A model generated the notes under the pieces. That model saw only the letters and a list, made by a program, of their open reading frames with translations. It was not told the origin of the DNA and searched no databases. Shown piece by piece: positions 1-64,000 of a DNA stretch of 64,000 bases. How positions within the stretch are numbered: the first letter of the stretch is position 1; the number at the start of each line of letters is the position of its first letter. Origin of the DNA: a virus; the IMG/VR virus record IMGVR_UViG_3300042908_001045, positions 22,306 to 86,305 of that record. One strand, given 5' to 3'. The translations under genes and the position numbers were made by a program.

Positions 1-182
1 CTAGATTGCCTTTTGAGCCTATTAGCAAGGACAAATACTTGCAGTTAGTAAAAGAGGTAAATCAAAGAAAAACTAATGACGATTTCTTAAATGCTTTACA
101 CAAGTATGATAATGGATTTGATGACCAATCAGGACCTGCTCCATGTGATTCAGATAAATGTCTTTTACCGGAGTCAAAGTGA
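1..182 (+). CDS. nrdJ: C-terminal fragment of a probable class II (adenosylcobalamin-dependent) ribonucleoside-triphosphate reductase
   Basis: Only the last 59 codons are present; the reading frame enters from the left edge (frame 3) and stops with TGA at 180-182. The peptide begins RLPFEPISKDKY and ends with a CDSDKCLLPE segment. A C-terminal cysteine pair is the redox shuttle that re-reduces the active site in class II ribonucleotide reductases, and the surrounding residues (LVKEVNQRK, KYDNGFDDQSGP) look like the tail of cyanobacterial NrdJ as I remember it. If correct, the enzyme converts NTPs to dNTPs for phage DNA synthesis and pairs functionally with the dCTP deaminase at 47.9 kb. The catalytic core lies outside the window, so identity rests on the tail alone. 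Confidence 0.55.
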   Translation, partial: RLPFEPISKDKYLQLVKEVNQRKTNDDFLNALHKYDNGFDDQSGPAPCDSDKCLLPESK

Positions 183-724
183 AAAATAACAGCAGACAAT
201 TAGCAGCTTTGGCGGCTCATAATGGAGACCACAAAACTGCTATTAAACATTATTCCGAAGCACTTGTTATTGAGAAAAGTGCTTCTTTATTCCGTCAAAG
301 AGCAAAGTCTTATATTGCTTTAAAGAAGTTAGATAATGCAATCAAAGATTATACTTCAGCTATTAACATTGAAGTAGATAATTCAGAATGCTATTGTGAA
401 AGAGCGGAGGCTTTTATTAAAAAAACTGATTACAAAGCTGGGTTAGCTGATTGCAACGACGCTTTGGAGGTCAATCCTAGTTCTCCAACCGCTTTGCTTC
501 TTAAAGGAATAATATTAGCTAAACTAGGTGATATCAATGCTGGCATAAACTCCATTAACAGTTGCTTAAAAATTAACAAATGGTATGCCAGAGCGTATTA
601 CGAAAGAGCAATATTAATGGAATCAATTGACAAAGAAAAAGCTAAACTTGATTACTACCAGGCAGCGCATATAGGATATCTAGATGCCCTTGAAAAGTAT
701 CGAAAATTAGCAAAAATTACGTAA
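158..724 (+). CDS. TPR repeat protein
   Basis: The protein is 188 aa and made of about four tetratricopeptide repeats. Each has the usual small/aromatic pattern, for example AIKHYSEALVIE, AIKDYTSAINIE, GLADCNDALEVNP and GINSINSCLKIN. TPRs form alpha-solenoid protein-protein interaction surfaces and do not reveal the partner. The ATG at 158 overlaps the upstream reductase gene by 25 bp. A GTG at 179 in the same frame would overlap its stop codon as GTGA and is an equally good, translationally coupled start (first residues VKNNSRQLAAL). No signal peptide or membrane segment is visible. Function is unknown. Confidence 0.8.
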   Translation: MSFTGVKVKNNSRQLAALAAHNGDHKTAIKHYSEALVIEKSASLFRQRAKSYIALKKLDNAIKDYTSAINIEVDNSECYCERAEAFIKKTDYKAGLADCNDALEVNPSSPTALLLKGIILAKLGDINAGINSINSCLKINKWYARAYYERAILMESIDKEKAKLDYYQAAHIGYLDALEKYRKLAKIT

Positions 725-787
725 CTTTATTTATGTTGTCTTTTAAAATTATAATAAAATAAAATTATGATATTAAGAGACAACAAA

Positions 788-1465
788 ATGAATGTATTAA
801 TAGTAGACACAGAGACTACAGGGCTAGAAGAGTCTAGTCTTGTTATAGAGGTAGCAGCTATTTTATATAGCGTTAAGACTAAGTCTATACTTAGTCAAGT
901 CAGTTCTTTGATAAATTGGGAGAACGCTGATAATCCAGCAAAAGGGATTAACAAAATTAGCACAGAAATGCTTAGAGAAGGTGCTGCTCAAGAATTGGCT
1001 TTAGAAATGATTTATCAAATGTCTCAAAACGTACAGTATATCTTAGGGCATAATATTGAATTTGATAAAAAACAACTGCATAAAATCATTGGTACTGGAT
1101 TTGGGAAAAACAACACTTGGGTAGATACTCAAGATATTACTTATCCTAATTCTGAGTATTGCAAATCCACTGCATTGGCTAATTTAGCTTATGCTCATAG
1201 TATTCCAGTTATTGATTGTCATAGAGCGCTAGATGACTGCCGGACTCTAGTTAGATTACTCACTGTAGTACCAGAATTAGAAGCAGAAATCATTAAAGCA
1301 GCACGCCCTAAGTTTCTTTACCGTAGTTTAGAGCCAAAGCCAGGCACATTAAGCAAGCAAGCTGGATTTAGATGGAATACTTTAATTCAAAACGCTTGGG
1401 CTAAGAAAATGTCAGCAGAAGATGCTACTAAACTGCCATTTGAAACAGTTTTAATACAAGAATGA
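788..1465 (+). CDS. DnaQ-like 3'-5' exonuclease (DEDDh family)
   Basis: All three exonuclease motifs are present in order: DTETTG near the N-terminus (Exo I, metal-binding D and E), GHNIEFD (Exo II), and HRALDDCRTL (Exo III, DEDDh histidine and aspartate). This is the fold of the DNA polymerase III epsilon proofreading subunit and of many stand-alone phage exonucleases. I chose the ATG at 788 (MNVLIVDTE) because it starts right before the first strand of the fold and has GAGA a suitable distance upstream; an in-frame ATG at 767 would add seven residues. The C-terminal ~50 residues beyond the catalytic core are unassigned. It probably acts in replication, repair or host DNA breakdown. Confidence 0.85.
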   Translation: MNVLIVDTETTGLEESSLVIEVAAILYSVKTKSILSQVSSLINWENADNPAKGINKISTEMLREGAAQELALEMIYQMSQNVQYILGHNIEFDKKQLHKIIGTGFGKNNTWVDTQDITYPNSEYCKSTALANLAYAHSIPVIDCHRALDDCRTLVRLLTVVPELEAEIIKAARPKFLYRSLEPKPGTLSKQAGFRWNTLIQNAWAKKMSAEDATKLPFETVLIQE

Positions 1466-1489
1466 AAACAAATAATTTTCAGAAATCAC

Positions 1490-1518
1490 TTGACACGCTA
1501 TTGTCAATGGATTATACT
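1490..1518 (+). promoter_or_regulatory. sigma70-type promoter
   Basis: TTGACA (1490-1495), a 17-nt spacer and TATACT (1513-1518) precede the small-gene run starting at 1544. The -35 box sits in the context CACTTGACA, which recurs at 8450 and 22252. Confidence 0.7.
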
Positions 1519-1543
1519 GAATTTGTACTTTTAAGGTAAGAAA

Positions 1544-1765
1544 GTGTACTATTTTGCAAAAGTAGAAAGAATCAAAGGCAAATGCCATTTAACTGACTCT
1601 AACTACAGTATCAGTCAAGATGCTGCGTTAGCGGTGTTGAGTTTAGGATTAGTTGGAGCTATTCCAGATGCTGTTGTGTTTAGAGAAATACTTGATGCTG
1701 ACACCATCAAGTATCGTGTAGAGGCTCCTCAAGAAGAATGGGATAAATGGAGGGAAGATAAATGA
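1544..1765 (+). CDS. small protein of unknown function (family A, copy 1)
   Basis: A 73-aa protein starting at GTG 1544, chosen because AAGGTAAGAAA lies just upstream and a consensus promoter sits 26 bp before it. Its layout (tyrosine-rich start, a helix around ISQDAALAVLSLGLVGAIP, then a strand and EAPQEEWDKW) matches the first ~70 residues of the protein at 3002-3556 (TRDLAMVALALAKAGKLP, EASEASWEKA), so the two are paralogues. Function is unknown. It overlaps the next gene as ATGA, so they are probably co-translated. Confidence 0.65.
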   Translation: MYYFAKVERIKGKCHLTDSNYSISQDAALAVLSLGLVGAIPDAVVFREILDADTIKYRVEAPQEEWDKWREDK

Positions 1766-2187
1766 ATTACGTTGTTAATTATGATGATCCATACCTTAAA
1801 AATTGGCTAAATGCTAATCCTGATGTGTGGGAACAATTCATAAAGAAACACAAAAATGGAAAGTTTTTCATAGCGCTCAAAGACAGATTTGATGCGTGTG
1901 TTTTTTATGAAACTAAAGATCATTGGGGAGAATTTATCTATGGAGTCCAACTTCATCCTCCTTTAGAGAAAGAAGAATTTGGTTTTCTAGATATTGAACA
2001 AATAGAAAATCGTTTCCACTGTCATTGCTTAATGCTTATAGGGAAAGCAGCAGATCCTGTTTCCAAAGAGCAACAAAGGCAGGAATACATCTCTTACATA
2101 GAGTTGTACGGAGTTGAAAAACTCGTACAAGTGGTTGGAGAAAGCAAAGCTAAAGAAGTCTTAGGAGATTATGCAATTTATTGCTGA
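1762..2187 (+). CDS. protein of unknown function (NANPDVWEQF family, copy 1)
   Basis: A 141-aa protein, translationally coupled to its upstream neighbour through an ATGA overlap. Residues about 12-30 (NWLNANPDVWEQFIKKH) are nearly identical to residues 12-28 of the next gene, which shows a local gene duplication. The middle is strand-rich (FDACVFYE, EFIYGVQLH) and the C-terminus helical and charged. No catalytic motif is visible and I do not recognise the family. The tandem arrangement with three other small genes from one promoter suggests a fast-evolving early phage operon. Confidence 0.7.
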   Translation: MNYVVNYDDPYLKNWLNANPDVWEQFIKKHKNGKFFIALKDRFDACVFYETKDHWGEFIYGVQLHPPLEKEEFGFLDIEQIENRFHCHCLMLIGKAADPVSKEQQRQEYISYIELYGVEKLVQVVGESKAKEVLGDYAIYC

Positions 2188-2431
2188 CGATGAAAAAATT
2201 CAGGATTGGCTAAACGCTAATCCTGACGTGTGGGAACAATTTATTAAAGAACATCCAGAATATTCTTACACGACTTTTGATAAAGCTATTTTCTTTACAG
2301 AAGAAATGCCAGAAAATAGCGATTATTCAATAGCAACGTTTGTCAAATTTGAGCCAAGAGTCAAATCATCTGATGCATGGTTCTTGTCTGATTGTTTCTT
2401 AGATTTTTGTAAAAGGAGGTGGAATGTTTAA
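2171..2431 (+). CDS. protein of unknown function (NANPDVWEQF family, copy 2)
   Basis: An 86-aa paralogue of the preceding protein: residues 8-28 share the DWLNANPDVWEQFIKEHPE block, then diverge (ATFVKFEPRVKSSDAWFLSD). It overlaps the upstream gene by 17 bp and the downstream gene by 8 bp. It is shorter than copy 1 and lacks its C-terminal helical part, so it may be a reduced copy. Function is unknown. Confidence 0.65.
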   Translation: MQFIADDEKIQDWLNANPDVWEQFIKEHPEYSYTTFDKAIFFTEEMPENSDYSIATFVKFEPRVKSSDAWFLSDCFLDFCKRRWNV

Positions 2432-3023
2432 AGTAGATTGTTTTGGGACTGAATTAGTCGTTGATATTCTTATGGAAAAGAATCAAATGGCAATATTAAA
2501 TCTTTCTCCATTAGAAGATTATATCTGGGCAAAAATATTTTACGAATTTGGATGGAATGTGCCAGATCCATCCAATATAGCAAAGTCTTGTTTTGCTTTT
2601 TCAATGGATAAAAAAGAAAAAAGTCATGTACTCTTTTTGGAGTACAAAGAGAATTGCCTCAAACATGTTTACAATCAACTACAAAGCAAAATGAAACTCT
2701 ATCTAGAGGACAATCCAAATGAGTTTAGATGGGATTTGCCATACGTCAAAGGAACGTATGACTACCATTATTTTAGATTGCTAGAAACTCCAGTTAGCAT
2801 GTATGTTGATGTAAATTACTACAGAGGCTGGGAAACTCAAATATGGTATGAGCTGTTAACCAAAAACAGTAATAAAACAAAAGAACAATTTTTCAAAGAG
2901 GAAAAAGAAAAACTAAAACAGTTTTTTTATAAACTTGCTTCAGACAGGCTAAATATTGACTTGTCTAAATACACATATATTGACAACACAAACACTTTGG
3001 TATGGACATTATGTACGCAGTAA
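2424..3023 (+). CDS. protein of unknown function
   Basis: A 199-aa protein with a strong AAGGAGGT ribosome binding site just before ATG 2424, itself inside the end of the preceding gene. It is rich in aromatic residues (YIWAKIFYEFGWNVP, YDYHYFRLLE, YRGWETQIWYELL) and has a lysine-rich helix near residues 150-170 (KTKEQFFKEEKEKLKQFF). No known domain is recognised. It is in the same operon as the duplicated small genes and overlaps the next one by 22 bp. Confidence 0.7.
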   Translation: MFKVDCFGTELVVDILMEKNQMAILNLSPLEDYIWAKIFYEFGWNVPDPSNIAKSCFAFSMDKKEKSHVLFLEYKENCLKHVYNQLQSKMKLYLEDNPNEFRWDLPYVKGTYDYHYFRLLETPVSMYVDVNYYRGWETQIWYELLTKNSNKTKEQFFKEEKEKLKQFFYKLASDRLNIDLSKYTYIDNTNTLVWTLCTQ

Positions 3024-3556
3024 TTGATGAAAATAAACAGCTTAAAGAAGCTAGTCCTGGTATTACCAGAGATTTAGCTATGGTTGCTTTAGCTTTGGCA
3101 AAAGCAGGTAAACTCCCAAACGTTTCTTTTAAGAAGCAAAAAAATTTATATTTTATCGAGGCATCTGAAGCTTCGTGGGAAAAAGCAAACCGCAGGCTTA
3201 AACGATTTGATGATTTGACAATTTACTCAATTAAATACCCAGCTTACTTGCTGGGTTTTGCTTTAATTATGCAAAAATATGTTGAAATAACAGCTAATGG
3301 TGAGATAGTAAATGGCACGCTTAAATTAAATGAAATAGCTGCTAAAACACTACTAGAATTAATCAAAAACGAAGGCAACTCCAACTTACACACAGAGTAT
3401 GGAGTATTTTCTATATTTCAAACAGCTTTTATTAGACAAGACATCTTGTATACGGAAAACAATAAAATTTGTATGCATGATGCAGTACTAAGCTATTTTG
3501 TTTTAGCCAATGATAAAACATGGGACAATCTATTAGCAACAGGTGAAAATATATGA
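3002..3556 (+). CDS. protein of unknown function (family A, copy 2, with C-terminal extension)
   Basis: A 184-aa protein. Residues 1-70 resemble the 73-aa protein at 1544-1765, including the TRDLAMVALALAKAGKLP helix and the closing EASEASWEKA. The remaining ~110 residues (from about MQKYVEITANGE) look like a separate, unrelated domain. The DNA at the boundary between the halves encodes a terminator-like hairpin (3238-3259), so the frame may be a fusion of two formerly separate genes. Starts at ATG 3002 or ATG 3011 are both possible; neither has a clear Shine-Dalgarno sequence. Confidence 0.6.
   Translation: MDIMYAVIDENKQLKEASPGITRDLAMVALALAKAGKLPNVSFKKQKNLYFIEASEASWEKANRRLKRFDDLTIYSIKYPAYLLGFALIMQKYVEITANGEIVNGTLKLNEIAAKTLLELIKNEGNSNLHTEYGVFSIFQTAFIRQDILYTENNKICMHDAVLSYFVLANDKTWDNLLATGENI
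3238..3259 (+). terminator. terminator-like hairpin inside a coding frame
   Basis: CCCAGC (3238-3243), a 6-nt loop and GCTGGG (3250-3255), followed directly by TTTTGCTTT. It has the form of an intrinsic terminator but lies in frame inside the 184-aa gene, between its two apparent domains. Confidence 0.45.
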
Positions 3557-3745
3557 CCGCACAAGAATACTACCAATTAGGACAAATAATCTCTAAACGT
3601 ATAATTGGTAGAAATGGCTAGAAGTTAGCAGACAAGCAAGCAGCTGTTAGAGCCTTTGGGTCCAGTATCTTGTTAGATTTAAATTTGCTGTTGCCTATTC
3701 AGCAATAGGCAACGTCTACTACCCAACCGGAGATTTTATACTAGC
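3553..3745 (+). other. intergenic stretch with a 22-codon frame and a perfect hairpin
   Basis: An ATG at 3553 overlaps the preceding stop as ATGA and opens a 22-codon frame (starts MTAQEYYQLG) ending TAG at 3619-3621. It may be a gene remnant. At 3690-3713 there is a perfect 10-bp stem (GTTGCCTATT / AATAGGCAAC) with a CAGC tetraloop and no T-run on either side. It lies between the end of the plus-strand operon and the end of parA, so it could be a transcription barrier or mRNA-stabilising structure for either strand. Confidence 0.4.
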
Positions 3746-4651
3746 CTAAGTATTAAGTCTCCATAAAAGGGACGCAAAAGACGAAATTTCAGTCACAGTC
3801 AAACTACCATTCATGTTCTGTTCAGCATATACTTGATTAGGCAATAATAAGTTATTCATTTCCAGAATTGGTTTTAGTTTAGTAGTGACCGTCTTTTCTA
3901 TTTCTTTTATCCAAGTTTGAAATGCTCTGGCTTCTTTGCCTCTGATAATTCCATAGTTTTGCACTATAGTTCCTAAAAATTTCAACTTAAACCCTGGAAA
4001 TGGATAAGCAGCTTCTTTTAGAATAGGATTTTTGCTTGCTTTCTTTGCCCAATCACACCATTTTGGTAATATTCTAGCTAAAGAATCTATGGCCATTACT
4101 GAAAAGAAATCAGCAGTTGTAGGTACTAAGAAAAAATCACTAATCATTAATAAATTTTGATTGATTGCTCCTAAACTGGGACTCATATCAATTAAAATGT
4201 AGTCAGCATTAAATTTATTAGCTGTCTTTTCTAAAAGATCAGAAATCGCACCTGGTAAATTTTTTAGTGCATGAATTGAACCACTCAGTTCTTGTGCAAT
4301 ACCTAACGTTACTTCATATTCAGCAAAACCAACATGTCCAGGTAATAAAAACAGTCCTTCTTGTCCTTCTATGGGAATACAATCTACTGCTTGAATAGCT
4401 CTTGGCTGAGATTCAAAAGCAGGAGCTAAGCCAGTTTTAATATTAGAAGAATTTTGATAAATGCTTTCTATTCTGGCTTCATCTTCTTCTGTTTCTTCTT
4501 TTAATGCCATGCCTGTAAGATTACACTGAGGATCAGCATCTACCAAAATTACTCTTTTCCCTTTTTCAGCAAGCATCCAACCTAAGTTGAATGTAGTAGT
4601 GGTTTTGCCCACACCACCTTTATGATTAAATAAGGCAATTTTTTGAACCAT
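3746..4651 (-). CDS. parA: ParA-type partition ATPase
   Basis: A 301-aa protein with the deviant Walker A motif KGGVGKTTT at residues 11-19, the A' motif LVDADPQCNLTG and the Walker B region YILIDMSPSLG. These identify the ParA/MinD/Soj family, which positions plasmid or chromosome DNA on the nucleoid. No ParB-like partner is adjacent. In phages a ParA usually signals plasmid-like maintenance, but orphan ParA proteins can have other cargo. It is transcribed leftward from its own promoter. Its 3' end sequence is partly duplicated at 4871-4903. Length is typical of ParA type Ib/Soj-like proteins. Confidence 0.9.
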   Translation of the reverse strand: MVQKIALFNHKGGVGKTTTTFNLGWMLAEKGKRVILVDADPQCNLTGMALKEETEEDEARIESIYQNSSNIKTGLAPAFESQPRAIQAVDCIPIEGQEGLFLLPGHVGFAEYEVTLGIAQELSGSIHALKNLPGAISDLLEKTANKFNADYILIDMSPSLGAINQNLLMISDFFLVPTTADFFSVMAIDSLARILPKWCDWAKKASKNPILKEAAYPFPGFKLKFLGTIVQNYGIIRGKEARAFQTWIKEIEKTVTTKLKPILEMNNLLLPNQVYAEQNMNGSLTVTEISSFASLLWRLNT

Positions 4652-4688
4652 TGTTACGCACCATTTTAATTTTAATGATCAAACTTAT

Positions 4689-4713
4689 TGATTAATCATT
4701 TGTATGAATTATA
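4689..4713 (-). promoter_or_regulatory. extended -10 promoter and palindrome upstream of parA
   Basis: On the minus strand TGG-TATAAT gives an extended -10 (TATAAT complement at 4708-4713) without a good -35. The perfect 10-bp palindrome TGATTAATCA lies at 4689-4698 around the expected start of transcription, a plausible autoregulatory operator. Confidence 0.5.
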
Positions 4714-4861
4714 CCATATTTTCCCAGAAATGTTGAATGTCGTTACGCAAGTTTGCATATTCAGTTATAGTAGTCCTATTAAGAGTGAAAATGTTAACAT
4801 CTCATGATATTTGGATATAGATTCCGCAACTTTAGTAATTTTAGATTACGTAGTTTATTAA

Positions 4862-5017
4862 ATTGGCACTTCAGTATTAATTCTCCATAAAAAGGACGCA
4901 AAAGCCAATTATCGCAAAGCTGTTAAATTAAAGCCAAATAGCCTAGTTAACCGTGCTGTTTTATTCAATTTACTCAAAAAACAAGGAAGAATTAATGAAG
5001 TAAGCGGTTTAATTTGA
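4862..5017 (+). pseudogene. remnant of a TPR gene joined to a copy of the parA 3' end
   Basis: The plus strand reads, without a start codon, a peptide containing ANYRKAVKLKPNSLVNRAVL followed by a second half-repeat and TGA at 5015-5017, clearly a broken tetratricopeptide repeat. The first part (4871-4903) repeats, with few changes, the parA 3' end at 3749-3781; read on the minus strand it gives FASFLWRINT against FASLLWRLNT in ParA. The two fragments overlap on opposite strands, so this is a recombination scar rather than a live gene. Confidence 0.6.
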
Positions 5018-5038
5018 TTAATAACATAACTAGTGGGT

Positions 5039-5070
5039 AAAAGCATTTAACTGTATAATTAAATGCTTTT
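5039..5070 (+). terminator. hairpin with T-run
   Basis: A 12-bp stem AAAAGCATTTAA / TTAAATGCTTTT with an 8-nt loop, followed by further T. It could terminate transcription in either direction, since the complement is also T-rich. It is AT-rich, so strength is uncertain. Confidence 0.45.
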
Positions 5071-5177
5071 TATCACGGAAGGTGGTAAAAAATTTCTAAA
5101 AAAAAATAACAAAACCAGATCTTTCCGCTACTGGCTCTGTTATGATAGATTTATTATTCATCATGGATCTATTATAA

Positions 5178-6389
5178 ATGAGTTTTGTTTTTCCGGGGAG
5201 AGTAATCGCATATTCTCCAGAGGTATCAAAAAAACTAGGGTCTGTCACCGCTGCCATCCTAGTAGGACAATTAGAGTTTTGGTTCAGCAAATATAAGACA
5301 TTTTGGAAGTTCTTAGAACCAAACAACTCTGAGAATTATAGAGAAGGCGACTCTTGGACAGAAGAACTAGCGTTTTCCAAAGCAGAGTTCAAGACTGCTT
5401 TTAACAAAGTAGGGATAAAGTACGCCTCCCAAAAAGAGTATGAAGATGCAGAGAATAAGTTCGTCAAGGACGGTAAAGAATATCTTTACTGTTCTTATAC
5501 GAATAAGATGACGCATATTACCTGGTATGAGCGCAACGATGCCAAGGTAGAGAAATTTTGGATAGACACATTTTTTGTGGATAGAAGCACTCTTAAAGAA
5601 CGTCCGTTTCCATCTAATGAACTACAAGATAAGAAAGGCACAAGACCGCTGACACCCGTACTTGGTATTAGACGAGATTTACCACAATCACAATCTTACT
5701 TTCCCGAAAGCAAGAAAGTTGATCTCGATTCATATACAGATATCAATGCAAAGAAAAAAAATAAATATGTCAAGAAAGATGTTGTGGACAAGACTCAGAA
5801 TAAGTCTGAGGAGAAGCCAGAAGTCCAAGAAGTAAAAAGTCTTTCTTTAGTAAAAACTCAAGAAGATAAGAATGTTGAAAGATTATCCGTTGATCAATAT
5901 AAACAAGTGCCGCCCGCGCCCGCGTCTTGTCAAGGCAAGGATGGTCTTGGATTAAGCAATGATTATTATACGCGTCCAACACATCATATAAAAAAGACAT
6001 CTATGAGCATTGCAACAGATGCTTGGATGGCTGAAAGCAAGCAAAATGTTAAAGCTTCGTTTGCTGAATGGGTGTATAATGAGCGGCGAAAAAGCAATTC
6101 TAATACTAATTTGGTTGATATTGTTGCTGAGATTAAAAACAATGCCGACGGCGCTGCTATTTGGTGGAAACAGTATCTTAAATACCAAGAAGAACAAGCC
6201 AAGCTAGAACAGCTGCAACAAGAGAAGTTAAAAGAGAAGGCATTGGCTGAAGCCAAAGAAAAGCAAGCGCAATGGGAGATAGAACAAGAAGCTGAATCTT
6301 ATGGCATGACTACTCAAGAGTACATTCTCTATAAGAACAGAAAAGCTAAAGAGGACTTAAAAGCTAAATTCAATGAGTGGGGTTCCTAA
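5178..6389 (+). CDS. replication initiator-like protein with N-terminal winged helix
   Basis: A 403-aa protein. Residues about 15-130 have the winged-helix pattern common to phage and plasmid replication proteins: SVTAAILVGQLEFWF, then SWTEELAFSKAEFKTAFNKVG, then a beta-wing (YLYCSYTNKMTHITWY). The middle (140-265) is a low-complexity charged linker. The C-terminal third contains a helical domain (FAEWVYNERRK...AAIWWKQYLKY) and a long Lys/Glu/Gln coiled coil, like loaders that bind a helicase. It lies directly upstream of dnaB, the usual initiator/loader position. Start at ATG 5178 has no strong ribosome binding site. The exact family was not identified, so initiator function is inferred. Confidence 0.65.
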   Translation: MSFVFPGRVIAYSPEVSKKLGSVTAAILVGQLEFWFSKYKTFWKFLEPNNSENYREGDSWTEELAFSKAEFKTAFNKVGIKYASQKEYEDAENKFVKDGKEYLYCSYTNKMTHITWYERNDAKVEKFWIDTFFVDRSTLKERPFPSNELQDKKGTRPLTPVLGIRRDLPQSQSYFPESKKVDLDSYTDINAKKKNKYVKKDVVDKTQNKSEEKPEVQEVKSLSLVKTQEDKNVERLSVDQYKQVPPAPASCQGKDGLGLSNDYYTRPTHHIKKTSMSIATDAWMAESKQNVKASFAEWVYNERRKSNSNTNLVDIVAEIKNNADGAAIWWKQYLKYQEEQAKLEQLQQEKLKEKALAEAKEKQAQWEIEQEAESYGMTTQEYILYKNRKAKEDLKAKFNEWGS

Positions 6390-6394
6390 TTTTA

Positions 6395-6423
6395 TTGACA
6401 GTGTGTTTTTATTGTGTTAGATT
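6395..6423 (+). promoter_or_regulatory. sigma70-type promoter for dnaB
   Basis: TTGACA (6395-6400), a 17-nt spacer and TAGATT (6418-6423), 29 bp before the dnaB ATG. Confidence 0.65.
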
Positions 6424-6451
6424 GCTGGTGGTGTTTACTTAGTAGTGGTTC

Positions 6452-7756
6452 ATGGATATTACAATAATTGATTCTCCGGAGTCGGAGAGAGAGCTTCTAA
6501 GCTATGTGTTAGTGCATAGTAGTTTGGATATAGTTGAAAAATACGAGATACAGGAAGAAGATTTTTCTGTATTGGATTACAAAAAGCTATTTAAAGTATT
6601 TAAGGCTTTAAATAGTCAAGGCAAGCGCATTGACTTAATGGAAGTCACTAATTTTTTGACTACAAACTCTGTCAAGTTAGTGGCAGAGCCAAAAGCATTG
6701 ATAGCATCTATCCTGGATAGTGCATATTACAATCCAGAGTCAGCAGCATCTATTATTAAAGACAAAACGCTCAGGAGGCGAATTATGTCAGCTGCTGAAT
6801 TTGCAAAAAAGGAGTCTAACAACTTGCTTATTGAGCCACAGGACTTATTGGCATCTATGCAAGAGGAGTTACTAAAAGTCGAAAGGCAAGTTCATGGGGA
6901 CAGATATCAGCTGTTCTCTGCTAATAAGCTGGCTATGTCCGTTTTTGATTATCTTACTTCAGAACATCAGAAATTGCCTAATTTAGGCTGGTATTCACTT
7001 GATAATATACTAGAAGGCATTCGTCCATGTGTGTACCTTGTAGCTGGCGGTACAGGCATGGGGAAAACGTCTTTTATGTTAGCCATGGCAATGCAATTAA
7101 TGAAGCTGCATGGATTGCCTGCATTGTACTTTACTCCTGAGATGACACAGGAGCAGTTTGCAACAAGAGTTTTGTCAAACATCACTGGAATAAATTCTAG
7201 TGATTTGTTGCAGATTGGCAGAAATGAGCAACATCACAAGTGGGATACAATGAGTCAGGGTATTGCTCAATTGGGAGAATTGCCATTGTATGTGAACGAT
7301 AATAGTTCACCGAGCATGGCAATCATTGAGTCAGATATCAGGAAAGTGATAGCTCAGCGTGGTGAGAAGATGGCTGTATTTGTGGATTATTTACAGCAAT
7401 TGCCACCTGTATCTAAAGATGGTGATTCTGCATCTGAGCTAGGACGACGGATGCAACTACTTGATAATATTTCTAAGAAATATCAAGTACCGTTATTCGT
7501 TGGTTGTCAGATTAATCGTAGTAACGCTACTACACAAGACAAACGTCCTGATTTGTTTAGTATTCGTGGTAGTGGAGAGATCGCGGAAAAGGCAGCTGTT
7601 ATTCTAGGATTGTTTCGTTCTGCTTATTATAGTAAAGATCCAGGAGATTATAGCTTTGAAGTTTTAGTGTTAAAAAATCGATGGGGAAGGATGGGCGAGA
7701 CTGCTTATCTTCAATGCGATCTCGGTACATCTACGTTCAAGGACACAACAGTATAA
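6452..7756 (+). CDS. dnaB: replicative DNA helicase DnaB
   Basis: A 434-aa protein of normal DnaB length. The N-terminal ~110 residues form the helical DnaB-N domain (SERELLSYVLVHSSL, DYKKLFKVFKALNSQGKRID). The RecA-like motor has Walker A GGTGMGKTSF near residue 200, the FTPEM segment after it, Walker B VFVDYLQQL, and the H4 region GSGEIAEKAAVILGL. It unwinds DNA 5'-3' as a hexamer at the phage fork, presumably loaded by the upstream protein. No primase domain is fused to it and none is present in the window. Its stop codon overlaps the next start as TAATG. Confidence 0.95.
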   Translation: MDITIIDSPESERELLSYVLVHSSLDIVEKYEIQEEDFSVLDYKKLFKVFKALNSQGKRIDLMEVTNFLTTNSVKLVAEPKALIASILDSAYYNPESAASIIKDKTLRRRIMSAAEFAKKESNNLLIEPQDLLASMQEELLKVERQVHGDRYQLFSANKLAMSVFDYLTSEHQKLPNLGWYSLDNILEGIRPCVYLVAGGTGMGKTSFMLAMAMQLMKLHGLPALYFTPEMTQEQFATRVLSNITGINSSDLLQIGRNEQHHKWDTMSQGIAQLGELPLYVNDNSSPSMAIIESDIRKVIAQRGEKMAVFVDYLQQLPPVSKDGDSASELGRRMQLLDNISKKYQVPLFVGCQINRSNATTQDKRPDLFSIRGSGEIAEKAAVILGLFRSAYYSKDPGDYSFEVLVLKNRWGRMGETAYLQCDLGTSTFKDTTV

Positions 7757-8133
7757 TGCAACCTATTATGGTGGCTTTCACCCCAAGTTTTGTCAGAAAA
7801 ATTTTACTACGGGAGAAGACGATAGAGCTACGCAAGTTTTCTCCAGTTTCAAACAAGTTAATTATTTTTGAAAAAAGACCAATGATGGCTATTGTAGCCA
7901 AATGCAAAATTAAACAAATAGTTTCTGGAAATGCGGATTATTGGTGTAATTATTCCAATAAACTTTGCATGTCTACAAAAGAAATTAAAGATTACTTAGG
8001 AGAGTCTGATGGCTATGGTTGGTACTTGTCTGATATTCAAAGAACTAAACAAGTACCATTTAACATGTTGGGATTGTCTTGTATTCCAAGTAAATTTATT
8101 TACACTCCTTATGACTGGTTTTACAACTTATAA
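7756..8133 (+). CDS. ASCH/PUA-like domain protein
   Basis: A 125-aa protein starting at ATG 7756, chosen because it overlaps the dnaB stop as TAATG. The opening segment (VAFTPSFVRKILLREKTIELRKF) is the hallmark of ASCH domains, where a strand-helix leads to the conserved ELRK motif of the RNA/nucleotide-binding cleft. The fold continues with MAIVAKCKIKQIV and the aromatic YGWYLSDIQR strand. ASCH proteins bind RNA or modified nucleosides; small phage versions are frequent but mostly uncharacterised. It is translationally coupled to dnaB. Confidence 0.75.
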   Translation: MQPIMVAFTPSFVRKILLREKTIELRKFSPVSNKLIIFEKRPMMAIVAKCKIKQIVSGNADYWCNYSNKLCMSTKEIKDYLGESDGYGWYLSDIQRTKQVPFNMLGLSCIPSKFIYTPYDWFYNL

Positions 8134-8194
8134 GGAATTGCAAGTTTTTGTAACTTACTTTAGAATATTGTCAAGATATTTATTGAGTTAAGTT

Positions 8195-8446
8195 ATGACT
8201 AACATAGAATCAAGGAAAAAATCTCAAAAAAATTATTACCTAAGAATAAAGGCGGGATATAAAACTATCGCTTGTTCTCTTTGTGGAGCGCGATTAAAAG
8301 TAGATTCCCGCCATTCTCCAATATGCTGGGGCTGTTGGTATAAAACTGAAGAAGGAAGATTGTATCTGAAAGAAAAACAACAAAAAAGCAGAGCTAAGAA
8401 AAAGAAAATAATAGAAATACTGAAAAATTTAGAAAATAAATTCTAA
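8195..8446 (+). CDS. small zinc-ribbon protein
   Basis: An 83-aa basic protein with two CxxC knuckles, CSLC and CWGC, about 16 residues apart in the middle, flanked by a Lys/Arg-rich N-terminus (SRKKSQKNYYLRIKAG) and a Lys-rich C-terminal helix. The pairing predicts one structural zinc and nucleic-acid binding. No family name can be given. It stands between the dnaB operon and the ERF promoter. Confidence 0.6.
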   Translation: MTNIESRKKSQKNYYLRIKAGYKTIACSLCGARLKVDSRHSPICWGCWYKTEEGRLYLKEKQQKSRAKKKKIIEILKNLENKF

Positions 8447-8451
8447 ACCAC

Positions 8452-8480
8452 TTGACAAGATAGTTCTGATAAGTTATATT
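8452..8480 (+). promoter_or_regulatory. sigma70-type promoter for erf
   Basis: TTGACA (8452-8457), 17-nt spacer, TATATT (8475-8480), in the context CACTTGACA shared with other promoters of this window. Confidence 0.75.
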
Positions 8481-8509
8481 TGTAGTATTGAACAATACAG
8501 GACAATAGT

Positions 8510-9139
8510 ATGAAAAACGTAATTGCAGCTTTAACAAAAGCTAAACTTCAATTTAAACCACTTAAAAAGAGTGGGTTTAATAAATTCCTGAATTATGAAT
8601 ATTCGACCTTGTCGGATGTTCACGCTGCTGTTGATGTAGGTTTAGCCCAAAATGGGCTTGCTTGTGTTTTTACGTTTGAAGATGAAAAATTGACTTTGAC
8701 TCTTTGGCACGAGTCAGGAGAAAGTTTATCGTCGTCCACTACACTACTTGTCGAAAGGACCAAAGGCAGGGACGGCAAAGAACAATCCTACTGCCACGCG
8801 TGGGGCAGTGTGATTACGTACACGAGAAGATATTTGTTAGAATCTCTTCTAGGCCTTTCGGCTGAGGAAGATGATGATGCGCAAGAATCAGTACTATTAG
8901 ACAAAAAAGAAACTATTAGTGCTAGTGTCAGTAGGTTATCAGATGAGCAAGTCAACAAATTGATGGATGTTGCTCGTCAAAGCAATCTATTGGACTCTAA
9001 TGGAGACATTGGGGATAAAGTAAAAATTGCCATAACGGCAAAAACTGGACTAAAGTCTAAAATTAAATCTTTTGGGGAAATTCCCCCGGAGAAATACGAG
9101 CTAATTATAGCTTGGCTGCCAACTGTTAAGTTAGAATAG
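8510..9139 (+). CDS. erf: ERF-family single-strand annealing protein
   Basis: A 209-aa protein. The N-terminal half carries the ERF signature: helix AALTKAKLQFKPLKKSG, the NYEYSTLSDV segment, and the GSVITYTRRYLLESLLGL core followed by an acidic EEDDDAQ stretch. ERF proteins anneal complementary single strands in phage recombination and in circularising or concatemerising genomes. The C-terminal part (LSDEQVNKLMDVARQ...) resembles the variable helical tail of the family. An AGGACA site precedes ATG 8510. It is alone behind a consensus promoter and ends in a bidirectional terminator. Confidence 0.85.
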   Translation: MKNVIAALTKAKLQFKPLKKSGFNKFLNYEYSTLSDVHAAVDVGLAQNGLACVFTFEDEKLTLTLWHESGESLSSSTTLLVERTKGRDGKEQSYCHAWGSVITYTRRYLLESLLGLSAEEDDDAQESVLLDKKETISASVSRLSDEQVNKLMDVARQSNLLDSNGDIGDKVKIAITAKTGLKSKIKSFGEIPPEKYELIIAWLPTVKLE

Positions 9140-9154
9140 AAAATTAGATACTTT

Positions 9155-9190
9155 AAAATACCCCGCATCCAGTTAGGAGCGGGGTATTTT
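9155..9190. terminator. bidirectional intrinsic terminator between erf and dnaN
   Basis: AAAATACCCCGC (9155-9166), a 12-nt loop and GCGGGGTATTTT (9179-9190). The GC-rich core flanked by A on one side and T on the other suits both converging genes. Confidence 0.8.
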
Positions 9191-9199
9191 ATTGATTAG

Positions 9200-10303
9200 T
9201 TATTGTCTCAACTGAATAGGCATTAGTAATCTTAAATTATCTGGATCTCCCATTTTAGACAAGATAACCGGTGTTAGTTCTTGATTCATTTGAAGTCTCA
9301 CCTCTTCTCCATTAAGAGATTTTAATGCTTCTAAGATGTATTTTGCATTAAAACAAATTACAATTGGGCTTCCGGAGAAATCACAATTTAATGTGTCAAT
9401 AGCGCTGCCAACGCCTTGATTTTCAGTTGTTAATTCTACTTTTTGTTCATCTGGCACAAAAGTCATTTTCACAATATTATTTTTTGAGTCAGACATAATA
9501 TTAACCCGTTCCAGTGTTTCTATTAGCTGCTTTCTAGAAATACAACATTCTCTCTCAAATTGTCTTGGTATTAATTGAGAATAGTTTGGATAATTTCCCT
9601 GTAATGTTCTGAAGACAACAGTAGTGTTGTCTGATTGAATTTTGGCTATTGACTCTGAAAATGTTAACTGAAATACGCTATAAGGCTTTACAATTTTAAT
9701 TATTTCATGTAAAACCTTTGCTGGAATAGTGCATGCGTTTATAGTTTCTTTGCTTTCGTAAGAAAATACTGATAGCCTGTGTCCATCGGTTGTGGCTAAG
9801 CACATTTTTTCGTTTTTATACTGAAAATTTACTCCAGTTAATACTTGTTTAGTTTCATCACTAGAAGCAGAGAAAAGAACGGATTTTAATCCTTCTAGCA
9901 ACTTTTCAGCAGATAGCGATATTTCTTCACTTTCCTCTAAAGATGGAAAAGTTGCATACTCTGCTGAGGAAACACCATTAATTTTGAATTTACCAGTTTT
10001 GTGCTTAATGTTTAATGTTGTCTCGTCTGTGTTTACTTTAATCTCTAAATCACAGTTAGGTATTTTGTTGATGCTGTCTACTAACGCTCTAGCGGAAACA
10101 CAGATAGAGCCTTCTTCTATTATTTCTGCTGCAATTTCTGTTTTAATCCATATAGATAAATCAGACCCTGTTATAATTAAATTGTCTTCCTTAGCTTCTA
10201 CTAAGAAACAACCTAAGATAGGGTGGGTAGGACGAGCTGAAATTGCTCTAGCGACCTGATTTATTGCATTAGAAAAACTAGCTTGGTTTACGAAAAATTT
10301 CAT
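9200..10303 (-). CDS. dnaN: DNA polymerase III beta subunit (sliding clamp)
   Basis: A 367-aa protein of standard bacterial beta-clamp length with the three-domain pattern: MKFFVNQASFSNAINQVARAISAR, THPILGCFLVEA, SLSAEKLLEGLKSVLFSAS, VLTGVNFQY, ATDGHRLSVF, and the closing LRLLMPIQLRQ that matches the typical PMR/L end of clamps. It forms the ring that tethers polymerase to DNA. Phage-encoded DnaN is uncommon in small phages and suggests this virus builds its own replisome or redirects the host polymerase. It is convergent with erf and divergent from terL with a 32-bp gap. Confidence 0.93.
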   Translation of the reverse strand: MKFFVNQASFSNAINQVARAISARPTHPILGCFLVEAKEDNLIITGSDLSIWIKTEIAAEIIEEGSICVSARALVDSINKIPNCDLEIKVNTDETTLNIKHKTGKFKINGVSSAEYATFPSLEESEEISLSAEKLLEGLKSVLFSASSDETKQVLTGVNFQYKNEKMCLATTDGHRLSVFSYESKETINACTIPAKVLHEIIKIVKPYSVFQLTFSESIAKIQSDNTTVVFRTLQGNYPNYSQLIPRQFERECCISRKQLIETLERVNIMSDSKNNIVKMTFVPDEQKVELTTENQGVGSAIDTLNCDFSGSPIVICFNAKYILEALKSLNGEEVRLQMNQELTPVILSKMGDPDNLRLLMPIQLRQ

Positions 10304-10335
10304 GATTAACTACTCTGTATTGCCAATTTAATTAT

Positions 10336-11841
10336 ATGATAGAAATTCAATTAAATCCAAGATTTAAAACAAAAATTAAACAAAGAACAATTGACTTTTT
10401 AACACAAAACGGACGCGCTCAGTCGCTAGATAACTTTTATCAAGTTCCGTCTAATTATAGTGAGTTTTTGCAAGAGTGTTGTCGAATTAGATCTGGTAAT
10501 AAATTTATTCCTTTTGCTCCGTTTGAATATCAAAAAATTGTTAGTGATTTAATAGATAAATATCGCGGTATAATGATTTTCAAAACAAGACAATTAGGTT
10601 TAACTGAATGTATTTCTGCTAAGTTTTTACATAAAGCATTGTTAAACCCTGCCTACGCTGCGGCTGTATTGTCTTTAGGACAAAAAGAATCTTCTAATAT
10701 TGCAGTGCGTATTCAATCCATGCCTGCTAATATCAAAGACCTTAGATTTTTAACTAAATCTAAAACGGAGATCCACTTTCAGAATGCTGGTAAAATATGG
10801 TTTCGCCCTGCTACAGATAATGCTACACGGTCACTAGAATCTGTTAGTGATATTTTTTATGATGAGGCTGCATTTCCTCCTAATTTTAGTGAGATTTATG
10901 CATCGTCAACACCATCACAAGAAGCGGTAGGGGAAAATGCCAGAACTATAATGGCTACAACAATGTCTCAACTAGGAAAATTGTCGACTTTTTGGCAAAT
11001 GTTTGATTCAGCTAATCCAGTAAATGCAGAGGAATTGATAGAAAAAATTAAAGCAGGTAAAGAAGAGCCGTGCTATTGGTGGGTGGACAACAATGGCTGG
11101 GCAAAAGTAATTATTCATTGGAAGGCTCATCCAGTATATAGCAATGTTCCTGACTTTTTGCAAAAGACTAAAGAAAAACATAAATTAACAGATGATGCAC
11201 TTAATAGAGAATACAATCTTGGCATTCCTGATTCAGGTGGTGCTTTATTTAGTTCTGAGAATGTTTTTAAATGTGCTGTTGGTAGTTGGGCATTACCAAA
11301 TAAAGAAAGACATTATATGGCAGCATTAGATCCAAATTTTGGAGGTACAGACTATTGGGAGTATTTAATAATTGACATTACTGATTATCCATATCAAGTA
11401 GTAGCTGAGTACAGAGAAAACGATAGACAATCTTTGTTCTGTATAGACAAAACATTACAATTATCAGATGCTTACAATCCTGTTTTAACTGTAATAGAAC
11501 ACAACTCTGGTGGTGCTATTATTGCAGCTGAAATTGTTAAACAGCGTCCTGGTTTAGCAATTGACACAGTAGCCACTACTAACACTTCTAAAGTTGTTAA
11601 CACAGACCGATTGGCATTAGCATTAGAAAAAAGAGAGATTATATTTCCAGCTAATTGGGCAGGGTTAACAGAATTTAAAAGTTTTTCTCTTCAAACTAGA
11701 AATGCAATGTATGGACATGATGATTGTATTATGTGTTTAAGCATTGCTTTTGCTAGATTAGAAACAGCGTTAAGAAGACGCGGAGGAGCGTTAGCAGCAG
11801 ATCTGGGAACTGTGTCTAGAGCAAAATCTAGGTTTAGATAA
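10336..11841 (+). CDS. terL: terminase large subunit
   Basis: A 501-aa protein. The N-terminal ATPase has the adenine-binding region FAPFEYQKIVSDLI, a variant Walker A KTRQLGLTE and the Walker B-like VSDIFYDEAAF, then a coupling-type MATTMSQLGKLSTFW. The C-terminal nuclease domain starts at ALDPNFGGTDYWEYLIIDI (first metal Asp) and continues with VIEHNSGGAI and GHDDCIMCLSIAFA (last metal Asp pair). It packages DNA into the prohead and cuts concatemers. No separate small terminase subunit is recognisable next to it. It heads the head-gene block. Confidence 0.92.
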   Translation: MIEIQLNPRFKTKIKQRTIDFLTQNGRAQSLDNFYQVPSNYSEFLQECCRIRSGNKFIPFAPFEYQKIVSDLIDKYRGIMIFKTRQLGLTECISAKFLHKALLNPAYAAAVLSLGQKESSNIAVRIQSMPANIKDLRFLTKSKTEIHFQNAGKIWFRPATDNATRSLESVSDIFYDEAAFPPNFSEIYASSTPSQEAVGENARTIMATTMSQLGKLSTFWQMFDSANPVNAEELIEKIKAGKEEPCYWWVDNNGWAKVIIHWKAHPVYSNVPDFLQKTKEKHKLTDDALNREYNLGIPDSGGALFSSENVFKCAVGSWALPNKERHYMAALDPNFGGTDYWEYLIIDITDYPYQVVAEYRENDRQSLFCIDKTLQLSDAYNPVLTVIEHNSGGAIIAAEIVKQRPGLAIDTVATTNTSKVVNTDRLALALEKREIIFPANWAGLTEFKSFSLQTRNAMYGHDDCIMCLSIAFARLETALRRRGGALAADLGTVSRAKSRFR

Positions 11842-11848
11842 ATAATTT

Positions 11849-11892
11849 GCCAGCTTATTGAAGCGAAGCTGGCTTAGGTAGGAGAGGCTACC
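11849..11892 (+). promoter_or_regulatory. two adjacent hairpins between terL and portal
   Basis: An 8-bp stem GCCAGCTT / AAGCTGGC (11849-11873, 9-nt loop) is followed four bases later by a 5-bp stem GGTAG / CTACC (11877-11892). No T-run follows, so they look like mRNA processing or stability elements rather than a terminator. Confidence 0.4.
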
Positions 11893-11976
11893 ATAAAAAA
11901 TAGTATCACAAGTTTATCAATTTATGCTTTAAAAAATATTAAGATTTAAAATAAAGTATAAGTTAATTTATTTTTT

Positions 11977-13266
11977 ATGCCAAATTACGGGAAAATCTTT
12001 AACAAAATATGGCAATTTTTTAGACGTTCTAGTTCCTCAGATCTAGAAGGGTATAGGCAATCTGTTATTTACCCAGCTATTCAGTTTAAAGCTAATTATG
12101 ATTTACCAGAAACTCCAATACGTCCAGTACATGGTGATTTAAATATTTCTTATGATTTATTGGAGATGTATTATTGGAGTTATGAATATCGTCATGCCAT
12201 AGACACTATAGCATCAGATTGCTTTCAAGAAGTCGAGGGACAAGTATCTAGTTGGTATGTTTCTGACACATTAATAGATGGAAGTTCTGTTGCTCCAGAA
12301 GTATTAGAAATAGCCAAAGAATTATCTACTGCTCGTTGCGGAAAAGATTTAATTTTAGGTGGTGATTTTTTAATACGAGCTGCTGTAGAAGCGTTGGCTT
12401 TTGGAGATAGTTTTGTGGAACTTGGTATTGGTAAAACTGGGTTAAGTAAAGATGATTGGGATATTACTGCTAGTCAATATTTACCAACTTTTTCTATATT
12501 TGTAGAGAAAACTGCTAATAATGAAACTCTCAAATATATACAACGAACTAAGTTAATGTCTTCTGATGATGACTTAGAGTTTAATCCAGTTAAAATACTT
12601 CATTTTAAGTACAAATCTCGCGGTCTTTATGGCAATTCTATTGGTTTTCCTTCGATAGAAACATGGCGCAAATTTAAAGATTGTTCCGTAGCTTTAGAAA
12701 CCGCAGCACGAGATGTGGGCATTACTCCTTGGCTTCATATTTTACCAGAAGACAAAACAGAACAAGACAGAATTGATTATATGCAACGTCATGAAAGCAT
12801 GGCGGCATCTGGCATTATCACAAACTTGTATTTAATGTCTGGTTCTGATGTCCGTAAAGCAGCTAGCACATCCGGAGATGCGTTAACTCCATTAGTCGAT
12901 TACTGGTTAAAATTGCGATATCAATGCATTCCACCAAGAGTGCCAGCATGGATATTCCCCGGCTTAGCTGATACAGCAAGTGGAGCCAAGGACATTCATG
13001 GACAACCAGCATTAACATACAGCAGATTAATTGGGGAAGTACGTTCATTGATTGGAGAACAAGTGCGGTGGGCAATTTGCGTTAAAATGGTTCTTAGATA
13101 TGGCTATGATTTCTACTTAAATAATCGAGCTTTTGACGTTAAGTGGCCTAAATGGGTATTAACTCCAAATTCTGAATACACTCAAGTTATGAGTGAGTTT
13201 ACTCATCAAGATTCTACTCCTCCACCACAAGATTTACAACTAGAAAAATACTATGCTAGAAACTAA
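11977..13266 (+). CDS. portal protein
   Basis: A 429-aa protein. Its position directly between terminase and MuF is diagnostic in siphoviruses. The sequence fits a portal: an N-terminal basic/aromatic arm, a helical wing region (YYWSYEYRHAIDTIASDCFQ), stem-like segments with ALAFGDSFVELGIG and LHFKYKSRGLYGNSIGFPS, and a long C-terminal helix region (GEVRSLIGEQVRWAICVKMVLRYG). It forms the dodecameric DNA entry channel and docking site for terminase. It overlaps the next small gene by 14 bp. Family-level confirmation needs a profile search. Confidence 0.75.
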   Translation: MPNYGKIFNKIWQFFRRSSSSDLEGYRQSVIYPAIQFKANYDLPETPIRPVHGDLNISYDLLEMYYWSYEYRHAIDTIASDCFQEVEGQVSSWYVSDTLIDGSSVAPEVLEIAKELSTARCGKDLILGGDFLIRAAVEALAFGDSFVELGIGKTGLSKDDWDITASQYLPTFSIFVEKTANNETLKYIQRTKLMSSDDDLEFNPVKILHFKYKSRGLYGNSIGFPSIETWRKFKDCSVALETAARDVGITPWLHILPEDKTEQDRIDYMQRHESMAASGIITNLYLMSGSDVRKAASTSGDALTPLVDYWLKLRYQCIPPRVPAWIFPGLADTASGAKDIHGQPALTYSRLIGEVRSLIGEQVRWAICVKMVLRYGYDFYLNNRAFDVKWPKWVLTPNSEYTQVMSEFTHQDSTPPPQDLQLEKYYARN

Positions 13267-13423
13267 GTTTGTACCTGAAAAATCAGATCTAATCCCATTA
13301 GATGAATTACTTAAAACAGCATTAATTACTGATGATGATGTTAATAACTATATTAAAGATTGGGACAAAAACAATGTTGAATATGCTGGTTTACTAAAAG
13401 CTGAAATTGTGGCTGAGGAGTAA
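13253..13423 (+). CDS. small acidic protein between portal and MuF
   Basis: A 56-aa frame from ATG 13253 to TAA 13421-13423, filling the space between portal and MuF and overlapping both genes' edges. It is acidic and helical (LIPLDELLKTALITDDDVNN, IKDWDKNNVEYAGLLKAEIV). Codon use and the tight packing suggest a real gene. Function is unknown; a scaffold or portal-accessory role is possible. Confidence 0.6.
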   Translation: MLETKFVPEKSDLIPLDELLKTALITDDDVNNYIKDWDKNNVEYAGLLKAEIVAEE

Positions 13424-13425
13424 CA

Positions 13426-14121
13426 ATGGCAGATTTCTCCTTTGACACTAAAACTCAAAGATTCCGCTATACTTCTGGTATTTTTGCTGGTAGATTTGTA
13501 TCTAGAGCAGACATACAAGAAGTGATAGAAAATAATATTAATAGGCTAAAAGGAGATATTAAAACTACTACTCAATTGCTATTAGATAAAAAAATAACTG
13601 TAGCAACATGGGAACAAACTATGCGGGAGATTATTAAAAAAGGTAATACTCAATCTTACCTAGCAGGTAAAGGAGGTAATTATCAATTCAAAGCTAGGGA
13701 TAAAGGAGTAGTAGGCAATAGTTTAGTTGATGAATATGCTTACCTACGACGTTTTTCTCAGGAAATTAATAGCGGTAATTTATCTCCTGCTCAAATATTA
13801 GACAGGTCCAGTAAATATGGAGATTCTTTCTATAAATTCTATGAAAGAGGAAGGTCAGAAGCACATAAAGAAGCTGGATTTAAATGGGAAAAATGGGTAA
13901 TTGGAGCATACAACAACGTTTGCCCTGACTGCATTTCTTATTCAATGAATGGCTGGCAAATAATTGGATATTTTCCACCAATTGCTGTTGCCACGGCTTG
14001 TAAAATGCGCTGTAGATGTCACAAAGATTATTCTAACAGTGTTACTAAACCAATTGTAGATTTATTAAATTCAAAACAAGGATGGATTAATTATGGAAGT
14101 TATGCTACAAAAGCCAGTTAA
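13426..14121 (+). CDS. MuF-like minor head protein
   Basis: A 231-aa protein. The C-terminal ~70 residues show the Mu F signature: AHKEAGFKWEKWVIG, a CPDC pair, a tryptophan (NGWQIIG), a PP pair (YFPPIA), then CKMRCRCHKDY with further Cys and His. The family is found in capsids next to the portal and is thought to be packaged with or aid ejection of DNA. The N-terminal half is helical (DIQEVIENNINRLKGDIKTTTQLLL). It overlaps the next gene by 29 bp. Confidence 0.8.
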   Translation: MADFSFDTKTQRFRYTSGIFAGRFVSRADIQEVIENNINRLKGDIKTTTQLLLDKKITVATWEQTMREIIKKGNTQSYLAGKGGNYQFKARDKGVVGNSLVDEYAYLRRFSQEINSGNLSPAQILDRSSKYGDSFYKFYERGRSEAHKEAGFKWEKWVIGAYNNVCPDCISYSMNGWQIIGYFPPIAVATACKMRCRCHKDYSNSVTKPIVDLLNSKQGWINYGSYATKAS

Positions 14122-14800
14122 ACGTACTTTATACATGGGTTCTCCTACACCAGAAGATTTAGATAAAATCAAATTTTATACTAAAGAAGATTGGGAGTAT
14201 GACGAATGGTATGTTGTTCCGCTGCGTGCTTCAGACAATTTAGTTAGTAGAAGCTATAAAGTGTGGCATGATGACGTTCTACAACAAATGCCTAAAGAAT
14301 TGATTGGTAAAAATTTAATATACAACCACGAATGGAGTGAAGCCGAGGAATCAATTGGTTTTATATTAGATGCTTTTTTAGTGTCTGAACCAAGTTATGA
14401 CAACGCAATTGACAGCGGCGACAGATACACTAAAAACATGTCTATTGTAAAAAATAAAGGGTATAAATGCGTTTATTGTCTAGCTGCTATTCATGCATCA
14501 AAAGCTGAAGACATAATGAATATTAAGACAATGCGCGTTAATAAATGCTCTACTGGTGGTGTATTATCTCAAGTAGATATTATTTGTCCTAATTGCTCTG
14601 CTGAATACGGGAGAGAAGTCAGCTTCTTTGAATTAGATTCTATGGGTAAATACATCTGTCCTCACCAAATACCAGGAGGATATGAATACGACGAAGACGA
14701 CGAGATAGCTGATTATGCAATTTGGAATGGCATATTTGAGGGTGTTGAGCTATCTTTAGTCGTTTGCGGAAATTTACCCAATGCTGAAATTTTAAGATAG
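14093..14800 (+). CDS. candidate capsid maturation protease with embedded zinc ribbon
   Basis: A 235-aa protein. Features that suggest a phage head protease are the GKNLIYNHEWSEAEESIGFIL segment (a candidate catalytic His followed by the IG strand) and the end GVELSLVVCGNLPNAEI, like the E-x-SLV...P-A motif at the catalytic Ser of these proteases. Between them is an insertion with CVYC, CPNC and CPHQIPGGYEYD, a zinc-binding arrangement that I recall in some virulent-phage prohead proteases. Genome position (after MuF, before the capsid gene) agrees. The capsid gene itself is displaced 3.9 kb downstream. Active-site assignment is tentative. Confidence 0.5.
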   Translation: MEVMLQKPVKRTLYMGSPTPEDLDKIKFYTKEDWEYDEWYVVPLRASDNLVSRSYKVWHDDVLQQMPKELIGKNLIYNHEWSEAEESIGFILDAFLVSEPSYDNAIDSGDRYTKNMSIVKNKGYKCVYCLAAIHASKAEDIMNIKTMRVNKCSTGGVLSQVDIICPNCSAEYGREVSFFELDSMGKYICPHQIPGGYEYDEDDEIADYAIWNGIFEGVELSLVVCGNLPNAEILR

Positions 14801-14828
14801 AATAGTTTAGCACCTTAAACAACAAATC

Positions 14829-14863
14829 AAAGTGCTGTCTGTGGCAATTGGCAGCACTTTTTA
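14829..14863. terminator. intrinsic terminator after the protease gene
   Basis: Stem AAAGTGCTG (14829-14837) / CAGCACTTT (14852-14860) with a 14-nt loop and T-run downstream. The A-run on the other side lets it serve the convergent minus-strand gene too. Confidence 0.75.
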
Positions 14864-14865
14864 CT

Positions 14866-15210
14866 TTATGCTTCGTAACTACTATTTAGCCACTCAACAA
14901 ACTTATCCAAGAGCAAATACAGTGTTTGCTCATTGGCTTGTCTTTGCCAAAATTCTTCTCTACTCATCTTTCCTTCTACAGGAAACATGAGTTCTTTAAA
15001 TTTAAGATCCATCCAAGGCTTTATTTGTCTTGATTGACAATCGCCGTCCGGGTGGATCTCAACTACAACATTTTCTACAATGTCGTTCCACAGAACATTA
15101 TCAAATGTTTTGTCGCATGCAAACACAAACCGCTCCCACGCGTTGACTTGGATTGCGTATTCAGTTAATTCCCACGCACGAGAATTTCCTGGGTCTCTTA
15201 CATATCTCAT
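14866..15210 (-). CDS. protein of unknown function
   Basis: A 114-aa protein with a strong AGGAGGG ribosome binding site upstream of its ATG at 15210. It begins MRYVRDPGNSRAWELTEYAI and contains many Trp/Phe and acidic residues (AWERFVFACDKTFDNVLWND). No domain is recognised. It is the last of three minus-strand genes in the first cargo island and ends at the shared terminator. Confidence 0.65.
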   Translation of the reverse strand: MRYVRDPGNSRAWELTEYAIQVNAWERFVFACDKTFDNVLWNDIVENVVVEIHPDGDCQSRQIKPWMDLKFKELMFPVEGKMSREEFWQRQANEQTLYLLLDKFVEWLNSSYEA

Positions 15211-15268
15211 ATACAGTCCCTCCTATTCAATAGTTATAATAAACCACAAATATATAGTTGTCAATAAT

Positions 15269-15628
15269 TTATTTATGTAATTTTCGATAATTTCTTTGCA
15301 GTGTTTTAACAAACGCCGGAGTATTTTTGTTTTTCCAAACTGGGTCTGTTTTGCTTATAATCCAATTCTCTGAGGAATGACATACGTTTTTATGACAGTA
15401 CTTACATACTGGGAAGAAGTTAACTCCATATTTATCCCCAGATTTTCTATAACTGCTATGATGCACTTCTTCACTTTTGTTTATGCCACAACAGCAGCAT
15501 TTGCCGTTAGTTCTTCTGTGTGCAGCAGACAACTTTTTTTTAGTTACTTTTTTATATCGTTGGCTGTAATCGTAGTTCATGCCTGGTTTTGGCATATCTT
15601 GAAATAACCATTGAAGTATATTAAACAT
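15269..15628 (-). CDS. HNH endonuclease-like protein
   Basis: A 119-aa protein with a Cys4-type HNH core: CCCCG knuckle, then EEVHHSSYRK (the first H pair), then CKYCHKNVCH. The arrangement matches zinc-stabilised HNH nucleases found as homing enzymes and as packaging-associated HNH proteins next to terminase. AGGAGG lies just before the ATG. In many phages an HNH partner helps terminase cut DNA, but here the gene is 3.4 kb from terL and in opposite orientation, so a mobile homing-type endonuclease is as likely. Confidence 0.75.
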   Translation of the reverse strand: MFNILQWLFQDMPKPGMNYDYSQRYKKVTKKKLSAAHRRTNGKCCCCGINKSEEVHHSSYRKSGDKYGVNFFPVCKYCHKNVCHSSENWIISKTDPVWKNKNTPAFVKTLQRNYRKLHK

Positions 15629-15680
15629 AGTTGCCTCCTTTTATAGCTATTACGGATTTACCGCAATAGCTTGTAATTTA

Positions 15681-16082
15681 TTAAGATTTATGTCTCCCAA
15701 TCCACGATTGAGCAATTTTTATTTGCATTTCTACTTCCAATTCATAAGCAGCGCTACATTCATTTTTCGCTCTTTCTTCAAAAGTTTCTATGTATTTTAA
15801 CGCAGCTGCTGAATTATAAGAAAATAATTCCCAAGTAAATTTAACAGCAGATTCTTGTATTTGTTTTTTCTTTAAAATACAGTTGTAGATCTTCTCCGCT
15901 ATATCATATTTACCATTTACTATTCGTAAAGCAGCTAGGGGACAGTGGTCAAAAACTTCCCAAATAAAACTGTTATCATCAATCTCAGAGTCATTAATTA
16001 AACGACATTTTATTTCTTCTGGGGTAATCTTAACCGTAACTTCATCTAAATTATTACGAATTTTGGCAATTTGTCTTGTCAT
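15681..16082 (-). CDS. helical protein of unknown function
   Basis: A 133-aa, mostly helical protein with two similar blocks (SFIWEVFDHCPLAALRIVNG and KFTWELFSYNSAAALKYIET), so it probably contains a degenerate duplicated helical repeat. No catalytic motif. It is first in a minus-strand operon with its own consensus promoter. Confidence 0.6.
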   Translation of the reverse strand: MTRQIAKIRNNLDEVTVKITPEEIKCRLINDSEIDDNSFIWEVFDHCPLAALRIVNGKYDIAEKIYNCILKKKQIQESAVKFTWELFSYNSAAALKYIETFEERAKNECSAAYELEVEMQIKIAQSWIGRHKS

Positions 16083-16109
16083 TTTACTTTTCGGTATTTT
16101 GTCTTTTAC

Positions 16110-16138
16110 ATTTTACTTAATATTGGTTTTGTTGTCAA
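16110..16138 (-). promoter_or_regulatory. sigma70-type promoter, leftward
   Basis: On the minus strand TTGACA (complement of 16133-16138), 17-nt spacer, TAAAAT (complement of 16110-16115), 28 bp before the start of the 133-aa gene. Confidence 0.65.
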
Positions 16139-16159
16139 TAACAATCTGTAAGATATGTA

Positions 16160-16188
16160 TTGACACTTATCCTTATTTCTGATATAAA
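16160..16188 (+). promoter_or_regulatory. sigma70-type promoter, rightward
   Basis: TTGACA (16160-16165), 17-nt spacer, TATAAA (16183-16188), back to back with the leftward promoter and 31 bp before the helicase gene. Confidence 0.75.
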
Positions 16189-16218
16189 AATAATTGATAA
16201 AACTAAGTAATTGTTACT

Positions 16219-17928
16219 ATGCTCAGACAGTATCAACAAAACGTAATTAAAGACGTGTACTCTTTGTATAAAAAAGGAATTAAATCAGTTTTGGTTTATG
16301 CTCCGACTGGTAGTGGAAAGACGTTTATCGCGTCTCAAATTATAGCTGATGCATTGAATAAGGGGCGAAAAGTTCTTTTTTTAGTTCACAGGACAAGGTT
16401 AATAGAGCAAACGATCAAAACACTGAGAGAAAAATATAGTATTTCCCAATTTGATATTGGAGTGATTTCACCAGAATACTCTCCTGCCTATCATTGTCCA
16501 ATTCAAATAGCAATGGTACAAACGATAGCCAGGAGGCAATTGCCATCAGATATTGGTTTAGTGATTGTTGATGAGGCGCATACACTTGCTTACTTTGAAG
16601 TGTATTCTAGAATAGTAAATCATTACTCTGGTGGCGTATTAGCTTGTTCTAATTGCTTTTTCCTTGGATTATCCGCTTCTCCATGGAGAACTAAAGCTAA
16701 AGAAGGATTTTGTCAGTATTTCCAAGCTATTGTGCGCGCTCCATATCCAGCCGAATTAATTAGAGAAAAACATTTAGCGTCTGCACGTCATTTTGGATGG
16801 GGTGGGTTAATAGATTACAGGAAGCTGGATTCTGCTAATGGAGATTTCACGTCAGTTAGTTTAGAGTTAGTTTGTAATAGCGAGTATAATGCTATTGTTG
16901 TTGATAAATTTAAAGATTTATGCCCTAATAGAAAAACTATAGCTTTTTGTGCTAGTGTTAAACAGGCTGAAGACTTAGCGGAAAAATTTAATCAATTGAA
17001 TATTATTTCTGAAGTAATAAAAGCAGAAACTGATAATAGTGAAAGAAATGCTATTTACAATAGATTTAAGCACGGCATTACACAAATGTTGGTTAGTGTT
17101 TCCGTTTTATGCGAAGGTTTTGATGAGCCAAGTTGTGATGCTGCGATAATTGCTAGACCAACAAAATCTAAAGCATTGTGGGTTCAGATGTGCGGTAGAG
17201 CATTACGAATTTTCCCTGGTAAAGAAAATGCTTATTTACTAGATTTTGGTGACAATACTAAAAGATTTGGATTATCAACAGAAGGCTATCAAACGCCATT
17301 GTGTCCAGTATTTAAGAAAAATCATGAAATGCCAGTTAAAGAATGCCCTAACTGTGCTGCTGTGTTACCTATTTTTGCTCAAATATGTCCTCATTGCGGT
17401 TTTGAATTTATTGGAGAAGAAGATAAAGAAATTCCTGATGTTTTACCAGAGTTTGGTGAGATTTTTTCAAAAGAACAGCAGAAACAAATTGGATATTTAA
17501 GAGGACAGCTACTTCGTGCTTACAAAGCTGGTAGGAATATTGCGAGAGTAACTTGGCTGTTTACAGAACAATATGGATTTGCGCCAGAACAACATTGGTA
17601 TAAAGATGCAATTTTTAGACGCGGTAAATCATGTCATCCGCTTGTTAGAAAAGCAGATCAAGCTAGACTTCTTAAAGTGCTAAAAAAGGCTAATCCTAAA
17701 GCGACATTGGGTTGGTTAGGAGAACAATTCCGCAGAGAATTTGGACCTGGATATTACAATTTTGAAAATGTTATTACTTGGTATGATGCACTGGGAATAC
17801 CATCTAGCAGTTGTTGGAAAGAAATTAAACAAGCCTACCAAAAGTTAATAATAGATGCATCTCCAGAGTATGCGGAAGTTCTTAATTTCTGCTTAGAAGA
17901 TGCTAAAAGTATAAAACTTGGGAAATAA
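16219..17928 (+). CDS. SF2 DEAD/DEAH-box helicase with zinc ribbon
   Basis: A 569-aa protein. Motifs are clear: Q-region RQYQQNVIKDV, motif I APTGSGKT, motif Ia LVHRTRLIEQ, motif II DEAH, motif III LSASPWR, and in the second RecA domain motif VI QMCGRALR. After it comes a zinc ribbon (CPNC...CPHCGFEF near residues 375-395). The remaining ~170 residues are a helical tail that ends in a stretch resembling the first two helices of a J-domain (WYDALGI...WKEIKQAYQKLI) but without HPD. It probably remodels DNA or RNA in phage replication or recombination. It has its own promoter inside the head-gene block. Confidence 0.88.
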   Translation: MLRQYQQNVIKDVYSLYKKGIKSVLVYAPTGSGKTFIASQIIADALNKGRKVLFLVHRTRLIEQTIKTLREKYSISQFDIGVISPEYSPAYHCPIQIAMVQTIARRQLPSDIGLVIVDEAHTLAYFEVYSRIVNHYSGGVLACSNCFFLGLSASPWRTKAKEGFCQYFQAIVRAPYPAELIREKHLASARHFGWGGLIDYRKLDSANGDFTSVSLELVCNSEYNAIVVDKFKDLCPNRKTIAFCASVKQAEDLAEKFNQLNIISEVIKAETDNSERNAIYNRFKHGITQMLVSVSVLCEGFDEPSCDAAIIARPTKSKALWVQMCGRALRIFPGKENAYLLDFGDNTKRFGLSTEGYQTPLCPVFKKNHEMPVKECPNCAAVLPIFAQICPHCGFEFIGEEDKEIPDVLPEFGEIFSKEQQKQIGYLRGQLLRAYKAGRNIARVTWLFTEQYGFAPEQHWYKDAIFRRGKSCHPLVRKADQARLLKVLKKANPKATLGWLGEQFRREFGPGYYNFENVITWYDALGIPSSSCWKEIKQAYQKLIIDASPEYAEVLNFCLEDAKSIKLGK

Positions 17929-18351
17929 TTAATCAATTATGTTGTAGACAAAAAATGATTTAAACCAATCAAAAATAAGTTGTATTTTGTTCCGAAAAAA
18001 AAATAACATTAAAGCGTTTATTCTCACAAAAGTTTCTTTAATATTGACTTTTATTTTTTTAATTTGAAACATTACTATTCTAGATGGTGTTTCACTAGAA
18101 ACTAGAATTACTGTCTTAATTCGCTCAGATTTAAATGTAGGAGTGTCCATTTTCTTAGATCTTAAAAAAGATATAAATTCCGTATAATATTCGGCTAACA
18201 ATAGCCAAGTCTCATCCTGACAGCTTACAAACATGTCTAAATTATTTGTGTTGCTATTATTATCTGTGTTGCTACTATTATTTGATTCTATAAATGTTAT
18301 TGAACAGTAGCTTAGTATTTCTTCTATAGGAGTTTTAATTATTTCAGCCAT
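17929..18351 (-). CDS. unknown protein with hydrophobic C-terminus (ILxxCSI family, copy 1)
   Basis: A 140-aa protein. The N-terminal half has ILSYCSITFIES, an Asn/Ser-rich loop, then LDMFVSCQDETW and LIRV-type strands; the C-terminal 40 residues are hydrophobic and aromatic (NALMLFFFRNKIQLIFDWFKSFFVY), a likely membrane segment. The same plan is found in the protein at 33126-33515, so it belongs to a duplicated family. It overlaps the XRE gene by 13 bp and probably forms an operon with it. Function is unknown. Confidence 0.6.
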   Translation of the reverse strand: MAEIIKTPIEEILSYCSITFIESNNSSNTDNNSNTNNLDMFVSCQDETWLLLAEYYTEFISFLRSKKMDTPTFKSERIKTVILVSSETPSRIVMFQIKKIKVNIKETFVRINALMLFFFRNKIQLIFDWFKSFFVYNIID

Positions 18352-18578
18352 GGGTTTTTTGGATTAACTACGCTTTCATCTAAATTTAGCAAAGTGACAG
18401 GGTTTATCTCCAGTGCGCGAGCTAACTTAATTAATAATGGAACTGTCTTAATTCCTCTTTGCTCAGCGCGAATAACTGTCATTCTACTAAGATTTGCACA
18501 AATAGCTAATCTTTGGTGACTGAATCCTTTCTCTATTCGAACTTCTCGTAAGTAACTACCTTGTTTTGATGGTTTCAT
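18339..18578 (-). CDS. XRE-family helix-turn-helix regulator
   Basis: A 79-aa Cro/CI-type protein: LREVRIEKGFSHQRLAICANLSRMTVIRAEQRGI spans the HTH (given here in parts: helix 2 QRLAICANL, recognition helix RMTVIRAEQ), followed by VPLLIKLARALEINPVTLL. Such regulators bind palindromic operators. It is transcribed away from the major capsid gene, so the 94-bp intergenic region could be its operator. It may control its downstream partner or the capsid operon. Confidence 0.85.
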   Translation of the reverse strand: MKPSKQGSYLREVRIEKGFSHQRLAICANLSRMTVIRAEQRGIKTVPLLIKLARALEINPVTLLNLDESVVNPKNPWLK

Positions 18579-18672
18579 ATTTTGTACCGTATTAGATACA
18601 TCTATTCAGATTATTGCCATTTTAGTTGGTATTTTTATTTTAAAGTAATAAGTATAATCTAGCCAAAATTGT
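18579..18672 (+). promoter_or_regulatory. divergent regulatory region before the capsid gene
   Basis: TATAAT at 18653-18658 lies 15 bp before the capsid ATG with no recognisable -35, so a non-standard sigma or activator may be used. The region separates the XRE gene (minus) from the capsid gene (plus). Confidence 0.4.
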
Positions 18673-20433
18673 ATGCCAAGAAAAGTTATAAGAGAACTGC
18701 TATCAGAACAAGTCATAGATTCATTCAATGAGCAAAAACGCAGTAGGGTGAATTTAAAGCAACCCAAAGGCTTTGTTATTAACAGTTCTTTAAAAGTTCA
18801 AGATAGTGTTGACAGTCCAGATGAAACACAAGAAGTAGTAGAGCCTACACCTGTTGTGTCCACTGAATCTGTGGATATGACCACTGCTCCCAATGTTTCT
18901 TTGGAACAGGTAAAACAGCTAATCGAAAGTCAAGTTTCTCATTTACAGCAATCTCTAATGAAAGAGACTCAGTCAAGAATTGAATTAGAGTCTGCCTTAA
19001 ATAAAGAACGTCTTGAGAAAGCTGAGTTAGAATCTCAGTTGCAATCTGCTAAAAAAGCAGAAACAATTTTAGACGAACTTGGTAAAATAAGCAAAACTCC
19101 AATTACAATGCCAACTCCTAGCGTAAATAGAGTGCTTAGCTCTAAGTCCGACAGCCCGCAAGGCGCATTAAAAGACTGGTTTAATATTTACGAAAACTCC
19201 AATAAAGTAGTTAAAGTACGTGCTAATGGCTCTCAGTACAGATCTCAAGACAACCGGGAATTAAACCAATTTGTTAAAGAGAACAAATCTCAAGTAATTA
19301 AAGATTTAGAATCTTGGGGCAAAGCTAATGGAATGCTTCGTGGTTCGTCTTTAGTTAGTAAAGATTCTGCAACTATTGGTACCGATATTGTTGGTGGGTT
19401 TCTCCAAGTACTATCTTCAATTATGCGTACTAACAACCGCCAAGGATTTGTGTTCTGGCAATTTGCTAATACTGTAATTGATTTTGGAAAAGGATTGGGA
19501 GATACAATTAAAATCCCTAGAGCTGCTTACCAACCGGCTCCTGGCACTCCTGAGGACAGATTACTTTCAAGTGCTGGTGCATATACTCGAATTGACTCTG
19601 GCAACCAAAATTTGTCTACTGGAGTTGTAACAGCTGAACTGCAAGAATGGGGTCTAGGTCGCAATTCTCAATATCCTCCCGTGACTTTAGTTAGCTTTGT
19701 TACCGCTTATTCAATGATTGAACTGTTGTCAATCTTGAATAGAAATTTAATGCGAGATTACTACGCATGGGAAGATCTAAAAATTAGAAGTTTATGGACT
19801 GGCACAACTCGTGTTGTTTACAACGATAAAAACGCTGTTGCCACAAGTGCCACTTCTGTCACATCCGGAGACGATGGTACTTTAACACGTCGTTTTCTAG
19901 CTTCTTTATATGGATACATGAAGGAGATTCAGATTCCTCCCTTTGCTGGAAATAAATACGGTTTGGTAGTTAACAGCACAGCTTTAACTCAATTAAAGAT
20001 TAGCTACGACAGCTTGTGGCACGCAGCTACTCCCGGTGAATTACAAACTTTAACAGAATTCTTGAATCCTGTTTTAATTGCGCCTGGAGAGACGGATAAG
20101 CTAAGTGGATATTGTGGAGACTTTGAGAACTTTATGATTTTCGAAACTAATGCTTATGGCGTTGGTGCAAGTGGTTCTCCTGGCGTTCAAACAGAAGATA
20201 GTAAAGTTACTCATACTAGCTTCGCTTTTGGTTCAGACACTATTGGACGTGGTATTGGAACTGAAATGGAAGTTCGTTTTGATGACGACACTGATTTTGG
20301 ACGCGCTACTAGAGCTATCTGGCGCTCTGAAGAATCATTCGTTCAAATGGATGTTGATGGAGCTGGAGATAATAGTGCTGTTCCACAACAACTTAGAGTT
20401 ATTAAAGTTAACACGCTGAAAAATGCGATTTAA
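18673..20433 (+). CDS. major capsid protein with N-terminal scaffold-like region
   Basis: A 586-aa protein. Residues 1-150 are charged and coiled-coil-like (QVKQLIESQVSHLQQSLMKE, LESQLQSAKKAETIL), as in capsid proteins with a fused delta/scaffold domain. From about residue 160 the sequence becomes an alpha/beta shell protein (TDIVGGFLQVLSSIMRTNN, DTIKIPRAAYQPAPGTP, NKYGLVVNSTALTQLK, EVRFDDDTDFGRATRAIWRS). Size, position before connectors and high-quality codon use fit the major capsid protein. The N-terminal region is likely removed by the protease at 14.1 kb. HK97-fold membership is inferred, not shown. Confidence 0.75.
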   Translation: MPRKVIRELLSEQVIDSFNEQKRSRVNLKQPKGFVINSSLKVQDSVDSPDETQEVVEPTPVVSTESVDMTTAPNVSLEQVKQLIESQVSHLQQSLMKETQSRIELESALNKERLEKAELESQLQSAKKAETILDELGKISKTPITMPTPSVNRVLSSKSDSPQGALKDWFNIYENSNKVVKVRANGSQYRSQDNRELNQFVKENKSQVIKDLESWGKANGMLRGSSLVSKDSATIGTDIVGGFLQVLSSIMRTNNRQGFVFWQFANTVIDFGKGLGDTIKIPRAAYQPAPGTPEDRLLSSAGAYTRIDSGNQNLSTGVVTAELQEWGLGRNSQYPPVTLVSFVTAYSMIELLSILNRNLMRDYYAWEDLKIRSLWTGTTRVVYNDKNAVATSATSVTSGDDGTLTRRFLASLYGYMKEIQIPPFAGNKYGLVVNSTALTQLKISYDSLWHAATPGELQTLTEFLNPVLIAPGETDKLSGYCGDFENFMIFETNAYGVGASGSPGVQTEDSKVTHTSFAFGSDTIGRGIGTEMEVRFDDDTDFGRATRAIWRSEESFVQMDVDGAGDNSAVPQQLRVIKVNTLKNAI

Positions 20434-20447
20434 TATTGATATTTCCT

Positions 20448-20663
20448 ATGACAGAACAAGATGAAAACAAGGAAATAGTCAAAGAGGTAAAAGAGCCAAA
20501 GAAAAAAACATCTGCGGCTCCTACCCCAGCTTTGCAGCATCCTGGCTTTGACACTCAATCAAAATGTTTGTTGTGTGGACAATTTAGAACCAACTTAGTT
20601 GGTCAAATATTTTGTCCAGAGTATTTAATAGAATGCCCTAGATTTGTGGAGGATAGATTGTAA
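20448..20663 (+). CDS. small Cys-containing protein behind the capsid gene
   Basis: A ~71-aa protein (an in-frame ATG at 20436 would add four residues). The N-terminus is highly charged (DENKEIVKEVKEPKKK), the C-terminus has CLLCGQF and FCPEYLIECPRF, a likely zinc-binding knuckle. It touches the next gene (TAATG). Role unknown; a small head accessory is possible from position. Confidence 0.6.
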   Translation: MTEQDENKEIVKEVKEPKKKTSAAPTPALQHPGFDTQSKCLLCGQFRTNLVGQIFCPEYLIECPRFVEDRL

Positions 20664-21079
20664 TGCCTAAATTGAATACAATACCAGCCAGAGTTCAGTC
20701 TGACTCTGTTGGTGGAATTGCTAAAGTCGTTTACGATGTTGCTGACTTAGGTGGTAAAATAGGAAACATTTCATTGGAATTAGCTTTACCATCAGGAGCA
20801 ATTATTCACCGTGGCTTTATTGATGTTGTTACTCCTCTTGCTAGTGGAGGCTCTGCAACTGTAACATTAAGTTTTATAGGTAGTTCCACCCAATCTCTTC
20901 TTGCCGCTCCCTCTAATTATGATGCTCTTACTTCAGTGCATGCTTTAGCTGTTAACACAACTGCTGTTAAATTATCTAGTACAAATGCAACTAAAACATC
21001 TGTGCTTAATGTTGTTATCGCAGGAGCTGATTTAACAGCAGGTAGATTTAACGTTTATTTACAGTATTTTGGAGTGTAG
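20663..21079 (+). CDS. probable head decoration / capsid-associated protein
   Basis: A 138-aa strand-rich protein. The segments GNISLELALPSGAIIHRGFIDV, ASGGSATVTLSFIG and the end ITAGADLTAGRFNVYLQYFG-like stretch match a structural protein type often found just after the capsid gene in dsDNA phages. No signal or membrane segments. It overlaps the previous stop by one base. Structural role is inferred from position and beta-rich character. Confidence 0.55.
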   Translation: MPKLNTIPARVQSDSVGGIAKVVYDVADLGGKIGNISLELALPSGAIIHRGFIDVVTPLASGGSATVTLSFIGSSTQSLLAAPSNYDALTSVHALAVNTTAVKLSSTNATKTSVLNVVIAGADLTAGRFNVYLQYFGV

Positions 21080-21081
21080 TT

Positions 21082-21795
21082 ATGCCGTGGCTTTCTAATC
21101 AAGAATGCTTGCAGTATGCTCCGGGCATTACTTTGACTGGAGAGCCATTAACTACTGCTATTGCTTTAGCACAATCACTAGCTGAGGGCGTTAATGGAGC
21201 AAATCGCCCATTGGAAATAGCTCAATATAAGAAAATATTGACAATCCCAAACACAGGTAGAGTTATTGTCCCAATTCGTCCAATGCTATCAAATCCAACT
21301 CCTATTGTTGAATTAAGAGGAAGTGATACACCTCCAAGATTTGGAGTTTACTCTATTCAGGAATGGGAGCCACTTATTTTAGACAAAGATTATAAGATTG
21401 ATTATGATAATAACGAGATTAGTTTACTAGCACTTAGCAGGGTATTACAACACGAATATTATTATCACACTGGCTTCAGAAGATATAGTCGCAATCCAAC
21501 TGTACCAAGGGTAAAGAAGCAGCTTAAAATAACTTATTCTAGCGGTATTAATTTTGCCGCTACATCAGAGTCTGTAGTTAATTTAAAGCGTAGTTTAGCC
21601 GCTATTGTTGCTTTGCGGAATTCTCCTCAATCGCAAGGAGTCAAATCAGTAGATGTATCTGATGAAAAATATGTTATAGAATACGCGTCTCAATCAGACT
21701 ATCTTGGTATTAGTGGTAACAAAACTAATGGTAGTCCAATAAATGAGTTGTTATCAATATTTCGTAAATATCGTCCAAGCGAGTATACATCATGA
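21082..21795 (+). CDS. head-tail connector (adaptor) protein
   Basis: A 237-aa protein. It starts with a helical segment common in gp6/gp15-type adaptors (NQECLQYAPGITLTGEPLTTAIALAQSLAEGVN), continues with strand-rich DIY-type beta regions (GVYSIQEWEPLILDKDYKID) and ends with a long helix and flexible tail. Adaptors bind the portal and continue the DNA channel. Position after the capsid and decoration genes supports this. Overlaps the next gene by 4 bp (ATGA). Confidence 0.6.
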   Translation: MPWLSNQECLQYAPGITLTGEPLTTAIALAQSLAEGVNGANRPLEIAQYKKILTIPNTGRVIVPIRPMLSNPTPIVELRGSDTPPRFGVYSIQEWEPLILDKDYKIDYDNNEISLLALSRVLQHEYYYHTGFRRYSRNPTVPRVKKQLKITYSSGINFAATSESVVNLKRSLAAIVALRNSPQSQGVKSVDVSDEKYVIEYASQSDYLGISGNKTNGSPINELLSIFRKYRPSEYTS

Positions 21796-22232
21796 ATATT
21801 GAACAAATTGTTGGTGGGGCATTGCAGCATTTACCTGACAAATATTTTAGTACTGTTAACTTGGAACTAACTTTTAATATTGGCAGTGGAGCATTTACCG
21901 TAGATCCAGAAACTGGAAATTACATTCAATCTTCAGTGCCTTTGATATTGCTGGCATCTGCTACAGAATATAAAGACCCAAGAATATTGCAATCTCCTGG
22001 CAGCTACGGCACAAGCATAATTCAAGTCCAAGGTAGATTAGATAATCCAAAATTAATGCCTACTACAGTTGGAGTTCAGTCTATTGGCACAGCTAAACTC
22101 ACTAACAACGATGGTACTATTTTTACAGGTGTCTGGAAATTTACTGCTATAACTCAAAATAGAATTAATGCATATACGTCTAAGCGAGGTACGCTAATAA
22201 GAGGGACTATAACTCTACCCACAGCTGTTTAA
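21792..22232 (+). CDS. probable head-closure / neck protein
   Basis: A 146-aa beta-rich protein (VNLELTFNIGSGAFTVD, VPLILLASATEYKDP, SIIQVQGRLDNPKLMP, GVWKFTAITQNRINAY). It is coupled to the adaptor gene, where head-completion or stopper proteins are normally encoded. The SH3/OB-like strand pattern is compatible with a stopper. No family assigned with certainty. Confidence 0.5.
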   Translation: MNIEQIVGGALQHLPDKYFSTVNLELTFNIGSGAFTVDPETGNYIQSSVPLILLASATEYKDPRILQSPGSYGTSIIQVQGRLDNPKLMPTTVGVQSIGTAKLTNNDGTIFTGVWKFTAITQNRINAYTSKRGTLIRGTITLPTAV

Positions 22233-22253
22233 AATAAATATTTCAGATATCAC

Positions 22254-22282
22254 TTGACATTACAAAAATAATAAGTTATTCT
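22254..22282 (+). promoter_or_regulatory. sigma70-type promoter with leader
   Basis: TTGACA (22254-22259), 17-nt spacer, TATTCT (22277-22282). The -35 context TTTCAGATATCACTTGACA is nearly the same as at 1480-1495. Confidence 0.7.
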
Positions 22283-22306
22283 AGAAAAAATTCTGAGGGC
22301 AAGAAA

Positions 22307-22342
22307 ATGAAAGATGTAGATTATCCTGAAAGACCTAGATAA
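22307..22342 (+). CDS. 11-codon leader peptide frame
   Basis: ATG 22307 to TAA 22340-22342 encodes MKDVDYPERPR, preceded by GAGGGC. It starts about 17 nt after the expected transcription start and ends about 20 nt before a terminator hairpin, the layout of an attenuation leader. It may also be a chance frame. Confidence 0.4.
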   Translation: MKDVDYPERPR

Positions 22343-22362
22343 AATATAGTAGTAGTAGTTTT

Positions 22363-22389
22363 TAGCTTCCCCTTGGAAGCTATTGTTTT
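22363..22389 (+). terminator. leader terminator / attenuator hairpin
   Basis: TAGCTTCC (22363-22370), CCTT loop, GGAAGCTA (22375-22382), followed by TTGTTTTA and then directly by the ATG of the DUF3310 gene. Placed between promoter and gene, it would reduce or condition expression; it may also mask the start region. Confidence 0.6.
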
Positions 22390-22593
22390 ATGAGTAATAT
22401 TGAACACCCAAAACATTATCAGCAAGCAGATATTGAGTGCATTGACGCAATTAAAGCAGCATTGTCTTCTGAAGAGCTAAAAGGCTTTATAAAAGGGAAT
22501 ATCATAAAGTACACTTGGCGAAGTGACCATAAAAACGGATTAGAAGATCTCCAAAAAGCTCAATGGTACTTAAATTGGTATTTGAATTTATAG
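22390..22593 (+). CDS. DUF3310 (SaV-like) phage protein
   Basis: A 67-aa protein with the DUF3310 hallmarks: HPKHYQQADIECIDAI at the start, the central FIKGNIIKYTWRSDHKNG and the LEDLQKAQWYLNWY helix. These proteins are common in phages and sometimes labelled nucleotide kinase-like, but their biochemical role is not settled. Expression probably passes through the leader hairpin immediately upstream. It converges on and overlaps the sigma gene by 6 bp. Confidence 0.85.
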   Translation: MSNIEHPKHYQQADIECIDAIKAALSSEELKGFIKGNIIKYTWRSDHKNGLEDLQKAQWYLNWYLNL

Positions 22594-23523
22594 CTTAATT
22601 AGCTTATTGCCTATAACTTTGTATTGCTTCAACCAGTTATAGGCAGTAGTTTTAGAAATATGTAAATAAGTTTTACACCAAGCAAATGATTTTCCTTGAT
22701 TCAAAGCATTGATTACAGCAATTTTCAATTCTGTGCTATAGCCAGGTCTTCCTAGTGCGCCAGGGTTTTCCACAAATTGATATTTACAGTTTTTACATAA
22801 ATATTGTTGTTTTTGTTTTCTTTTCCCGTTTTTAACAATATTTTTACTCAAACAAAGAGGACAAAACAAAATGTTGTTTACAATATTTTTAAGTAATTCT
22901 ATACCTTGTTTTTCTATCTGCTTAATCTGATATACAGATAATCCATACATATTTTTTATTTCTTGTATTTTAAAATCATGTATATGTATTAACCTAATTA
23001 TTTGAGCATGTATATCAGGAATTTTTTCTAAAATAATCTCTAATTCCTGTATAGAAGAATTATCGTAATAACTAATTTCTGGTAAATCTAAACAAGTTTT
23101 TTGGTATGCTTTACTAATTTCTTCAACTTTTTCTGGAGTTATATTTAAAAGTTTTACTGCACATTCATATGACATGTTGTTCTTACGTGCATAACGTTTA
23201 ATTGTCTGATGCGTTTCTTGTATTGCCCTAGGAATTTTTATTATTTTATCTTTATCTCGCAAGTACATCAAAATAGATCCGTTAATAAACGGTAGCGCAA
23301 AACTAGACAACTTTTCTGATTTATTTGGATTATATCTTTCTATGGCTTGAATTAATCCCATACTGCCAATCTGAATTAAATCGTCTAAAGGAGTAGAACA
23401 TGTTTTTTGCATTTTGCTAGCGACAGAATACACTAATCCCATGTTTTGCTCTACTAATTTATTTCTAGTAGTTATGTTTTTGTCTTTAAAATATTTTATT
23501 AACAGCTGTTGGTTGTCATACAT
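22588..23523 (-). CDS. sigma factor fused to an IS1/InsA-like zinc ribbon and HTH
   Basis: A 311-aa protein. Residues 20-90 form sigma region 2 (NKLVEQNMGLVYSVASKM, DDLIQIGSMGLIQAIERY, SSFALPFINGSILMYLRDK), 96-145 resemble region 3, and 160-213 form region 4 (KIQEIKNMYGLSVYQIKQIE). It is closest in style to the SigB/SigF group. Unexpectedly, C221, C224, C243 and C246 then make a CPLC...CKNC zinc ribbon, followed by a helix-turn-helix at 262-303 (LKIAVINALNQGKSFAWCKT, ISKTTAYNWLKQY). This pair is the N-terminal DNA-binding unit of IS1-type transposases (InsA). No catalytic transposase part is present. It likely redirects host RNA polymerase to phage promoters with extra DNA contacts from the added domain. 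Confidence 0.85.
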   Translation of the reverse strand: MYDNQQLLIKYFKDKNITTRNKLVEQNMGLVYSVASKMQKTCSTPLDDLIQIGSMGLIQAIERYNPNKSEKLSSFALPFINGSILMYLRDKDKIIKIPRAIQETHQTIKRYARKNNMSYECAVKLLNITPEKVEEISKAYQKTCLDLPEISYYDNSSIQELEIILEKIPDIHAQIIRLIHIHDFKIQEIKNMYGLSVYQIKQIEKQGIELLKNIVNNILFCPLCLSKNIVKNGKRKQKQQYLCKNCKYQFVENPGALGRPGYSTELKIAVINALNQGKSFAWCKTYLHISKTTAYNWLKQYKVIGNKLIKL

Positions 23524-23603
23524 ATCAATAACAAAAAAGTTGCACTTTTATATTAGCAATTTAAATCAATCGCCGCAGTAAAAGTGCTTATTTGTTAGTT
23601 TAA

Positions 23604-24563
23604 TTATTGTGCTTGCAAAGCAGTTTCTAAAAGTTCTACACGCACAGTTAGCTCTTGTATAGCTTTGACTAAAATTGGGATAAGTCTAGCTGGTGCAATT
23701 AGCTTTTGGTCTGTAACAATGTTTTCGTCAGTTTCTGGGTCTGTGTAATCAATATCGTAAGTTGACACAATACCCGGCACAGCGTATACACTTGATTGAA
23801 CAGACTCAACTTCTTGCGCTATAAACCCTATTTCCGTAATGTCCTTTTTGGTGCCAACGCATTTGCGCATGTTCCAAGTAAATTTTCTAGGAATAAGTGC
23901 ATTTATGTAAGCTAGTCCACTGAAATTTAATGCTTCAATGTCTTTTTTGTCACGGGCATCTGAATGCCCAGATATTGAAGTATCAGCACATATTAAATTT
24001 GTGACTTCACTGTTTCCAAGAACAAAATGGTTGTTTTGAGTAGTTATATTTACGCCATAGACTCCAGCACTTTGTCCTATCGCCACGTTATTGAATCCAG
24101 TGGTGTTAGAAGAAAGCGCACTTGTCCCTATCGCCGTGTTGGCATAACCAATGGTGTTAAAATAAAGCGCATCTCGTCCTATCGCCGTGTTGGCATAACC
24201 AGCGGTGTTAGAAAAAAGCGCACCTTGCCCTATCGCCACGGTATTTACTCCAGTGGTGTTAGAATAAAGCGCATCTCGTCCTATCGCCGTGTTGGCATAA
24301 CCAGTGGTGTTAGACTGAAGCGCATTTATCCCTAACGCTGCGTTATCTCCTGCTGAAAGCAAATAAGGAGTCCAAGTCGTTCCTAAATATATTTTTACTC
24401 TACTGTTATTTGTGTCAAACCAGAATTGTTGTTGTTGTGGATTACTTGGCGCTGTAGCTCCAGAGGACATGGTAGCAACTTGTTTTAATGCTTCATTAAC
24501 ATACTGCCTGTAATTAGCGCCAGATACGTTTTGGATGTCTAATCCTTGAGTTCCTTGTGACAT
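23604..24563 (-). CDS. tail fibre/spike protein with S74 intramolecular chaperone
   Basis: A 319-aa protein. The N-terminus (MSQGTQGLDIQNVSG, QQQQFWFDTNNSRVKIYLG) looks like a virion attachment part. The middle has 17-residue repeats of the GYANTAIGRDALYSNTT type that resemble the beta-roll of trimeric adhesins. The C-terminal ~110 residues are a Peptidase_S74 chaperone: SDARDKKDIEAL with the Ser-Asp/Lys autocleavage site, GFIAQEVE, YDIDYTDPETDENI and a final coiled coil (IPILVKAIQELTVRVELLE). S74 domains trimerise fibres and then cut themselves off. It lies on the opposite strand to the head and tail genes around it. Confidence 0.85.
   Translation of the reverse strand: MSQGTQGLDIQNVSGANYRQYVNEALKQVATMSSGATAPSNPQQQQFWFDTNNSRVKIYLGTTWTPYLLSAGDNAALGINALQSNTTGYANTAIGRDALYSNTTGVNTVAIGQGALFSNTAGYANTAIGRDALYFNTIGYANTAIGTSALSSNTTGFNNVAIGQSAGVYGVNITTQNNHFVLGNSEVTNLICADTSISGHSDARDKKDIEALNFSGLAYINALIPRKFTWNMRKCVGTKKDITEIGFIAQEVESVQSSVYAVPGIVSTYDIDYTDPETDENIVTDQKLIAPARLIPILVKAIQELTVRVELLETALQAQ
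24060..24345 (-). repeat. 51-bp repeats in the fibre gene
   Basis: About five tandem 51-bp units encode the 17-residue NTAIG-type repeats. Individual units are similar enough at DNA level to recombine, so the number of repeats may vary among relatives. Confidence 0.75.
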
Positions 24564-24583
24564 AATATTTAAATCAATGTTAA

Positions 24584-24603
24584 ACTATAGTTGTAATTAT
24601 AGT
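24584..24603. promoter_or_regulatory. inverted repeat between divergent fibre and neck genes
   Basis: ACTATA (24584-24589) and TATAGT (24598-24603) flank an 8-nt spacer in the 53-bp gap between the divergent genes. Both arms resemble TATA-type -10 elements, one for each direction. Confidence 0.35.
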
Positions 24604-24616
24604 ATATCTTGAAAAG

Positions 24617-24994
24617 ATGAAAATTAATTGGAACAATATTCAAATACCAGCTAATGCTAAATCTACTTTAACGTGGTCAGTAGATTATGCAAGCATTGTT
24701 CATGAAGGTACTGGGGCTAATTATCCGCCTCGTCCATGGGTAGATGAAGCTAGAAGACATTTCCAGAATGAATTTAACAATTATGCTACAAACGCTTTAA
24801 ATTCTGCTGATTATAAGCAAGCATTTTACAGTATTACTAAAGATTTTGGGCAATTGTGCCAAGATAAAATAGAAGAATCAATTTATCCTTGGCCGGGTGA
24901 GACTAAAAGGAAAAGTGGCGATATAGTTACTTCTCCTCGAAATATTGTTGATACAAAAAAGTTATACAATTCTTACTTAATTACTCACGAATGA
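24617..24994 (+). CDS. HK97 gp10-like neck / tail completion protein
   Basis: A 125-aa protein. The segment VDYASIVHEGTGANYPPRPWVDEARRHF is the core of the HK97-gp10 family (YA..VH.GT....PRPW...A), here given within 20-residue limits as DYASIVHEGTGA and PPRPWVDEARRHF. These proteins sit at the head-tail interface. It is coupled by ATGA overlap to the next gene. No strong ribosome binding site except GAAAAG before ATG. Confidence 0.75.
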   Translation: MKINWNNIQIPANAKSTLTWSVDYASIVHEGTGANYPPRPWVDEARRHFQNEFNNYATNALNSADYKQAFYSITKDFGQLCQDKIEESIYPWPGETKRKSGDIVTSPRNIVDTKKLYNSYLITHE

Positions 24995-25368
24995 ACTTAG
25001 TAGAACTAAACACTAAATTACGCGCGTTGTTAACTCCAGAGTTAGGTACGTATAGTAATGGCGCGCTATCTATTTGGGCTTATGGATCTAGTAATCCACC
25101 TCCTTCTGTTAGTAATGGATTAGAATGCTTGATTAGGCAAGTGCCTCTTGGGTATGCAAAGTCGTCTAGTGCTGGGCAAAAATACAAAATTCAAGAATGG
25201 GAGATATATTTAAAAAACTACAAAAAAGATTTAAATTTATCTAAAGCAATAATTAAGATAGAAAAAAGTTTTTCAGTTATACAAGTAGTCCATATGCCTT
25301 ATAGTTTAGATACAATTGAACAAGCAAGAATACTTATTAAGGATCCAATAGTTTTTCAGTCTTTCTAA
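24991..25368 (+). CDS. probable tail terminator protein
   Basis: A 125-aa protein located exactly between the HK97 gp10-like gene and the tail tube genes, where siphovirus tail terminators are encoded. It shows the expected mix of an N-terminal helix (NLVELNTKLRALLTPE) and several strands (LECLIRQVPLGY, EWEIYLKNYKK). Assignment rests on position, length and predicted fold. Confidence 0.55.
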   Translation: MNLVELNTKLRALLTPELGTYSNGALSIWAYGSSNPPPSVSNGLECLIRQVPLGYAKSSSAGQKYKIQEWEIYLKNYKKDLNLSKAIIKIEKSFSVIQVVHMPYSLDTIEQARILIKDPIVFQSF

Positions 25369-25410
25369 TAAAATGGCAATTATAAGTTAATAAAGGATTA
25401 AAAGAAGCTC

Positions 25411-26442
25411 ATGCCATTAGCCACAGCATCTGTTGTTTTACAAAGTTATACACTTGATTTAATGCTTTTGGGACTTAATGTTTTTGGCGCTTCAAACAGA
25501 TTTGTAGCCAAAGATATTTTAACAGTCCAGAATAATGCTGCGGTTTATGACAAAAGTATTATTTTAAAAAGTAACTCAAGTACTGGAACTTATTTAAGAG
25601 CTGGAACAGGAATTAGTTTTAGTGGTGTTAATTACAGAAATCAAGTAGTAGTAGCAGAAGACATTACTGTAACTGGATCTAGTGGTTCTGTTACATCAGT
25701 AAAAGTAGAGCCATTGTTAAAACCATTGTCTAGTGGAGTAACTGGGACTGTTTTAGCTCCTGTTAGAATGATTCTTAATTCAGTTGACACAACTAATAAT
25801 ATTGACACTTGGCGATTTGTAGATTCAATGACAACAATTGAAGGGTTAAGCCCATTTACTAGAGCAGTGATAAGTATTGTTAATCCCGTGGCTGGCTCTT
25901 CTCCTATAATGATACCTCAAAATGCTAATCTTGATTTTGGTTCTTTAACTCCAATTAATCCTGATGTTGTTTTTTTAAATTCAACATCCAGCTCAGTTAT
26001 TTATTTTAATGGTAGCCCAAATACACTAAATATTTCTGCTGGTTCACAAGCAAGTTATTTAACTGGTTCTATTCCATTGTGTGGTATTCAAACAATGGAT
26101 TTAAGTAATCAAGATACTCAAATAGATATTACAACGTTTCAATCTGGACTTGGGACAGATTCTAACACAGTAAGATATTCTCGCTCGTATTCAATTTCTG
26201 GCATTTCATTGTCTGGGGATGAGGCACTTGAAAAAATAGTTAAACCAGCTGCTGGACTAAAATCTATATCTAATGGGAAAGAAGTGTATGCAATAGCTAC
26301 TTTTCCTGATGGAGAAAGAATAGAAGGAGTTGCTGTAATAAACAATTTGAATTTACCTACCAATCAAAATGAAGTTAAGAAATATTCATTTACTTTAACT
26401 TTTCTTGGTAAAAATTTTAATTGGGATTCTCCTATAATTTAA
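25411..26442 (+). CDS. tail-tube-like protein 1 (one inserted module)
   Basis: A 343-aa protein. It starts MPLATASVVLQSYTLDLMLLG and ends with a conserved ~115-residue block (SIPLCGIQTMDLSNQDTQ, GDEALEKIVKPAAG, VYAIATFPDGERIEG, NEVKKYSFTLTFLGKNF). The same two ends occur in the next three genes, so this is a tandem family; the end block looks like a tail-tube subunit. Between the halves it carries one copy each of two insert types: IDTWRFVDSMTTIEGLSPFT and VIYFNGSPNTLNIS. AAAGGA precedes the ATG. It may be a decorated or minor tube subunit. Confidence 0.65.
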   Translation: MPLATASVVLQSYTLDLMLLGLNVFGASNRFVAKDILTVQNNAAVYDKSIILKSNSSTGTYLRAGTGISFSGVNYRNQVVVAEDITVTGSSGSVTSVKVEPLLKPLSSGVTGTVLAPVRMILNSVDTTNNIDTWRFVDSMTTIEGLSPFTRAVISIVNPVAGSSPIMIPQNANLDFGSLTPINPDVVFLNSTSSSVIYFNGSPNTLNISAGSQASYLTGSIPLCGIQTMDLSNQDTQIDITTFQSGLGTDSNTVRYSRSYSISGISLSGDEALEKIVKPAAGLKSISNGKEVYAIATFPDGERIEGVAVINNLNLPTNQNEVKKYSFTLTFLGKNFNWDSPII

Positions 26443-26500
26443 TAAAGCTAAAGTTGGATATATCTGGCAAGTATAAAGTAAGAAAAGGATTAAAAGTCTT

Positions 26501-29500
26501 ATGCCATTAGCCACAGCATCTGTTATTTTACAAAATTACACACTTGATTTGATGCTTTTAGGGACTAGTGCGTCTGGAGCGTCTAATAGATTTGTGGCTA
26601 AAGATATTTTAACAGTTCAGAGCAACGCAGCTATTTACGATAAAGATATTGTATTAAGAACTAGTTCAACTAGTGGAACGTATTTAAGAGCTGGGCTTGG
26701 AATTAGTTTTGACGAATCTGGCTATAAAAATCAAGTAGTAATCGCACAAGATGTTACAATTGCCAGTAATGTAAATACTAACGTCAAAGTAGAGCCGTTA
26801 TTAAAACCATTATCTAGTGGAGTAACCGGTACTGTCTTGGCTCCCATTAGATTACAATTAACTTCAGTTGACACTACCAATAATATTGATAGCTGGTATT
26901 TTATAGATTTAATGCCAAAAATTCAAGGAAACAGTCCTTTTACTCAGGCAAAAATAAAAACTACTAATTTACCTGCTGATTCTCCTTCTGTAATGGTAAA
27001 AGAATCAAAACTTGCTTTTGGTAATACTGTTTTAACAATTGCAAATACTGATGTTATAAAAACTCCAATAAATTTATTTAATACGTTTGTTCGAGTTCAT
27101 ATAGCGTCGGTAGATTCTACTAATTTTGTTGATAGCTGGCGTTATATAGATTTTATGCCAACTATACAGGGAGAAAGTCCATTTACTCAATCAAAGTTAA
27201 GAGTTAGTAATTTAGACCGCAACACACAATCAGTAGTAGCTCCATATTCAAGTCTTGTTTTTGAAAATATTAATGTAAGTTTAACGGTATCTCCTGAAAT
27301 ATTTATTAGCTTTCTTGATACAATTAATGATGGTAATAGCTTATTTACTCAAGCTGTTATAGAGATGAGAAAACTACCTTTTGATTACAGCTCAATAACA
27401 GTACCTGATTCAACTTTTGTTTTTAATAATGTTCCATTAGCCACAGAAGTCAGTATTAGACCGCAAATTACTTGGGTTGACGAAGGCGTTGATGTTTACA
27501 TACATTCAATTAACACAAATAATAATATCGATACTTGGCGTTACATAGATTTTATCTCAAATATTGATAATGGAATTAGTCCATTTACTCAAGTAAATTT
27601 AGGAGTTAATAGATTACCATCTAACGCTCCATTTGTACAAATTCCGGATTCGGTACTTATTTTTAATGGAATTAGTACAAGTAAAAGCGTGCCTCCTGAG
27701 TTGTATGTTAGCTCTGTTGATACAAATAACAATGGAAATATTCTATATACCAAAGTTGTTGTAAAAACAAGAAAGATACCTTTTGATTTTTCATCAATAA
27801 CAATACCTGATTCAGCATTTACTTTTGGAAATGTTCAGCCAACTGCAAACGTTAATGCTGAAGCACGATTATCTTGGGTTGATGAAGGCGTTGATGTTTA
27901 TATAGATTCAATTAATACAAGCAATATTAATACTTGGCGTTATATAGACTTTGTCTCAGATATTGACAATGGAACTAGCCCATTTACCCAGGCAAGCATA
28001 AAAGTTAGTAGATTGCCATCTAACGCTCCATTTGTGCAAATTCCGGATTCAGTACTTACTTTTGATGGAATTAGCACAAGTAAAAGTGTACCTCCTGAGT
28101 TGTATGTTAGTTTTGTTGGTACAAATAATTTTATTGATACTTGGCGATTTATTGATTCAATGCCAACAATTCAAGGTAGTAGTCCATTTACACAAGTTAT
28201 TTTAAAGACAAGAAAAATACCTTTTGATACTTCTTCAATAGCTATACCTGATTCAGCTTTTACTTTTGCAGGTATTCAGCCAAGTACAGATGTGTCTAGC
28301 ATTAAAAACATTTTTTTATCTGGTGGTGATACTGCAACAGTTTATTATGCTGGTAGCCCAGATACTTCATTAATTTCTGTTGGATTGTTCAATACATTTA
28401 CAGCTTTTGTCCCTACTTCTCCTGGGTACAATGGAGTTATAATTAACCAAAATTCTGCATCAATAGTTTATTTTGATGGCGCTCCCAATCAAGTATCTGT
28501 TGCTGTTGGATCATTGTTTTCTTACGTTACCAATTTTATTGATACATGGCGTTTCATTGATTTAATGCCAACAGTTGAATCAATTAGTCCGTTTACACAA
28601 GCTAAAATAACAGTTACAGAAACGCCAGTAGAATACAATTTCGTAACAATACTTCAGTCTAGTCTTGTTTTTAATAATATTAGTGCAATTGAATCTAGCG
28701 TTGTAGTCAATAGAAACTCAGAAGCAATAATTTATTTTAATGGTAATCCACGTACCTTGCCTATTTCTATTGGATTGTCGTCTAATCCTTTTCCAGTATC
28801 AGTGCCTTCGTTAAATGACGTTAGAAATACTCTATTATCTGGTAACGATACTGCAACAATTTATTTTAATGGCATTCCAGGTACATTGCCTATTTCAGTA
28901 GGTTTATTTAACACATTTACAGCTTTTGTCCCTACTTCTCCTGGGTACAATGGAGTTATAGTTAACCAAAATTCTACATCAATAGCTTATTTTGATGGCG
29001 CTCCTGGCACGGTACCTATTTCAGTAGGTCTCTTTAATTCTTACGTTACCAACTTTATTGATACATGGCGTTTCATTGATTCAATGCCAACAGTTGAATC
29101 AATTAGTCCGTTTACGCAATCTAAAATAAAAGTTACAAAAACGCCAGTAGAATATGCCTCAGTGACTGTACCTCAATCTAGTCTTACTTTTAATGGGCTT
29201 ACTGCACTCGAAAGTAGTGCTATAGTTAACAGAAACTCAGAAGCAATAATTTATTTTAATGGCAGCCCACGGACTTTACCGATTTCTGCTGGGTTAACAT
29301 CTAGTTCTTTCCGTGTAACTGTTCCTCCATTGTCTGAAATTAAAAATACTGTTCTATCTGGCAATAATATAAAGAGAACAGTTTACTTTGATGGACTCCC
29401 AGGTACGTTGCCTATATCTACTGGATTGTTTAACACATTCACTGCTTTTGTTCCTCCAACACCTGGATATAATGGAGTTTTCATTGCTAGAAATTCCAGG

Positions 29501-30106
29501 ACTACAGTTTACTTTGATGGTGAGCCAAATACATTGCCTATTTCTACAGAATCATCTAATACTTATGTAACAGGAATTTTCCCTTTTTCTGCTGCACAAG
29601 AAATGGATTTAGATGAACAGGAAATACAGTTTTATGGAACAGATCCTGGTATTACTGAAATTTATTTTAACGGCAGTCCAAATACATTGCCTATTTCAGC
29701 TGGATCCCAGACAAACTATTTAACTGGTCCTATTCCTCTTTGTGGTATTCAGGCAATGGATTTAAGTAATCAAGATACTCAAATAGATACAACAACATTT
29801 CAATCTGGTGTTAAAACAGATGCTAGTGTTGTACGTTCTGCACGGTCTTATAATGTATCTGGGATTGCTTTAGTTGGGGATGAAGCATTGGAGAAAATAG
29901 TCAAAAAAGCAAATGGGCTAACTCCAACTTCATTTGAATTTGTAGGAGATGAAGTGTATGCTGTAGCCACATTTCCAGATGGAGAAAAGATAGAAGGCGC
30001 TGCTTTGATAACCAATCTAAGTCTACCTGGCAACCAAAACGAAGTTAAAAAGTATTCTTTTACTTTAACTTTTCTTGGTAAAAAAATGTCTCAAATTTTA
30101 CTTTAA
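26501..30106 (+). CDS. giant tail-tube-like protein 2 with expanded repeats
   Basis: A 1201-aa paralogue of its neighbours. Residues 1-120 (MPLATASVILQNYTLDLMLL) and the last ~130 residues (IPLCGIQAMDLSNQDTQ...NEVKKYSFTLTFLGKKM) match the 343-aa protein, while ~930 residues of repeats are inserted between them. Seven units carry a DTWRFIDSMPTIQGSSPFTQ-type motif (plus two degenerate ones), mostly in the first two thirds, and nine units carry a YFNGSPRTLPIS-type motif, mostly in the last half. The repeats look like all-beta surface domains. A reasonable model is a tube subunit displaying a long array, or a fibre that borrowed tube ends to polymerise with the tube. Confidence 0.65.
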   Translation: MPLATASVILQNYTLDLMLLGTSASGASNRFVAKDILTVQSNAAIYDKDIVLRTSSTSGTYLRAGLGISFDESGYKNQVVIAQDVTIASNVNTNVKVEPLLKPLSSGVTGTVLAPIRLQLTSVDTTNNIDSWYFIDLMPKIQGNSPFTQAKIKTTNLPADSPSVMVKESKLAFGNTVLTIANTDVIKTPINLFNTFVRVHIASVDSTNFVDSWRYIDFMPTIQGESPFTQSKLRVSNLDRNTQSVVAPYSSLVFENINVSLTVSPEIFISFLDTINDGNSLFTQAVIEMRKLPFDYSSITVPDSTFVFNNVPLATEVSIRPQITWVDEGVDVYIHSINTNNNIDTWRYIDFISNIDNGISPFTQVNLGVNRLPSNAPFVQIPDSVLIFNGISTSKSVPPELYVSSVDTNNNGNILYTKVVVKTRKIPFDFSSITIPDSAFTFGNVQPTANVNAEARLSWVDEGVDVYIDSINTSNINTWRYIDFVSDIDNGTSPFTQASIKVSRLPSNAPFVQIPDSVLTFDGISTSKSVPPELYVSFVGTNNFIDTWRFIDSMPTIQGSSPFTQVILKTRKIPFDTSSIAIPDSAFTFAGIQPSTDVSSIKNIFLSGGDTATVYYAGSPDTSLISVGLFNTFTAFVPTSPGYNGVIINQNSASIVYFDGAPNQVSVAVGSLFSYVTNFIDTWRFIDLMPTVESISPFTQAKITVTETPVEYNFVTILQSSLVFNNISAIESSVVVNRNSEAIIYFNGNPRTLPISIGLSSNPFPVSVPSLNDVRNTLLSGNDTATIYFNGIPGTLPISVGLFNTFTAFVPTSPGYNGVIVNQNSTSIAYFDGAPGTVPISVGLFNSYVTNFIDTWRFIDSMPTVESISPFTQSKIKVTKTPVEYASVTVPQSSLTFNGLTALESSAIVNRNSEAIIYFNGSPRTLPISAGLTSSSFRVTVPPLSEIKNTVLSGNNIKRTVYFDGLPGTLPISTGLFNTFTAFVPPTPGYNGVFIARNSRTTVYFDGEPNTLPISTESSNTYVTGIFPFSAAQEMDLDEQEIQFYGTDPGITEIYFNGSPNTLPISAGSQTNYLTGPIPLCGIQAMDLSNQDTQIDTTTFQSGVKTDASVVRSARSYNVSGIALVGDEALEKIVKKANGLTPTSFEFVGDEVYAVATFPDGEKIEGAALITNLSLPGNQNEVKKYSFTLTFLGKKMSQILL
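26860..29720 (+). repeat. internal repeat array of the giant tube-like gene
   Basis: Degenerate repeats encode two alternating motif types (WRFIDSMPT...SPFTQ and YFNG.P.TLPIS). Some blocks are nearly identical at DNA level, for example the segments around 28400 and 28930 coding TAFVPTSPGYNGVI, and those around 28530 and 29045 coding YVTNFIDTWRFID, which shows recent duplication. Confidence 0.8.
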
Positions 30107-30122
30107 CAAATAAGGAGAAATT

Positions 30123-30920
30123 ATGCCTTTAGCTACCGCTCCAGTTATTTTACAAGATTATTCTTTAGAAGTAATGCTATTGCCTTTGGTTACAAGTGGG
30201 TTTGCTGCTGGAACTTCTGATAGAAACATTAGTTCGTTAAGACGTGTTCTTACTTGTACTACTCAAGTTGCACCTCCTACCAGCGGTGGTGTAGCTACAC
30301 TTGCATTGACCACTGATGAAGGTAGTAGTTCTTCTCCAACAATCATTAAGGAAGGCACTGGATTATCGTTTATAGAACCACTTGCGCAAAATGCCCCAGC
30401 TGGAACTGTTAGAACTAGAATTCAAGTAATGGCTGCTGAAGATAAAAGTATTGCGCATGGCGCTAGTGCTACTGATTTGAAAGTAATTGGACTAGACAGA
30501 ACTATTGCTGCAAATAGCACGGCTGCATTAATTGAGGGTTTACTCCCATTAAGCGGTATTCAAACACTAGATTTGAGTAATCAAGAAACTCAAGTTGATA
30601 CCACTTCTTTCCAATCTGGATCCGGAACAGAAATGGCAATGATTCGCGTGGCTCGTGCCTATTCCGTGTCTGGTATTGCATTGGCTGGAGATGAGGCGCT
30701 CGAAAGAGTAGTTAAACCAGTTGCTGGATTTCAGGGAGAATTTTTTGGTAGAGAAATTTATGCTGTAGCTACATTCCCAGACGGTGAAAGATTGGCAGGT
30801 GCTGCTAAAGTAACTGCGTTTAACTTTCCAGCCAACCAAAACGAAGTTAAAAAGTACAGTTTTACGCTAACATTTATGGGTAAATCCTTTGAATGGAATC
30901 CTCCATATTCTATTAGCTAA
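30123..30920 (+). CDS. tail tube protein 3 (compact form)
   Basis: A 265-aa protein with both conserved ends of the family and no insert: after EDKSIAHGASATDLKVIGL the sequence goes straight to LIEGLLPLSGIQTLDLSNQETQ and on through GDEALERVVKPVAG, EIYAVATFPDGERLAG and NEVKKYSFTLTFMGKSF. Its size is typical of siphovirus major tail proteins, so it is a good candidate for the main tube subunit. AAGGAG precedes ATG 30123. Seventeen bp separate it from the giant paralogue. Confidence 0.7.
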   Translation: MPLATAPVILQDYSLEVMLLPLVTSGFAAGTSDRNISSLRRVLTCTTQVAPPTSGGVATLALTTDEGSSSSPTIIKEGTGLSFIEPLAQNAPAGTVRTRIQVMAAEDKSIAHGASATDLKVIGLDRTIAANSTAALIEGLLPLSGIQTLDLSNQETQVDTTSFQSGSGTEMAMIRVARAYSVSGIALAGDEALERVVKPVAGFQGEFFGREIYAVATFPDGERLAGAAKVTAFNFPANQNEVKKYSFTLTFMGKSFEWNPPYSIS

Positions 30921-30922
30921 AT

Positions 30923-31648
30923 ATGTCTTTTTCCCAACCACTTTGCAACAGCTCTCTTGACGTAATGCTGCTTCCCAGCAACAGTGCGGGAAGCACTATT
31001 ACTGACGTTACGAAGGTGACAGCTTTAATTGCTCAAACTGCTAACATTGGGTCTTCTCAAATCTATTTGCAAGTCGTCGGTGGATCTTACTTTGTTCCCG
31101 CCGGCATTGCTTTGTCTTTTGCGGGAACTTCTGTTAGTGGCGTAGCGTCTAGGCGAAGACAAGTTGTAATATCTCAAGATGTTGTGTTAACAACAAGTCC
31201 ACTATTAGTTCCGGTAGAGCCTTTACAATATCCGGTACTGCAAACTGATAGCGCAGTCGTTGTACCTGGATTACTCCCAATTAATGGTATTACGACTTTA
31301 GATATTTCAGCTCAAGAAACTTCTGTTGACACAACTAATGCTTCATCTCGTAAAGGAGTGAATAGCGTTTTCATACGCAGGGCGATCAGCTGCAATGTTA
31401 GCGGCATTGCGTTGGCTGGAGACAAGGCGTTGGAGACAGTAATTAAGCCAGCTGGAATATTCTCTAATAGTTTGTATGGTAGAGATATTTATGCTGTAAT
31501 TACTTTACCTAATGGAGAGAGAATTGTTGGAGTGGCTAAAGTTGGTGGCATATCTTTCCCAGCTAATCAAAACGAAGTTATGAAATATTCGTTTAACTTA
31601 ATATTCCAAGGAGATTTACTTGAGTGGACTTCTGCTTTTAGTTTTTGA
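30923..31648 (+). CDS. tail tube protein 4 (compact form)
   Basis: A 241-aa paralogue with the same C-terminal block (LLPINGITTLDISAQETSVD, GDKALETVIKPAGI, DIYAVITLPNGERIVG, NEVMKYSFNLIFQGDLL) but a more divergent N-terminus (LCNSSLDVMLLPSNSAGST). Its codon choice is slightly more GC-rich than its neighbours, hinting at a separate history. It could be the major or an alternative tube subunit. Confidence 0.65.
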   Translation: MSFSQPLCNSSLDVMLLPSNSAGSTITDVTKVTALIAQTANIGSSQIYLQVVGGSYFVPAGIALSFAGTSVSGVASRRRQVVISQDVVLTTSPLLVPVEPLQYPVLQTDSAVVVPGLLPINGITTLDISAQETSVDTTNASSRKGVNSVFIRRAISCNVSGIALAGDKALETVIKPAGIFSNSLYGRDIYAVITLPNGERIVGVAKVGGISFPANQNEVMKYSFNLIFQGDLLEWTSAFSF

Positions 31649-31705
31649 GTTATTATTTTAAAAATAACCTTAATGGTTTATTGACCACCACCACATCAAG
31701 TAACA

Positions 31706-31939
31706 ATGAAGATTTTAACAGACAGTACTCAGCTCCTTGCCGTATTAATTAATTGCACCAGAGAAGGAAAATCCTTGTATTGTGGTGCTGCTATTTTTAA
31801 AGGGGGATTATCAGGAACTATTAATGTTTCTGATAAATTTAGTTCGTATACAATTAAAGTTCCAGAATCAGTTGCTAAAACTGCTACTAAAGAATGTTAT
31901 ATTGATGAGTATGATTCTTTAGAATTTGAGATTGTGTAA
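31706..31939 (+). CDS. small protein between tube and chaperone genes
   Basis: A 77-aa protein (MKILTDSTQLLAVLINCTRE start, KVPESVAKTATKECYIDEYD end), beta-rich and without recognisable motifs. It lies where small tail-assembly genes are often found and ends one base before the next start. Function unknown. Confidence 0.55.
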   Translation: MKILTDSTQLLAVLINCTREGKSLYCGAAIFKGGLSGTINVSDKFSSYTIKVPESVAKTATKECYIDEYDSLEFEIV

Positions 31940-31940
31940 A

Positions 31941-32771
31941 ATGCTTGGATTTATCACTGGCAATCCTAAAACTAATTTTATAAAAGTAGGAGATGTGCTT
32001 TTCTTTCCCAAGAAAGACGGTATTACTGTTGGGGAAAGAAGACAACTAGCCGAAACAGAACAAAGTAGGCAGCATGCTTCTTTGAAGATTCGTCGATTAG
32101 TTGGAAAAATTGCGCAACAAAAAGGGATTTCACTAGAAGAAGCTACAAAACTTTTAACTGGTGGTATGACCGAACAAGATGGTGTTGAGGTCATTGACAA
32201 CACTGAAGTTGTATTAGAATATGCTGATGATTTAGCTGATATCAATGCTTATACATCTAGCATGGAACTTAACCTAAAATCTGTTGTAGCAACAATGCTT
32301 ATTAAAGAGCGTGTTGCACATATTATTAGTGTTGTTGTAGATGCTAATAAAGATGACAAAAAGTTGGTAATTGAGCCTTTGCCAGCAGATTTTTTACTAG
32401 AAAAAGGCACTAAAATTAGATTTGGGGAGAGTTACGAAAATTCATTCATTGTAACAGTAGAAGATAATTATAGCGAAAATGCAGAACAAATTAGAGTTTC
32501 TGCATTACCTAAAAATATTACTGCTGGAACAGTTGGATTTTTACATAGAGGAAAAATTCCTTTACTTGGTTATCCTAGTTGGAATTTAGAAAAGACCTAT
32601 TCTTTAGATGAGACTTTGGTAGATGAAATTTACGATTTTTATCTTAATGAGTCTAGCAGATGGAAAAAAATAGAAGAAACTGAAACGCAGGGGGAGGATC
32701 AACTGGAGAGTCGGAAATTCCCAGAATTGACTGGGAAGGACTCTACTGGAGAATTCAGTCTTACAGAATAG
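31941..32771 (+). CDS. tail assembly chaperone, gpG-like
   Basis: A 276-aa protein starting at ATG 31941 (an in-frame TTG at 31926 would overlap the upstream gene). It lies after the tube genes and has an overlapping -1 frame at its 3' end, the hallmark of gpG/gpGT chaperones. The N-terminal half is helical (GERRQLAETEQSRQHASLKI, EEATKLLTGGM), the second half contains strands (VAHIISVVVDANKDDKKL, IRFGESYENSFIVTVEDN). It is longer than lambda gpG (140 aa). The normal downstream neighbour, the tape measure gene, is instead 17-30 kb away on the other strand. Confidence 0.55.
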   Translation: MLGFITGNPKTNFIKVGDVLFFPKKDGITVGERRQLAETEQSRQHASLKIRRLVGKIAQQKGISLEEATKLLTGGMTEQDGVEVIDNTEVVLEYADDLADINAYTSSMELNLKSVVATMLIKERVAHIISVVVDANKDDKKLVIEPLPADFLLEKGTKIRFGESYENSFIVTVEDNYSENAEQIRVSALPKNITAGTVGFLHRGKIPLLGYPSWNLEKTYSLDETLVDEIYDFYLNESSRWKKIEETETQGEDQLESRKFPELTGKDSTGEFSLTE

Positions 32772-33106
32772 CTGATCCCAGATTTACTAGCTGGGAATCA
32801 TATTTAGAGCAACTTGATTACGTAGTTTTTAATTGCATTAATCAAATGGAGAAGCTACGCCAACAAGAACTAAATATGCAAGCTAGAGTTCATGCTATTG
32901 GCTGGGCAGGACTATTTAATGGATTTAAAGGTAAAGACGATCCATCTATTAAATACACTGATTTACTGCCATTCCCAGACAGAAGCAAATCTGAAGGAAA
33001 TGGCGTATTAAGTCCAAAAACTAAAACTATTATTGAGGACGCTATTAAAAAACGGGAATTGCCAATACAAACATTAACTTCTTTGGCAATGCTTCTGGAA
33101 AAATAA
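32684..33106 (+). CDS. -1 frame extension (gpGT-like T part)
   Basis: After a TGA at 32681-32683 this frame is open to 33106 and reads as plausible protein throughout its overlap with the upstream gene (IDWEGLYWRIQSYRIADPRF, SWESYLEQLDYVVFNCINQ). The first ATG, 32846, has no ribosome binding site. The candidate slip site is the G5 run at 32690-32694 in zero-frame context CAG GGG GAG, where a P-site Gly tRNA can re-pair at -1. The frameshift product would be about 388 aa (251 codons from gpG plus 137). The T part probably binds the tail tube subunits. Confidence 0.6.
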   Translation, partial: NAGGGSTGESEIPRIDWEGLYWRIQSYRIADPRFTSWESYLEQLDYVVFNCINQMEKLRQQELNMQARVHAIGWAGLFNGFKGKDDPSIKYTDLLPFPDRSKSEGNGVLSPKTKTIIEDAIKKRELPIQTLTSLAMLLEK

Positions 33107-33108
33107 TT

Positions 33109-33138
33109 AAAAGGCATGTAGTAATCTATATGCCTTTT
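33109..33138. terminator. bidirectional terminator
   Basis: AAAAGGCAT (33109-33117), 12-nt loop, ATGCCTTTT (33130-33138). It serves the chaperone operon and, in the other direction, overlaps the last codons of the convergent minus-strand gene. Confidence 0.7.
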
Positions 33139-33515
33139 ATAGCGTCTTTAGCAGCTTTTAGTATTGTTTTTATAGTTTGATATGTTTGAATAAATAATGT
33201 TTTTAAGCTAGAAGTAAATATTTGTAAACACTGAAAGATTAACACAACAGTCATTATAAGTATGGTTTGTTTGTTCAAATCATCTTCTAGCGAACAAAGC
33301 TCAAATGTGGCTTTGTATGAACTATTAGTAGATTTAAACATTACTAAGTTTACATTTTTAACTTTATTTTTAATATAAGACAAAACTGCATCTTGATTTT
33401 CTTCTATCTTCTGGCATATATCATCTTCACAACTTATGAAAATGTCAGTATGCCCATTGCGCTCTAAACAAGATATAGAACAGTTATTTAAAATATCAAG
33501 AACAATTTGGCTCAT
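33126..33515 (-). CDS. unknown protein with hydrophobic C-terminus (ILxxCSI family, copy 2)
   Basis: A 129-aa protein. ILNNCSISCLERNGHTDIFISCED matches ILSYCSITFIES...LDMFVSCQDE of the protein at 17929-18351 (shown here in short pieces: ILNNCSI, DIFISCED). The shared plan is conserved N-terminal strands and two Cys, a variable helical middle, and a hydrophobic C-terminal segment (QTILIMTVVLIFQCLQIF). It is the last gene of the minus-strand tail-tip operon, overlapping gpK by 4 bp, so it may act at the membrane during infection or exit. Function unknown. Confidence 0.6.
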   Translation of the reverse strand: MSQIVLDILNNCSISCLERNGHTDIFISCEDDICQKIEENQDAVLSYIKNKVKNVNLVMFKSTNSSYKATFELCSLEDDLNKQTILIMTVVLIFQCLQIFTSSLKTLFIQTYQTIKTILKAAKDAIKGI

Positions 33516-34300
33516 TCTAATAATTGATGTCTACATCTGTATTTTGTCACTCTATCCCAGTAACTTCCACCATAGACAAATAATTCACTAACTCTATCTC
33601 CTCCTAAGTTATGCAGTCCTGTTTTTTTTGCAGTATCTATAATTATTGCTACATGATGTGGTTGTACACCACTAAGAGTCATAACAATAACGTCATTGTT
33701 TTTTAAAAGTTCATCATCCTCTAATTTTCTAAAATTTGCTTTGGAAAAATTTTCGTCCAATAAATTCCATGATGCATTAGTTGTTTCTTCAAGTGAAAAT
33801 CCTCTTGGAAAGTCTGGTAATGTTATATCTAGCATTCCTTTATAGTAGGCTCTAAGTAAACTAAAACAATCAGAACGGTTGTAAACAAACGGCCATTTTA
33901 GATAATAATCTATTTCCTTAAGAGAATAAATATTAAAATTGTCAAAGCAAGGAAATGGATTAATTATGTTGTTTGGATCAAACAAATCCCAGCAATCAAA
34001 CTCACTGTGATATAAGCAATACGCCAACTTATTAGACTTAGCATTACAAATGTCAGGAGGGCTTAAATATCCAGGCTGACTATCGTTCCAATGCGTGTGA
34101 TAAACCATTTGAATCTTTCCATGAGATTCTATTAATCCATCAATTTCATCTGGATTAATTACAAACGCCTCATTTTTGTTCTCAGCAATGTTAGAACATT
34201 TGTATGGCTTGTCATTGATTACAACACCACAAACTTCTTGTTTTGGAAACTGCTTAGAATGTTTAATAATATGTTCTTTAATATGTTGTGATAATAGCAT
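33512..34300 (-). CDS. lambda gpK-like tail assembly peptidase (JAMM + NlpC/P60)
   Basis: A 262-aa protein. The N-terminal JAMM/MPN+ domain has E22, H68-x-H70 and S80-PP-D83 (HxH-x9-SxxD), the full zinc-protease motif. The C-terminal NlpC/P60 domain has the catalytic Cys C145 in NRSDCFSLLRAYY, and the His in QPHHVAIIID (residues 215-216). This two-domain plan is that of lambda gpK, needed for tail tip assembly and possibly for local peptidoglycan cutting. It overlaps the gpM-like gene start by one base. Confidence 0.9.
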   Translation of the reverse strand: MLLSQHIKEHIIKHSKQFPKQEVCGVVINDKPYKCSNIAENKNEAFVINPDEIDGLIESHGKIQMVYHTHWNDSQPGYLSPPDICNAKSNKLAYCLYHSEFDCWDLFDPNNIINPFPCFDNFNIYSLKEIDYYLKWPFVYNRSDCFSLLRAYYKGMLDITLPDFPRGFSLEETTNASWNLLDENFSKANFRKLEDDELLKNNDVIVMTLSGVQPHHVAIIIDTAKKTGLHNLGGDRVSELFVYGGSYWDRVTKYRCRHQLLE

Positions 34301-34668
34301 TACATTACAATACCTAAGTTACTAGGAATATTAGATCTGACTTGACTAGCAGTGATTTTATTACTTATAACATATTGGTTTTCTCCAATTAAAGATAAAA
34401 CCCATTCTCCGCAAACACATTCTTTAAGATTTTGTCCTGTAGGACTCCAAAGAAACGACTTGTCAGCATATTGTCGTAACACGTTCAAAATATCGTTTAC
34501 TTCGGATTCTGAGTAGACTGGGCTGCGAACATCCCATTCTACAATAGGAAATATTCCCTGAGTTAAAACTTGACTATAATTATCTCCTAGTCTAGTTTTA
34601 GCTGTAGGAATAAGAGTCTTTTGGCTTGTTTGCCAAGTAGGAGTAAGATAAAGAATTGGTAACGTCAT
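34300..34668 (-). CDS. gpM-like minor tail protein (copy on minus strand)
   Basis: A 122-aa protein. PILYLTPTWQTSQ, the TRLGDNYSQVLTQGIFPIVEW segment (GD.Y.Q...GI in lambda gpM) and the closing FLWSPTGQNLKECVCGEW are typical of gpM-type tail tip proteins. A second protein of the same general type is encoded at 41317-41649 next to gpL. It is coupled to gpK (one-base overlap) and to the upstream fibre gene (4-bp overlap), so it belongs to this operon. Confidence 0.65.
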   Translation of the reverse strand: MTLPILYLTPTWQTSQKTLIPTAKTRLGDNYSQVLTQGIFPIVEWDVRSPVYSESEVNDILNVLRQYADKSFLWSPTGQNLKECVCGEWVLSLIGENQYVISNKITASQVRSNIPSNLGIVM

Positions 34669-37600
34669 GATGCTATAAAATAACCAATTGTGTAATTAAA
34701 AGTGGATGCAGCAGAAGATACAATATTTAGTGCTGTGTTTGGAGATAAGCGTATTTCTCTGTTTTGCGCTAAATTAGCCTCTCCTTCCATTCCTTGGGAA
34801 GACAAGAAAAATCTAGCAACATTATCAGCACCATTTCTAATTGTAACTGTTTGTGCAGCAGTTCCTTCTAATTGTACTCTAATATATGATACATAAATTC
34901 TATTACCAGTTGGGACAGGAGCGCCAACAACAGTAGTTGTGGTAGCAGTAGTGATAGTATTTGTGATGAACACCATAGTTCTATCACTAATCGACTGCTG
35001 AGTAAGTGTAATTAATATTTTCAACAATCCAATCAAACTTGTTGTGTTTGCATTGTAGTCAATGCTTGCCCAGCTATCTATAAACGATATACTATCAATA
35101 TTTATAATTGGAGCATCTGAAATAGCACCAATAGACACAATATTATTAGCTTCTGTAAGAAGTCTTTTGGTTAAAGAGATTAAACTAGCAGTACCCGTGT
35201 CAGTGGCTGCCGAACTATCTGTCGTCGTACCAATAGATGTAATTACTCCTTTTAAAAGTGCAACTAAACTGGCTGTTCCTGTAGTGGCTGCTGTATCTGT
35301 TGTTGTTCCAATAGACGCAATATTATCTGTTTCTTGTAATAGTTTTTTGATTAAAGATATTAAAGTAGCAGTACCTGTGTCTGTTGTTGCTGCCGCATCT
35401 GTTGTTGTTCCTAAAACTGCACTAACATTACCAATTTGCTGGTTAATAGCAGTAACTGTGTTATCTCCATCGGTGCTTAATAGCCTTTTAAGTAATGATA
35501 TTAAGCTGGTATTTTGAGTGTCTGTAGTAGCTGCACTATCTGATGTGGTGCCAATTGAACTAATTAGTCCTTTCAATAATGAAACAACACTAGCGTTGCC
35601 AGAAGTGACTGCTGCATCAGATGTTGCTCCAATAGAAGCAACATTGTCTGTTTCTACTAACAACCGTTTTAATAAAGCTATAACAGTAAAAGTACCTGTA
35701 TCTGTTGTTGCTACTGCATCTGTTGTTGTTCCTAATGATGCAGTAACATTGTTTATTTGTTGATTGATAGCAGTAACTGTGTTATCTCCATCGGTACTTA
35801 ACAATCTTTTAAGTAGTGATATCAAACTAGTGTTTTGAGTGTCTGTCGTAGCTGCCGTATCAGAGGTAGATCCAATAGAGGCATTTAAGCCTTTAATTAA
35901 AGACACTAAACTAGCAGAACCACTATTTGCCGCTGCATCTGAAGTTGTCCCAATAGAAGCAATGTTGTCAGTTTCTTGTAGTAATCTTTTGAATAAAGCA
36001 ATTAAGCTAAACGTCCCGCTATCCGTTGTTGCCGCTGCATCTGCTCTAGTTCCAAGTAAAGTGTATATATCACTTAATTGTTGATTAGTGCCTGCCACAC
36101 CGTCTGTTTCAAGTAGTCGTTTAATTAAAGATATTAAACTTGCATTGGCAGTGTCTGAAGTGGCCGAATTGTCAGTAATAGACCCTATTGCATTATTTAA
36201 TCCTTTAATTAAAGCTACTAAACTAGCGTCGCCTGATGCTGCTGCAACATCTGAAATGCTTCCAATTGATGCAATATTGTTAGTTTCTGATAACAACCGT
36301 TTTAGCAACGCTATGACAGTAAAAGTACCTGCATCTGTCGTTGCCGCTGCATCTGATGTTGTTCCTAGCGCTGTAGTAACGTTACTTATTTGTTGATTAA
36401 TAGCAGTAACTGTATTATCTCCATCAGTTGCTAACAATCTTTTAAGTAACGATATTAAACTTGCATTTTCAGTATCTGTAGTGGCTGCACTATCTGATGT
36501 AGTGCCAATTGAAGTATTTAATCCTTTAACTAACGACACTAAGCTAGCAGAGCCACTGTTTGCCGACGCGTCTGAAGTAGTTCCAATAGAGGTAATATTG
36601 TCAGTTTCTTGTAATAATCTTTTAATTAAAGATATTAAAGTAGCAGCACCTGTATCTGTCGTTGCTGCCGAGTCAGAATTAGTTCCAATAGATTGATTTA
36701 ATCCTTTGATTAAAGAGATTAAACTAACATTACCGGATATAGCAGCTAAATCACTGGTAGTTCCAATTGAAGATATGTTGTTAGTTTCACTTAATAATCG
36801 CTTAAACAGTGATATTAACGTAAATACTCCATCATCTGAAGTAGCTAATGAATCATTGGTAGTTCCAATTGAAGCAAGTATATTAGATAAATGCTGATTA
36901 ATACTGTTTATGTTACTGCTATCCCCATCAGTACTTAACAATCTTTTGAGTAGAGAAATTAAAGTAGCTGAGTCAGTATCTGAAGTTGCTGGTGTGTCTG
37001 ATGTTGCCCCAATAGTTAAATTAAGTCCTTTAAGTAAACTAACTACACTAGCATTACCAGATGTAGCAGCTGTATCCGACACTTCTCCAATTGATGCAAT
37101 ATTATTTGTTTCTTGTAATAATTTTTTAAGTAAAGAAATTATGCTAAATGTTCCTGTATCGTTAGTTGCGACTGCATCTGTTGTGTTTCCTAAAGTTGTG
37201 GTGACATTACCAATTTGCTGATTAATAGCAGTAACTGTATTATCTCCATCACTTGCTAATAGTCTTTTAAGCAATGATATCAAACTAGAATTTTGGTCAT
37301 CTGCTGTAGCTGCTGCATCAGAAGTAGATCCAATGGAAATGTTCAAACCTTTAATTAAAGATATTAAACTAGCATTCCCAGAGTTTGCCGACGCGTCTGA
37401 AGTTGCCCCAATCGAAGCAATATTATTAGTTTCAGTTAATAGTTTTTTAATTAAAGATATTAAACTAAATTGTCCATCATCTGCTGTAGCTGGACTATCA
37501 ATTGAAGTTCCGATAGAATTGTAAATATTAGCAAGTTGTTGATTAATGCCTTGGATATTGCCGCTATCGCCATCTGTACTTAATAGTCTTTTTAGCAAAG

Positions 37601-37985
37601 ATATTACGCTAGCATTGGCTGTGTCTGATGTAGCAGGACTATCATTTATACTGCCAACAGAAGTTTCAACTTTATTATTTAGTTCAACACACTCTAATAC
37701 AGACCTTTGCCCAAAGTCTATTAGTCTTTTTGTTAAAGCTATTAAAGTTCCATCACTAACGCTATAGTCAATTTGTGTTAAATCATCGGGAACTGTTATG
37801 TTATCGAGATCAGTAATAGTGTCCAGCAATTTGACGGTATCTATAGTTTTAGACGCAAAATCACTAATATCACCAACATCAGCTGAGGAAAATTCTGGAA
37901 TATGTGGGTTAGCTTCTGTTCCCGCTCCTGATACTTTCCTGTATTTTACAGCACCAGCTCCATCAATATATCTAGCAGAACTCAT
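34665..37985 (-). CDS. repeat fibre protein, 1106 aa
   Basis: Almost the whole protein is built from about 26 short units with the core ASLISLLKRLL or ASLVSLIKGL, separated by IGTTSDAAATTDTGT-like linkers. Units follow a three-beat order: a long unit with TDGDNTVTAINQQI, a unit with ETNNIASIG, and a short KGL unit, giving a super-repeat of roughly 118 residues. Such units form trimeric fibre shafts. The last ~110 residues (TGNRIYVSYIRVQLEGT, TIRNGADNVARFFLSSQ, FNYTIGYFIAS) form a beta-rich head likely to bind receptor. The N-terminal ~60 residues probably attach it to the tail tip. It sits among the gpI/gpJ/gpK genes. Confidence 0.7.
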   Translation of the reverse strand: MSSARYIDGAGAVKYRKVSGAGTEANPHIPEFSSADVGDISDFASKTIDTVKLLDTITDLDNITVPDDLTQIDYSVSDGTLIALTKRLIDFGQRSVLECVELNNKVETSVGSINDSPATSDTANASVISLLKRLLSTDGDSGNIQGINQQLANIYNSIGTSIDSPATADDGQFSLISLIKKLLTETNNIASIGATSDASANSGNASLISLIKGLNISIGSTSDAAATADDQNSSLISLLKRLLASDGDNTVTAINQQIGNVTTTLGNTTDAVATNDTGTFSIISLLKKLLQETNNIASIGEVSDTAATSGNASVVSLLKGLNLTIGATSDTPATSDTDSATLISLLKRLLSTDGDSSNINSINQHLSNILASIGTTNDSLATSDDGVFTLISLFKRLLSETNNISSIGTTSDLAAISGNVSLISLIKGLNQSIGTNSDSAATTDTGAATLISLIKRLLQETDNITSIGTTSDASANSGSASLVSLVKGLNTSIGTTSDSAATTDTENASLISLLKRLLATDGDNTVTAINQQISNVTTALGTTSDAAATTDAGTFTVIALLKRLLSETNNIASIGSISDVAAASGDASLVALIKGLNNAIGSITDNSATSDTANASLISLIKRLLETDGVAGTNQQLSDIYTLLGTRADAAATTDSGTFSLIALFKRLLQETDNIASIGTTSDAAANSGSASLVSLIKGLNASIGSTSDTAATTDTQNTSLISLLKRLLSTDGDNTVTAINQQINNVTASLGTTTDAVATTDTGTFTVIALLKRLLVETDNVASIGATSDAAVTSGNASVVSLLKGLISSIGTTSDSAATTDTQNTSLISLLKRLLSTDGDNTVTAINQQIGNVSAVLGTTTDAAATTDTGTATLISLIKKLLQETDNIASIGTTTDTAATTGTASLVALLKGVITSIGTTTDSSAATDTGTASLISLTKRLLTEANNIVSIGAISDAPIINIDSISFIDSWASIDYNANTTSLIGLLKILITLTQQSISDRTMVFITNTITTATTTTVVGAPVPTGNRIYVSYIRVQLEGTAAQTVTIRNGADNVARFFLSSQGMEGEANLAQNREIRLSPNTALNIVSSAASTFNYTIGYFIAS
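35000..37800 (-). repeat. fibre shaft repeats
   Basis: Around 26 units in this stretch code for LISLLKRLL-type repeats; distant units are close in DNA sequence, so copy number can change by recombination. Long open frames on the other strand here are mirror images of the repeat and not genes. Confidence 0.8.
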
Positions 37986-37987
37986 GA

Positions 37988-38425
37988 TTAAAACTCTAAA
38001 GCAATGAATGAATTTATTTTAGCAGTAAAATCTAATACTGAATTACTATAGAATAATTCAACTGGTAAAACTGACTCCTCCCAGTCAGAAAACAAATTAG
38101 TTAAAAAATTAGCTCGAACTCTAGTGTAGTAAGTATCTACTGGTAAATTATAGAAAACTGTTGTTAAATCAAAAACCGTTCTAGATTGTTGCCAAAAATT
38201 TTCGTCTTTTCGTTTTATTTCAGCAGTGTAGCTGGTAGCCCAAGGAGAATTAATATCTTCTTGAAGTGGTTGCTGCCAAGAAACGTAAATATTAAATAAA
38301 TCAGCATTAATAGAAGATAATTGAGTTGCTGGAATCAAAGAACTTGACATTACTATATTTCTTGGTTTTTGCCCAACAACTGGAAGTACCGTTTTAGATG
38401 GTAAATCGTCAAATTCCCATGTCAT
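37988..38425 (-). CDS. single FN3-like tail protein, copy 2
   Basis: A 145-aa protein. NIYVSWQQPLQEDINSPWAT, SYTAEIKRKDENFWQQSRT and YYTRVRANFLTNLFSDWEES follow a fibronectin type III strand pattern, and the protein aligns throughout with its upstream neighbour (MTWEFDDLPSKT start against MTWEFDNLPVKT). It has 30 extra C-terminal residues. Start overlaps the upstream stop as TAATG. Lambda gpJ carries FN3 domains in one chain; here two are separate proteins encoded after gpJ. Confidence 0.7.
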   Translation of the reverse strand: MTWEFDDLPSKTVLPVVGQKPRNIVMSSSLIPATQLSSINADLFNIYVSWQQPLQEDINSPWATSYTAEIKRKDENFWQQSRTVFDLTTVFYNLPVDTYYTRVRANFLTNLFSDWEESVLPVELFYSNSVLDFTAKINSFIALEF

Positions 38426-38772
38426 TATACGGACTCCGTCCAGTCAGATAAGCTGTTGTCAAAGAATATTGCTCTAACTCTTACGTAATAATTACCTGGT
38501 TGTATATTTTCGAAAGTAGTAAACAAATCTGTAGTTGTTCTAGTTTGCTCCCAAATTCCTTCTTGTCCTTTTTTGATTTCTGCTACATAGCCTATTACCC
38601 AAGGAGATACAGCATTATCTAATAATGGTTGTTGCCAAGACGCAAAAACGTTAAATAAATCAACTTCTACAATCGTAGGAATTCGTATACTAGATAAACT
38701 TATGTTTCTTGGACTAGCATTAGCGTTTGGAAGTGCTGTCTTAACTGGTAAATTATCAAATTCCCAAGTCAT
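38425..38772 (-). CDS. single FN3-like tail protein, copy 1
   Basis: A 115-aa protein with an FN3-like pattern (VFASWQQPLLDNAVSPWVIG, YVAEIKKGQEGIWEQTRT, YYVRVRAIFFDNSLSDWTES). It overlaps the gpJ stop as ATGA, so it is translated right after gpJ. The pair probably arose by duplication and associates with gpJ at the tail tip. Confidence 0.7.
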   Translation of the reverse strand: MTWEFDNLPVKTALPNANASPRNISLSSIRIPTIVEVDLFNVFASWQQPLLDNAVSPWVIGYVAEIKKGQEGIWEQTRTTTDLFTTFENIQPGNYYVRVRAIFFDNSLSDWTESV

Positions 38773-40709
38773 ACCATTCTCATCTCATCAATAAAAGTAT
38801 ATTTACTATCATCATACTCTGCTGCTGTAATTTCATGCATACCTTCTATTGTTTCAGTTACAGGAACTCTGTTAATTACTCTGTATTTTTTAGGTTTAAC
38901 GCTAGTTCCGGATAATATCCAGTTAGACTCAGGAAGTGGAATCATAGGAAAATTTGAAGATACTACAATCGTTGATATATCGCTTCCTGCCCCAGTAACT
39001 ACAGTTCTTTCCACCGCTGTTCCATTGCTTAAAGTAACACTGATTTTGTAAGACTCTCCTGAAATTAACGTTACTGGACTATCTAGCGTAACAGTGTTTT
39101 CTGTGGCTGCTTTGATTAATCCTCCATATCTCATCTCTACTCTTTGTGAATCTAAAATATTAATTACGTCTCCTGGTTTAATAAATGCAGCGTAAGCCCT
39201 AGCTTTAAAAATAACTGTTTCTTGTTCTAGTCTATCTCCCATTAAAATAGCTACTCCAGCTCGCCTTGCTTGTCCTCTAGAAGTACATGCAATTGCTTCT
39301 ACTTCTAGTTCTTTAATACCCCATTTCTGAATGCCGATAGGGTCTTCTACTACTTCTACTGTTTTCCTATAAAAATCATTTGGGTTAAGCCAGCTAACTA
39401 ATGCTATTGTTTTTTTACTTTTTAATCCAGTTCTAGCATAAGTAAACAAGCCTTCTTCTACATCAGCTTGCGTAAATTGATATGAAACATTTGTTGGCTT
39501 GTCAGCGACGAATGTTATCGCACCAGATTGCCAATAGCTAAATCCTCTAAAAATTGTTATTAAAGATTGCAATACTTGGTACGCTTCTGTTTTACTCTGT
39601 AAAGCTATATTGCATTGAAATCTATGTTCTGTACCACCGTATCCATCTGGTACTAATCCATTGCAATACTGGCTAATCTCATATAATCCCCACTTATCTA
39701 TTTGCCCAATATCAATATAGTCTCCAAGCCCATATCTTGTGTTTGTTAGTAAATCATAAAGAATCCATGCTGGATCAGAAACAGCAAGAGTTGAGTAAAT
39801 AAAACTTCCGTTCCAAGTTCCACTGTATGTTAATCCTCTTTGCGCTGTGACAGTAGCATTACTGGGTATTCTAATAAGCATGCCAAAAACTTTAAAAGCA
39901 GCTGTAGGAATAGATGAAAAGCCACTAGTATTAAATCCAAACGCAGCTATAGCAGTGTTGGGATAACGTAAAGTAGTTGAATTTATTTTTGTGTATCCAA
40001 TCCATTGCATTTGACGTTGATAACCTTGCTGCTGGGTTTCTTCATTGTCTACTGTAAAATTTTGCACTCTTAATGTTAAAGAAGATAATGTATTTGCAGG
40101 GACAGGAATTGCGTAGTCAAACTCAGTAGGAGACGGAAATCTACCACCTATCGTAGTAGATAAAACAGTCACAAAAGCATTGTTATCTTGTTTTAATGAA
40201 ATTGCAAAACTTAAATCTGCGCCAGTGGTATCTCCATTATCTGGATTAATTCGTTGTAGTTGAAAAGAAAACTTAAAAATTATTAAATTTAGTAAAGTTT
40301 CACCTGGTTGAATAAATATGGTTTTATTAACACCATTTGGAATTGATTGTAAAACTTGAGCTGAGACTGATTCTGGAGAAGCAACCTGATCAAATCCTGG
40401 AATTTCTGTTATAGCTGCTTGTGTTTGAGTGCCAGTTCTATATCCAAATTGAAAATCTTTAAAGTTTAAACTTCCATCATTGTTTTCTATAGGAGTTTCA
40501 TCAAGAAAAACATTTCGTAAAGGATTTGAGCCTAATCCTTCTATAGTGCCTTCACAAATAGCTCCAAGAATATAAGCAGAAGCAACACTTCTTCCAGTTG
40601 GTTTTTGAATGCTTGGTTTACCACCGCCTTTACCGCCGCCTTTACCGCCGCCTCCACCGCCGCCTCCACCTTGCCCAAATATTTTAATTTCTTTCTTTTT
40701 TTTAACCAT
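38769..40709 (-). CDS. gpJ-like tail tip attachment protein (central tail hub)
   Basis: A 646-aa protein. The N-terminus has a glycine tract (nine Gly then KGGG repeats) in place of the short lambda leader. ASAYILGAICEGTIEGLG, the SDPAWILYDLLTNTRYGLGD block, KWGLYEISQYCNGLVPDG and FRGFSYWQSGAITFVADKP are highly typical of lambda gpJ and the Phage-tail_3 region. It forms the tip of the tail and holds the receptor-binding parts. It is shorter than lambda gpJ (1132 aa) because the FN3 and fibre parts are separate genes downstream. It follows gpI with a 30-bp gap. Confidence 0.92.
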   Translation of the reverse strand: MVKKKKEIKIFGQGGGGGGGGGKGGGKGGGKPSIQKPTGRSVASAYILGAICEGTIEGLGSNPLRNVFLDETPIENNDGSLNFKDFQFGYRTGTQTQAAITEIPGFDQVASPESVSAQVLQSIPNGVNKTIFIQPGETLLNLIIFKFSFQLQRINPDNGDTTGADLSFAISLKQDNNAFVTVLSTTIGGRFPSPTEFDYAIPVPANTLSSLTLRVQNFTVDNEETQQQGYQRQMQWIGYTKINSTTLRYPNTAIAAFGFNTSGFSSIPTAAFKVFGMLIRIPSNATVTAQRGLTYSGTWNGSFIYSTLAVSDPAWILYDLLTNTRYGLGDYIDIGQIDKWGLYEISQYCNGLVPDGYGGTEHRFQCNIALQSKTEAYQVLQSLITIFRGFSYWQSGAITFVADKPTNVSYQFTQADVEEGLFTYARTGLKSKKTIALVSWLNPNDFYRKTVEVVEDPIGIQKWGIKELEVEAIACTSRGQARRAGVAILMGDRLEQETVIFKARAYAAFIKPGDVINILDSQRVEMRYGGLIKAATENTVTLDSPVTLISGESYKISVTLSNGTAVERTVVTGAGSDISTIVVSSNFPMIPLPESNWILSGTSVKPKKYRVINRVPVTETIEGMHEITAAEYDDSKYTFIDEMRMV

Positions 40710-40739
40710 TTGTTTTATTTTTTAAACAAAAAAACTAGA

Positions 40740-41318
40740 TTATGCTGGAATATAAGCACTACTTATTTTAGCCGAAATAACATAAAAACCAGAAATCATG
40801 ATACCGTAAATGATTGGTACTCTACCGCCTTCCTGTGTGTTAGACTGTATTCCACCAAAAGTTTCACTACTTTTTTCCGGCTCTTCTTTGGCTGGTTTGA
40901 ACAAAGATGCAATACCTGCAAACAGTAACACGGCTCCCATCAAAATCGTCCAACTAGAAGTAAAAAACTTAGTTCCCCAAATTAGAACTCCACCTGGCGC
41001 AACTATTGCTAGAGTAAACAGTGCTGCTGCGCCTACCCACATCCACCAGTTATCTCCACTTCCGGAAATCACGGGAATAATTCTAATACTACGCACTTTT
41101 TTTGAAATAGGACAATATAGTTTTTCTCCATGAACATCTTCATACCCAACTACTATTCTATACATCACTCCACGTTTTTCGGCTTGTTGTAAATAATTTA
41201 AAAAATTGCTAAAATTGGCTTTTAAAGCTCGCATTAATTCGGCAATAGATTGTATAGCCAGTTCAATTTTATCTGTAAAAATATCGGCTAATTCACCTTC
41301 TAGAGAGACTGTAATCAT
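40740..41318 (-). CDS. gpI-like tail assembly protein
   Basis: A 192-aa protein. VRSIRIIPVISGSGDNWWMW, two hydrophobic segments (MWVGAAALFTLAIVAPGGVL, ILMGAVLLFAGIASLF) and the end VPIIYGIMISGFYVISAKIS are those of lambda gpI, which acts before gpJ in tail tip assembly. Its ATG (41318-41316) overlaps, on the opposite strand, the ATG of the divergent gpM-like gene (41317-41319). Confidence 0.85.
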   Translation of the reverse strand: MITVSLEGELADIFTDKIELAIQSIAELMRALKANFSNFLNYLQQAEKRGVMYRIVVGYEDVHGEKLYCPISKKVRSIRIIPVISGSGDNWWMWVGAAALFTLAIVAPGGVLIWGTKFFTSSWTILMGAVLLFAGIASLFKPAKEEPEKSSETFGGIQSNTQEGGRVPIIYGIMISGFYVISAKISSAYIPA

Positions 41319-41649
41319 GAGTTATCCAACCATTCCTTTTATTCCCAGCTGGGATAATACAAAAACAGAACAATCAAATTTGATTGTAACTAAGTTTTTG
41401 CCTAATGCTGTTGAAGCAAGGGCATTTAAGACCAAAATTAATACCACAAATGTTACTTTCGCCGTGTCTGGAAATATTACAAATGCAACTGAAGTGGACA
41501 ATTTTCTAAGACAGCGTAATGGGAAAGCATTTAAAATAGAAGGTAGCGACGAACTATATCATTGCACAGAATGGACAGTGCAAATATTAGCAGATAATGT
41601 AAATGCGTTTTCTGCAACATTTGAACAAGTAAGGAGTTTTGCAACATGA
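41317..41649 (+). CDS. gpM-like minor tail protein (copy on plus strand)
   Basis: A 110-aa protein starting MSYPTIPFIPSWDNTKT. The length, position just before gpL and the closing DELYHCTEWTVQIL...AFSATFEQVRSF fit gpM. I chose ATG 41317 with AGAGAG upstream; it shares two bases with the start codon of gpI on the other strand. It overlaps gpL by 4 bp (ATGA). Confidence 0.7.
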   Translation: MSYPTIPFIPSWDNTKTEQSNLIVTKFLPNAVEARAFKTKINTTNVTFAVSGNITNATEVDNFLRQRNGKAFKIEGSDELYHCTEWTVQILADNVNAFSATFEQVRSFAT

Positions 41650-42353
41650 TTCCAAATTTAATGACATTAAACCCTGATGCTTTTATAGAATTATATGAAG
41701 TGTATAAATACGATTTAAATGACAAAAATAAAGAAGAAGGAGACCCATCTATTAAAACAATTAGAATTTGTAATGTTGGCATCGATGAAGACAGTCCGTG
41801 GGTAAATTTCGAAGGAGATAAATATTATGCTATTGGCTGTCAAGGAGAAGGATTTGACTTAATTGGACAAGGAGCTATCCCAACTCCAAGTTTAACTGTA
41901 TCAAACGTTGGTGGTATATTGACTGCTTGGCTAAAGCAAAGTAGACAACCTGGTTACAGGCTAGAAGGAACTTTAGTTAAAAGACATGTGACCCAAAAAC
42001 GGTTTTTAGATGGACAAATTGATGCAGGCGCTGGAGTAAAAGAGTTGCCTGTACAAACTTACGTAATTGAACAATTAACAGAAGAAAACTACAATAACGC
42101 CAAGTTCAGATTAGGGTCTCCTTTTGATGTTGAGGGAATCACTTTGCCAGCTAGAGTAATGGTGCGTAAATGTACTTGGATATATCGCAGTTCTGAATGT
42201 GGATACGCAGGCAGTGCTAAATACACAATAACTAACCAGCCTACTAATGACAGTAATGCTGACATTTGTGCAAAAACTTTAGCAGCTTGTAAATTAAGAT
42301 TTCCAGGACAACCTTTACCGTACGGTGGGTTTCCTGGATTAAATACTTACTAA
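41646..42353 (+). CDS. gpL-like tail tip protein (Fe-S cluster type)
   Basis: A 235-aa protein. The C-terminal domain has CTWIYRSSECGYAGS and ICAKTLAACKLRFPG, four cysteines in the arrangement (C-x8-C...C-x6-C) that holds the iron-sulfur cluster of lambda gpL. The N-terminal domain (MTLNPDAFIELYEVYKYDLN, YAIGCQGEGFDLIG) is the usual beta domain of the family. It is translated from ATGA overlap with the gpM-like gene. It converges on and overlaps the RHH gene by 4 bp. Confidence 0.9.
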   Translation: MIPNLMTLNPDAFIELYEVYKYDLNDKNKEEGDPSIKTIRICNVGIDEDSPWVNFEGDKYYAIGCQGEGFDLIGQGAIPTPSLTVSNVGGILTAWLKQSRQPGYRLEGTLVKRHVTQKRFLDGQIDAGAGVKELPVQTYVIEQLTEENYNNAKFRLGSPFDVEGITLPARVMVRKCTWIYRSSECGYAGSAKYTITNQPTNDSNADICAKTLAACKLRFPGQPLPYGGFPGLNTY

Positions 42354-42544
42354 CTCTCTAAGTTTTGCTTTTTACGAATTAAATTAGAGTAAATTTCTAT
42401 CCTATTTAAAAGTTCTAATTCTTTGGATAATCCATCTCTAATTAATCTGTTGGCAATAGAACTAACAGACTCACCAGACTGCTCAGACATAATTCTTAAT
42501 ACAGCTAAAACGTCTTTGGGTACCGAAACTGAAAATTGTTGCAT
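42350..42544 (-). CDS. ribbon-helix-helix regulator
   Basis: About 64 aa from ATG 42544 (MQQFSVSVPKDVLAVLRIMSE); an in-frame ATG at 42583 would add 13 residues. FSVSVPKDVL is the DNA-contacting strand and GESVSSIANRLIRDGLSKEL the two helices of CopG/Arc-type repressors. It is divergent from the HTH gene at 42614 and likely controls this intergenic region and the operon to the right. Confidence 0.75.
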   Translation of the reverse strand: MQQFSVSVPKDVLAVLRIMSEQSGESVSSIANRLIRDGLSKELELLNRIEIYSNLIRKKQNLES

Positions 42545-42613
42545 ATTTTTAGATAAAGTGTAATTACTGTAAGCATACAGCATATATAATCTAAATAAAA
42601 AGGAGATGCAACA

Positions 42614-42898
42614 GTGTCTATATTTGCTACCAAGAAGTTTTTACCATTGCCTGAGGTTGAGCCTGAAAGAGAAATGTGTCCTTTAGATTTTCAGGAGAAG
42701 TGGGGATTAACAATAAATGAGATGTCTTATGTATTGGGAGTTTCACCTCATACATATAAACACTGGAGAGCGAGAAAAGGGACAAAATCTCATAATGAGA
42801 TTCCTACAAGCCAGAAATTGCACTGTAAGGCATTAGATCAGCTTTGGAGTATAAGTGGTATGCCTAACGTTAGAGTGCTTGCTAAAAAGTATCTTTAA
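42614..42898 (+). CDS. small HTH protein
   Basis: A 94-aa protein starting at GTG 42614, chosen because AAGGAGA lies 7 bases upstream. LTINEMSYVLGVSPHTYKHW is a helix-turn-helix of the kind found in cyanobacterial phage/plasmid regulators. It opens the plus-strand accessory operon. Its stop is inside a short AAGTATCT/AGATACTT hairpin. Confidence 0.65.
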   Translation: MSIFATKKFLPLPEVEPEREMCPLDFQEKWGLTINEMSYVLGVSPHTYKHWRARKGTKSHNEIPTSQKLHCKALDQLWSISGMPNVRVLAKKYL

Positions 42899-42942
42899 GA
42901 TACTTATTTTGCATCTTGTTTGTACTTGTGCTTCTTTATAGT

Positions 42943-43005
42943 GGTTGTTATTCTTTATCTATTCCGAGTTAATTCCGGAATCAATCTAGAAATAGGATAA
43001 CAACC
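42943..43005 (+). promoter_or_regulatory. nested hairpin / dyad upstream of the FtsK operon
   Basis: Outer 9-bp stem GGTTGTTAT (42943-42951) / ATAACAACC (42997-43005) encloses the palindrome ATTCCGGAAT (42972-42981). The structure overlaps the AGGA ribosome binding site of the 43009 gene. A related TTAATTCCRGAAT element lies at 47011-47024. Confidence 0.5.
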
Positions 43006-43008
43006 ATT

Positions 43009-43392
43009 ATGACAGAGGTGCTATGCACAACATTAAAGAGACGGTATAGAACAAAAAAGTACAGACCAGTTGACATATTATTAGGTGATTTATCAAGAGA
43101 AGAAGTTGCGAAACAATTGCATATGACTTCTCGTACACTTCAAGAATTGCTGAGATTAGCAGCTCAACATATAGAAGGCTTTGATAAATATCTAAATGAC
43201 GAATGTCGGCTAAATGGTCACCCTATTAAATATCAACATGAACTTGATTTAATAGCAGAAATTTACCGGCTAAGGAGCAGATATAAAGGAGTTAAGGATG
43301 GCTCTTTAATGCTTAAAGAAGACCTAATTAATTTAAACGAAAAGTACAAGCAACAAATTAAGGAACAAGAAGATGAACAAAATCAGGATTAG
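43009..43392 (+). CDS. HTH-containing protein, first gene of the FtsK operon
   Basis: A 127-aa basic protein. LSREEVAKQLHMTSRTLQEL is a likely HTH; the second half is a long charged helix (LNLNEKYKQQIKEQEDEQ-like). It overlaps the next gene by 20 bp. It may be a DNA-binding partner of the translocase or a regulator. No family recognised. Confidence 0.6.
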   Translation: MTEVLCTTLKRRYRTKKYRPVDILLGDLSREEVAKQLHMTSRTLQELLRLAAQHIEGFDKYLNDECRLNGHPIKYQHELDLIAEIYRLRSRYKGVKDGSLMLKEDLINLNEKYKQQIKEQEDEQNQD

Positions 43393-43966
43393 AGATGTAG
43401 CAGATCGTTGTGGATGGACACCGAAAGAGTTGTTCATCAGGCTGAATAAAGAACCAGGAATTAACGTCAAAACAATTAATGACGAGTTTCCTGAGTTAGA
43501 AGAAAAATCGCAGTTATGGTTAGATATTCAAGCTGCAATTAAGCTAGATAACGATACGTTTGAAGAGCCTATTGCAGCTATGCCAGAAGGCGCGATAACA
43601 GAAGCGGAAATGGTAGAGACAACACTAGTTAAGTCTCAGACTATCCAACAAGTATTACAAGCAGCGACAGAAGACACGGGCAGGCAACATGCTCAAATAG
43701 CTGGTGCTATTGGAGGAACACGTAATGCCTTGGCGTATATTGAGTCTACCCAAGCTGCTTATCAAAAGATTATCGAGTCTCATCTAGATGCTCAATTTGC
43801 TGTGACTAGTGACCTATTAGAAAGTGCAAAAAAAGAGCATTTGAATCTTTTAGATAATTGTCAAGAAAGACTCAAAAATGTGTATGAGTTAAGGCAAAAG
43901 CTAGAGCAGAAAAGAAAAGAGATGGCTCAAATATGCAACACAATTACCAACACCAAATTGAGTTAA
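43373..43966 (+). CDS. coiled-coil protein of the FtsK operon
   Basis: A 197-aa protein. The N-terminus (IRIRDVADRCGWTPKELFIR) looks like an HTH or IF2-N-like helix bundle; the remainder is helical, with QHAQIAGAIGGTRNALAYIE and a final coiled coil (LDNCQERLKNVYELRQKLEQ). No membrane segment. Overlaps the next gene by 34 bp. Confidence 0.6.
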   Translation: MNKIRIRDVADRCGWTPKELFIRLNKEPGINVKTINDEFPELEEKSQLWLDIQAAIKLDNDTFEEPIAAMPEGAITEAEMVETTLVKSQTIQQVLQAATEDTGRQHAQIAGAIGGTRNALAYIESTQAAYQKIIESHLDAQFAVTSDLLESAKKEHLNLLDNCQERLKNVYELRQKLEQKRKEMAQICNTITNTKLS

Positions 43967-44271
43967 GAAATATTGACTTAGTTTGTTTACAGCAGTATGT
44001 CGAGTTGGTTTATTTAGAGCAGCTGCACCTTGCGGTTGAGCTAGGACAATTGCAAATGTTTAATTACATTATTCAGAAAAGAAAGGAGTTCATTAAAGCC
44101 ATGTTAGATGCAGCGTTAAGTACTGTATTAAGCAGTGGATTTTTAGGAGCAGCTAGCTATATTGCTGTAGCTACAGCAATTGTTAATCCTGTTGCTTTGA
44201 CAGCCATTGGAGTTGCAGGAATTGCAGCTGGTGTTTACTTACAAATTAAACAAATTAAGGGAGCAAGATAA
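43933..44271 (+). CDS. membrane protein of the FtsK operon
   Basis: A 112-aa protein: a helical N-terminal half, then two hydrophobic segments (ALSTVLSSGFLGAASYIAVA and NPVALTAIGVAGIAAGVYL) with a short turn, so probably two membrane spans or a hairpin. The stop overlaps the next start as TAATG. Confidence 0.6.
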   Translation: MQHNYQHQIELRNIDLVCLQQYVELVYLEQLHLAVELGQLQMFNYIIQKRKEFIKAMLDAALSTVLSSGFLGAASYIAVATAIVNPVALTAIGVAGIAAGVYLQIKQIKGAR

Positions 44272-44507
44272 TGAGTCGGTACGGTAAGATTGAACGAAAA
44301 GAAGTAGAAGAAAGCTATGAAATTGATGGCTTAAAAACAAGAACAAGGATTACATATAAAGAGCCTGAAACTAGTCAATTTGCACAAAACGTAGCTGTAC
44401 TGGCTACATCTGCTGCAATTATATCAGCATCATTAACAGCTCCAATTGTGGCTGTAAAAATTGCAGACGCAGTTATATCATCTCACAATACTCAGTGTCA
44501 AAAATGA
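44271..44507 (+). CDS. small membrane protein of the FtsK operon
   Basis: A 78-aa protein with a charged N-terminal half and one hydrophobic stretch (FAQNVAVLATSAAIISASLT APIVAVKIADAVI, shown in two parts). It overlaps the next gene as ATGA. Function unknown. Confidence 0.55.
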   Translation: MSRYGKIERKEVEESYEIDGLKTRTRITYKEPETSQFAQNVAVLATSAAIISASLTAPIVAVKIADAVISSHNTQCQK

Positions 44508-44896
44508 ACTTTTTTTCAGTTTTTTTATCTGCTGCTAATGACAAAATGGAAGACTTCATATATGGGAATAAGTCTATATTTCCATATATCTATGAGGTTT
44601 CTGAAAGAGAATTAGAAGCCATGAGAAAAGATGTTTCTGAATCTCAGGCTAATGCAGCTAGAGCGATCCAATATCTCAAACTTGTTGGAGAGAAAGTAGA
44701 TGCGGTAAAAGCTGTGGCTGATGCAAACCAGCAACTAGAAATGAAGTTAATTAATACTTCAAAGTACATGGCAAACAAATTTGAAACAATGAAAATGCCA
44801 AGGAGAGAATACAGAAAATTAACGGCTAAAAAGAAACTCCATCCAAAGTATCTCATTGAAAGAAGTGCATCAGCAATTGTTAAAGAAATATTATAA
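44504..44896 (+). CDS. helical protein of the FtsK operon
   Basis: A ~130-aa protein from ATG 44504, chosen for its ATGA overlap with the upstream stop. A hydrophobic start (MNFFSVFLSAAND) is followed by a coiled coil (ERELEAMRKDVSESQANAAR, VGEKVDAVKAVADANQQLEM) and a basic C-terminus (REYRKLTAKKKLHPKYLIER). No family recognised. Confidence 0.55.
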   Translation: MNFFSVFLSAANDKMEDFIYGNKSIFPYIYEVSERELEAMRKDVSESQANAARAIQYLKLVGEKVDAVKAVADANQQLEMKLINTSKYMANKFETMKMPRREYRKLTAKKKLHPKYLIERSASAIVKEIL

Positions 44897-44905
44897 CGAG
44901 GAATT

Positions 44906-45157
44906 ATGAACGACGAAAAAAGCGATTTACAGCATCATGCTCATTGGATGTTTATTGCGAACCAAGCACTAGTAATTGTAGCTATTGGTGCTTTTACTGG
45001 ATATTTATCTAGATATTATCCACCAACAAGTCCGGTGGTAATGACATTGATTAGCTTTGCTTTAATTTGGGGTGCTTTATTTCCCGCAATTAGGAAAATG
45101 CTAATGCTAGTTGGATTGTTTTACGCATTAGGACTAGTAGTATCTCACTTAAACTAA
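44906..45157 (+). CDS. small membrane protein before FtsK
   Basis: An 83-aa protein with probably three membrane spans (ANQALVIVAIGAFTGYLS, VVMTLISFALIWGALFPAI, MLMLVGLFYALGLVV). A CGAGGAAT site precedes ATG. It ends one base before the translocase gene, so the two are likely to be co-expressed and to work together at the membrane. Confidence 0.65.
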   Translation: MNDEKSDLQHHAHWMFIANQALVIVAIGAFTGYLSRYYPPTSPVVMTLISFALIWGALFPAIRKMLMLVGLFYALGLVVSHLN

Positions 45158-45158
45158 T

Positions 45159-46964
45159 ATGGCATTAACACTTTTTAGGAAAAAACCACAACAACACAAG
45201 CAATTTGTGTTAAGCCCAAGCATTTTGTATCAGCTAATATTAGTTGGCTTTTTAACTGTTGCTCCAGCTGCAACTAGTTGGAGGCAACTGAAAGAAATCC
45301 GGCTTGGGTCTTCTGCAATAGCAGTTTTATATTCTATAGCTTTGTTGAGTAAAACACAAAGCCAAATTGATGAAGCTGATAGACTGACCATGGAAAAAGA
45401 GCATTATAGAACTGCTTATTATAATGCTTCTGGTAGAAAATATGAGGAATTAGAAGCGACGTTAATTCCAGTTGAACCATTGGCATTGCCAGAACAAAAA
45501 TCTCATCCACTAGAGCAAGCACTTTTCAATCTCGGTGTTGAAGCCAATGTTTTAGAGGAAGTTGACTCACCTAGCTTCACTAGAGTTAAAATAACACCTA
45601 GTAGTAAAGTGCCATTTAGTAAAGTAGCTGGATTAGGTGACACATTGCAGGTTAGCCAAGGATATGAGAATACTCCATTGATAACGCCTCAGAAAGGACA
45701 TATTGCTATTGATATTCCAAAATCAAGTCAAGAGCGTAAATTCTGCGAATATTCTGACTATTCTGGATATTTAAATAGCAATTCATTCACTGTTCCAATT
45801 GGAGTTAATATTGACAACAACTTAGTTGAAGTTGATTTATCATCTCCGGTTTCAGCACATTTGCTAGTAGCTGGAAGTACTGGAGGAGGAAAAAGCGAGT
45901 GGATGATAGCAGCCATTTGTAGCTTACTTACTAGGTTTAATTCAAGTGAAGTTCAACTATATTTAGTAGACCCTAAGTTAGTTGAATTTACCAAGTTTCA
46001 AGACTATCAACAAGTAACATTGATTGATAGAACTGAGATGGCTATTCAAACATTAAAAGTGTTGTGTAATACCATGCAAGAAAGATATGAACTATTCAGG
46101 AGAAGTCGGTATAAAGATTTGGCTGAATACAATAGATACCATTCAAAATTACCAAGAATAGTTATCTTTTTTGATGAATTTAGTGCTTTTGTTTGCGGAG
46201 AATCTAAAAACGAATTCAACGCAGCACTAGCAGAGATTGCACAGAGAGGTAGAAGTGCTGGATTACACTTAATCTTAGCTACACAACGCCCTGATGCAAA
46301 TGTAGTTACACCATTGATACGCAGCAACATTACTGCGAGAGTGGCGTTCAAGACTATTCAATCTCAGGACAGTAAAATTATTCTTGGAGCAGAGATTGGA
46401 GGTTTTGATTCTAGTAAATTACTAGGCAAAGGAGACTTGATTTTTACTAATGGAGGAAACGTTCAAAGACTGCAAGGATTGTATGTTAATGATTGCAATT
46501 TATTATTAGCAAATGTTGATACCAAAGTATTAACAAATGAGGCTTCACCATGGAGCAACGAGGGGCTTCACCCATATTCAAGAGAAGCTAGTGAGGAAGA
46601 TACAGGTGAAGCTATTAGTCCTTTAGCTGAAATGCCGTCAAATCAAGGTTTTATGCAACCAAGTTCCAAAATACTATCATTGGTGAAGCTAAAAATAGCA
46701 GAACTAAAGTCTGAGTCAGTTGATGCTACAGAGCCGTTATTTAATGAAATTTGGGGGTTAACGACAGAAGAGAAGCTAGTAGCACTCAGATATTTATTAA
46801 ACCAAAAAATAGGCAAAGAAAATGCAATTTCTATTCTATGGAATCGCAGTTCAGGAGGTAAACATCATTCCAGATATCAAGATTGTTCTAATACTTATGA
46901 AGCCATGATTACTGCTTTAAAACAACAAGGATTTTCTAATGAAAATTGTTGGGGATTTAATTAA
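45159..46964 (+). CDS. FtsK/SpoIIIE/TraB-type DNA translocase
   Basis: A 601-aa protein. The N-terminus has one or two membrane segments (LYQLILVGFLTVAPAATSW, SSAIAVLYSIALL). The motor has Walker A VAGSTGGGKSEW near residue 240, the segment VDPKLVEFTKF, Walker B RIVIFFDEFSAF near 335, and the typical LILATQRPDANVVTPLIRSN motif. The C-terminal ~80 residues form a helical domain (ILWNRSSGGKHHSRYQDCSN) that could contact DNA. It pumps double-stranded DNA, and the many small membrane proteins in the same operon suggest a membrane-bound transfer or segregation machine rather than capsid packaging. Confidence 0.9.
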   Translation: MALTLFRKKPQQHKQFVLSPSILYQLILVGFLTVAPAATSWRQLKEIRLGSSAIAVLYSIALLSKTQSQIDEADRLTMEKEHYRTAYYNASGRKYEELEATLIPVEPLALPEQKSHPLEQALFNLGVEANVLEEVDSPSFTRVKITPSSKVPFSKVAGLGDTLQVSQGYENTPLITPQKGHIAIDIPKSSQERKFCEYSDYSGYLNSNSFTVPIGVNIDNNLVEVDLSSPVSAHLLVAGSTGGGKSEWMIAAICSLLTRFNSSEVQLYLVDPKLVEFTKFQDYQQVTLIDRTEMAIQTLKVLCNTMQERYELFRRSRYKDLAEYNRYHSKLPRIVIFFDEFSAFVCGESKNEFNAALAEIAQRGRSAGLHLILATQRPDANVVTPLIRSNITARVAFKTIQSQDSKIILGAEIGGFDSSKLLGKGDLIFTNGGNVQRLQGLYVNDCNLLLANVDTKVLTNEASPWSNEGLHPYSREASEEDTGEAISPLAEMPSNQGFMQPSSKILSLVKLKIAELKSESVDATEPLFNEIWGLTTEEKLVALRYLLNQKIGKENAISILWNRSSGGKHHSRYQDCSNTYEAMITALKQQGFSNENCWGFN

Positions 46965-47043
46965 TCCAGTGATAAAGCTATTTCTGCCGTATTTCCAAGG
47001 TAATTCGGTCTTAATTCCAGAATTATCTTGGAAAGTCCCGTAA
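46939..47043 (+). CDS. possible 34-aa hydrophobic peptide
   Basis: ATG 46939 overlaps the end of the translocase gene in the +1 frame and is preceded by AAGGA at good distance. The product MKIVGDLINPVIKLFLPYFQ... is hydrophobic with a short polar tail and ends at 47043. The hairpin at 46993-47033 is inside it, so the frame may instead be a by-product of that structure. Confidence 0.35.
   Translation: MKIVGDLINPVIKLFLPYFQGNSVLIPELSWKVP
46993..47033 (+). promoter_or_regulatory. 14-bp hairpin upstream of the 47071 gene
   Basis: TTCCAAGGTAATTC (46993-47006) pairs with GAATTATCTTGGAA (47020-47033) with one G-U pair; the loop includes TTAATTCC, so an overlapping AATTCCAGAATT dyad is possible at 47013-47024. 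Related in sequence to the element at 42961-42990. Confidence 0.5.
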
Positions 47044-47070
47044 ATATCAATTACGTATAAGGTAAAAATA

Positions 47071-47922
47071 ATGTATCAAGTGTTGAAAGTAAAACCATAT
47101 AAGCTGCCCAAAGAATACTCTAAATGGGAAGATTTTATTGATGAAATGAATTTTTTTTGTGATAAATCTAAAAAAACAAACTATGGTAAATTCTCAAATG
47201 AGATAAACCCAATAGTTAATAATTTATCTATGGAGAAAATTCAGTCTACTCCAGTTTACTGCATTAGAAAACAGCTTTTAGAGGAGATATCATTAACTGA
47301 CGTTTGTGATAAAAGCGGAGTTTTATCTGATTTAAAAGTTGCAATTCCAATGATTACTGTTTTTTTACCTAATGGCATGGTTGAGTCACCAACTAACGAA
47401 GTTCATGCTACTGTAAAATATGTAATTATTCAACATAAAGAAATAAATGATAAAACATACAAATCAGCAATTTACTGGACTGCAATGGATTCATACAGGC
47501 AATTCTCTATTGGAGCCAGGAAGATTAGACATGATGGAGGATACCTAAGAGACAATATTGTTGAAAACGTAGGAATTCAAGACAAAGAAGAGATTGAAAG
47601 GAAATTCTTTAAACTGCAAAACTTAATTTTACAATCATTAATGTTATTGCAGATTTACCCTGAGTTATCAGAAGAAATGGCATTTTGTGAGGCACACGAA
47701 AGCAAAGGATTTGCTAAAATTAATCATGAATCTTTGTATAGATTGCCACGATGGTTGGGAGTAAAGAAAATAAAACGTATTTATGAAAACTCTGGCAATC
47801 ATTCTGGAGTACCTAAATCTCCACATGTACGCAGTGGACATTGGAGATTGCAGCCCTGTGGCAAGCAAAACAAAGAACGTAAAACTATTTGGGTTCGCCC
47901 AGTGTGGATAAACTATGCTTAG
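47071..47922 (+). CDS. protein of unknown function with RSGHWR motif
   Basis: A 283-aa protein. The C-terminal region (PHVRSGHWRLQPCGKQNKER followed by KTIWVRPVWINYA) is a motif seen at the ends of various uncharacterised phage proteins, usually with the form H.RxGHWR...IW..P.W. The N-terminal 200 residues are mixed alpha/beta without known motifs. It overlaps dCTP deaminase by 8 bp. The function is unknown. Confidence 0.65.
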   Translation: MYQVLKVKPYKLPKEYSKWEDFIDEMNFFCDKSKKTNYGKFSNEINPIVNNLSMEKIQSTPVYCIRKQLLEEISLTDVCDKSGVLSDLKVAIPMITVFLPNGMVESPTNEVHATVKYVIIQHKEINDKTYKSAIYWTAMDSYRQFSIGARKIRHDGGYLRDNIVENVGIQDKEEIERKFFKLQNLILQSLMLLQIYPELSEEMAFCEAHESKGFAKINHESLYRLPRWLGVKKIKRIYENSGNHSGVPKSPHVRSGHWRLQPCGKQNKERKTIWVRPVWINYA

Positions 47923-48496
47923 AAACGATAAGTGGATTATTGAAAAGTCAAAGGAAGGGATGATTGTCCCTTTTGAAAAAACGTTAGTCCGTCATGTTGA
48001 TGAAAGACAGTCTATTAGCTATGGATTATCTTCTTACGGTTATGATATTAGCCTATCAGGAGAAGAGCTTTGCTTGTTTAAGCACGTGGTAGGGTCTATT
48101 GTTAATCCTAAACAGTTTCATAATCATGTTGTAGAAAATCTTTCGCTACAGTATGACGAATATGGATCCTTTTTTGTTTTACCACCCCATTCTTATGCAC
48201 TTGGTAAGACAGTCGAAAAATTTAATATGCCTCCAAATGTAATGGGCATTTGTGTCGGAAAAAGCACTTACGCTAGAGTAGGTATTATGGTAAATATCAC
48301 TCCATTAGAGCCAGGATGGAAAGGATATTTAACCCTGGAAATTGCTAATTTAGCAGATACAGACTGTCGTGTTTATGCTAACGAAGGAATTGCTCAATTG
48401 TTGTTTCTACAAGGCGATAATTGTCTAACTACTTATTCTGATAGACAAGGCAAATATCAAGAACAACCAGACGCGATTGTATATGCTAAAGTTTAG
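47915..48496 (+). CDS. dcd: dCTP deaminase
   Basis: A 193-aa protein of normal Dcd length. YGLSSYGYDISLSGEEL and the MGICVGKSTYARVGIMVNIT segment (catalytic region with the Ser/Arg loop), then PLEPGWKGYLTLEIAN and EGIAQLLFLQGD are highly typical of dCTP deaminase/dUTPase-family trimers. It turns dCTP into dUTP (some homologues go on to dUMP), feeding thymidylate synthesis and keeping dUTP low. It converges on the next gene with a 4-bp overlap. Confidence 0.9.
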   Translation: MLRNDKWIIEKSKEGMIVPFEKTLVRHVDERQSISYGLSSYGYDISLSGEELCLFKHVVGSIVNPKQFHNHVVENLSLQYDEYGSFFVLPPHSYALGKTVEKFNMPPNVMGICVGKSTYARVGIMVNITPLEPGWKGYLTLEIANLADTDCRVYANEGIAQLLFLQGDNCLTTYSDRQGKYQEQPDAIVYAKV

Positions 48497-49167
48497 CTGT
48501 TAACTAACGTAGCAATTTCCTCTGAGATTGCCAACACTTTTTGCAAATTAACAGGACAGCCAATATAGCAACGGGTTTTTTCTAATAAGAGAAAGCCCGT
48601 ATATTTTTCATTAATTAAATACAAAAAATATGATTTAGTAAATCGTTTTTTCATCCAATTCTTGTATATTTTACCTTTTTGGTAATCATCATAATAAACA
48701 TATTTTTGCTTACCTTCAACCATGTAATTTATCTCTGTGCTAACAATTGAGTAAATATGTTTAGTCTCTTTAGATTGAAGTCTGTTTACTGCACAATGCT
48801 CAAACCAGGCACAAAAAGAAGTGGCGTAAATACGATCATTTTTTTTCCTAACCTGCTCTAACAAAAACAATGTAGTACGATTAAAGCCTAGTTTAGTCAA
48901 GTCTCTTAATAATTCTCTAATAGATTCTTCTTCTTGTGGTGTAAATTCAGGAGTGTTAGAAGCCTGATGAGATAGGTCTTCAAATTTATTAATTAACAAC
49001 TTGATTTGGCTTTTAAAATGCAAAAACAACCAGGCAGCCATAGCAGAAATTATTACCGGAGCAGCACTTATTATTAGCTCTGTCGTTATATCGACGACTA
49101 TCTTGTAATACGTATTGGTTGATTGCTGTTGTTGTGTTTCAGCCAAATACTTTTGCATAAAAATCAT
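48493..49167 (-). CDS. single-span membrane protein of unknown function
   Basis: A 224-aa protein with a Gln/Thr-rich N-terminus, one hydrophobic segment near residues 30-52 (TELIISAAPVIISAMAAWLF) and a cytosolic helical/mixed domain (EESIRELLRDLTKLGFNRTT, YVYYDDYQKGKIYKNW). ATG 49167 has AGAG upstream; an ATG at 49158 is a second option. It follows the tape measure gene on the same strand with a 28-bp gap, where lysis or tail genes are often found, but it has no holin or enzyme signature. Confidence 0.55.
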   Translation of the reverse strand: MIFMQKYLAETQQQQSTNTYYKIVVDITTELIISAAPVIISAMAAWLFLHFKSQIKLLINKFEDLSHQASNTPEFTPQEEESIRELLRDLTKLGFNRTTLFLLEQVRKKNDRIYATSFCAWFEHCAVNRLQSKETKHIYSIVSTEINYMVEGKQKYVYYDDYQKGKIYKNWMKKRFTKSYFLYLINEKYTGFLLLEKTRCYIGCPVNLQKVLAISEEIATLVNS

Positions 49168-49195
49168 TAACTCTATTTAAATAATTGACATTTTA

Positions 49196-52100
49196 TTAAC
49201 GTTTTGGAATTGTTCCACCTTGTCTTTGCTGGCGTTGAATTTCATTTAACACAGCAGATTGTACGGCAGACCTTAATTGACTTGCATCTAATCCATTAGA
49301 AGATGCATTATTACCATTAGATTCAATGTTGATAGGAATATTAACAACATTGCTATTAGAAGTATTTTCAGTATTAATTGTTGGTGCTACTCCTGCATTT
49401 ACAACACCGCCACTCGAATAATTCATAGTTCTGTGAAATTGCTTTTCCTCTGGAGATACAACACCGCCACTCGAATATGTTCTTATCTTTTCTACAATTC
49501 CACCATCTGCATGAAATTGCTTTTCCTCTGGAGATACAACACCGCCACTCGAATATGTTCTTATCTTTTCTACAATTCCACCATCTGCATAATTTCTTAT
49601 TTCAGAACTGCCATTGCCTTTCATGTAATTATTTGTTCTGTTAAATTGCCGCTCTTCTATTAAAGCGTTTGAAGATACAACACCACCATCTGAATATGTT
49701 TTTATCTTTTCTATAATCCCGCCATCTGCATAATTTCCTATTTCAGAACTGCCATTGCCCTTCATGTAATTATTTGTTCTGTTGAATCGCCGCTCTTCTA
49801 GCAAAACGTTATAGTCAATTACTCTATGCAATCCAGCATCTTCAAATCTCTTATTCTGTTCTACTGTTAATACTCTCTCTCCTGGCGTTAATACTGCAAG
49901 CACTGGTTTTATGCCACCATTAGCTGATTTTTCTTTTAGAACAGCTTGGTTAATTGATTGGATAATTCCACCGCCTGCATAGTTAGGCACAACTCCAGTA
50001 CTGGTTACTTCTCCTCCGGTAAATGCTGTTGATGCTTTCTTGCCACCACCTCCAAACAATCCTCCAATTGCAGAAAACAATCCTCCAAGTAATCCACCTT
50101 CTCCTACTAATGATTGAAGCAGCATCTTAATAGCCATGTTAATGAGTCCGCTTAGTATGCTATTAGCTAAATTACCAAGGACATCATTCAGTGTTCTTAC
50201 GCCCATAATCACATCAGTAAATCCAGAAGATAAATCGTTAATTAGATTATCTGTCACGAGTTGTTTCATAGTAGACAGTATGTCTTTGTTAGCATCTCTA
50301 ATGCTTTTTACTCTTTCCTCATATTCAGCAGTATATTGACCTTCTCTTTCATTAAATTGTTCTTGAGTCATTTTTCCTGCGCTAACTTCAATCTTAGCCT
50401 CCTCAATCTTTTTGTCTCTTTCCTTAGCTGCTTGTTGTATTTCCAAATCTCGTTGCATCCGATTAGCCACAAATTCATTACCACCTCCACTTCTATACCT
50501 GCTTATTTGAGAAGACTTTATAGAATCTGTTATAGCTGTGGAGGCATCTGTAAATGCTTTAGCTCTGTCTGCCTCAAGTTTTTTTATTTGCTCTAATTTT
50601 AAATTTTCGCTTTTTTCAATCAAAGCTGTTCTTTCTTTTTCTGAAAGCAATATACTAGTTTTGATTTCTTCCTGTTTAATTGCTGTTATTTTTACAATCT
50701 CATCCATTTTCTGTGTAAATTCGTTTAAGCTATAAGCATAATCAACAGAATTTATTAAATCTCTTTTTTGATATTCTAAATCTACTTGTGTTTTATTTTC
50801 ATTTGCTTTATCAATTTCAAATTGAGATTGATTTTGCATTCTTTTTATTCTAGTAATTTCTCTATAATTCTCTATTCTTGCATTTGCATCTGTTGATGTT
50901 AATAGTCCTTTTGACTCCAACTCTTTTGTGTTTAATTCATATTGCGCTAAAGCATCTTCAATCTGAAGTTTCCTCTCTTCAAATTGCAGTTCTGGCACTG
51001 AACGAATATTTAAGAATTGCATTTGGTTAAATGGCGTAAGTCCTTTGGTAAAAGAATCTTGTGTTACAGGAAAATAAGCATTTCCTTGGAATTCGTAGTC
51101 TTTTGAATCGAGATCGAGCCCAAATTCGTGTCTATTAGCTTTCATTTGCAAGCCATTAAATCTTGGCTCTTTAAGGTTTGCTGTTGGTTTATTTAGGTCT
51201 GTGATTAACTGAAAAGCTGACAAAGCATTATTTAATTGCGTTTTTCGACTAGTATTATTTTTAGTATCGGTTTCAAATTTTGCTATATCTAAATTATATT
51301 GTTCAGTATCTTGTTTATATTTGGCATATTGTTCTTGAGATAACGTAGTTAGTAATTCTGGGGTAGAATAAATTTTGGACAGCCTTTGATGTTCTTTATG
51401 CAACCTTTCCTTTTCTTGGGTTGTACTATTTGTTATTTCCTTAATAGAATTGCCTATATGTTCTACTAGTAATTCTTGTGACGTAAAAATATTTGGATTA
51501 TTCTCTAGATTAATGTCTCGATCAGATATTTCTATAAAAGAACCTGGATTTGCTGATTCCTGTAATTCTATTTTTACCCCATACTCTCCTATCTCTTTAT
51601 TTTTTTGACTTACATCTAATTCAGCTTGTCTTAAAACATTATCCGAATCTCTTATTTTAGATCTATTCTCATACTCTCTTCTAAGCCTAGACATTGCTTT
51701 AGTTAATTTAATCCTTTCTTCAATTTCTTTCTTTTGAACGTCTATCGACTTCAAGGTAGTATTTAAAGTTGCTATATCCACTTTGAATTGAGAAGCTAAT
51801 TGTTGTTCGTCTTTGTTAAGGCGATCTAGATATTTCTCTCTTTGTTTTACATCTGTGATTTGCTCAAGCCCTTTCCTAAGTGGGTTAAACAAAGCTAACG
51901 TATCAGTTAATTTACCATCGGTTCCTTTTACAAAGGATTGCCTAAGATTATTTAATCTCTCTTGGATATCTTGTCTTGTATCATTTAACCTATTAAGAGT
52001 TTCGGTTAACTTTATGCTTTCGGGTGTTAGTGGATCAGGTAATTTATCAGGAGAATATTCGTTAAGTATGTCAGAAAAAGATCTTGTTAAACTATTAGTG

Positions 52101-55100
52101 GAATCCCTAGATTCTCTGATTGTTTTTCTAGTATTTTTAAAGAAATTATCAAGATTACGAATAACTGATGCCTCATTTTGTTTCCTTAAAGCTTCAGCAC
52201 GCTGTTTATTTGCCTCATCTTGTTGTTTAAGAATCTCTTCTCTTTGTTTTTGAGAATCTGCGACAGCACCAGTGTTTACGCCAGCAGATGAAGGGGTAGA
52301 TGAAGCAGAAGAAGTCGCATTTATACGGTTTATAGAACTAGTTATATATTTAGCTGGATTTATTTGTATTCCATTTTCTTTTATTTCTATGTGGGCGTGA
52401 GGTCCCCTGCTGTTCCCTGTATTACCTACTGTCGCTATTTGTTCTCCAGCTTTAACTTGTTGCCCAACCGTGGCAAGTGTTGAGTCTAAATGTGCAATTA
52501 ATATTTCTAATTTCTTATTGTCTACCAAATGTTCTACTTGAATATATTTCCCCCATCCACCAGGCTGATTACCAATGTTTGAAATTTTACCGTCAAAACT
52601 AGCAACAACGGGAGTACCAACTGGGGCTGCATAATCAACTCCTTGGTGCATTCTACCCCTTCTCATCCCGTATCCACTTGTAAAAGTAGAATTTCCTGCT
52701 ACTGGATGAATTATGTTAGACGCGTTTTGTGATACGTTAGATGCATTTTGTGAAAAACCAAACAAGCTAGACAAAGAAGAAAAGACATTCTGAATATTGT
52801 TAGGGTTAGATGAATTACTAGATGTTGAAGAGCTGTTAGTAGGAGTTGATGGAGTAGGTGTTGTATTGGAATAAGGGTCTATTTTTATGCCCGCAGATTT
52901 TTCTAGCAAGTCAACAGTTTGTTGCAAGCTAACATTCATATTAGAAACAGACTCGTTAGTTTTTATCATGTTTTCATTTAATTTTTCAGTGTTTTTATTA
53001 GCCTCCCCTGACTCTTTAACAGTTTGTTGAGTCTGTTCGGTTACTTTTGCTGCTGATGCTCTAACTGTGTTTATTAAAGCCTCTAGTTCTTTACTTGATT
53101 GCGTAAAGGCTTCTTTCATATCAGATTCAATATCTTCTGTGACTCCAATAATATCTTTACCAGAAGGTAATGTTTCAATAAGATCTTTTGCTTCTATTTG
53201 ACTATCTTTGATTCTATTTTTAAAATCTAAACTAGTTCTTTCAGTATCTATTTGCCCTAAAGCGGTCTGATTTAATTGCTCTATAATAGATACCAGCCCA
53301 TCTATATATCTAGTAAACTCAGTGTCTCCTAATCCAGTTAAAGCTTCATTAATTTTGGTCTTAAAATTAGCGTTTTGTATTTCTTGGTTAGCTTTTTTAA
53401 TCTCTAATCGCCCTTGATCTATCTCTCTAGTAACAGAACGAACGTAATCATCTACTTGTTTTTGCTGTTGTTCCAAAGCTTGTTTTAAATCGTATTTAGA
53501 CTTGGCAATTTCGGCTTTCCCCGCAGCTAATTCACCTGCATCATTCTGAACTTGATCACGCAATTCTTTTATTTGATCTTTAACATCAGTAGTAAGAAGC
53601 GTTTGCGGAATTAATGACAAAGTGTCTAGAGAAGCCTTTCGCATTGTTAATATTCTAGATAACCCTCTAACTTTTTGTTCTCCAGAAATAATCCCAGATT
53701 GCATTATGGCGTTGTTAATGTCGCCAGAGTTAGCCCCAGAGGAATATATGCGTTCACTTCTCATTGACGATGTCCTGCCTATTGCAGCAGAAAACTTTTC
53801 GTAAGCCGATTGAAATCTGTTTAACGCAGTAACAGTTTTTTGGTAAATACTTTCAAGTGGATTGGTCGGAAGATTTTGAGACACAATCTTCTTGGCTTCT
53901 TCAGCACCAGCTTTAAGCTCTTCTACTAATTTTCTGTATTTAGGGCGTACTGCCTCTGGTATAGAATCAATAGATGATTCAAACTGTTTTACAGTTTCCT
54001 CCATGACTGCAACTTGATCTTTAATGTCATCAAGTCCCTTCGTTTTTTCTTTAAATCTATCGGTTTTAGCTTTTATTTCTTTATCAATTTCAGCTACTTT
54101 TTTAATGTCTTCCGGTTTTTTGCTAGAAGATATTTTTGCCCTTTGCAGAGATAAAGCCATTATTTCAGCATTTATCCTGTTTGCATCCTCAATGGATTTT
54201 TTTACCGCAGGATTTGACAATAACTTACTTTTGGTTTCTTCAGTAAGTCCTATGTCTTTTGCTTTAGTCTTAAACCCTTTAAGATTCTTATCTAAATTTT
54301 CAAAATTTTCTAGTACTTGTTGTGTTCCCAAAGTAATATCATAATCTGAATCTGCTACAAGTCCTGTTAGCCCATATTGCTGTATAATAGCTTTTTGATT
54401 ATTAGTAAGTTTTTTGTTTGCTGATGGAGTTCCACCAATTGGTGTTCTCATCCAGTCGCCAGAAGCTTCAGCTTGCCTACCTTGCAAAACTTCTTTGTAT
54501 TTCATTTTTTCAAGAATACCTAAGTCTTTTTCACTTATTTCGCCTCTTAATGCTTTATTGACATTTTTAACAAAATCGTCTGTAGTATATCCTTTATTTT
54601 TAAATCCAAGAGCAAATAAAATATCTAGCTGCAATCCTTTTGATGGAATTGAGTCTGCAATAGATTTAATGCTTGTCCCTACATTACTGCTGATATTACT
54701 TGTATTTTGAAGGCTTTTATTCATTCCATCAATAGTATTTGTAATGCTATTCAAAGAACCATTAATAGCAGAAGCCATTTTATCCATGGACTGTTGAACA
54801 GGATTAGAAAAATCACTTTTAGATAATAAAAGTATGCCTATTGCTAATATAGCTTCCGCTAACAAAGTAGCTAAAGATTTAGCGGCTTTACCCACATTAG
54901 CCAACATCTGAGGTAAATTTGTTGCTGATTGAGCCACAGAAGAAAGAGCAGCTTTAAAAACCGTAAAAGCACTAGATAAAGCTGTCAAAATTGGTCCGGC
55001 TAATTGAACAGCTAAAGAACGTATTTGTCCAAGAACTAGTGTTAATGCTATAAACTCTAAAACTCCAGAAGGAATCATCTTAAACAAGTTAGTTAAAGAT

Positions 55101-58100
55101 TCTATAAGCGATTGAAAAGGATTACTAGAAACTTCTTTGCCAATAATTACTGATAAAAGTCCTTCTCCTGTAAATTGTTGTTTAATTTGATTTACCGTAG
55201 TAACAATCATAGCCATATAATTTTTAAAACTGTCAGCTATAATTTGAAATGGGTTATGCTCAGCGAACATAGATGCAACTCCCGCCATTATATGAGGTGC
55301 TGCAACTGAAAAAACAGAAGTAATTAGTGGAGCTATTCCAGCAGTCAACAAACCAACAAAACTAGTTGCCCAAGCAGCTATTGGAGTAGATTTAAGCAAA
55401 AATGTTAATCCAGTTGTCATTAAAGCCGCAGCTCCAATAAAGAAAGAACCAACAGCTTTTAGCGCTAAATCAAAAGAATTACTTATTAGTTGTGCAAATC
55501 CAGTAACTACATTGGTAATTCCAGCTAATGTGCCAGAAAACGCGTTAATTATCTTAAAGCTAATTTCAGTTGCAATATTTTCTAGTTTTACTAATGCAAC
55601 AGCAAAACTATCTCCAGTGTCGGAAGAACCTTTAAAGTCAGTTTTTAATACTTTCGCCACTTTTGGCAATACTTCTTCCGATAACAATGCGCCTTGCTTA
55701 GACAACTCAGTTACTTCTGCAACAGAAACACCTAAAGCTTTAGCAAATACTTGCATTGCAGGGGGAAATCGCTCTCCTAACTGCTGCCTTAATTCTTCCA
55801 TTGAAATTTTGCCTTTAGAGAGCATTTGAGTATATGCCATGAAGACAAGACTAGCATCCGCAGTTCCAAGCCCCATACTAGCAATAGACTGGTTAATTCC
55901 CTCAAATAATTCTTTAGCTCCTTTGCCTTCCAACTTTGTCCCTTTGGCTGCGGCAGCTATTTTACCGTAGGCATCTATTGCACTTTCTGCTGGAACTCCT
56001 ATTTGCTTTGCAGATTGAAGTGCATAATCTGTTTCCATTATAGCGCCCTGTTTACTACCAGAAGTAAATTCAAGACGTTTTTGCATTGGTTCAAGTTTTT
56101 GGAAAAGTTGTACAAACTTTTCAAATTGAGTAATTGCAACAAAAATAGCACCACCAACTGCTAAGAAAAGAGGAGCTAAACTTTGAACCATTTTTGCAAT
56201 TCCACCAATACTCCCATCTTGAGAGTCAAACGAAAACAAACCTTTAAAAGAATCAAATAACTGCTCCATTAAAGGTTTTTGTGCTGTTTCAAATTGCTGT
56301 TTGGCATCTGCAATAATTTGGCGTACATCCAGCCCTTGTGATTTGCCTGCTTTTATACTATCTGCAAATATTTTACCAACTTCTTTCATTGCTTCTTTTT
56401 CATTTACAAACCCTCCAGATTTGTATTTCTGAGCAAATGTTTGTAACTGCTTATCTATAGCGTCTCTTTGTGCTATTAGTTGTTGTCGTTGAGCAGCTGA
56501 TGTCGCAGGATTTGATATTAACTTATTAATTGTCTTCTTGTATTGTTCAGATATTTTGTGGGAAGAATATACCAAGGAAGCCATCGCGCCATTTTCAAAG
56601 CCTTTACCAAAGTCAAGTCCGATTGACTCCATAATTTTTGAAGGAGAACTAATTTTAAGCACAGATTTGACCTTGGTAATTATAGACTTAAAAATGTTTC
56701 CAACAGGCTCAAATCCTTTTTTTAAATTAGTAGCACCTGCCAAAAAACCTTCAGAGACACTTGTGCCAATTAATTTAAAATTGTTAAATACATGACTAGA
56801 TGTTATTTTAGGTATTAAGTTTTTTACTAGATTTTTGTCAGGCAAAACAAAATTTTCAGAAGAGTTATTGCTTTTCAAAAATGTATTTTTAAAGGATAAA
56901 ACTACATTTTTGACGAAATTATTTAATTCAGGAATTTTATTTTTAAGTCCTATTATTAAACCTTGTATAAATTTTTCCCCAATATCTATAGCGACTGTAG
57001 ACGGAGATTTGATGCCCAACTCTGATTGAACGCCTTTTTTAAATTTTTTACCCGCTTCCTTGCCTACTTTGTCCATGTCGGCGACACCAGACTTCATGCC
57101 TTTAACAACTTCTTTGCCAGTATTATTAAGATTTGCTGCGTCAGAAACTTTGATTTCATCAAATTTATCCGATGCTTTTACTACAGTTCTCGCTGTGGTG
57201 CCTTGTACTTTTAATGAGTCCCTAATCATATCAGGAGAGGACATATTTTCAAAATCTTTCCCCTTAAATCCTGAAGAACTATTTTTCATTTCTGCACTTA
57301 CACCAGTAAAGTAGTCGTCCTGTATCATTTTTGTTAGAAATGTATCAAACTCTTCTCTATTATATTTTCCTTCTTCTAGTTTTCTTCTTAATTCGTAAAT
57401 AGGTACTAATCCTTGATAATCTCCTTGAGTATCTAGTTTTGTGAATAAATTTGCAATGTCTTTTTTAAATGTGTTATACGAGTGTTGTGATGTTTTAGAT
57501 ATTTCTTCAAAAGACTTCTTTTTAAGCATTCCTAGATGCTGGGATTCTAGGGAAAAATGTGTTCTAGTAAAGCCACCGGGTTTAATAGCAGCTTCTTGTT
57601 CTTGTGGAGTAGCACCACTGTCTTGATATAGCCTAAAATAATCATCACCTTGCATATCCGACAAATATTGCTCAATTTGCGCTTGAGAATACCTTTTATC
57701 AGGCAACATTGTTTTAAGTTGATGAATGGACATAGAACCACCATCACTTAAATCTTCTCCAATATTGAGTTCCCTATATAAACCTAAAGCATCTTTTTTG
57801 AATTGATCGTACGTAGGTTGTATTTCAGTTTTGGAAATAGGTTTAGGAGCAGGAGCAGGCTTGGGAGCAGGAGCAGGCTTGGGAGCAGGAGTAGGCTTAG
57901 AAGAACTTTTTGCTATTGTTTTAGCATTGTTTTTATTATCTTCATTAATTTTTTGATAAGTACTTTTTAAATCGTTAGAAACATCAGCATAAGATTTTTC
58001 CGCATTATTTATCATTTTTGCTATTTTAGATATTTCTTCTACTGTTGCTCCAGTGCTTTTAGCTTTTTCTTTTAGGTTTTTAAGTGCTTCTAAATTTTCT

Positions 58101-59887
58101 TCTGACATTTTTTTGTAGTTAATAAAAACATTTTTAAAAGCAGTAAAATCCTTAGAGATAAGTAGTTTAGAACCGGTTTCTAATGCAATAGCGGATTGTT
58201 TTTGGTAATCGACAAGTAGCTTTGCAGCTTCTTTGTTAATTATCTTAGCTTCATCTGTTGCTTTAGGTACTGGCGCTACAACAGGTGGTGCAGTTACGAC
58301 AGGTGGTGCAGTTACGATAGGTGGTGCAGTTACGATAGGTGGTGCAGTTACGATAGGTGGTGCAGTTACGATAGGTGGTGCAATTTCATCAAACTTATCT
58401 GATGCCTTTACTACAGTTCTCGCTGTGGTGCCTTGTACTTTCAATGAATCCCTAATCATATCAGGGGAAGACATATTCTCAAAATCTTTCCCTTTAAATC
58501 CTGACGAGCTATTTTTCATTTCTGCACTTATACCAGTGAAGTAGTCATCTTGTATCATTTTTGTTAAAAATGTGTCAAACTCTTCCCTGCTATACTTTCC
58601 TTCTTCTAGCTTCCTTCTTAATTCGTAAATAGGTACTAGTCCTTGATGATCTCCTTGCGTATCTAGTTTTGTAAACAAGTCTGCAATGTCTTTTTTGAAC
58701 GTGTTATAAGAATGTTGCGATGTTTTAGATATCTCTTCAAAAGACTTCTTTTTAAGCATCCCTAAATGCTGGGATTCCAAGGAAAAATGTGTTCTAGTAA
58801 AGCCACCAGGCTTAATAGCAGCTTCTTGTTCTTGTGGAGTAGCACCACTGTCTTGATATAATCTAAAATAATCATCACCTTGCATATCCGACAAATATTG
58901 CTCAATTTGCGCTTGAGAATATCTTTTATCAGGCAACATTGTTTTAAGTTGATGAATGGACATAAAACCACCATCACTCAAATCTTCTCCAATATTGAGT
59001 TCCCTATATAAACCTAAAGCATCTTTTTTGAATTGATCATAAGTTGGTTCTACTTCCGCTTGCTTACTTTTCTTAGGAGTTGTGGCTGTTTTCTTTGCTT
59101 TTATTTTTGGTGTTTCTGGTATTTTCTCCTCTTTTATTTTTGGTGCTTCTAGTATTTTCTCCTCTTTTATTTTTGGTGCTTCTGGTATTTTCTCCTCTTT
59201 TATTTTTGGTGGTTGCACTGTTTTTTTAACTGTTTCCGCGCTTTCTTGTTTAATTTTTTGGTAATTTTCTTTTAATGTTTCAGATGTTTGATTATAAGAT
59301 TGTTGCATCTTGTTAATAGCATCAACTACCTGGTTTAGCTCTTCTGCCGCTGCTCCAATATTCTTAGCTTTATTCTGCAATTCATTAAGAGCATTAATGT
59401 TAATATTTAATATCTCTTTGTATTTTATAAAAACATTTTTAAACTCTGAAAAGTTTTTAGATTTAAGTAATTTTAAACCAGCTTCTTGTATTTCTTTAGA
59501 TTGTTTTTCATACTCAGCTAATAGAGCGCTAGATTCTTCAGACAAGTTAAGACTAGCAGCCGCTGCCGCAGAAATATCCTCTTTGATTTCTTCATAACTT
59601 GTTGATTGGTTTTTCTTTTTGGATTTACCTGTATTTGCAGACTGTTTTTTAGCTTTAGGTTTTTTCTCCTTTTTAAGTTTAGTTAACTCTAAATTTTGAA
59701 AATCTTTTTCATCTGTATTTAAAGGGTTATCTACGTCTGTACCTACAGGTTTATCTGTTTGCATCAAGAAAAACCATTGATAAATATAATCATCAGGAAT
59801 TCCCGCATCAAGCTGTTCAGCAGTATATTGATTTGTTTCTTGTATAGTCCCTAAATCAAGTTTATCAGCTTTTTGTAAACGAAACAA
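49196..59887 (-). CDS. tail tape measure protein, C-terminal part (3563 aa)
   Basis: This frame has only a TTG (59887) as possible start and no fitting ribosome binding site; it continues the protein at 59920-62847 after a 13-bp deletion. Residues ~285-505 and ~705-920 are near-identical 220-aa modules. About 1250-1420 is the tape-measure core (FVQLFQKLEPMQKRLEFTSG, GKISMEELRQQLGERFPPAM), then several membrane-like helices (FFIGAAALMTTGLTFLLKS), and long coiled coils. About 2390-2505 is an M23 peptidase (TSGYGMRRGRMHQGVDYAAP, HLDS, GPHAHIEI, holding the HxD/HxH zinc residues). The C-terminus has Gly-rich repeats (ADGGIVEKIRTYSSGGVV). It sets tail length and probably digests peptidoglycan at entry. 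Confidence 0.9.
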   Translation of the reverse strand: MFRLQKADKLDLGTIQETNQYTAEQLDAGIPDDYIYQWFFLMQTDKPVGTDVDNPLNTDEKDFQNLELTKLKKEKKPKAKKQSANTGKSKKKNQSTSYEEIKEDISAAAAASLNLSEESSALLAEYEKQSKEIQEAGLKLLKSKNFSEFKNVFIKYKEILNININALNELQNKAKNIGAAAEELNQVVDAINKMQQSYNQTSETLKENYQKIKQESAETVKKTVQPPKIKEEKIPEAPKIKEEKILEAPKIKEEKIPETPKIKAKKTATTPKKSKQAEVEPTYDQFKKDALGLYRELNIGEDLSDGGFMSIHQLKTMLPDKRYSQAQIEQYLSDMQGDDYFRLYQDSGATPQEQEAAIKPGGFTRTHFSLESQHLGMLKKKSFEEISKTSQHSYNTFKKDIADLFTKLDTQGDHQGLVPIYELRRKLEEGKYSREEFDTFLTKMIQDDYFTGISAEMKNSSSGFKGKDFENMSSPDMIRDSLKVQGTTARTVVKASDKFDEIAPPIVTAPPIVTAPPIVTAPPIVTAPPVVTAPPVVAPVPKATDEAKIINKEAAKLLVDYQKQSAIALETGSKLLISKDFTAFKNVFINYKKMSEENLEALKNLKEKAKSTGATVEEISKIAKMINNAEKSYADVSNDLKSTYQKINEDNKNNAKTIAKSSSKPTPAPKPAPAPKPAPAPKPISKTEIQPTYDQFKKDALGLYRELNIGEDLSDGGSMSIHQLKTMLPDKRYSQAQIEQYLSDMQGDDYFRLYQDSGATPQEQEAAIKPGGFTRTHFSLESQHLGMLKKKSFEEISKTSQHSYNTFKKDIANLFTKLDTQGDYQGLVPIYELRRKLEEGKYNREEFDTFLTKMIQDDYFTGVSAEMKNSSSGFKGKDFENMSSPDMIRDSLKVQGTTARTVVKASDKFDEIKVSDAANLNNTGKEVVKGMKSGVADMDKVGKEAGKKFKKGVQSELGIKSPSTVAIDIGEKFIQGLIIGLKNKIPELNNFVKNVVLSFKNTFLKSNNSSENFVLPDKNLVKNLIPKITSSHVFNNFKLIGTSVSEGFLAGATNLKKGFEPVGNIFKSIITKVKSVLKISSPSKIMESIGLDFGKGFENGAMASLVYSSHKISEQYKKTINKLISNPATSAAQRQQLIAQRDAIDKQLQTFAQKYKSGGFVNEKEAMKEVGKIFADSIKAGKSQGLDVRQIIADAKQQFETAQKPLMEQLFDSFKGLFSFDSQDGSIGGIAKMVQSLAPLFLAVGGAIFVAITQFEKFVQLFQKLEPMQKRLEFTSGSKQGAIMETDYALQSAKQIGVPAESAIDAYGKIAAAAKGTKLEGKGAKELFEGINQSIASMGLGTADASLVFMAYTQMLSKGKISMEELRQQLGERFPPAMQVFAKALGVSVAEVTELSKQGALLSEEVLPKVAKVLKTDFKGSSDTGDSFAVALVKLENIATEISFKIINAFSGTLAGITNVVTGFAQLISNSFDLALKAVGSFFIGAAALMTTGLTFLLKSTPIAAWATSFVGLLTAGIAPLITSVFSVAAPHIMAGVASMFAEHNPFQIIADSFKNYMAMIVTTVNQIKQQFTGEGLLSVIIGKEVSSNPFQSLIESLTNLFKMIPSGVLEFIALTLVLGQIRSLAVQLAGPILTALSSAFTVFKAALSSVAQSATNLPQMLANVGKAAKSLATLLAEAILAIGILLLSKSDFSNPVQQSMDKMASAINGSLNSITNTIDGMNKSLQNTSNISSNVGTSIKSIADSIPSKGLQLDILFALGFKNKGYTTDDFVKNVNKALRGEISEKDLGILEKMKYKEVLQGRQAEASGDWMRTPIGGTPSANKKLTNNQKAIIQQYGLTGLVADSDYDITLGTQQVLENFENLDKNLKGFKTKAKDIGLTEETKSKLLSNPAVKKSIEDANRINAEIMALSLQRAKISSSKKPEDIKKVAEIDKEIKAKTDRFKEKTKGLDDIKDQVAVMEETVKQFESSIDSIPEAVRPKYRKLVEELKAGAEEAKKIVSQNLPTNPLESIYQKTVTALNRFQSAYEKFSAAIGRTSSMRSERIYSSGANSGDINNAIMQSGIISGEQKVRGLSRILTMRKASLDTLSLIPQTLLTTDVKDQIKELRDQVQNDAGELAAGKAEIAKSKYDLKQALEQQQKQVDDYVRSVTREIDQGRLEIKKANQEIQNANFKTKINEALTGLGDTEFTRYIDGLVSIIEQLNQTALGQIDTERTSLDFKNRIKDSQIEAKDLIETLPSGKDIIGVTEDIESDMKEAFTQSSKELEALINTVRASAAKVTEQTQQTVKESGEANKNTEKLNENMIKTNESVSNMNVSLQQTVDLLEKSAGIKIDPYSNTTPTPSTPTNSSSTSSNSSNPNNIQNVFSSLSSLFGFSQNASNVSQNASNIIHPVAGNSTFTSGYGMRRGRMHQGVDYAAPVGTPVVASFDGKISNIGNQPGGWGKYIQVEHLVDNKKLEILIAHLDSTLATVGQQVKAGEQIATVGNTGNSRGPHAHIEIKENGIQINPAKYITSSINRINATSSASSTPSSAGVNTGAVADSQKQREEILKQQDEANKQRAEALRKQNEASVIRNLDNFFKNTRKTIRESRDSTNSLTRSFSDILNEYSPDKLPDPLTPESIKLTETLNRLNDTRQDIQERLNNLRQSFVKGTDGKLTDTLALFNPLRKGLEQITDVKQREKYLDRLNKDEQQLASQFKVDIATLNTTLKSIDVQKKEIEERIKLTKAMSRLRREYENRSKIRDSDNVLRQAELDVSQKNKEIGEYGVKIELQESANPGSFIEISDRDINLENNPNIFTSQELLVEHIGNSIKEITNSTTQEKERLHKEHQRLSKIYSTPELLTTLSQEQYAKYKQDTEQYNLDIAKFETDTKNNTSRKTQLNNALSAFQLITDLNKPTANLKEPRFNGLQMKANRHEFGLDLDSKDYEFQGNAYFPVTQDSFTKGLTPFNQMQFLNIRSVPELQFEERKLQIEDALAQYELNTKELESKGLLTSTDANARIENYREITRIKRMQNQSQFEIDKANENKTQVDLEYQKRDLINSVDYAYSLNEFTQKMDEIVKITAIKQEEIKTSILLSEKERTALIEKSENLKLEQIKKLEADRAKAFTDASTAITDSIKSSQISRYRSGGGNEFVANRMQRDLEIQQAAKERDKKIEEAKIEVSAGKMTQEQFNEREGQYTAEYEERVKSIRDANKDILSTMKQLVTDNLINDLSSGFTDVIMGVRTLNDVLGNLANSILSGLINMAIKMLLQSLVGEGGLLGGLFSAIGGLFGGGGKKASTAFTGGEVTSTGVVPNYAGGGIIQSINQAVLKEKSANGGIKPVLAVLTPGERVLTVEQNKRFEDAGLHRVIDYNVLLEERRFNRTNNYMKGNGSSEIGNYADGGIIEKIKTYSDGGVVSSNALIEERQFNRTNNYMKGNGSSEIRNYADGGIVEKIRTYSSGGVVSPEEKQFHADGGIVEKIRTYSSGGVVSPEEKQFHRTMNYSSGGVVNAGVAPTINTENTSNSNVVNIPINIESNGNNASSNGLDASQLRSAVQSAVLNEIQRQQRQGGTIPKR
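49430..49810 (-). repeat. C-terminal repeats of the tape measure gene
   Basis: Short direct repeats encode YADGGIVEKIRTYSSGGVVS and RRFNRTNNYMKGNGSSEI in two to four copies each; stretches of over 60 bp are identical, e.g. around 49440 and 49515. Confidence 0.8.
57151..59045 (-). repeat. two copies of a 660-bp module in the tape measure gene
   Basis: About 57151-57815 and 58381-59045 encode nearly the same 220 residues (start YDQFKKDALGLYRELNIGED, end TARTVVKASDKFDEI). Each contains two winged-helix-like units (SIHQLKTMLPDKRYSQAQIE and VPIYELRRKLEEGKYSREEF). Period about 1,230 bp. Confidence 0.85.
58270..58383 (-). repeat. 18-bp tandem repeat
   Basis: Six copies of an 18-bp unit (GGTGGTGCAGTTACGATA on the plus strand) encode a PPIVTA hexapeptide tract in the tape measure protein, a flexible Pro-rich linker. 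Similar Pro/Ala/Lys linkers occur at 57835-57895 and 59085-59220. Confidence 0.85.
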
Positions 59888-61850
59888 AGCAGCATCTAAT
59901 TCTTTTCTCCTAATATGTTTTAATGAAATATTGGTAAATAATTTTCTGTACCTAGTTCTTCATCTAATTCTCTAATTACTTTAAGTACTTCATCATCACT
60001 AATCGTGTTTTCTAAAACTTTTTTGGCTTCAGAGAGAGGAGGTGTCGTAGAATTAGAGGTTGCTGTTCCTGGTATTTTTTTCTGTAATGATTGTATAAAG
60101 AATAAAGGCCCATCCGCCATTTGAGGTATCCCTGCACTAATTTGCTCTGGCGTATAAGCACTATATTCACTTAATGAATCCAAATCAATCTTATTTGCTT
60201 TTTGCAATCGATATAAAGCTTTCTCTAGTTCTTTTTTATCAATATTTAATTTGTCTTGTAAGTGGAAAATAGGTAAATAATTTTCTGTTCCTAATTGTGT
60301 ATCTAAATCTTCGATAATTTCTAATATTTCATCATCTGTTATATCAATTGCTTTAGATACATTTGAAGCAGCTGTTTTAATTTCTGAGCCTGCTACTTTG
60401 TCTTGATTAGTTTGTTGTGAAGGAGCTATTTTAATTTGAAGACGTTGAAGCAGTAGTGTTTTAGATTCACTGTATTTTCTATTTAAATTTTCAATTACTT
60501 TTGATATTAAGTTTGCTTCTTCTGGTGATTTCATGTTTTTAATTAATTTATCAACAGAAGCAAAAGTATTGTTAGCAAGTTTTTCGTAATTAACCATTAA
60601 CTTGCTAAAGCCTGTCATATCGCTAGACTCAATTAATCTTAGTGCTTCTTCTTGAAAGTCTACTAAACTTTTTTCTTGTTGAGCAAGAATAGCACTAGAA
60701 CTAGATAATGGGTTAGATTTCTTATTAGAAGTTTGTTTTTTAGCTTTAGGTTTTTTCTCTTTTTTAGGTTTAGTTAACTCTAAATTTTGAAAATCTTTTT
60801 TATCTGTATTTAAGGGGTTATCTACGTCTGTACCTACAGGTTTATCTGTTTGCATCAAGAAAAACCATTGATAAATATAATCATCAGGAATTCCTGCATC
60901 AAGCTGTTCAGCAGTATATTGATTTGTTTCTTGTATAGTCCCTAAATCAAGTTTATCAGCTTTTTGTAAACGAAACAAAGCAGCATCTAATTCTTTTCTC
61001 CTAATATGTTTTAATTTATCTCTAAGATGAAATATTGGTAAATAATTTTCTGTACCTAGTTCTTCATCTAATTCTCTAATTACTTTAAGTACTTCATCAT
61101 CACTAATCGTGTTTTCTAAAACTTTTTCAGCTTCAGAGAGAGGAGGTGTCGTAGAATTAGAGGTTGCTGTTCCTGGTATTTTTTTCTGTAATGATTGTAT
61201 AAAGAATAAAGGCCCATCCGCTATTTGAGGTATCCCTGCACTAATTTGCTCTGGCGTATAAGCACTATATTCACTTAACGAATCTAAATCAATCTTATTT
61301 GCTTTTTGCAATCGATATAAAGCTTTCTCTAGTTCTTTCCTGTTAATGTTTAATTTGTCTTGTAGGTGGAAAATAGGTAAATAATTTTCTGTTCCTAGCT
61401 GTATGTCTAAATCTTCAATAATTGCTAATATTTCATCATCTGTTATATCAATTGCTTTAGATACATTTAAAGCAACTGTTTTAATTTCTGAGCCTGCTAC
61501 TTTGTCTTGATTGACTTGCTGTGGAGGAGCTATTTTAATTTGAAGACGCTGGAGTAGTAGTGTCTTAGACTCACTATATTTTCTATTTAAATTTTCAATT
61601 ACTTTTGATATTAAGTTCGCTTCTTCTGGTGATTTTATGTTTTTAACTAACTTATCAACAGAAGCAAAAGTATTGCTAGCAAGTTTTTCGTAATTAACCA
61701 TTAACTTGCTAAAGCCTGCCATATCGCTAGACTCAATCAGTTTTAATGCATCTTCTTGAAAGCCTACTAAATTTTTCTCTTGTTGAGCGAGAATAGCACT
61801 AGAACTAGATAATGGATTAGTTTTTTTATTAAGAGTTTGTGTTTGCGAAG
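59640..61850 (-). repeat. 1,104-bp tandem duplication in the tape measure gene
   Basis: Two copies of a 368-codon block. Matching points are about 1,091 bp apart to the left and 1,104 bp apart to the right of position 59924, because the left copy lacks 13 bp (corresponding to 61016-61028 in the right copy). Confidence 0.85.
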
Positions 61851-62847
61851 GCTGAGAGATGTTTTTAGCTTTAGTCTTTGATTTTGTAAATTGGCTCTTG
61901 GCTGCTGTTATTTTAGTTTTTTGTTCAGCTGTAGCAAATGTTTTTAGGCTATCTAGTTCTTTATGTAATTGTCCAATAAAAGCATTATATTGTTCAATAG
62001 AAATAGTTTGTAACTGTATTTGGTTAAAATACTCTTGCTGCTCTTTTTTAAGAGTTTCAATTTGTTGAATTACATTATTTGGACTCTGAAAAGCTGACGC
62101 AACCGCAGAGTTTTTAGTGTTTTTTGTTTTAGAAGTTTTTGTCTTTGGAGTTGACGATTGATTAACAATTTCAGTCGAAGCAACTGTTTCTAAAGAAACC
62201 TCTTTTGCTAAAATTTCTTTAATTTTTTTACCTGCTTTTTTAATTCTGGGTAATTCGTTTTGTATCCCTATTTCTACCCCTTCAACATATTTTTTACCTG
62301 CATCAATTCCAGATGTTGCAGGTGAACGTATACCAAGCTCTGTTTCAACTGCTTTTTTTAGTTTTTTACCTGCTATCTTGCCAACATCATCAATTGTATT
62401 AATTCCAGTTTTTACGCCCTCTAAAAATTGATGTCCAGTCTCTTTACCATCCGTCTTACTACTTGTCCCAGTAGATGATTTTTGACTACTTTTAGTTGTT
62501 TTACTTTCTTTAACGATTAAATCAACTTGTATTGTATTTTTTTGTCTTTTTAACCCAGCTAATTTATAACTTAAATCTGTTAATGCTTTGTCATTTACAA
62601 ATACGGTTAAGGGAGTTTGTTTTAGATACTTGTTAAGATTGTCGATATGTTCTTTCTTTTTGTCTAAATGCTTATTTAATTTATTTAAAGCAGAGTCATC
62701 AACTTTAATAGAAATTTTTTTAAATTTTAAGTTTTGCTCAATCTCTTTAACTGACGACTGAACAGATTTTTTAGCATTAGCTAATGTTTGCTCAAACTTA
62801 TCAGAGTCTAAGGATAATTGAACTATTAATTCACCTAAATTAGCCAT
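59920..62847 (-). CDS. tail tape measure protein, N-terminal part (975 aa)
   Basis: Start ATG 62847 (MANLGELIVQLSLDSDKFEQ) with GGTGA upstream is the classical beginning of tape measure proteins; a longer in-frame start at 62928 lacks support. The sequence contains the prefix coiled coils, a segment repeated later (KKYVEGVEIGIQNELPRIKK region), and alternating winged-helix-like units (LPIFHLQDKLNINRKELEKA and LPIFHLRDKLKHIRRKELDA). The frame ends ENYLPIFH-stop exactly where a 13-bp deletion occurs relative to the internal copy at 61016-61028. It was therefore once joined to the following 3563-residue frame in one protein of about 4,550 residues. Confidence 0.85.
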   Translation of the reverse strand: MANLGELIVQLSLDSDKFEQTLANAKKSVQSSVKEIEQNLKFKKISIKVDDSALNKLNKHLDKKKEHIDNLNKYLKQTPLTVFVNDKALTDLSYKLAGLKRQKNTIQVDLIVKESKTTKSSQKSSTGTSSKTDGKETGHQFLEGVKTGINTIDDVGKIAGKKLKKAVETELGIRSPATSGIDAGKKYVEGVEIGIQNELPRIKKAGKKIKEILAKEVSLETVASTEIVNQSSTPKTKTSKTKNTKNSAVASAFQSPNNVIQQIETLKKEQQEYFNQIQLQTISIEQYNAFIGQLHKELDSLKTFATAEQKTKITAAKSQFTKSKTKAKNISQPSQTQTLNKKTNPLSSSSAILAQQEKNLVGFQEDALKLIESSDMAGFSKLMVNYEKLASNTFASVDKLVKNIKSPEEANLISKVIENLNRKYSESKTLLLQRLQIKIAPPQQVNQDKVAGSEIKTVALNVSKAIDITDDEILAIIEDLDIQLGTENYLPIFHLQDKLNINRKELEKALYRLQKANKIDLDSLSEYSAYTPEQISAGIPQIADGPLFFIQSLQKKIPGTATSNSTTPPLSEAEKVLENTISDDEVLKVIRELDEELGTENYLPIFHLRDKLKHIRRKELDAALFRLQKADKLDLGTIQETNQYTAEQLDAGIPDDYIYQWFFLMQTDKPVGTDVDNPLNTDKKDFQNLELTKPKKEKKPKAKKQTSNKKSNPLSSSSAILAQQEKSLVDFQEEALRLIESSDMTGFSKLMVNYEKLANNTFASVDKLIKNMKSPEEANLISKVIENLNRKYSESKTLLLQRLQIKIAPSQQTNQDKVAGSEIKTAASNVSKAIDITDDEILEIIEDLDTQLGTENYLPIFHLQDKLNIDKKELEKALYRLQKANKIDLDSLSEYSAYTPEQISAGIPQMADGPLFFIQSLQKKIPGTATSNSTTPPLSEAKKVLENTISDDEVLKVIRELDEELGTENYLPIFH

Positions 62848-62857
62848 AATTTCACCA

Positions 62858-62886
62858 ATTGTATATATACAATATTGCCAAAACAA
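62858..62886 (-). promoter_or_regulatory. tape measure promoter with operator-like palindrome
   Basis: On the minus strand TTGTTT (complement of 62881-62886), 17-nt spacer, TACAAT (complement of 62858-62863). The perfect palindrome ATTGTATATATACAAT (62858-62873) covers the -10 and could bind a repressor controlling both divergent genes. Confidence 0.5.
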
Positions 62887-62903
62887 AAGCCGTTTATCAA
62901 TAA

Positions 62904-63467
62904 ATGCTATCACAAGAACTCTCCCCACATAGGGGACAGATAATAGGATTAGCGGCGTATTTGAATTTCCGGTTTGCTGCTAGAGACTTCTTATCTGAAG
63001 TATTAGCATACAAGCTAAGAATTAGAGTTGTGTTAAGAGACGGACCGGACATAGGGATAGTGAGATTCAACAAAGATGTAGAAATAATACTAACAGAATA
63101 CATGACGATAAAAGAGATGATAACAGTACCCGACTGGTTTGCAAAAATCAAGAGAAACGCTAGTAAACAGCGTTTCTGGGTGGGAGACGATTATATAGTC
63201 TCCTACTTTTGGAATCCAGAGATAGGGCAAGTAGTGGAATCAATGGACGATCGACGCAACGGACTGAATGCCGTTGATCGCTATAAATCCAAAGAGCTAG
63301 GCAGTGATGAAGCTGCTGTCCTGGCACAAATTCAATTAAGACTTGGCGAGAAAGAAGCCAAGATAGCGGCTAAAACGAGTATTCTGAATGCGTATGATGA
63401 ATACGTGCTTGACAGACAGAAGCGCTCGTTACCTGTTAAGAGCTTTGAAAAATGGGCAGCAAAATAA
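62904..63467 (+). CDS. protein of unknown function
   Basis: A 187-aa protein. It is mixed alpha/beta at first (GLAAYLNFRFAARDFLSEVL, IRVVLRDGPDIGIVRFNKDV) and helical and charged later (RLGEKEAKIAAKTSILNAYD). Codon choice is less AT-rich than the surrounding genes, suggesting separate origin. No motif recognised. It is divergent from the tape measure gene. Confidence 0.6.
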   Translation: MLSQELSPHRGQIIGLAAYLNFRFAARDFLSEVLAYKLRIRVVLRDGPDIGIVRFNKDVEIILTEYMTIKEMITVPDWFAKIKRNASKQRFWVGDDYIVSYFWNPEIGQVVESMDDRRNGLNAVDRYKSKELGSDEAAVLAQIQLRLGEKEAKIAAKTSILNAYDEYVLDRQKRSLPVKSFEKWAAK

Positions 63468-63501
63468 CCCACCTGACGAGTTCATTTGCAGCGTGAACGA
63501 A

Positions 63502-63517
63502 ACTGCCGAAAGGCAGT
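63502..63517 (+). promoter_or_regulatory. small GNRA-loop hairpin
   Basis: ACTGCC GAAA GGCAGT (63502-63517) lies between the 187-aa gene and the next gene; there is no T-run, so it is more likely an mRNA structure than a terminator. Confidence 0.4.
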
Positions 63518-63548
63518 CGTGGGAGCTGTTTACACCCACAGGAGGAAG

Positions 63549-63839
63549 ATGAAAGCATTAGAACGCCCACAGCAGTGGCACGCGAATAGGCTGGAATCAT
63601 TCAAAGATAAATTAATTCCATGCTATTCCGTTTCAGTCATCGTCTTAGGAGATGACGAGCTAGAAGAACAAAATAAATACTTTCCAGCCACGAGAGCTGG
63701 ATTAGCATCTGCTCAAGCTGCTAATGGAAGGCATTTATACAAGACTGAGATAGAGGCAAGGTATGTGATGCCGCATGGAATGAGTATGCAATCACCAGAG
63801 TTTGAGAACTGGTGTAGAGAGTGGAGAGTTTTGCTCTAG
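63549..63839 (+). CDS. protein of unknown function
   Basis: A 96-aa protein from ATG 63549, chosen because AGGAGGA lies immediately upstream; an in-frame start at 63486 would run through the hairpin and has no such site. It contains KLIPCYSVSVIVLGDDELEE and a C-terminal SMQSPEFENWCREWRVLL. No domain recognised. Confidence 0.6.
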   Translation: MKALERPQQWHANRLESFKDKLIPCYSVSVIVLGDDELEEQNKYFPATRAGLASAQAANGRHLYKTEIEARYVMPHGMSMQSPEFENWCREWRVLL

Positions 63840-63845
63840 AGTTTT

Positions 63846-63926
63846 GCTGTAAAGCACTTTTTTGTTGATTTGACAAGAAGTTTAAGAGTTAAAAGTTGTA
63901 ATTTGGATTAGCTGTAAAGCACTTTT
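63846..63926 (+). repeat. 16-bp direct repeat upstream of the right-edge promoter
   Basis: GCTGTAAAGCACTTTT occurs at 63846-63861 and 63911-63926, 65 bp apart. The pair lies upstream of a promoter; such repeats may be regulator-binding sites or short iterons. Confidence 0.55.
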
Positions 63927-63954
63927 GTATCCAAAACTTTTTTCTCTAAACTAC

Positions 63955-63983
63955 TTGACGGTAAAATAAAAGTAGTTTATGAT
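63955..63983 (+). promoter_or_regulatory. sigma70-type promoter reading out of the window
   Basis: TTGACG (63955-63960), 17-nt spacer, TATGAT (63978-63983), in the ACTTGAC context seen elsewhere; AAAGGAG follows. It must serve a gene beyond 64000. Confidence 0.7.
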
Positions 63984-64000
63984 AAAGGAGTAGTTGAGAG

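Follow-up and report, generated by a model that had tools for sequence, protein, structure and literature searches.

A SigF-like phage sigma factor joined in frame to an IS1/InsA-type zinc ribbon and helix-turn-helix tail in a virus of bloom-forming cyanobacteria

The fused gene and its domains

The window analyzed in this work, that is, the whole stretch of 64,000 nucleotides corresponding to positions 22306-86305 of an 86,305-base virus record, belongs to a virus of bloom-forming cyanobacteria and harbors a 311-aa ORF in which a sigma factor half is followed, in one uninterrupted frame, by an IS1-type tail. A preliminary description of this DNA had already reported the single frame, which is indeed found at 23523-22588; the strand, not mentioned there, is the minus one. 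The ORF and the units recognized within it are the following (all positions refer to the window).

22588-23523, minus strand: fused gene, SigF-like sigma factor plus IS1/InsA-type zinc ribbon and helix-turn-helix (HTH) tail (open frame, profiles, 13 homologous contigs)
23245-23457, minus strand: sigma region 2, residues 23-93 (Pfam Sigma70_r2, 6.7e-16)
23095-23229, minus strand: region-3 position, residues 99-143, three helices (AlphaFold model; no Sigma70_r3 profile match)
22888-23031, minus strand: sigma region 4, residues 165-212 (Pfam Sigma70_r4, 2.5e-7)
22774-22866, minus strand: four-cysteine zinc ribbon of the IS1/IS1595 type, residues 220-250 (NF050000; cysteines invariant in three lineages)
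22624-22734, minus strand: HTH, residues 264-300 (HTH_28, transpos_IS1 through residue 302, model helices)
22594-22623, minus strand: C-terminal beta hairpin, residues 301-310 (AlphaFold models; conserved K307, L308 and K310)

The profile searches proposed in the preliminary description supported both halves of the protein. The Pfam models Sigma70_r2 (58.3 bits, cut-off 24) and Sigma70_r4 (30.5 bits, cut-off 24.1) both match above their curated cut-offs, which places the protein, by profile, among the sigma-70 factors. Of the three sigma regions originally claimed (2, 3 and 4), the second and the fourth are confirmed by Pfam, whereas region 3 gave no profile match with Sigma70_r3, and at its position (residues 99-143) the AlphaFold model only shows three helices. 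The best family for the sigma half is that of the cyanobacterial SigF (NCBIfam PRK07408, 2.5e-40), the full-length score being 138.8 bits against a cut-off of 261, so that SigF is the closest family and membership does not follow from the score.

The IS1/InsA-type ribbon and HTH that had been read at the C-terminus were recovered by several models. The NCBIfam model transpos_IS1 matched the tail alone at 2.3e-15 over model positions 1-80 of 199, spanning both ribbon and HTH in the order typical of IS1, with the HTH after the ribbon, and the IS1/IS1595 zinc-domain model NF050000 (cut-off 28) scored 51.4 bits with the window tail alone and 47.7 and 48.7 bits with those of two other lineages described below. 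HTH_28 was found at residues 267-302 (1.3e-5), and Zn_ribbon_InsA at residues 220-247 (2.7e-4), below the Pfam cut-off in the window copy and above it in the two other lineages. The cysteines C221, C224, C243 and C246 lie exactly where they had been placed. The catalytic part of the transposase is missing, as the preliminary description had noted: no DDE domain is present in the fused protein, the transpos_IS1 match stopping at about position 80 of 199 and the ORF ending nine residues further on. The C-terminal hairpin falls outside the portion that can be aligned to IS1 transposases. The tail as a whole is strongly basic, with 17 K/R and 2 D/E in 96 aa. The domain structure, a sigma factor and an IS1-type tail in one frame, can be considered close to certain.

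The AlphaFold model of the fused protein (mean pLDDT 75.6, based on only 13 sequences) depicts separate units, namely region 2, the helices, region 4, the ribbon, a flexible linker at residues 254-261, the HTH and the small hairpin, and a tail-only model is consistent with the full-length one. A fold search with the whole tail gave no significant match; the ribbon half taken separately showed a weak, non-significant resemblance to the RPB9/C11 ribbons of RNA polymerases, and the folds nearest to the HTH half were the DNA-binding HTHs of resolvase and IstA (E not significant).

Distribution, conservation and origin of the fusion

The search for the same domain order elsewhere, also suggested in the preliminary description, was successful in virus contigs, 13 more of which carry the same fusion, whereas plasmid and phage searches and a genome-contig scan did not retrieve it. 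According to their identity to the window protein, these contigs can be split into three lineages, at about 100% (three contigs), 64% (nine, including a partial one) and 51% (one). All lineages share, without any change, the four cysteines and the core KNGKR..QQYLCK and GKSFAWC. The fusion would have been an artefact if the C-terminal part had lacked profile support or if a stop or a frameshift had interrupted residues 215-221; neither holds, and a frameshift or a chimera is ruled out by the junction being in frame in 13/13 contigs from three lineages. The single record of the 51% lineage (L014/G007) exhibits, within the sigma half, homopolymer indels of a single base, the tail being in frame with region 4. 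Since the whole record is frame-broken, other genes included (the capsid gene has an ORF of 290 of 586 aa), these indels were regarded as sequencing errors; no base was corrected and only in-frame stretches were used.

The identity of the tail between lineages (56-65%) is not lower than that of the sigma half; in the comparison between the window and L007, for instance, the two values are 65% and 63%, respectively. The pN of the tail between lineages ranges from 0.24 to 0.31, against a pS of 0.61-0.81 with synonymous sites often saturated (window and L007: pN 0.24, pS 0.81, the latter saturated). The low pN relative to a near-saturated pS, together with an identity on a par with that of the sigma half, indicates at the sequence level that the tail is under purifying selection, with a constraint about equal to that acting on the sigma half. 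Besides, at least three related virus lineages keep the joined form, and for this reason the fusion is probably a working transcription switch and not an accident.

The nearest relatives of the tail are IS1 transposases of Nostoc, Cylindrospermopsis, Stanieria and other cyanobacteria (35-40% identity), and the tail appears plainly to have been acquired from an IS1-family transposase. Four genomes turned out to be largely collinear, that is, the window record, those of L007 and L014, and the cultured Cylindrospermopsis phage Cr-LKS4, which comes from Lake Kinneret and grows on C. raciborskii (PMC10811720). In Cr-LKS4 the ortholog of the sigma gene occupies the syntenic position between capsid and tail genes; its product, like the sigma factor of the Cylindrospermopsis phage RM-2018a, is 45.5% identical to the fused protein, unlike which it consists of 225 aa and ends immediately after region 4, without any tail. 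No InsA-type ribbon was found elsewhere in the Cr-LKS4 genome, and more distant phage sigma relatives are likewise tailless. Given the absence of the tail from Cr-LKS4 and from these more distant relatives, its gain, rather than its loss, would be the simpler history. In the sigma tree the two tailless rows group together, and the tree gives no clear answer on the monophyly of the tailed ones. The family phrog_21612, which matches residues 19-299, was considered as a possible known family of tailed sigma factors and discarded, the tail alone giving no match.

Some other features of these genomes were also observed. The last ~0.88 kb of the window (63121-64000) is an inverted copy, 87% identical, of the first ~0.87 kb of the record (1-873 versus 85426-86305 of the record), and the adjacent pieces are also repeated; they might be genuine terminal inverted repeats, or else two variants joined during assembly. 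In Cr-LKS4 (OQ625504.1) a 100% identical inverted repeat of 10.7 kb (73977-84685 and 90417-101125, loci L057-L059) lies at the end of the sequence, which could reflect a terminal inverted repeat of great length or a palindrome produced by the assembly; the gene counts in this part may be doubled. The gene just upstream of the sigma gene (23604-24563, minus strand) is tail-spike-like, with repeated 'NTxGYANTAIGxxAL' units, and looks like a recent insertion, since the collinear relatives yielded no ortholog of it. Several paralogous tail genes lie in a row at 25411-31648 (genes 25411, 26501, 30123 and 30923); the one at 26501-30106 codes for 1201 aa with repeated internal segments, its counterparts in related phages being of ~250-360 aa. 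Similarly, the gene at 34665-37985 (minus strand) codes for 1106 aa, versus 171-209 aa in the orthologs of three related phages, apparently through internal repeat expansion.

Promoters of the structural genes

The upstream regions were compared in three genomes, i.e., the window record, that of L007 and Cr-LKS4. A host-type pair of TTGACA and TATAAT-like boxes occurs in one of the 58 upstream regions of the structural (late) block and in 48 of the 112 others (p=6.6e-10); a strong TTGACA-17-TATAAT located about 55 nt before the start codons marks early and accessory genes, as it does before window position 16219. The near absence of host-type promoters from the structural block suggests that the late genes probably need a sigma factor other than the host-type one, and the fused protein is the sigma factor identified within this block.

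Several late genes are preceded, at 30-44 nt, by the sequence [A/T]GGCAA[C/T], a candidate phage element; an EM motif search on the upstream regions of late genes returned TGGCAA(C/T). The candidates in the window are the following.

25374-25380, plus strand: TGGCAAT, 37 nt ahead of the tail gene 25411; at this gene position in all four genomes
18613-18619, minus strand: TGGCAAT, between two divergent genes, the major capsid gene (18673) and a Cro/CI-like gene (18339-18578); kept in three lineages that carry the tail
26465-26471, plus strand: TGGCAAG, a weaker candidate, ahead of the tail gene 26501

The sequence [AT]GGCAAC occurs 11 times at 25-50 nt ahead of the starts, against 1.66 expected, and composition-matched control hexamers are not enriched; these statistics are post hoc and moderate, the value of 1.3e-5 being borderline after correction over 4096 6-mers. 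The element is missing ahead of several late genes, and is found ahead of the giant tail gene in two genomes. The divergent region between the capsid and the Cro-like gene (18339-18672), conserved in three lineages, also embeds an operator-like stretch, TGTATC...ATACGGTA.

The element resembles the -12 box of the Synechocystis SigF, GGTAA (PMC2758279). We infer that it represents a -10/-12 box and not a -35 box, since its distance from the start codon would otherwise be too short to accommodate a ribosome site. A TAGGC-like -32 box of the SigF type was not found in any convincing form, a TAGG-like one being present at only a few sites. The element also occurs in Cr-LKS4, whose sigma factor is tailless, and it is thus more likely read by sigma region 2/3 than by the tail. 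A further EM search for a second, tail-specific motif in the late upstream regions revealed nothing clearly above shuffled sequences. The suggestion that the fused protein recognizes late promoters lacking a -35 box has indirect support, in that the host-type TTGACA occurs in just 1/58 late regions and GGCAA is the only conserved element found near the late starts; since this element is shared with the tailless phage, it is no evidence for a reading of late promoters by the tail.

Possible roles of the tail

Transposase DNA-binding parts captured as transcription factors are well known. In the case of E. coli, InsA consists of the ribbon (ZF) and the HTH alone, binds the IS1 ends, for which both motifs are required, and represses the IS1 promoter (PMC12428005). 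On the basis of this analogy, of the signatures kept, of the strongly basic composition and of the short linker to region 4, a tethered DNA-binding domain represents in our opinion the best reading of the tail. We slightly favor, overall, a late sigma factor that has a second DNA contact built into it. According to this scheme, the protein would be an alternative sigma factor of the SigF/SigB type, by which the host RNA polymerase is redirected to phage promoters, most probably to those of the late (structural) genes; region 2 would read the -12-like [A/T]GGCAA[C/T], and the InsA-like unit, which follows region 4 directly, would hold the DNA at the promoter or immediately ahead of it, thereby stabilizing or sharpening promoter binding as an activator within the same polypeptide. 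Activators touching region 4 bind the DNA just upstream of the -35 position in sigma-70 complexes, and the short linker would set the tail beside this same DNA. What the fused protein does along these lines stands at about even chances. We advance more tentatively, as a possibility somewhat short of an even chance, the original idea of a sigma factor and an activator in one polypeptide, where the exapted IS1 unit supplies a third, upstream contact, with late promoters selected jointly by region 2 and by a reader of transposon origin that takes the place of a -35 box. The tail may be either an activator or an inhibitor, its sequence being compatible with both.

The direct junction with region 4 would also suit an autoregulatory tail, masking or modulating region 4 or core binding and being released by timing (binding of zinc, DNA or a partner), in the same way as the C-terminal extension of ECF41, of about 100 aa, controls its sigma factor both positively and negatively (PMC3426412). 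We regard this as unlikely, if still worth considering: the family of the tail is a DNA-binding one, its composition is strongly basic, the signatures of both ribbon and HTH are preserved, and Pfam/NCBIfam reveal no similarity to SnoaL-type or anti-sigma domains. ECF41 and ECF56 share with the fused protein an additional domain of about 100 aa past region 4 (PMC3426412; PMC7730460), but their extension is SnoaL-like and regulatory, whereas here it is a transposase DNA-binding unit; with no SnoaL match and a SigF-like sigma half, the protein falls outside this ECF type. It is quite unlikely that the tail touches RNA polymerase or another phage protein without any role on DNA; zinc ribbons can bind proteins, and the ribbon half has the faint, non-significant RPB9/C11 likeness mentioned above, but the HTH half has been retained too and its nearest, albeit non-significant, folds are DNA-binding ones.

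The tail might otherwise still recognize IS1 ends, so that the sigma factor would bind the IS1 elements of the host, or competing ones, and either block them or attract RNA polymerase to them. The tail is homologous to the unit that in E. coli InsA binds the IS1 terminal inverted repeats (PMC12428005), and its closest relatives are the cyanobacterial IS1 transposases. This possibility nevertheless appears very unlikely, as the identity to any IS1 found is just 35-40%, the control of host IS elements brings little benefit to a phage in the lytic cycle, and no IS1-end-like stretch was noticed at the phage promoters. In particular, the ends of cyanobacterial IS1 (GGCGTTGCATAA...) have no convincing match there; only the 5-mer GTTGC is in common once the GGCAAC element is reverse-complemented, and TGCAAC shows no positional bias. 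Lastly, the plain IS1 origin and the tailless ortholog of Cr-LKS4 might point to a functionless, passive remnant of an IS1 that inserted into the sigma gene at its 3' end. This explanation is largely refuted and extremely improbable, as a tail under no selection would have decayed: three lineages with near-saturated synonymous sites have kept the frame open, together with the HTH core and all four cysteines.

Phage sigma factors are common, and late ones such as T4 gp55 with gp33 and SPO1 gp28/gp34 redirect the host RNA polymerase to late genes; unlike the fused protein, they have no fused zinc ribbon-HTH. The cyanobacterial group 3 factors (SigB/SigF/SigG), and SigF above all, resemble it in being the best match of the sigma half, with regions 2 and 4 and a GGTAA box similar to GGCAA; it differs from them in being phage-encoded and in adding a 96-aa predicted DNA-binding tail, as well as in the score reported above. 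With the IS1 transposase N-terminus and the InsA repressor it shares the ribbon and the HTH, but it has no DDE domain, is joined to a sigma factor and possesses its own C-terminal hairpin. In agreement with the preliminary description, the open-access literature yielded no sigma factor with the DNA-binding unit of a transposase fused to it.

If the tail does read promoter DNA, this natural sigma-activator fusion would show how a third promoter contact can be gained in one step. The presence of tailed and tailless orthologs at one locus represents a natural pair that makes the question of the tail directly testable, and offers a clue to the way in which late genes may be switched on by phages infecting toxic, bloom-forming cyanobacteria.
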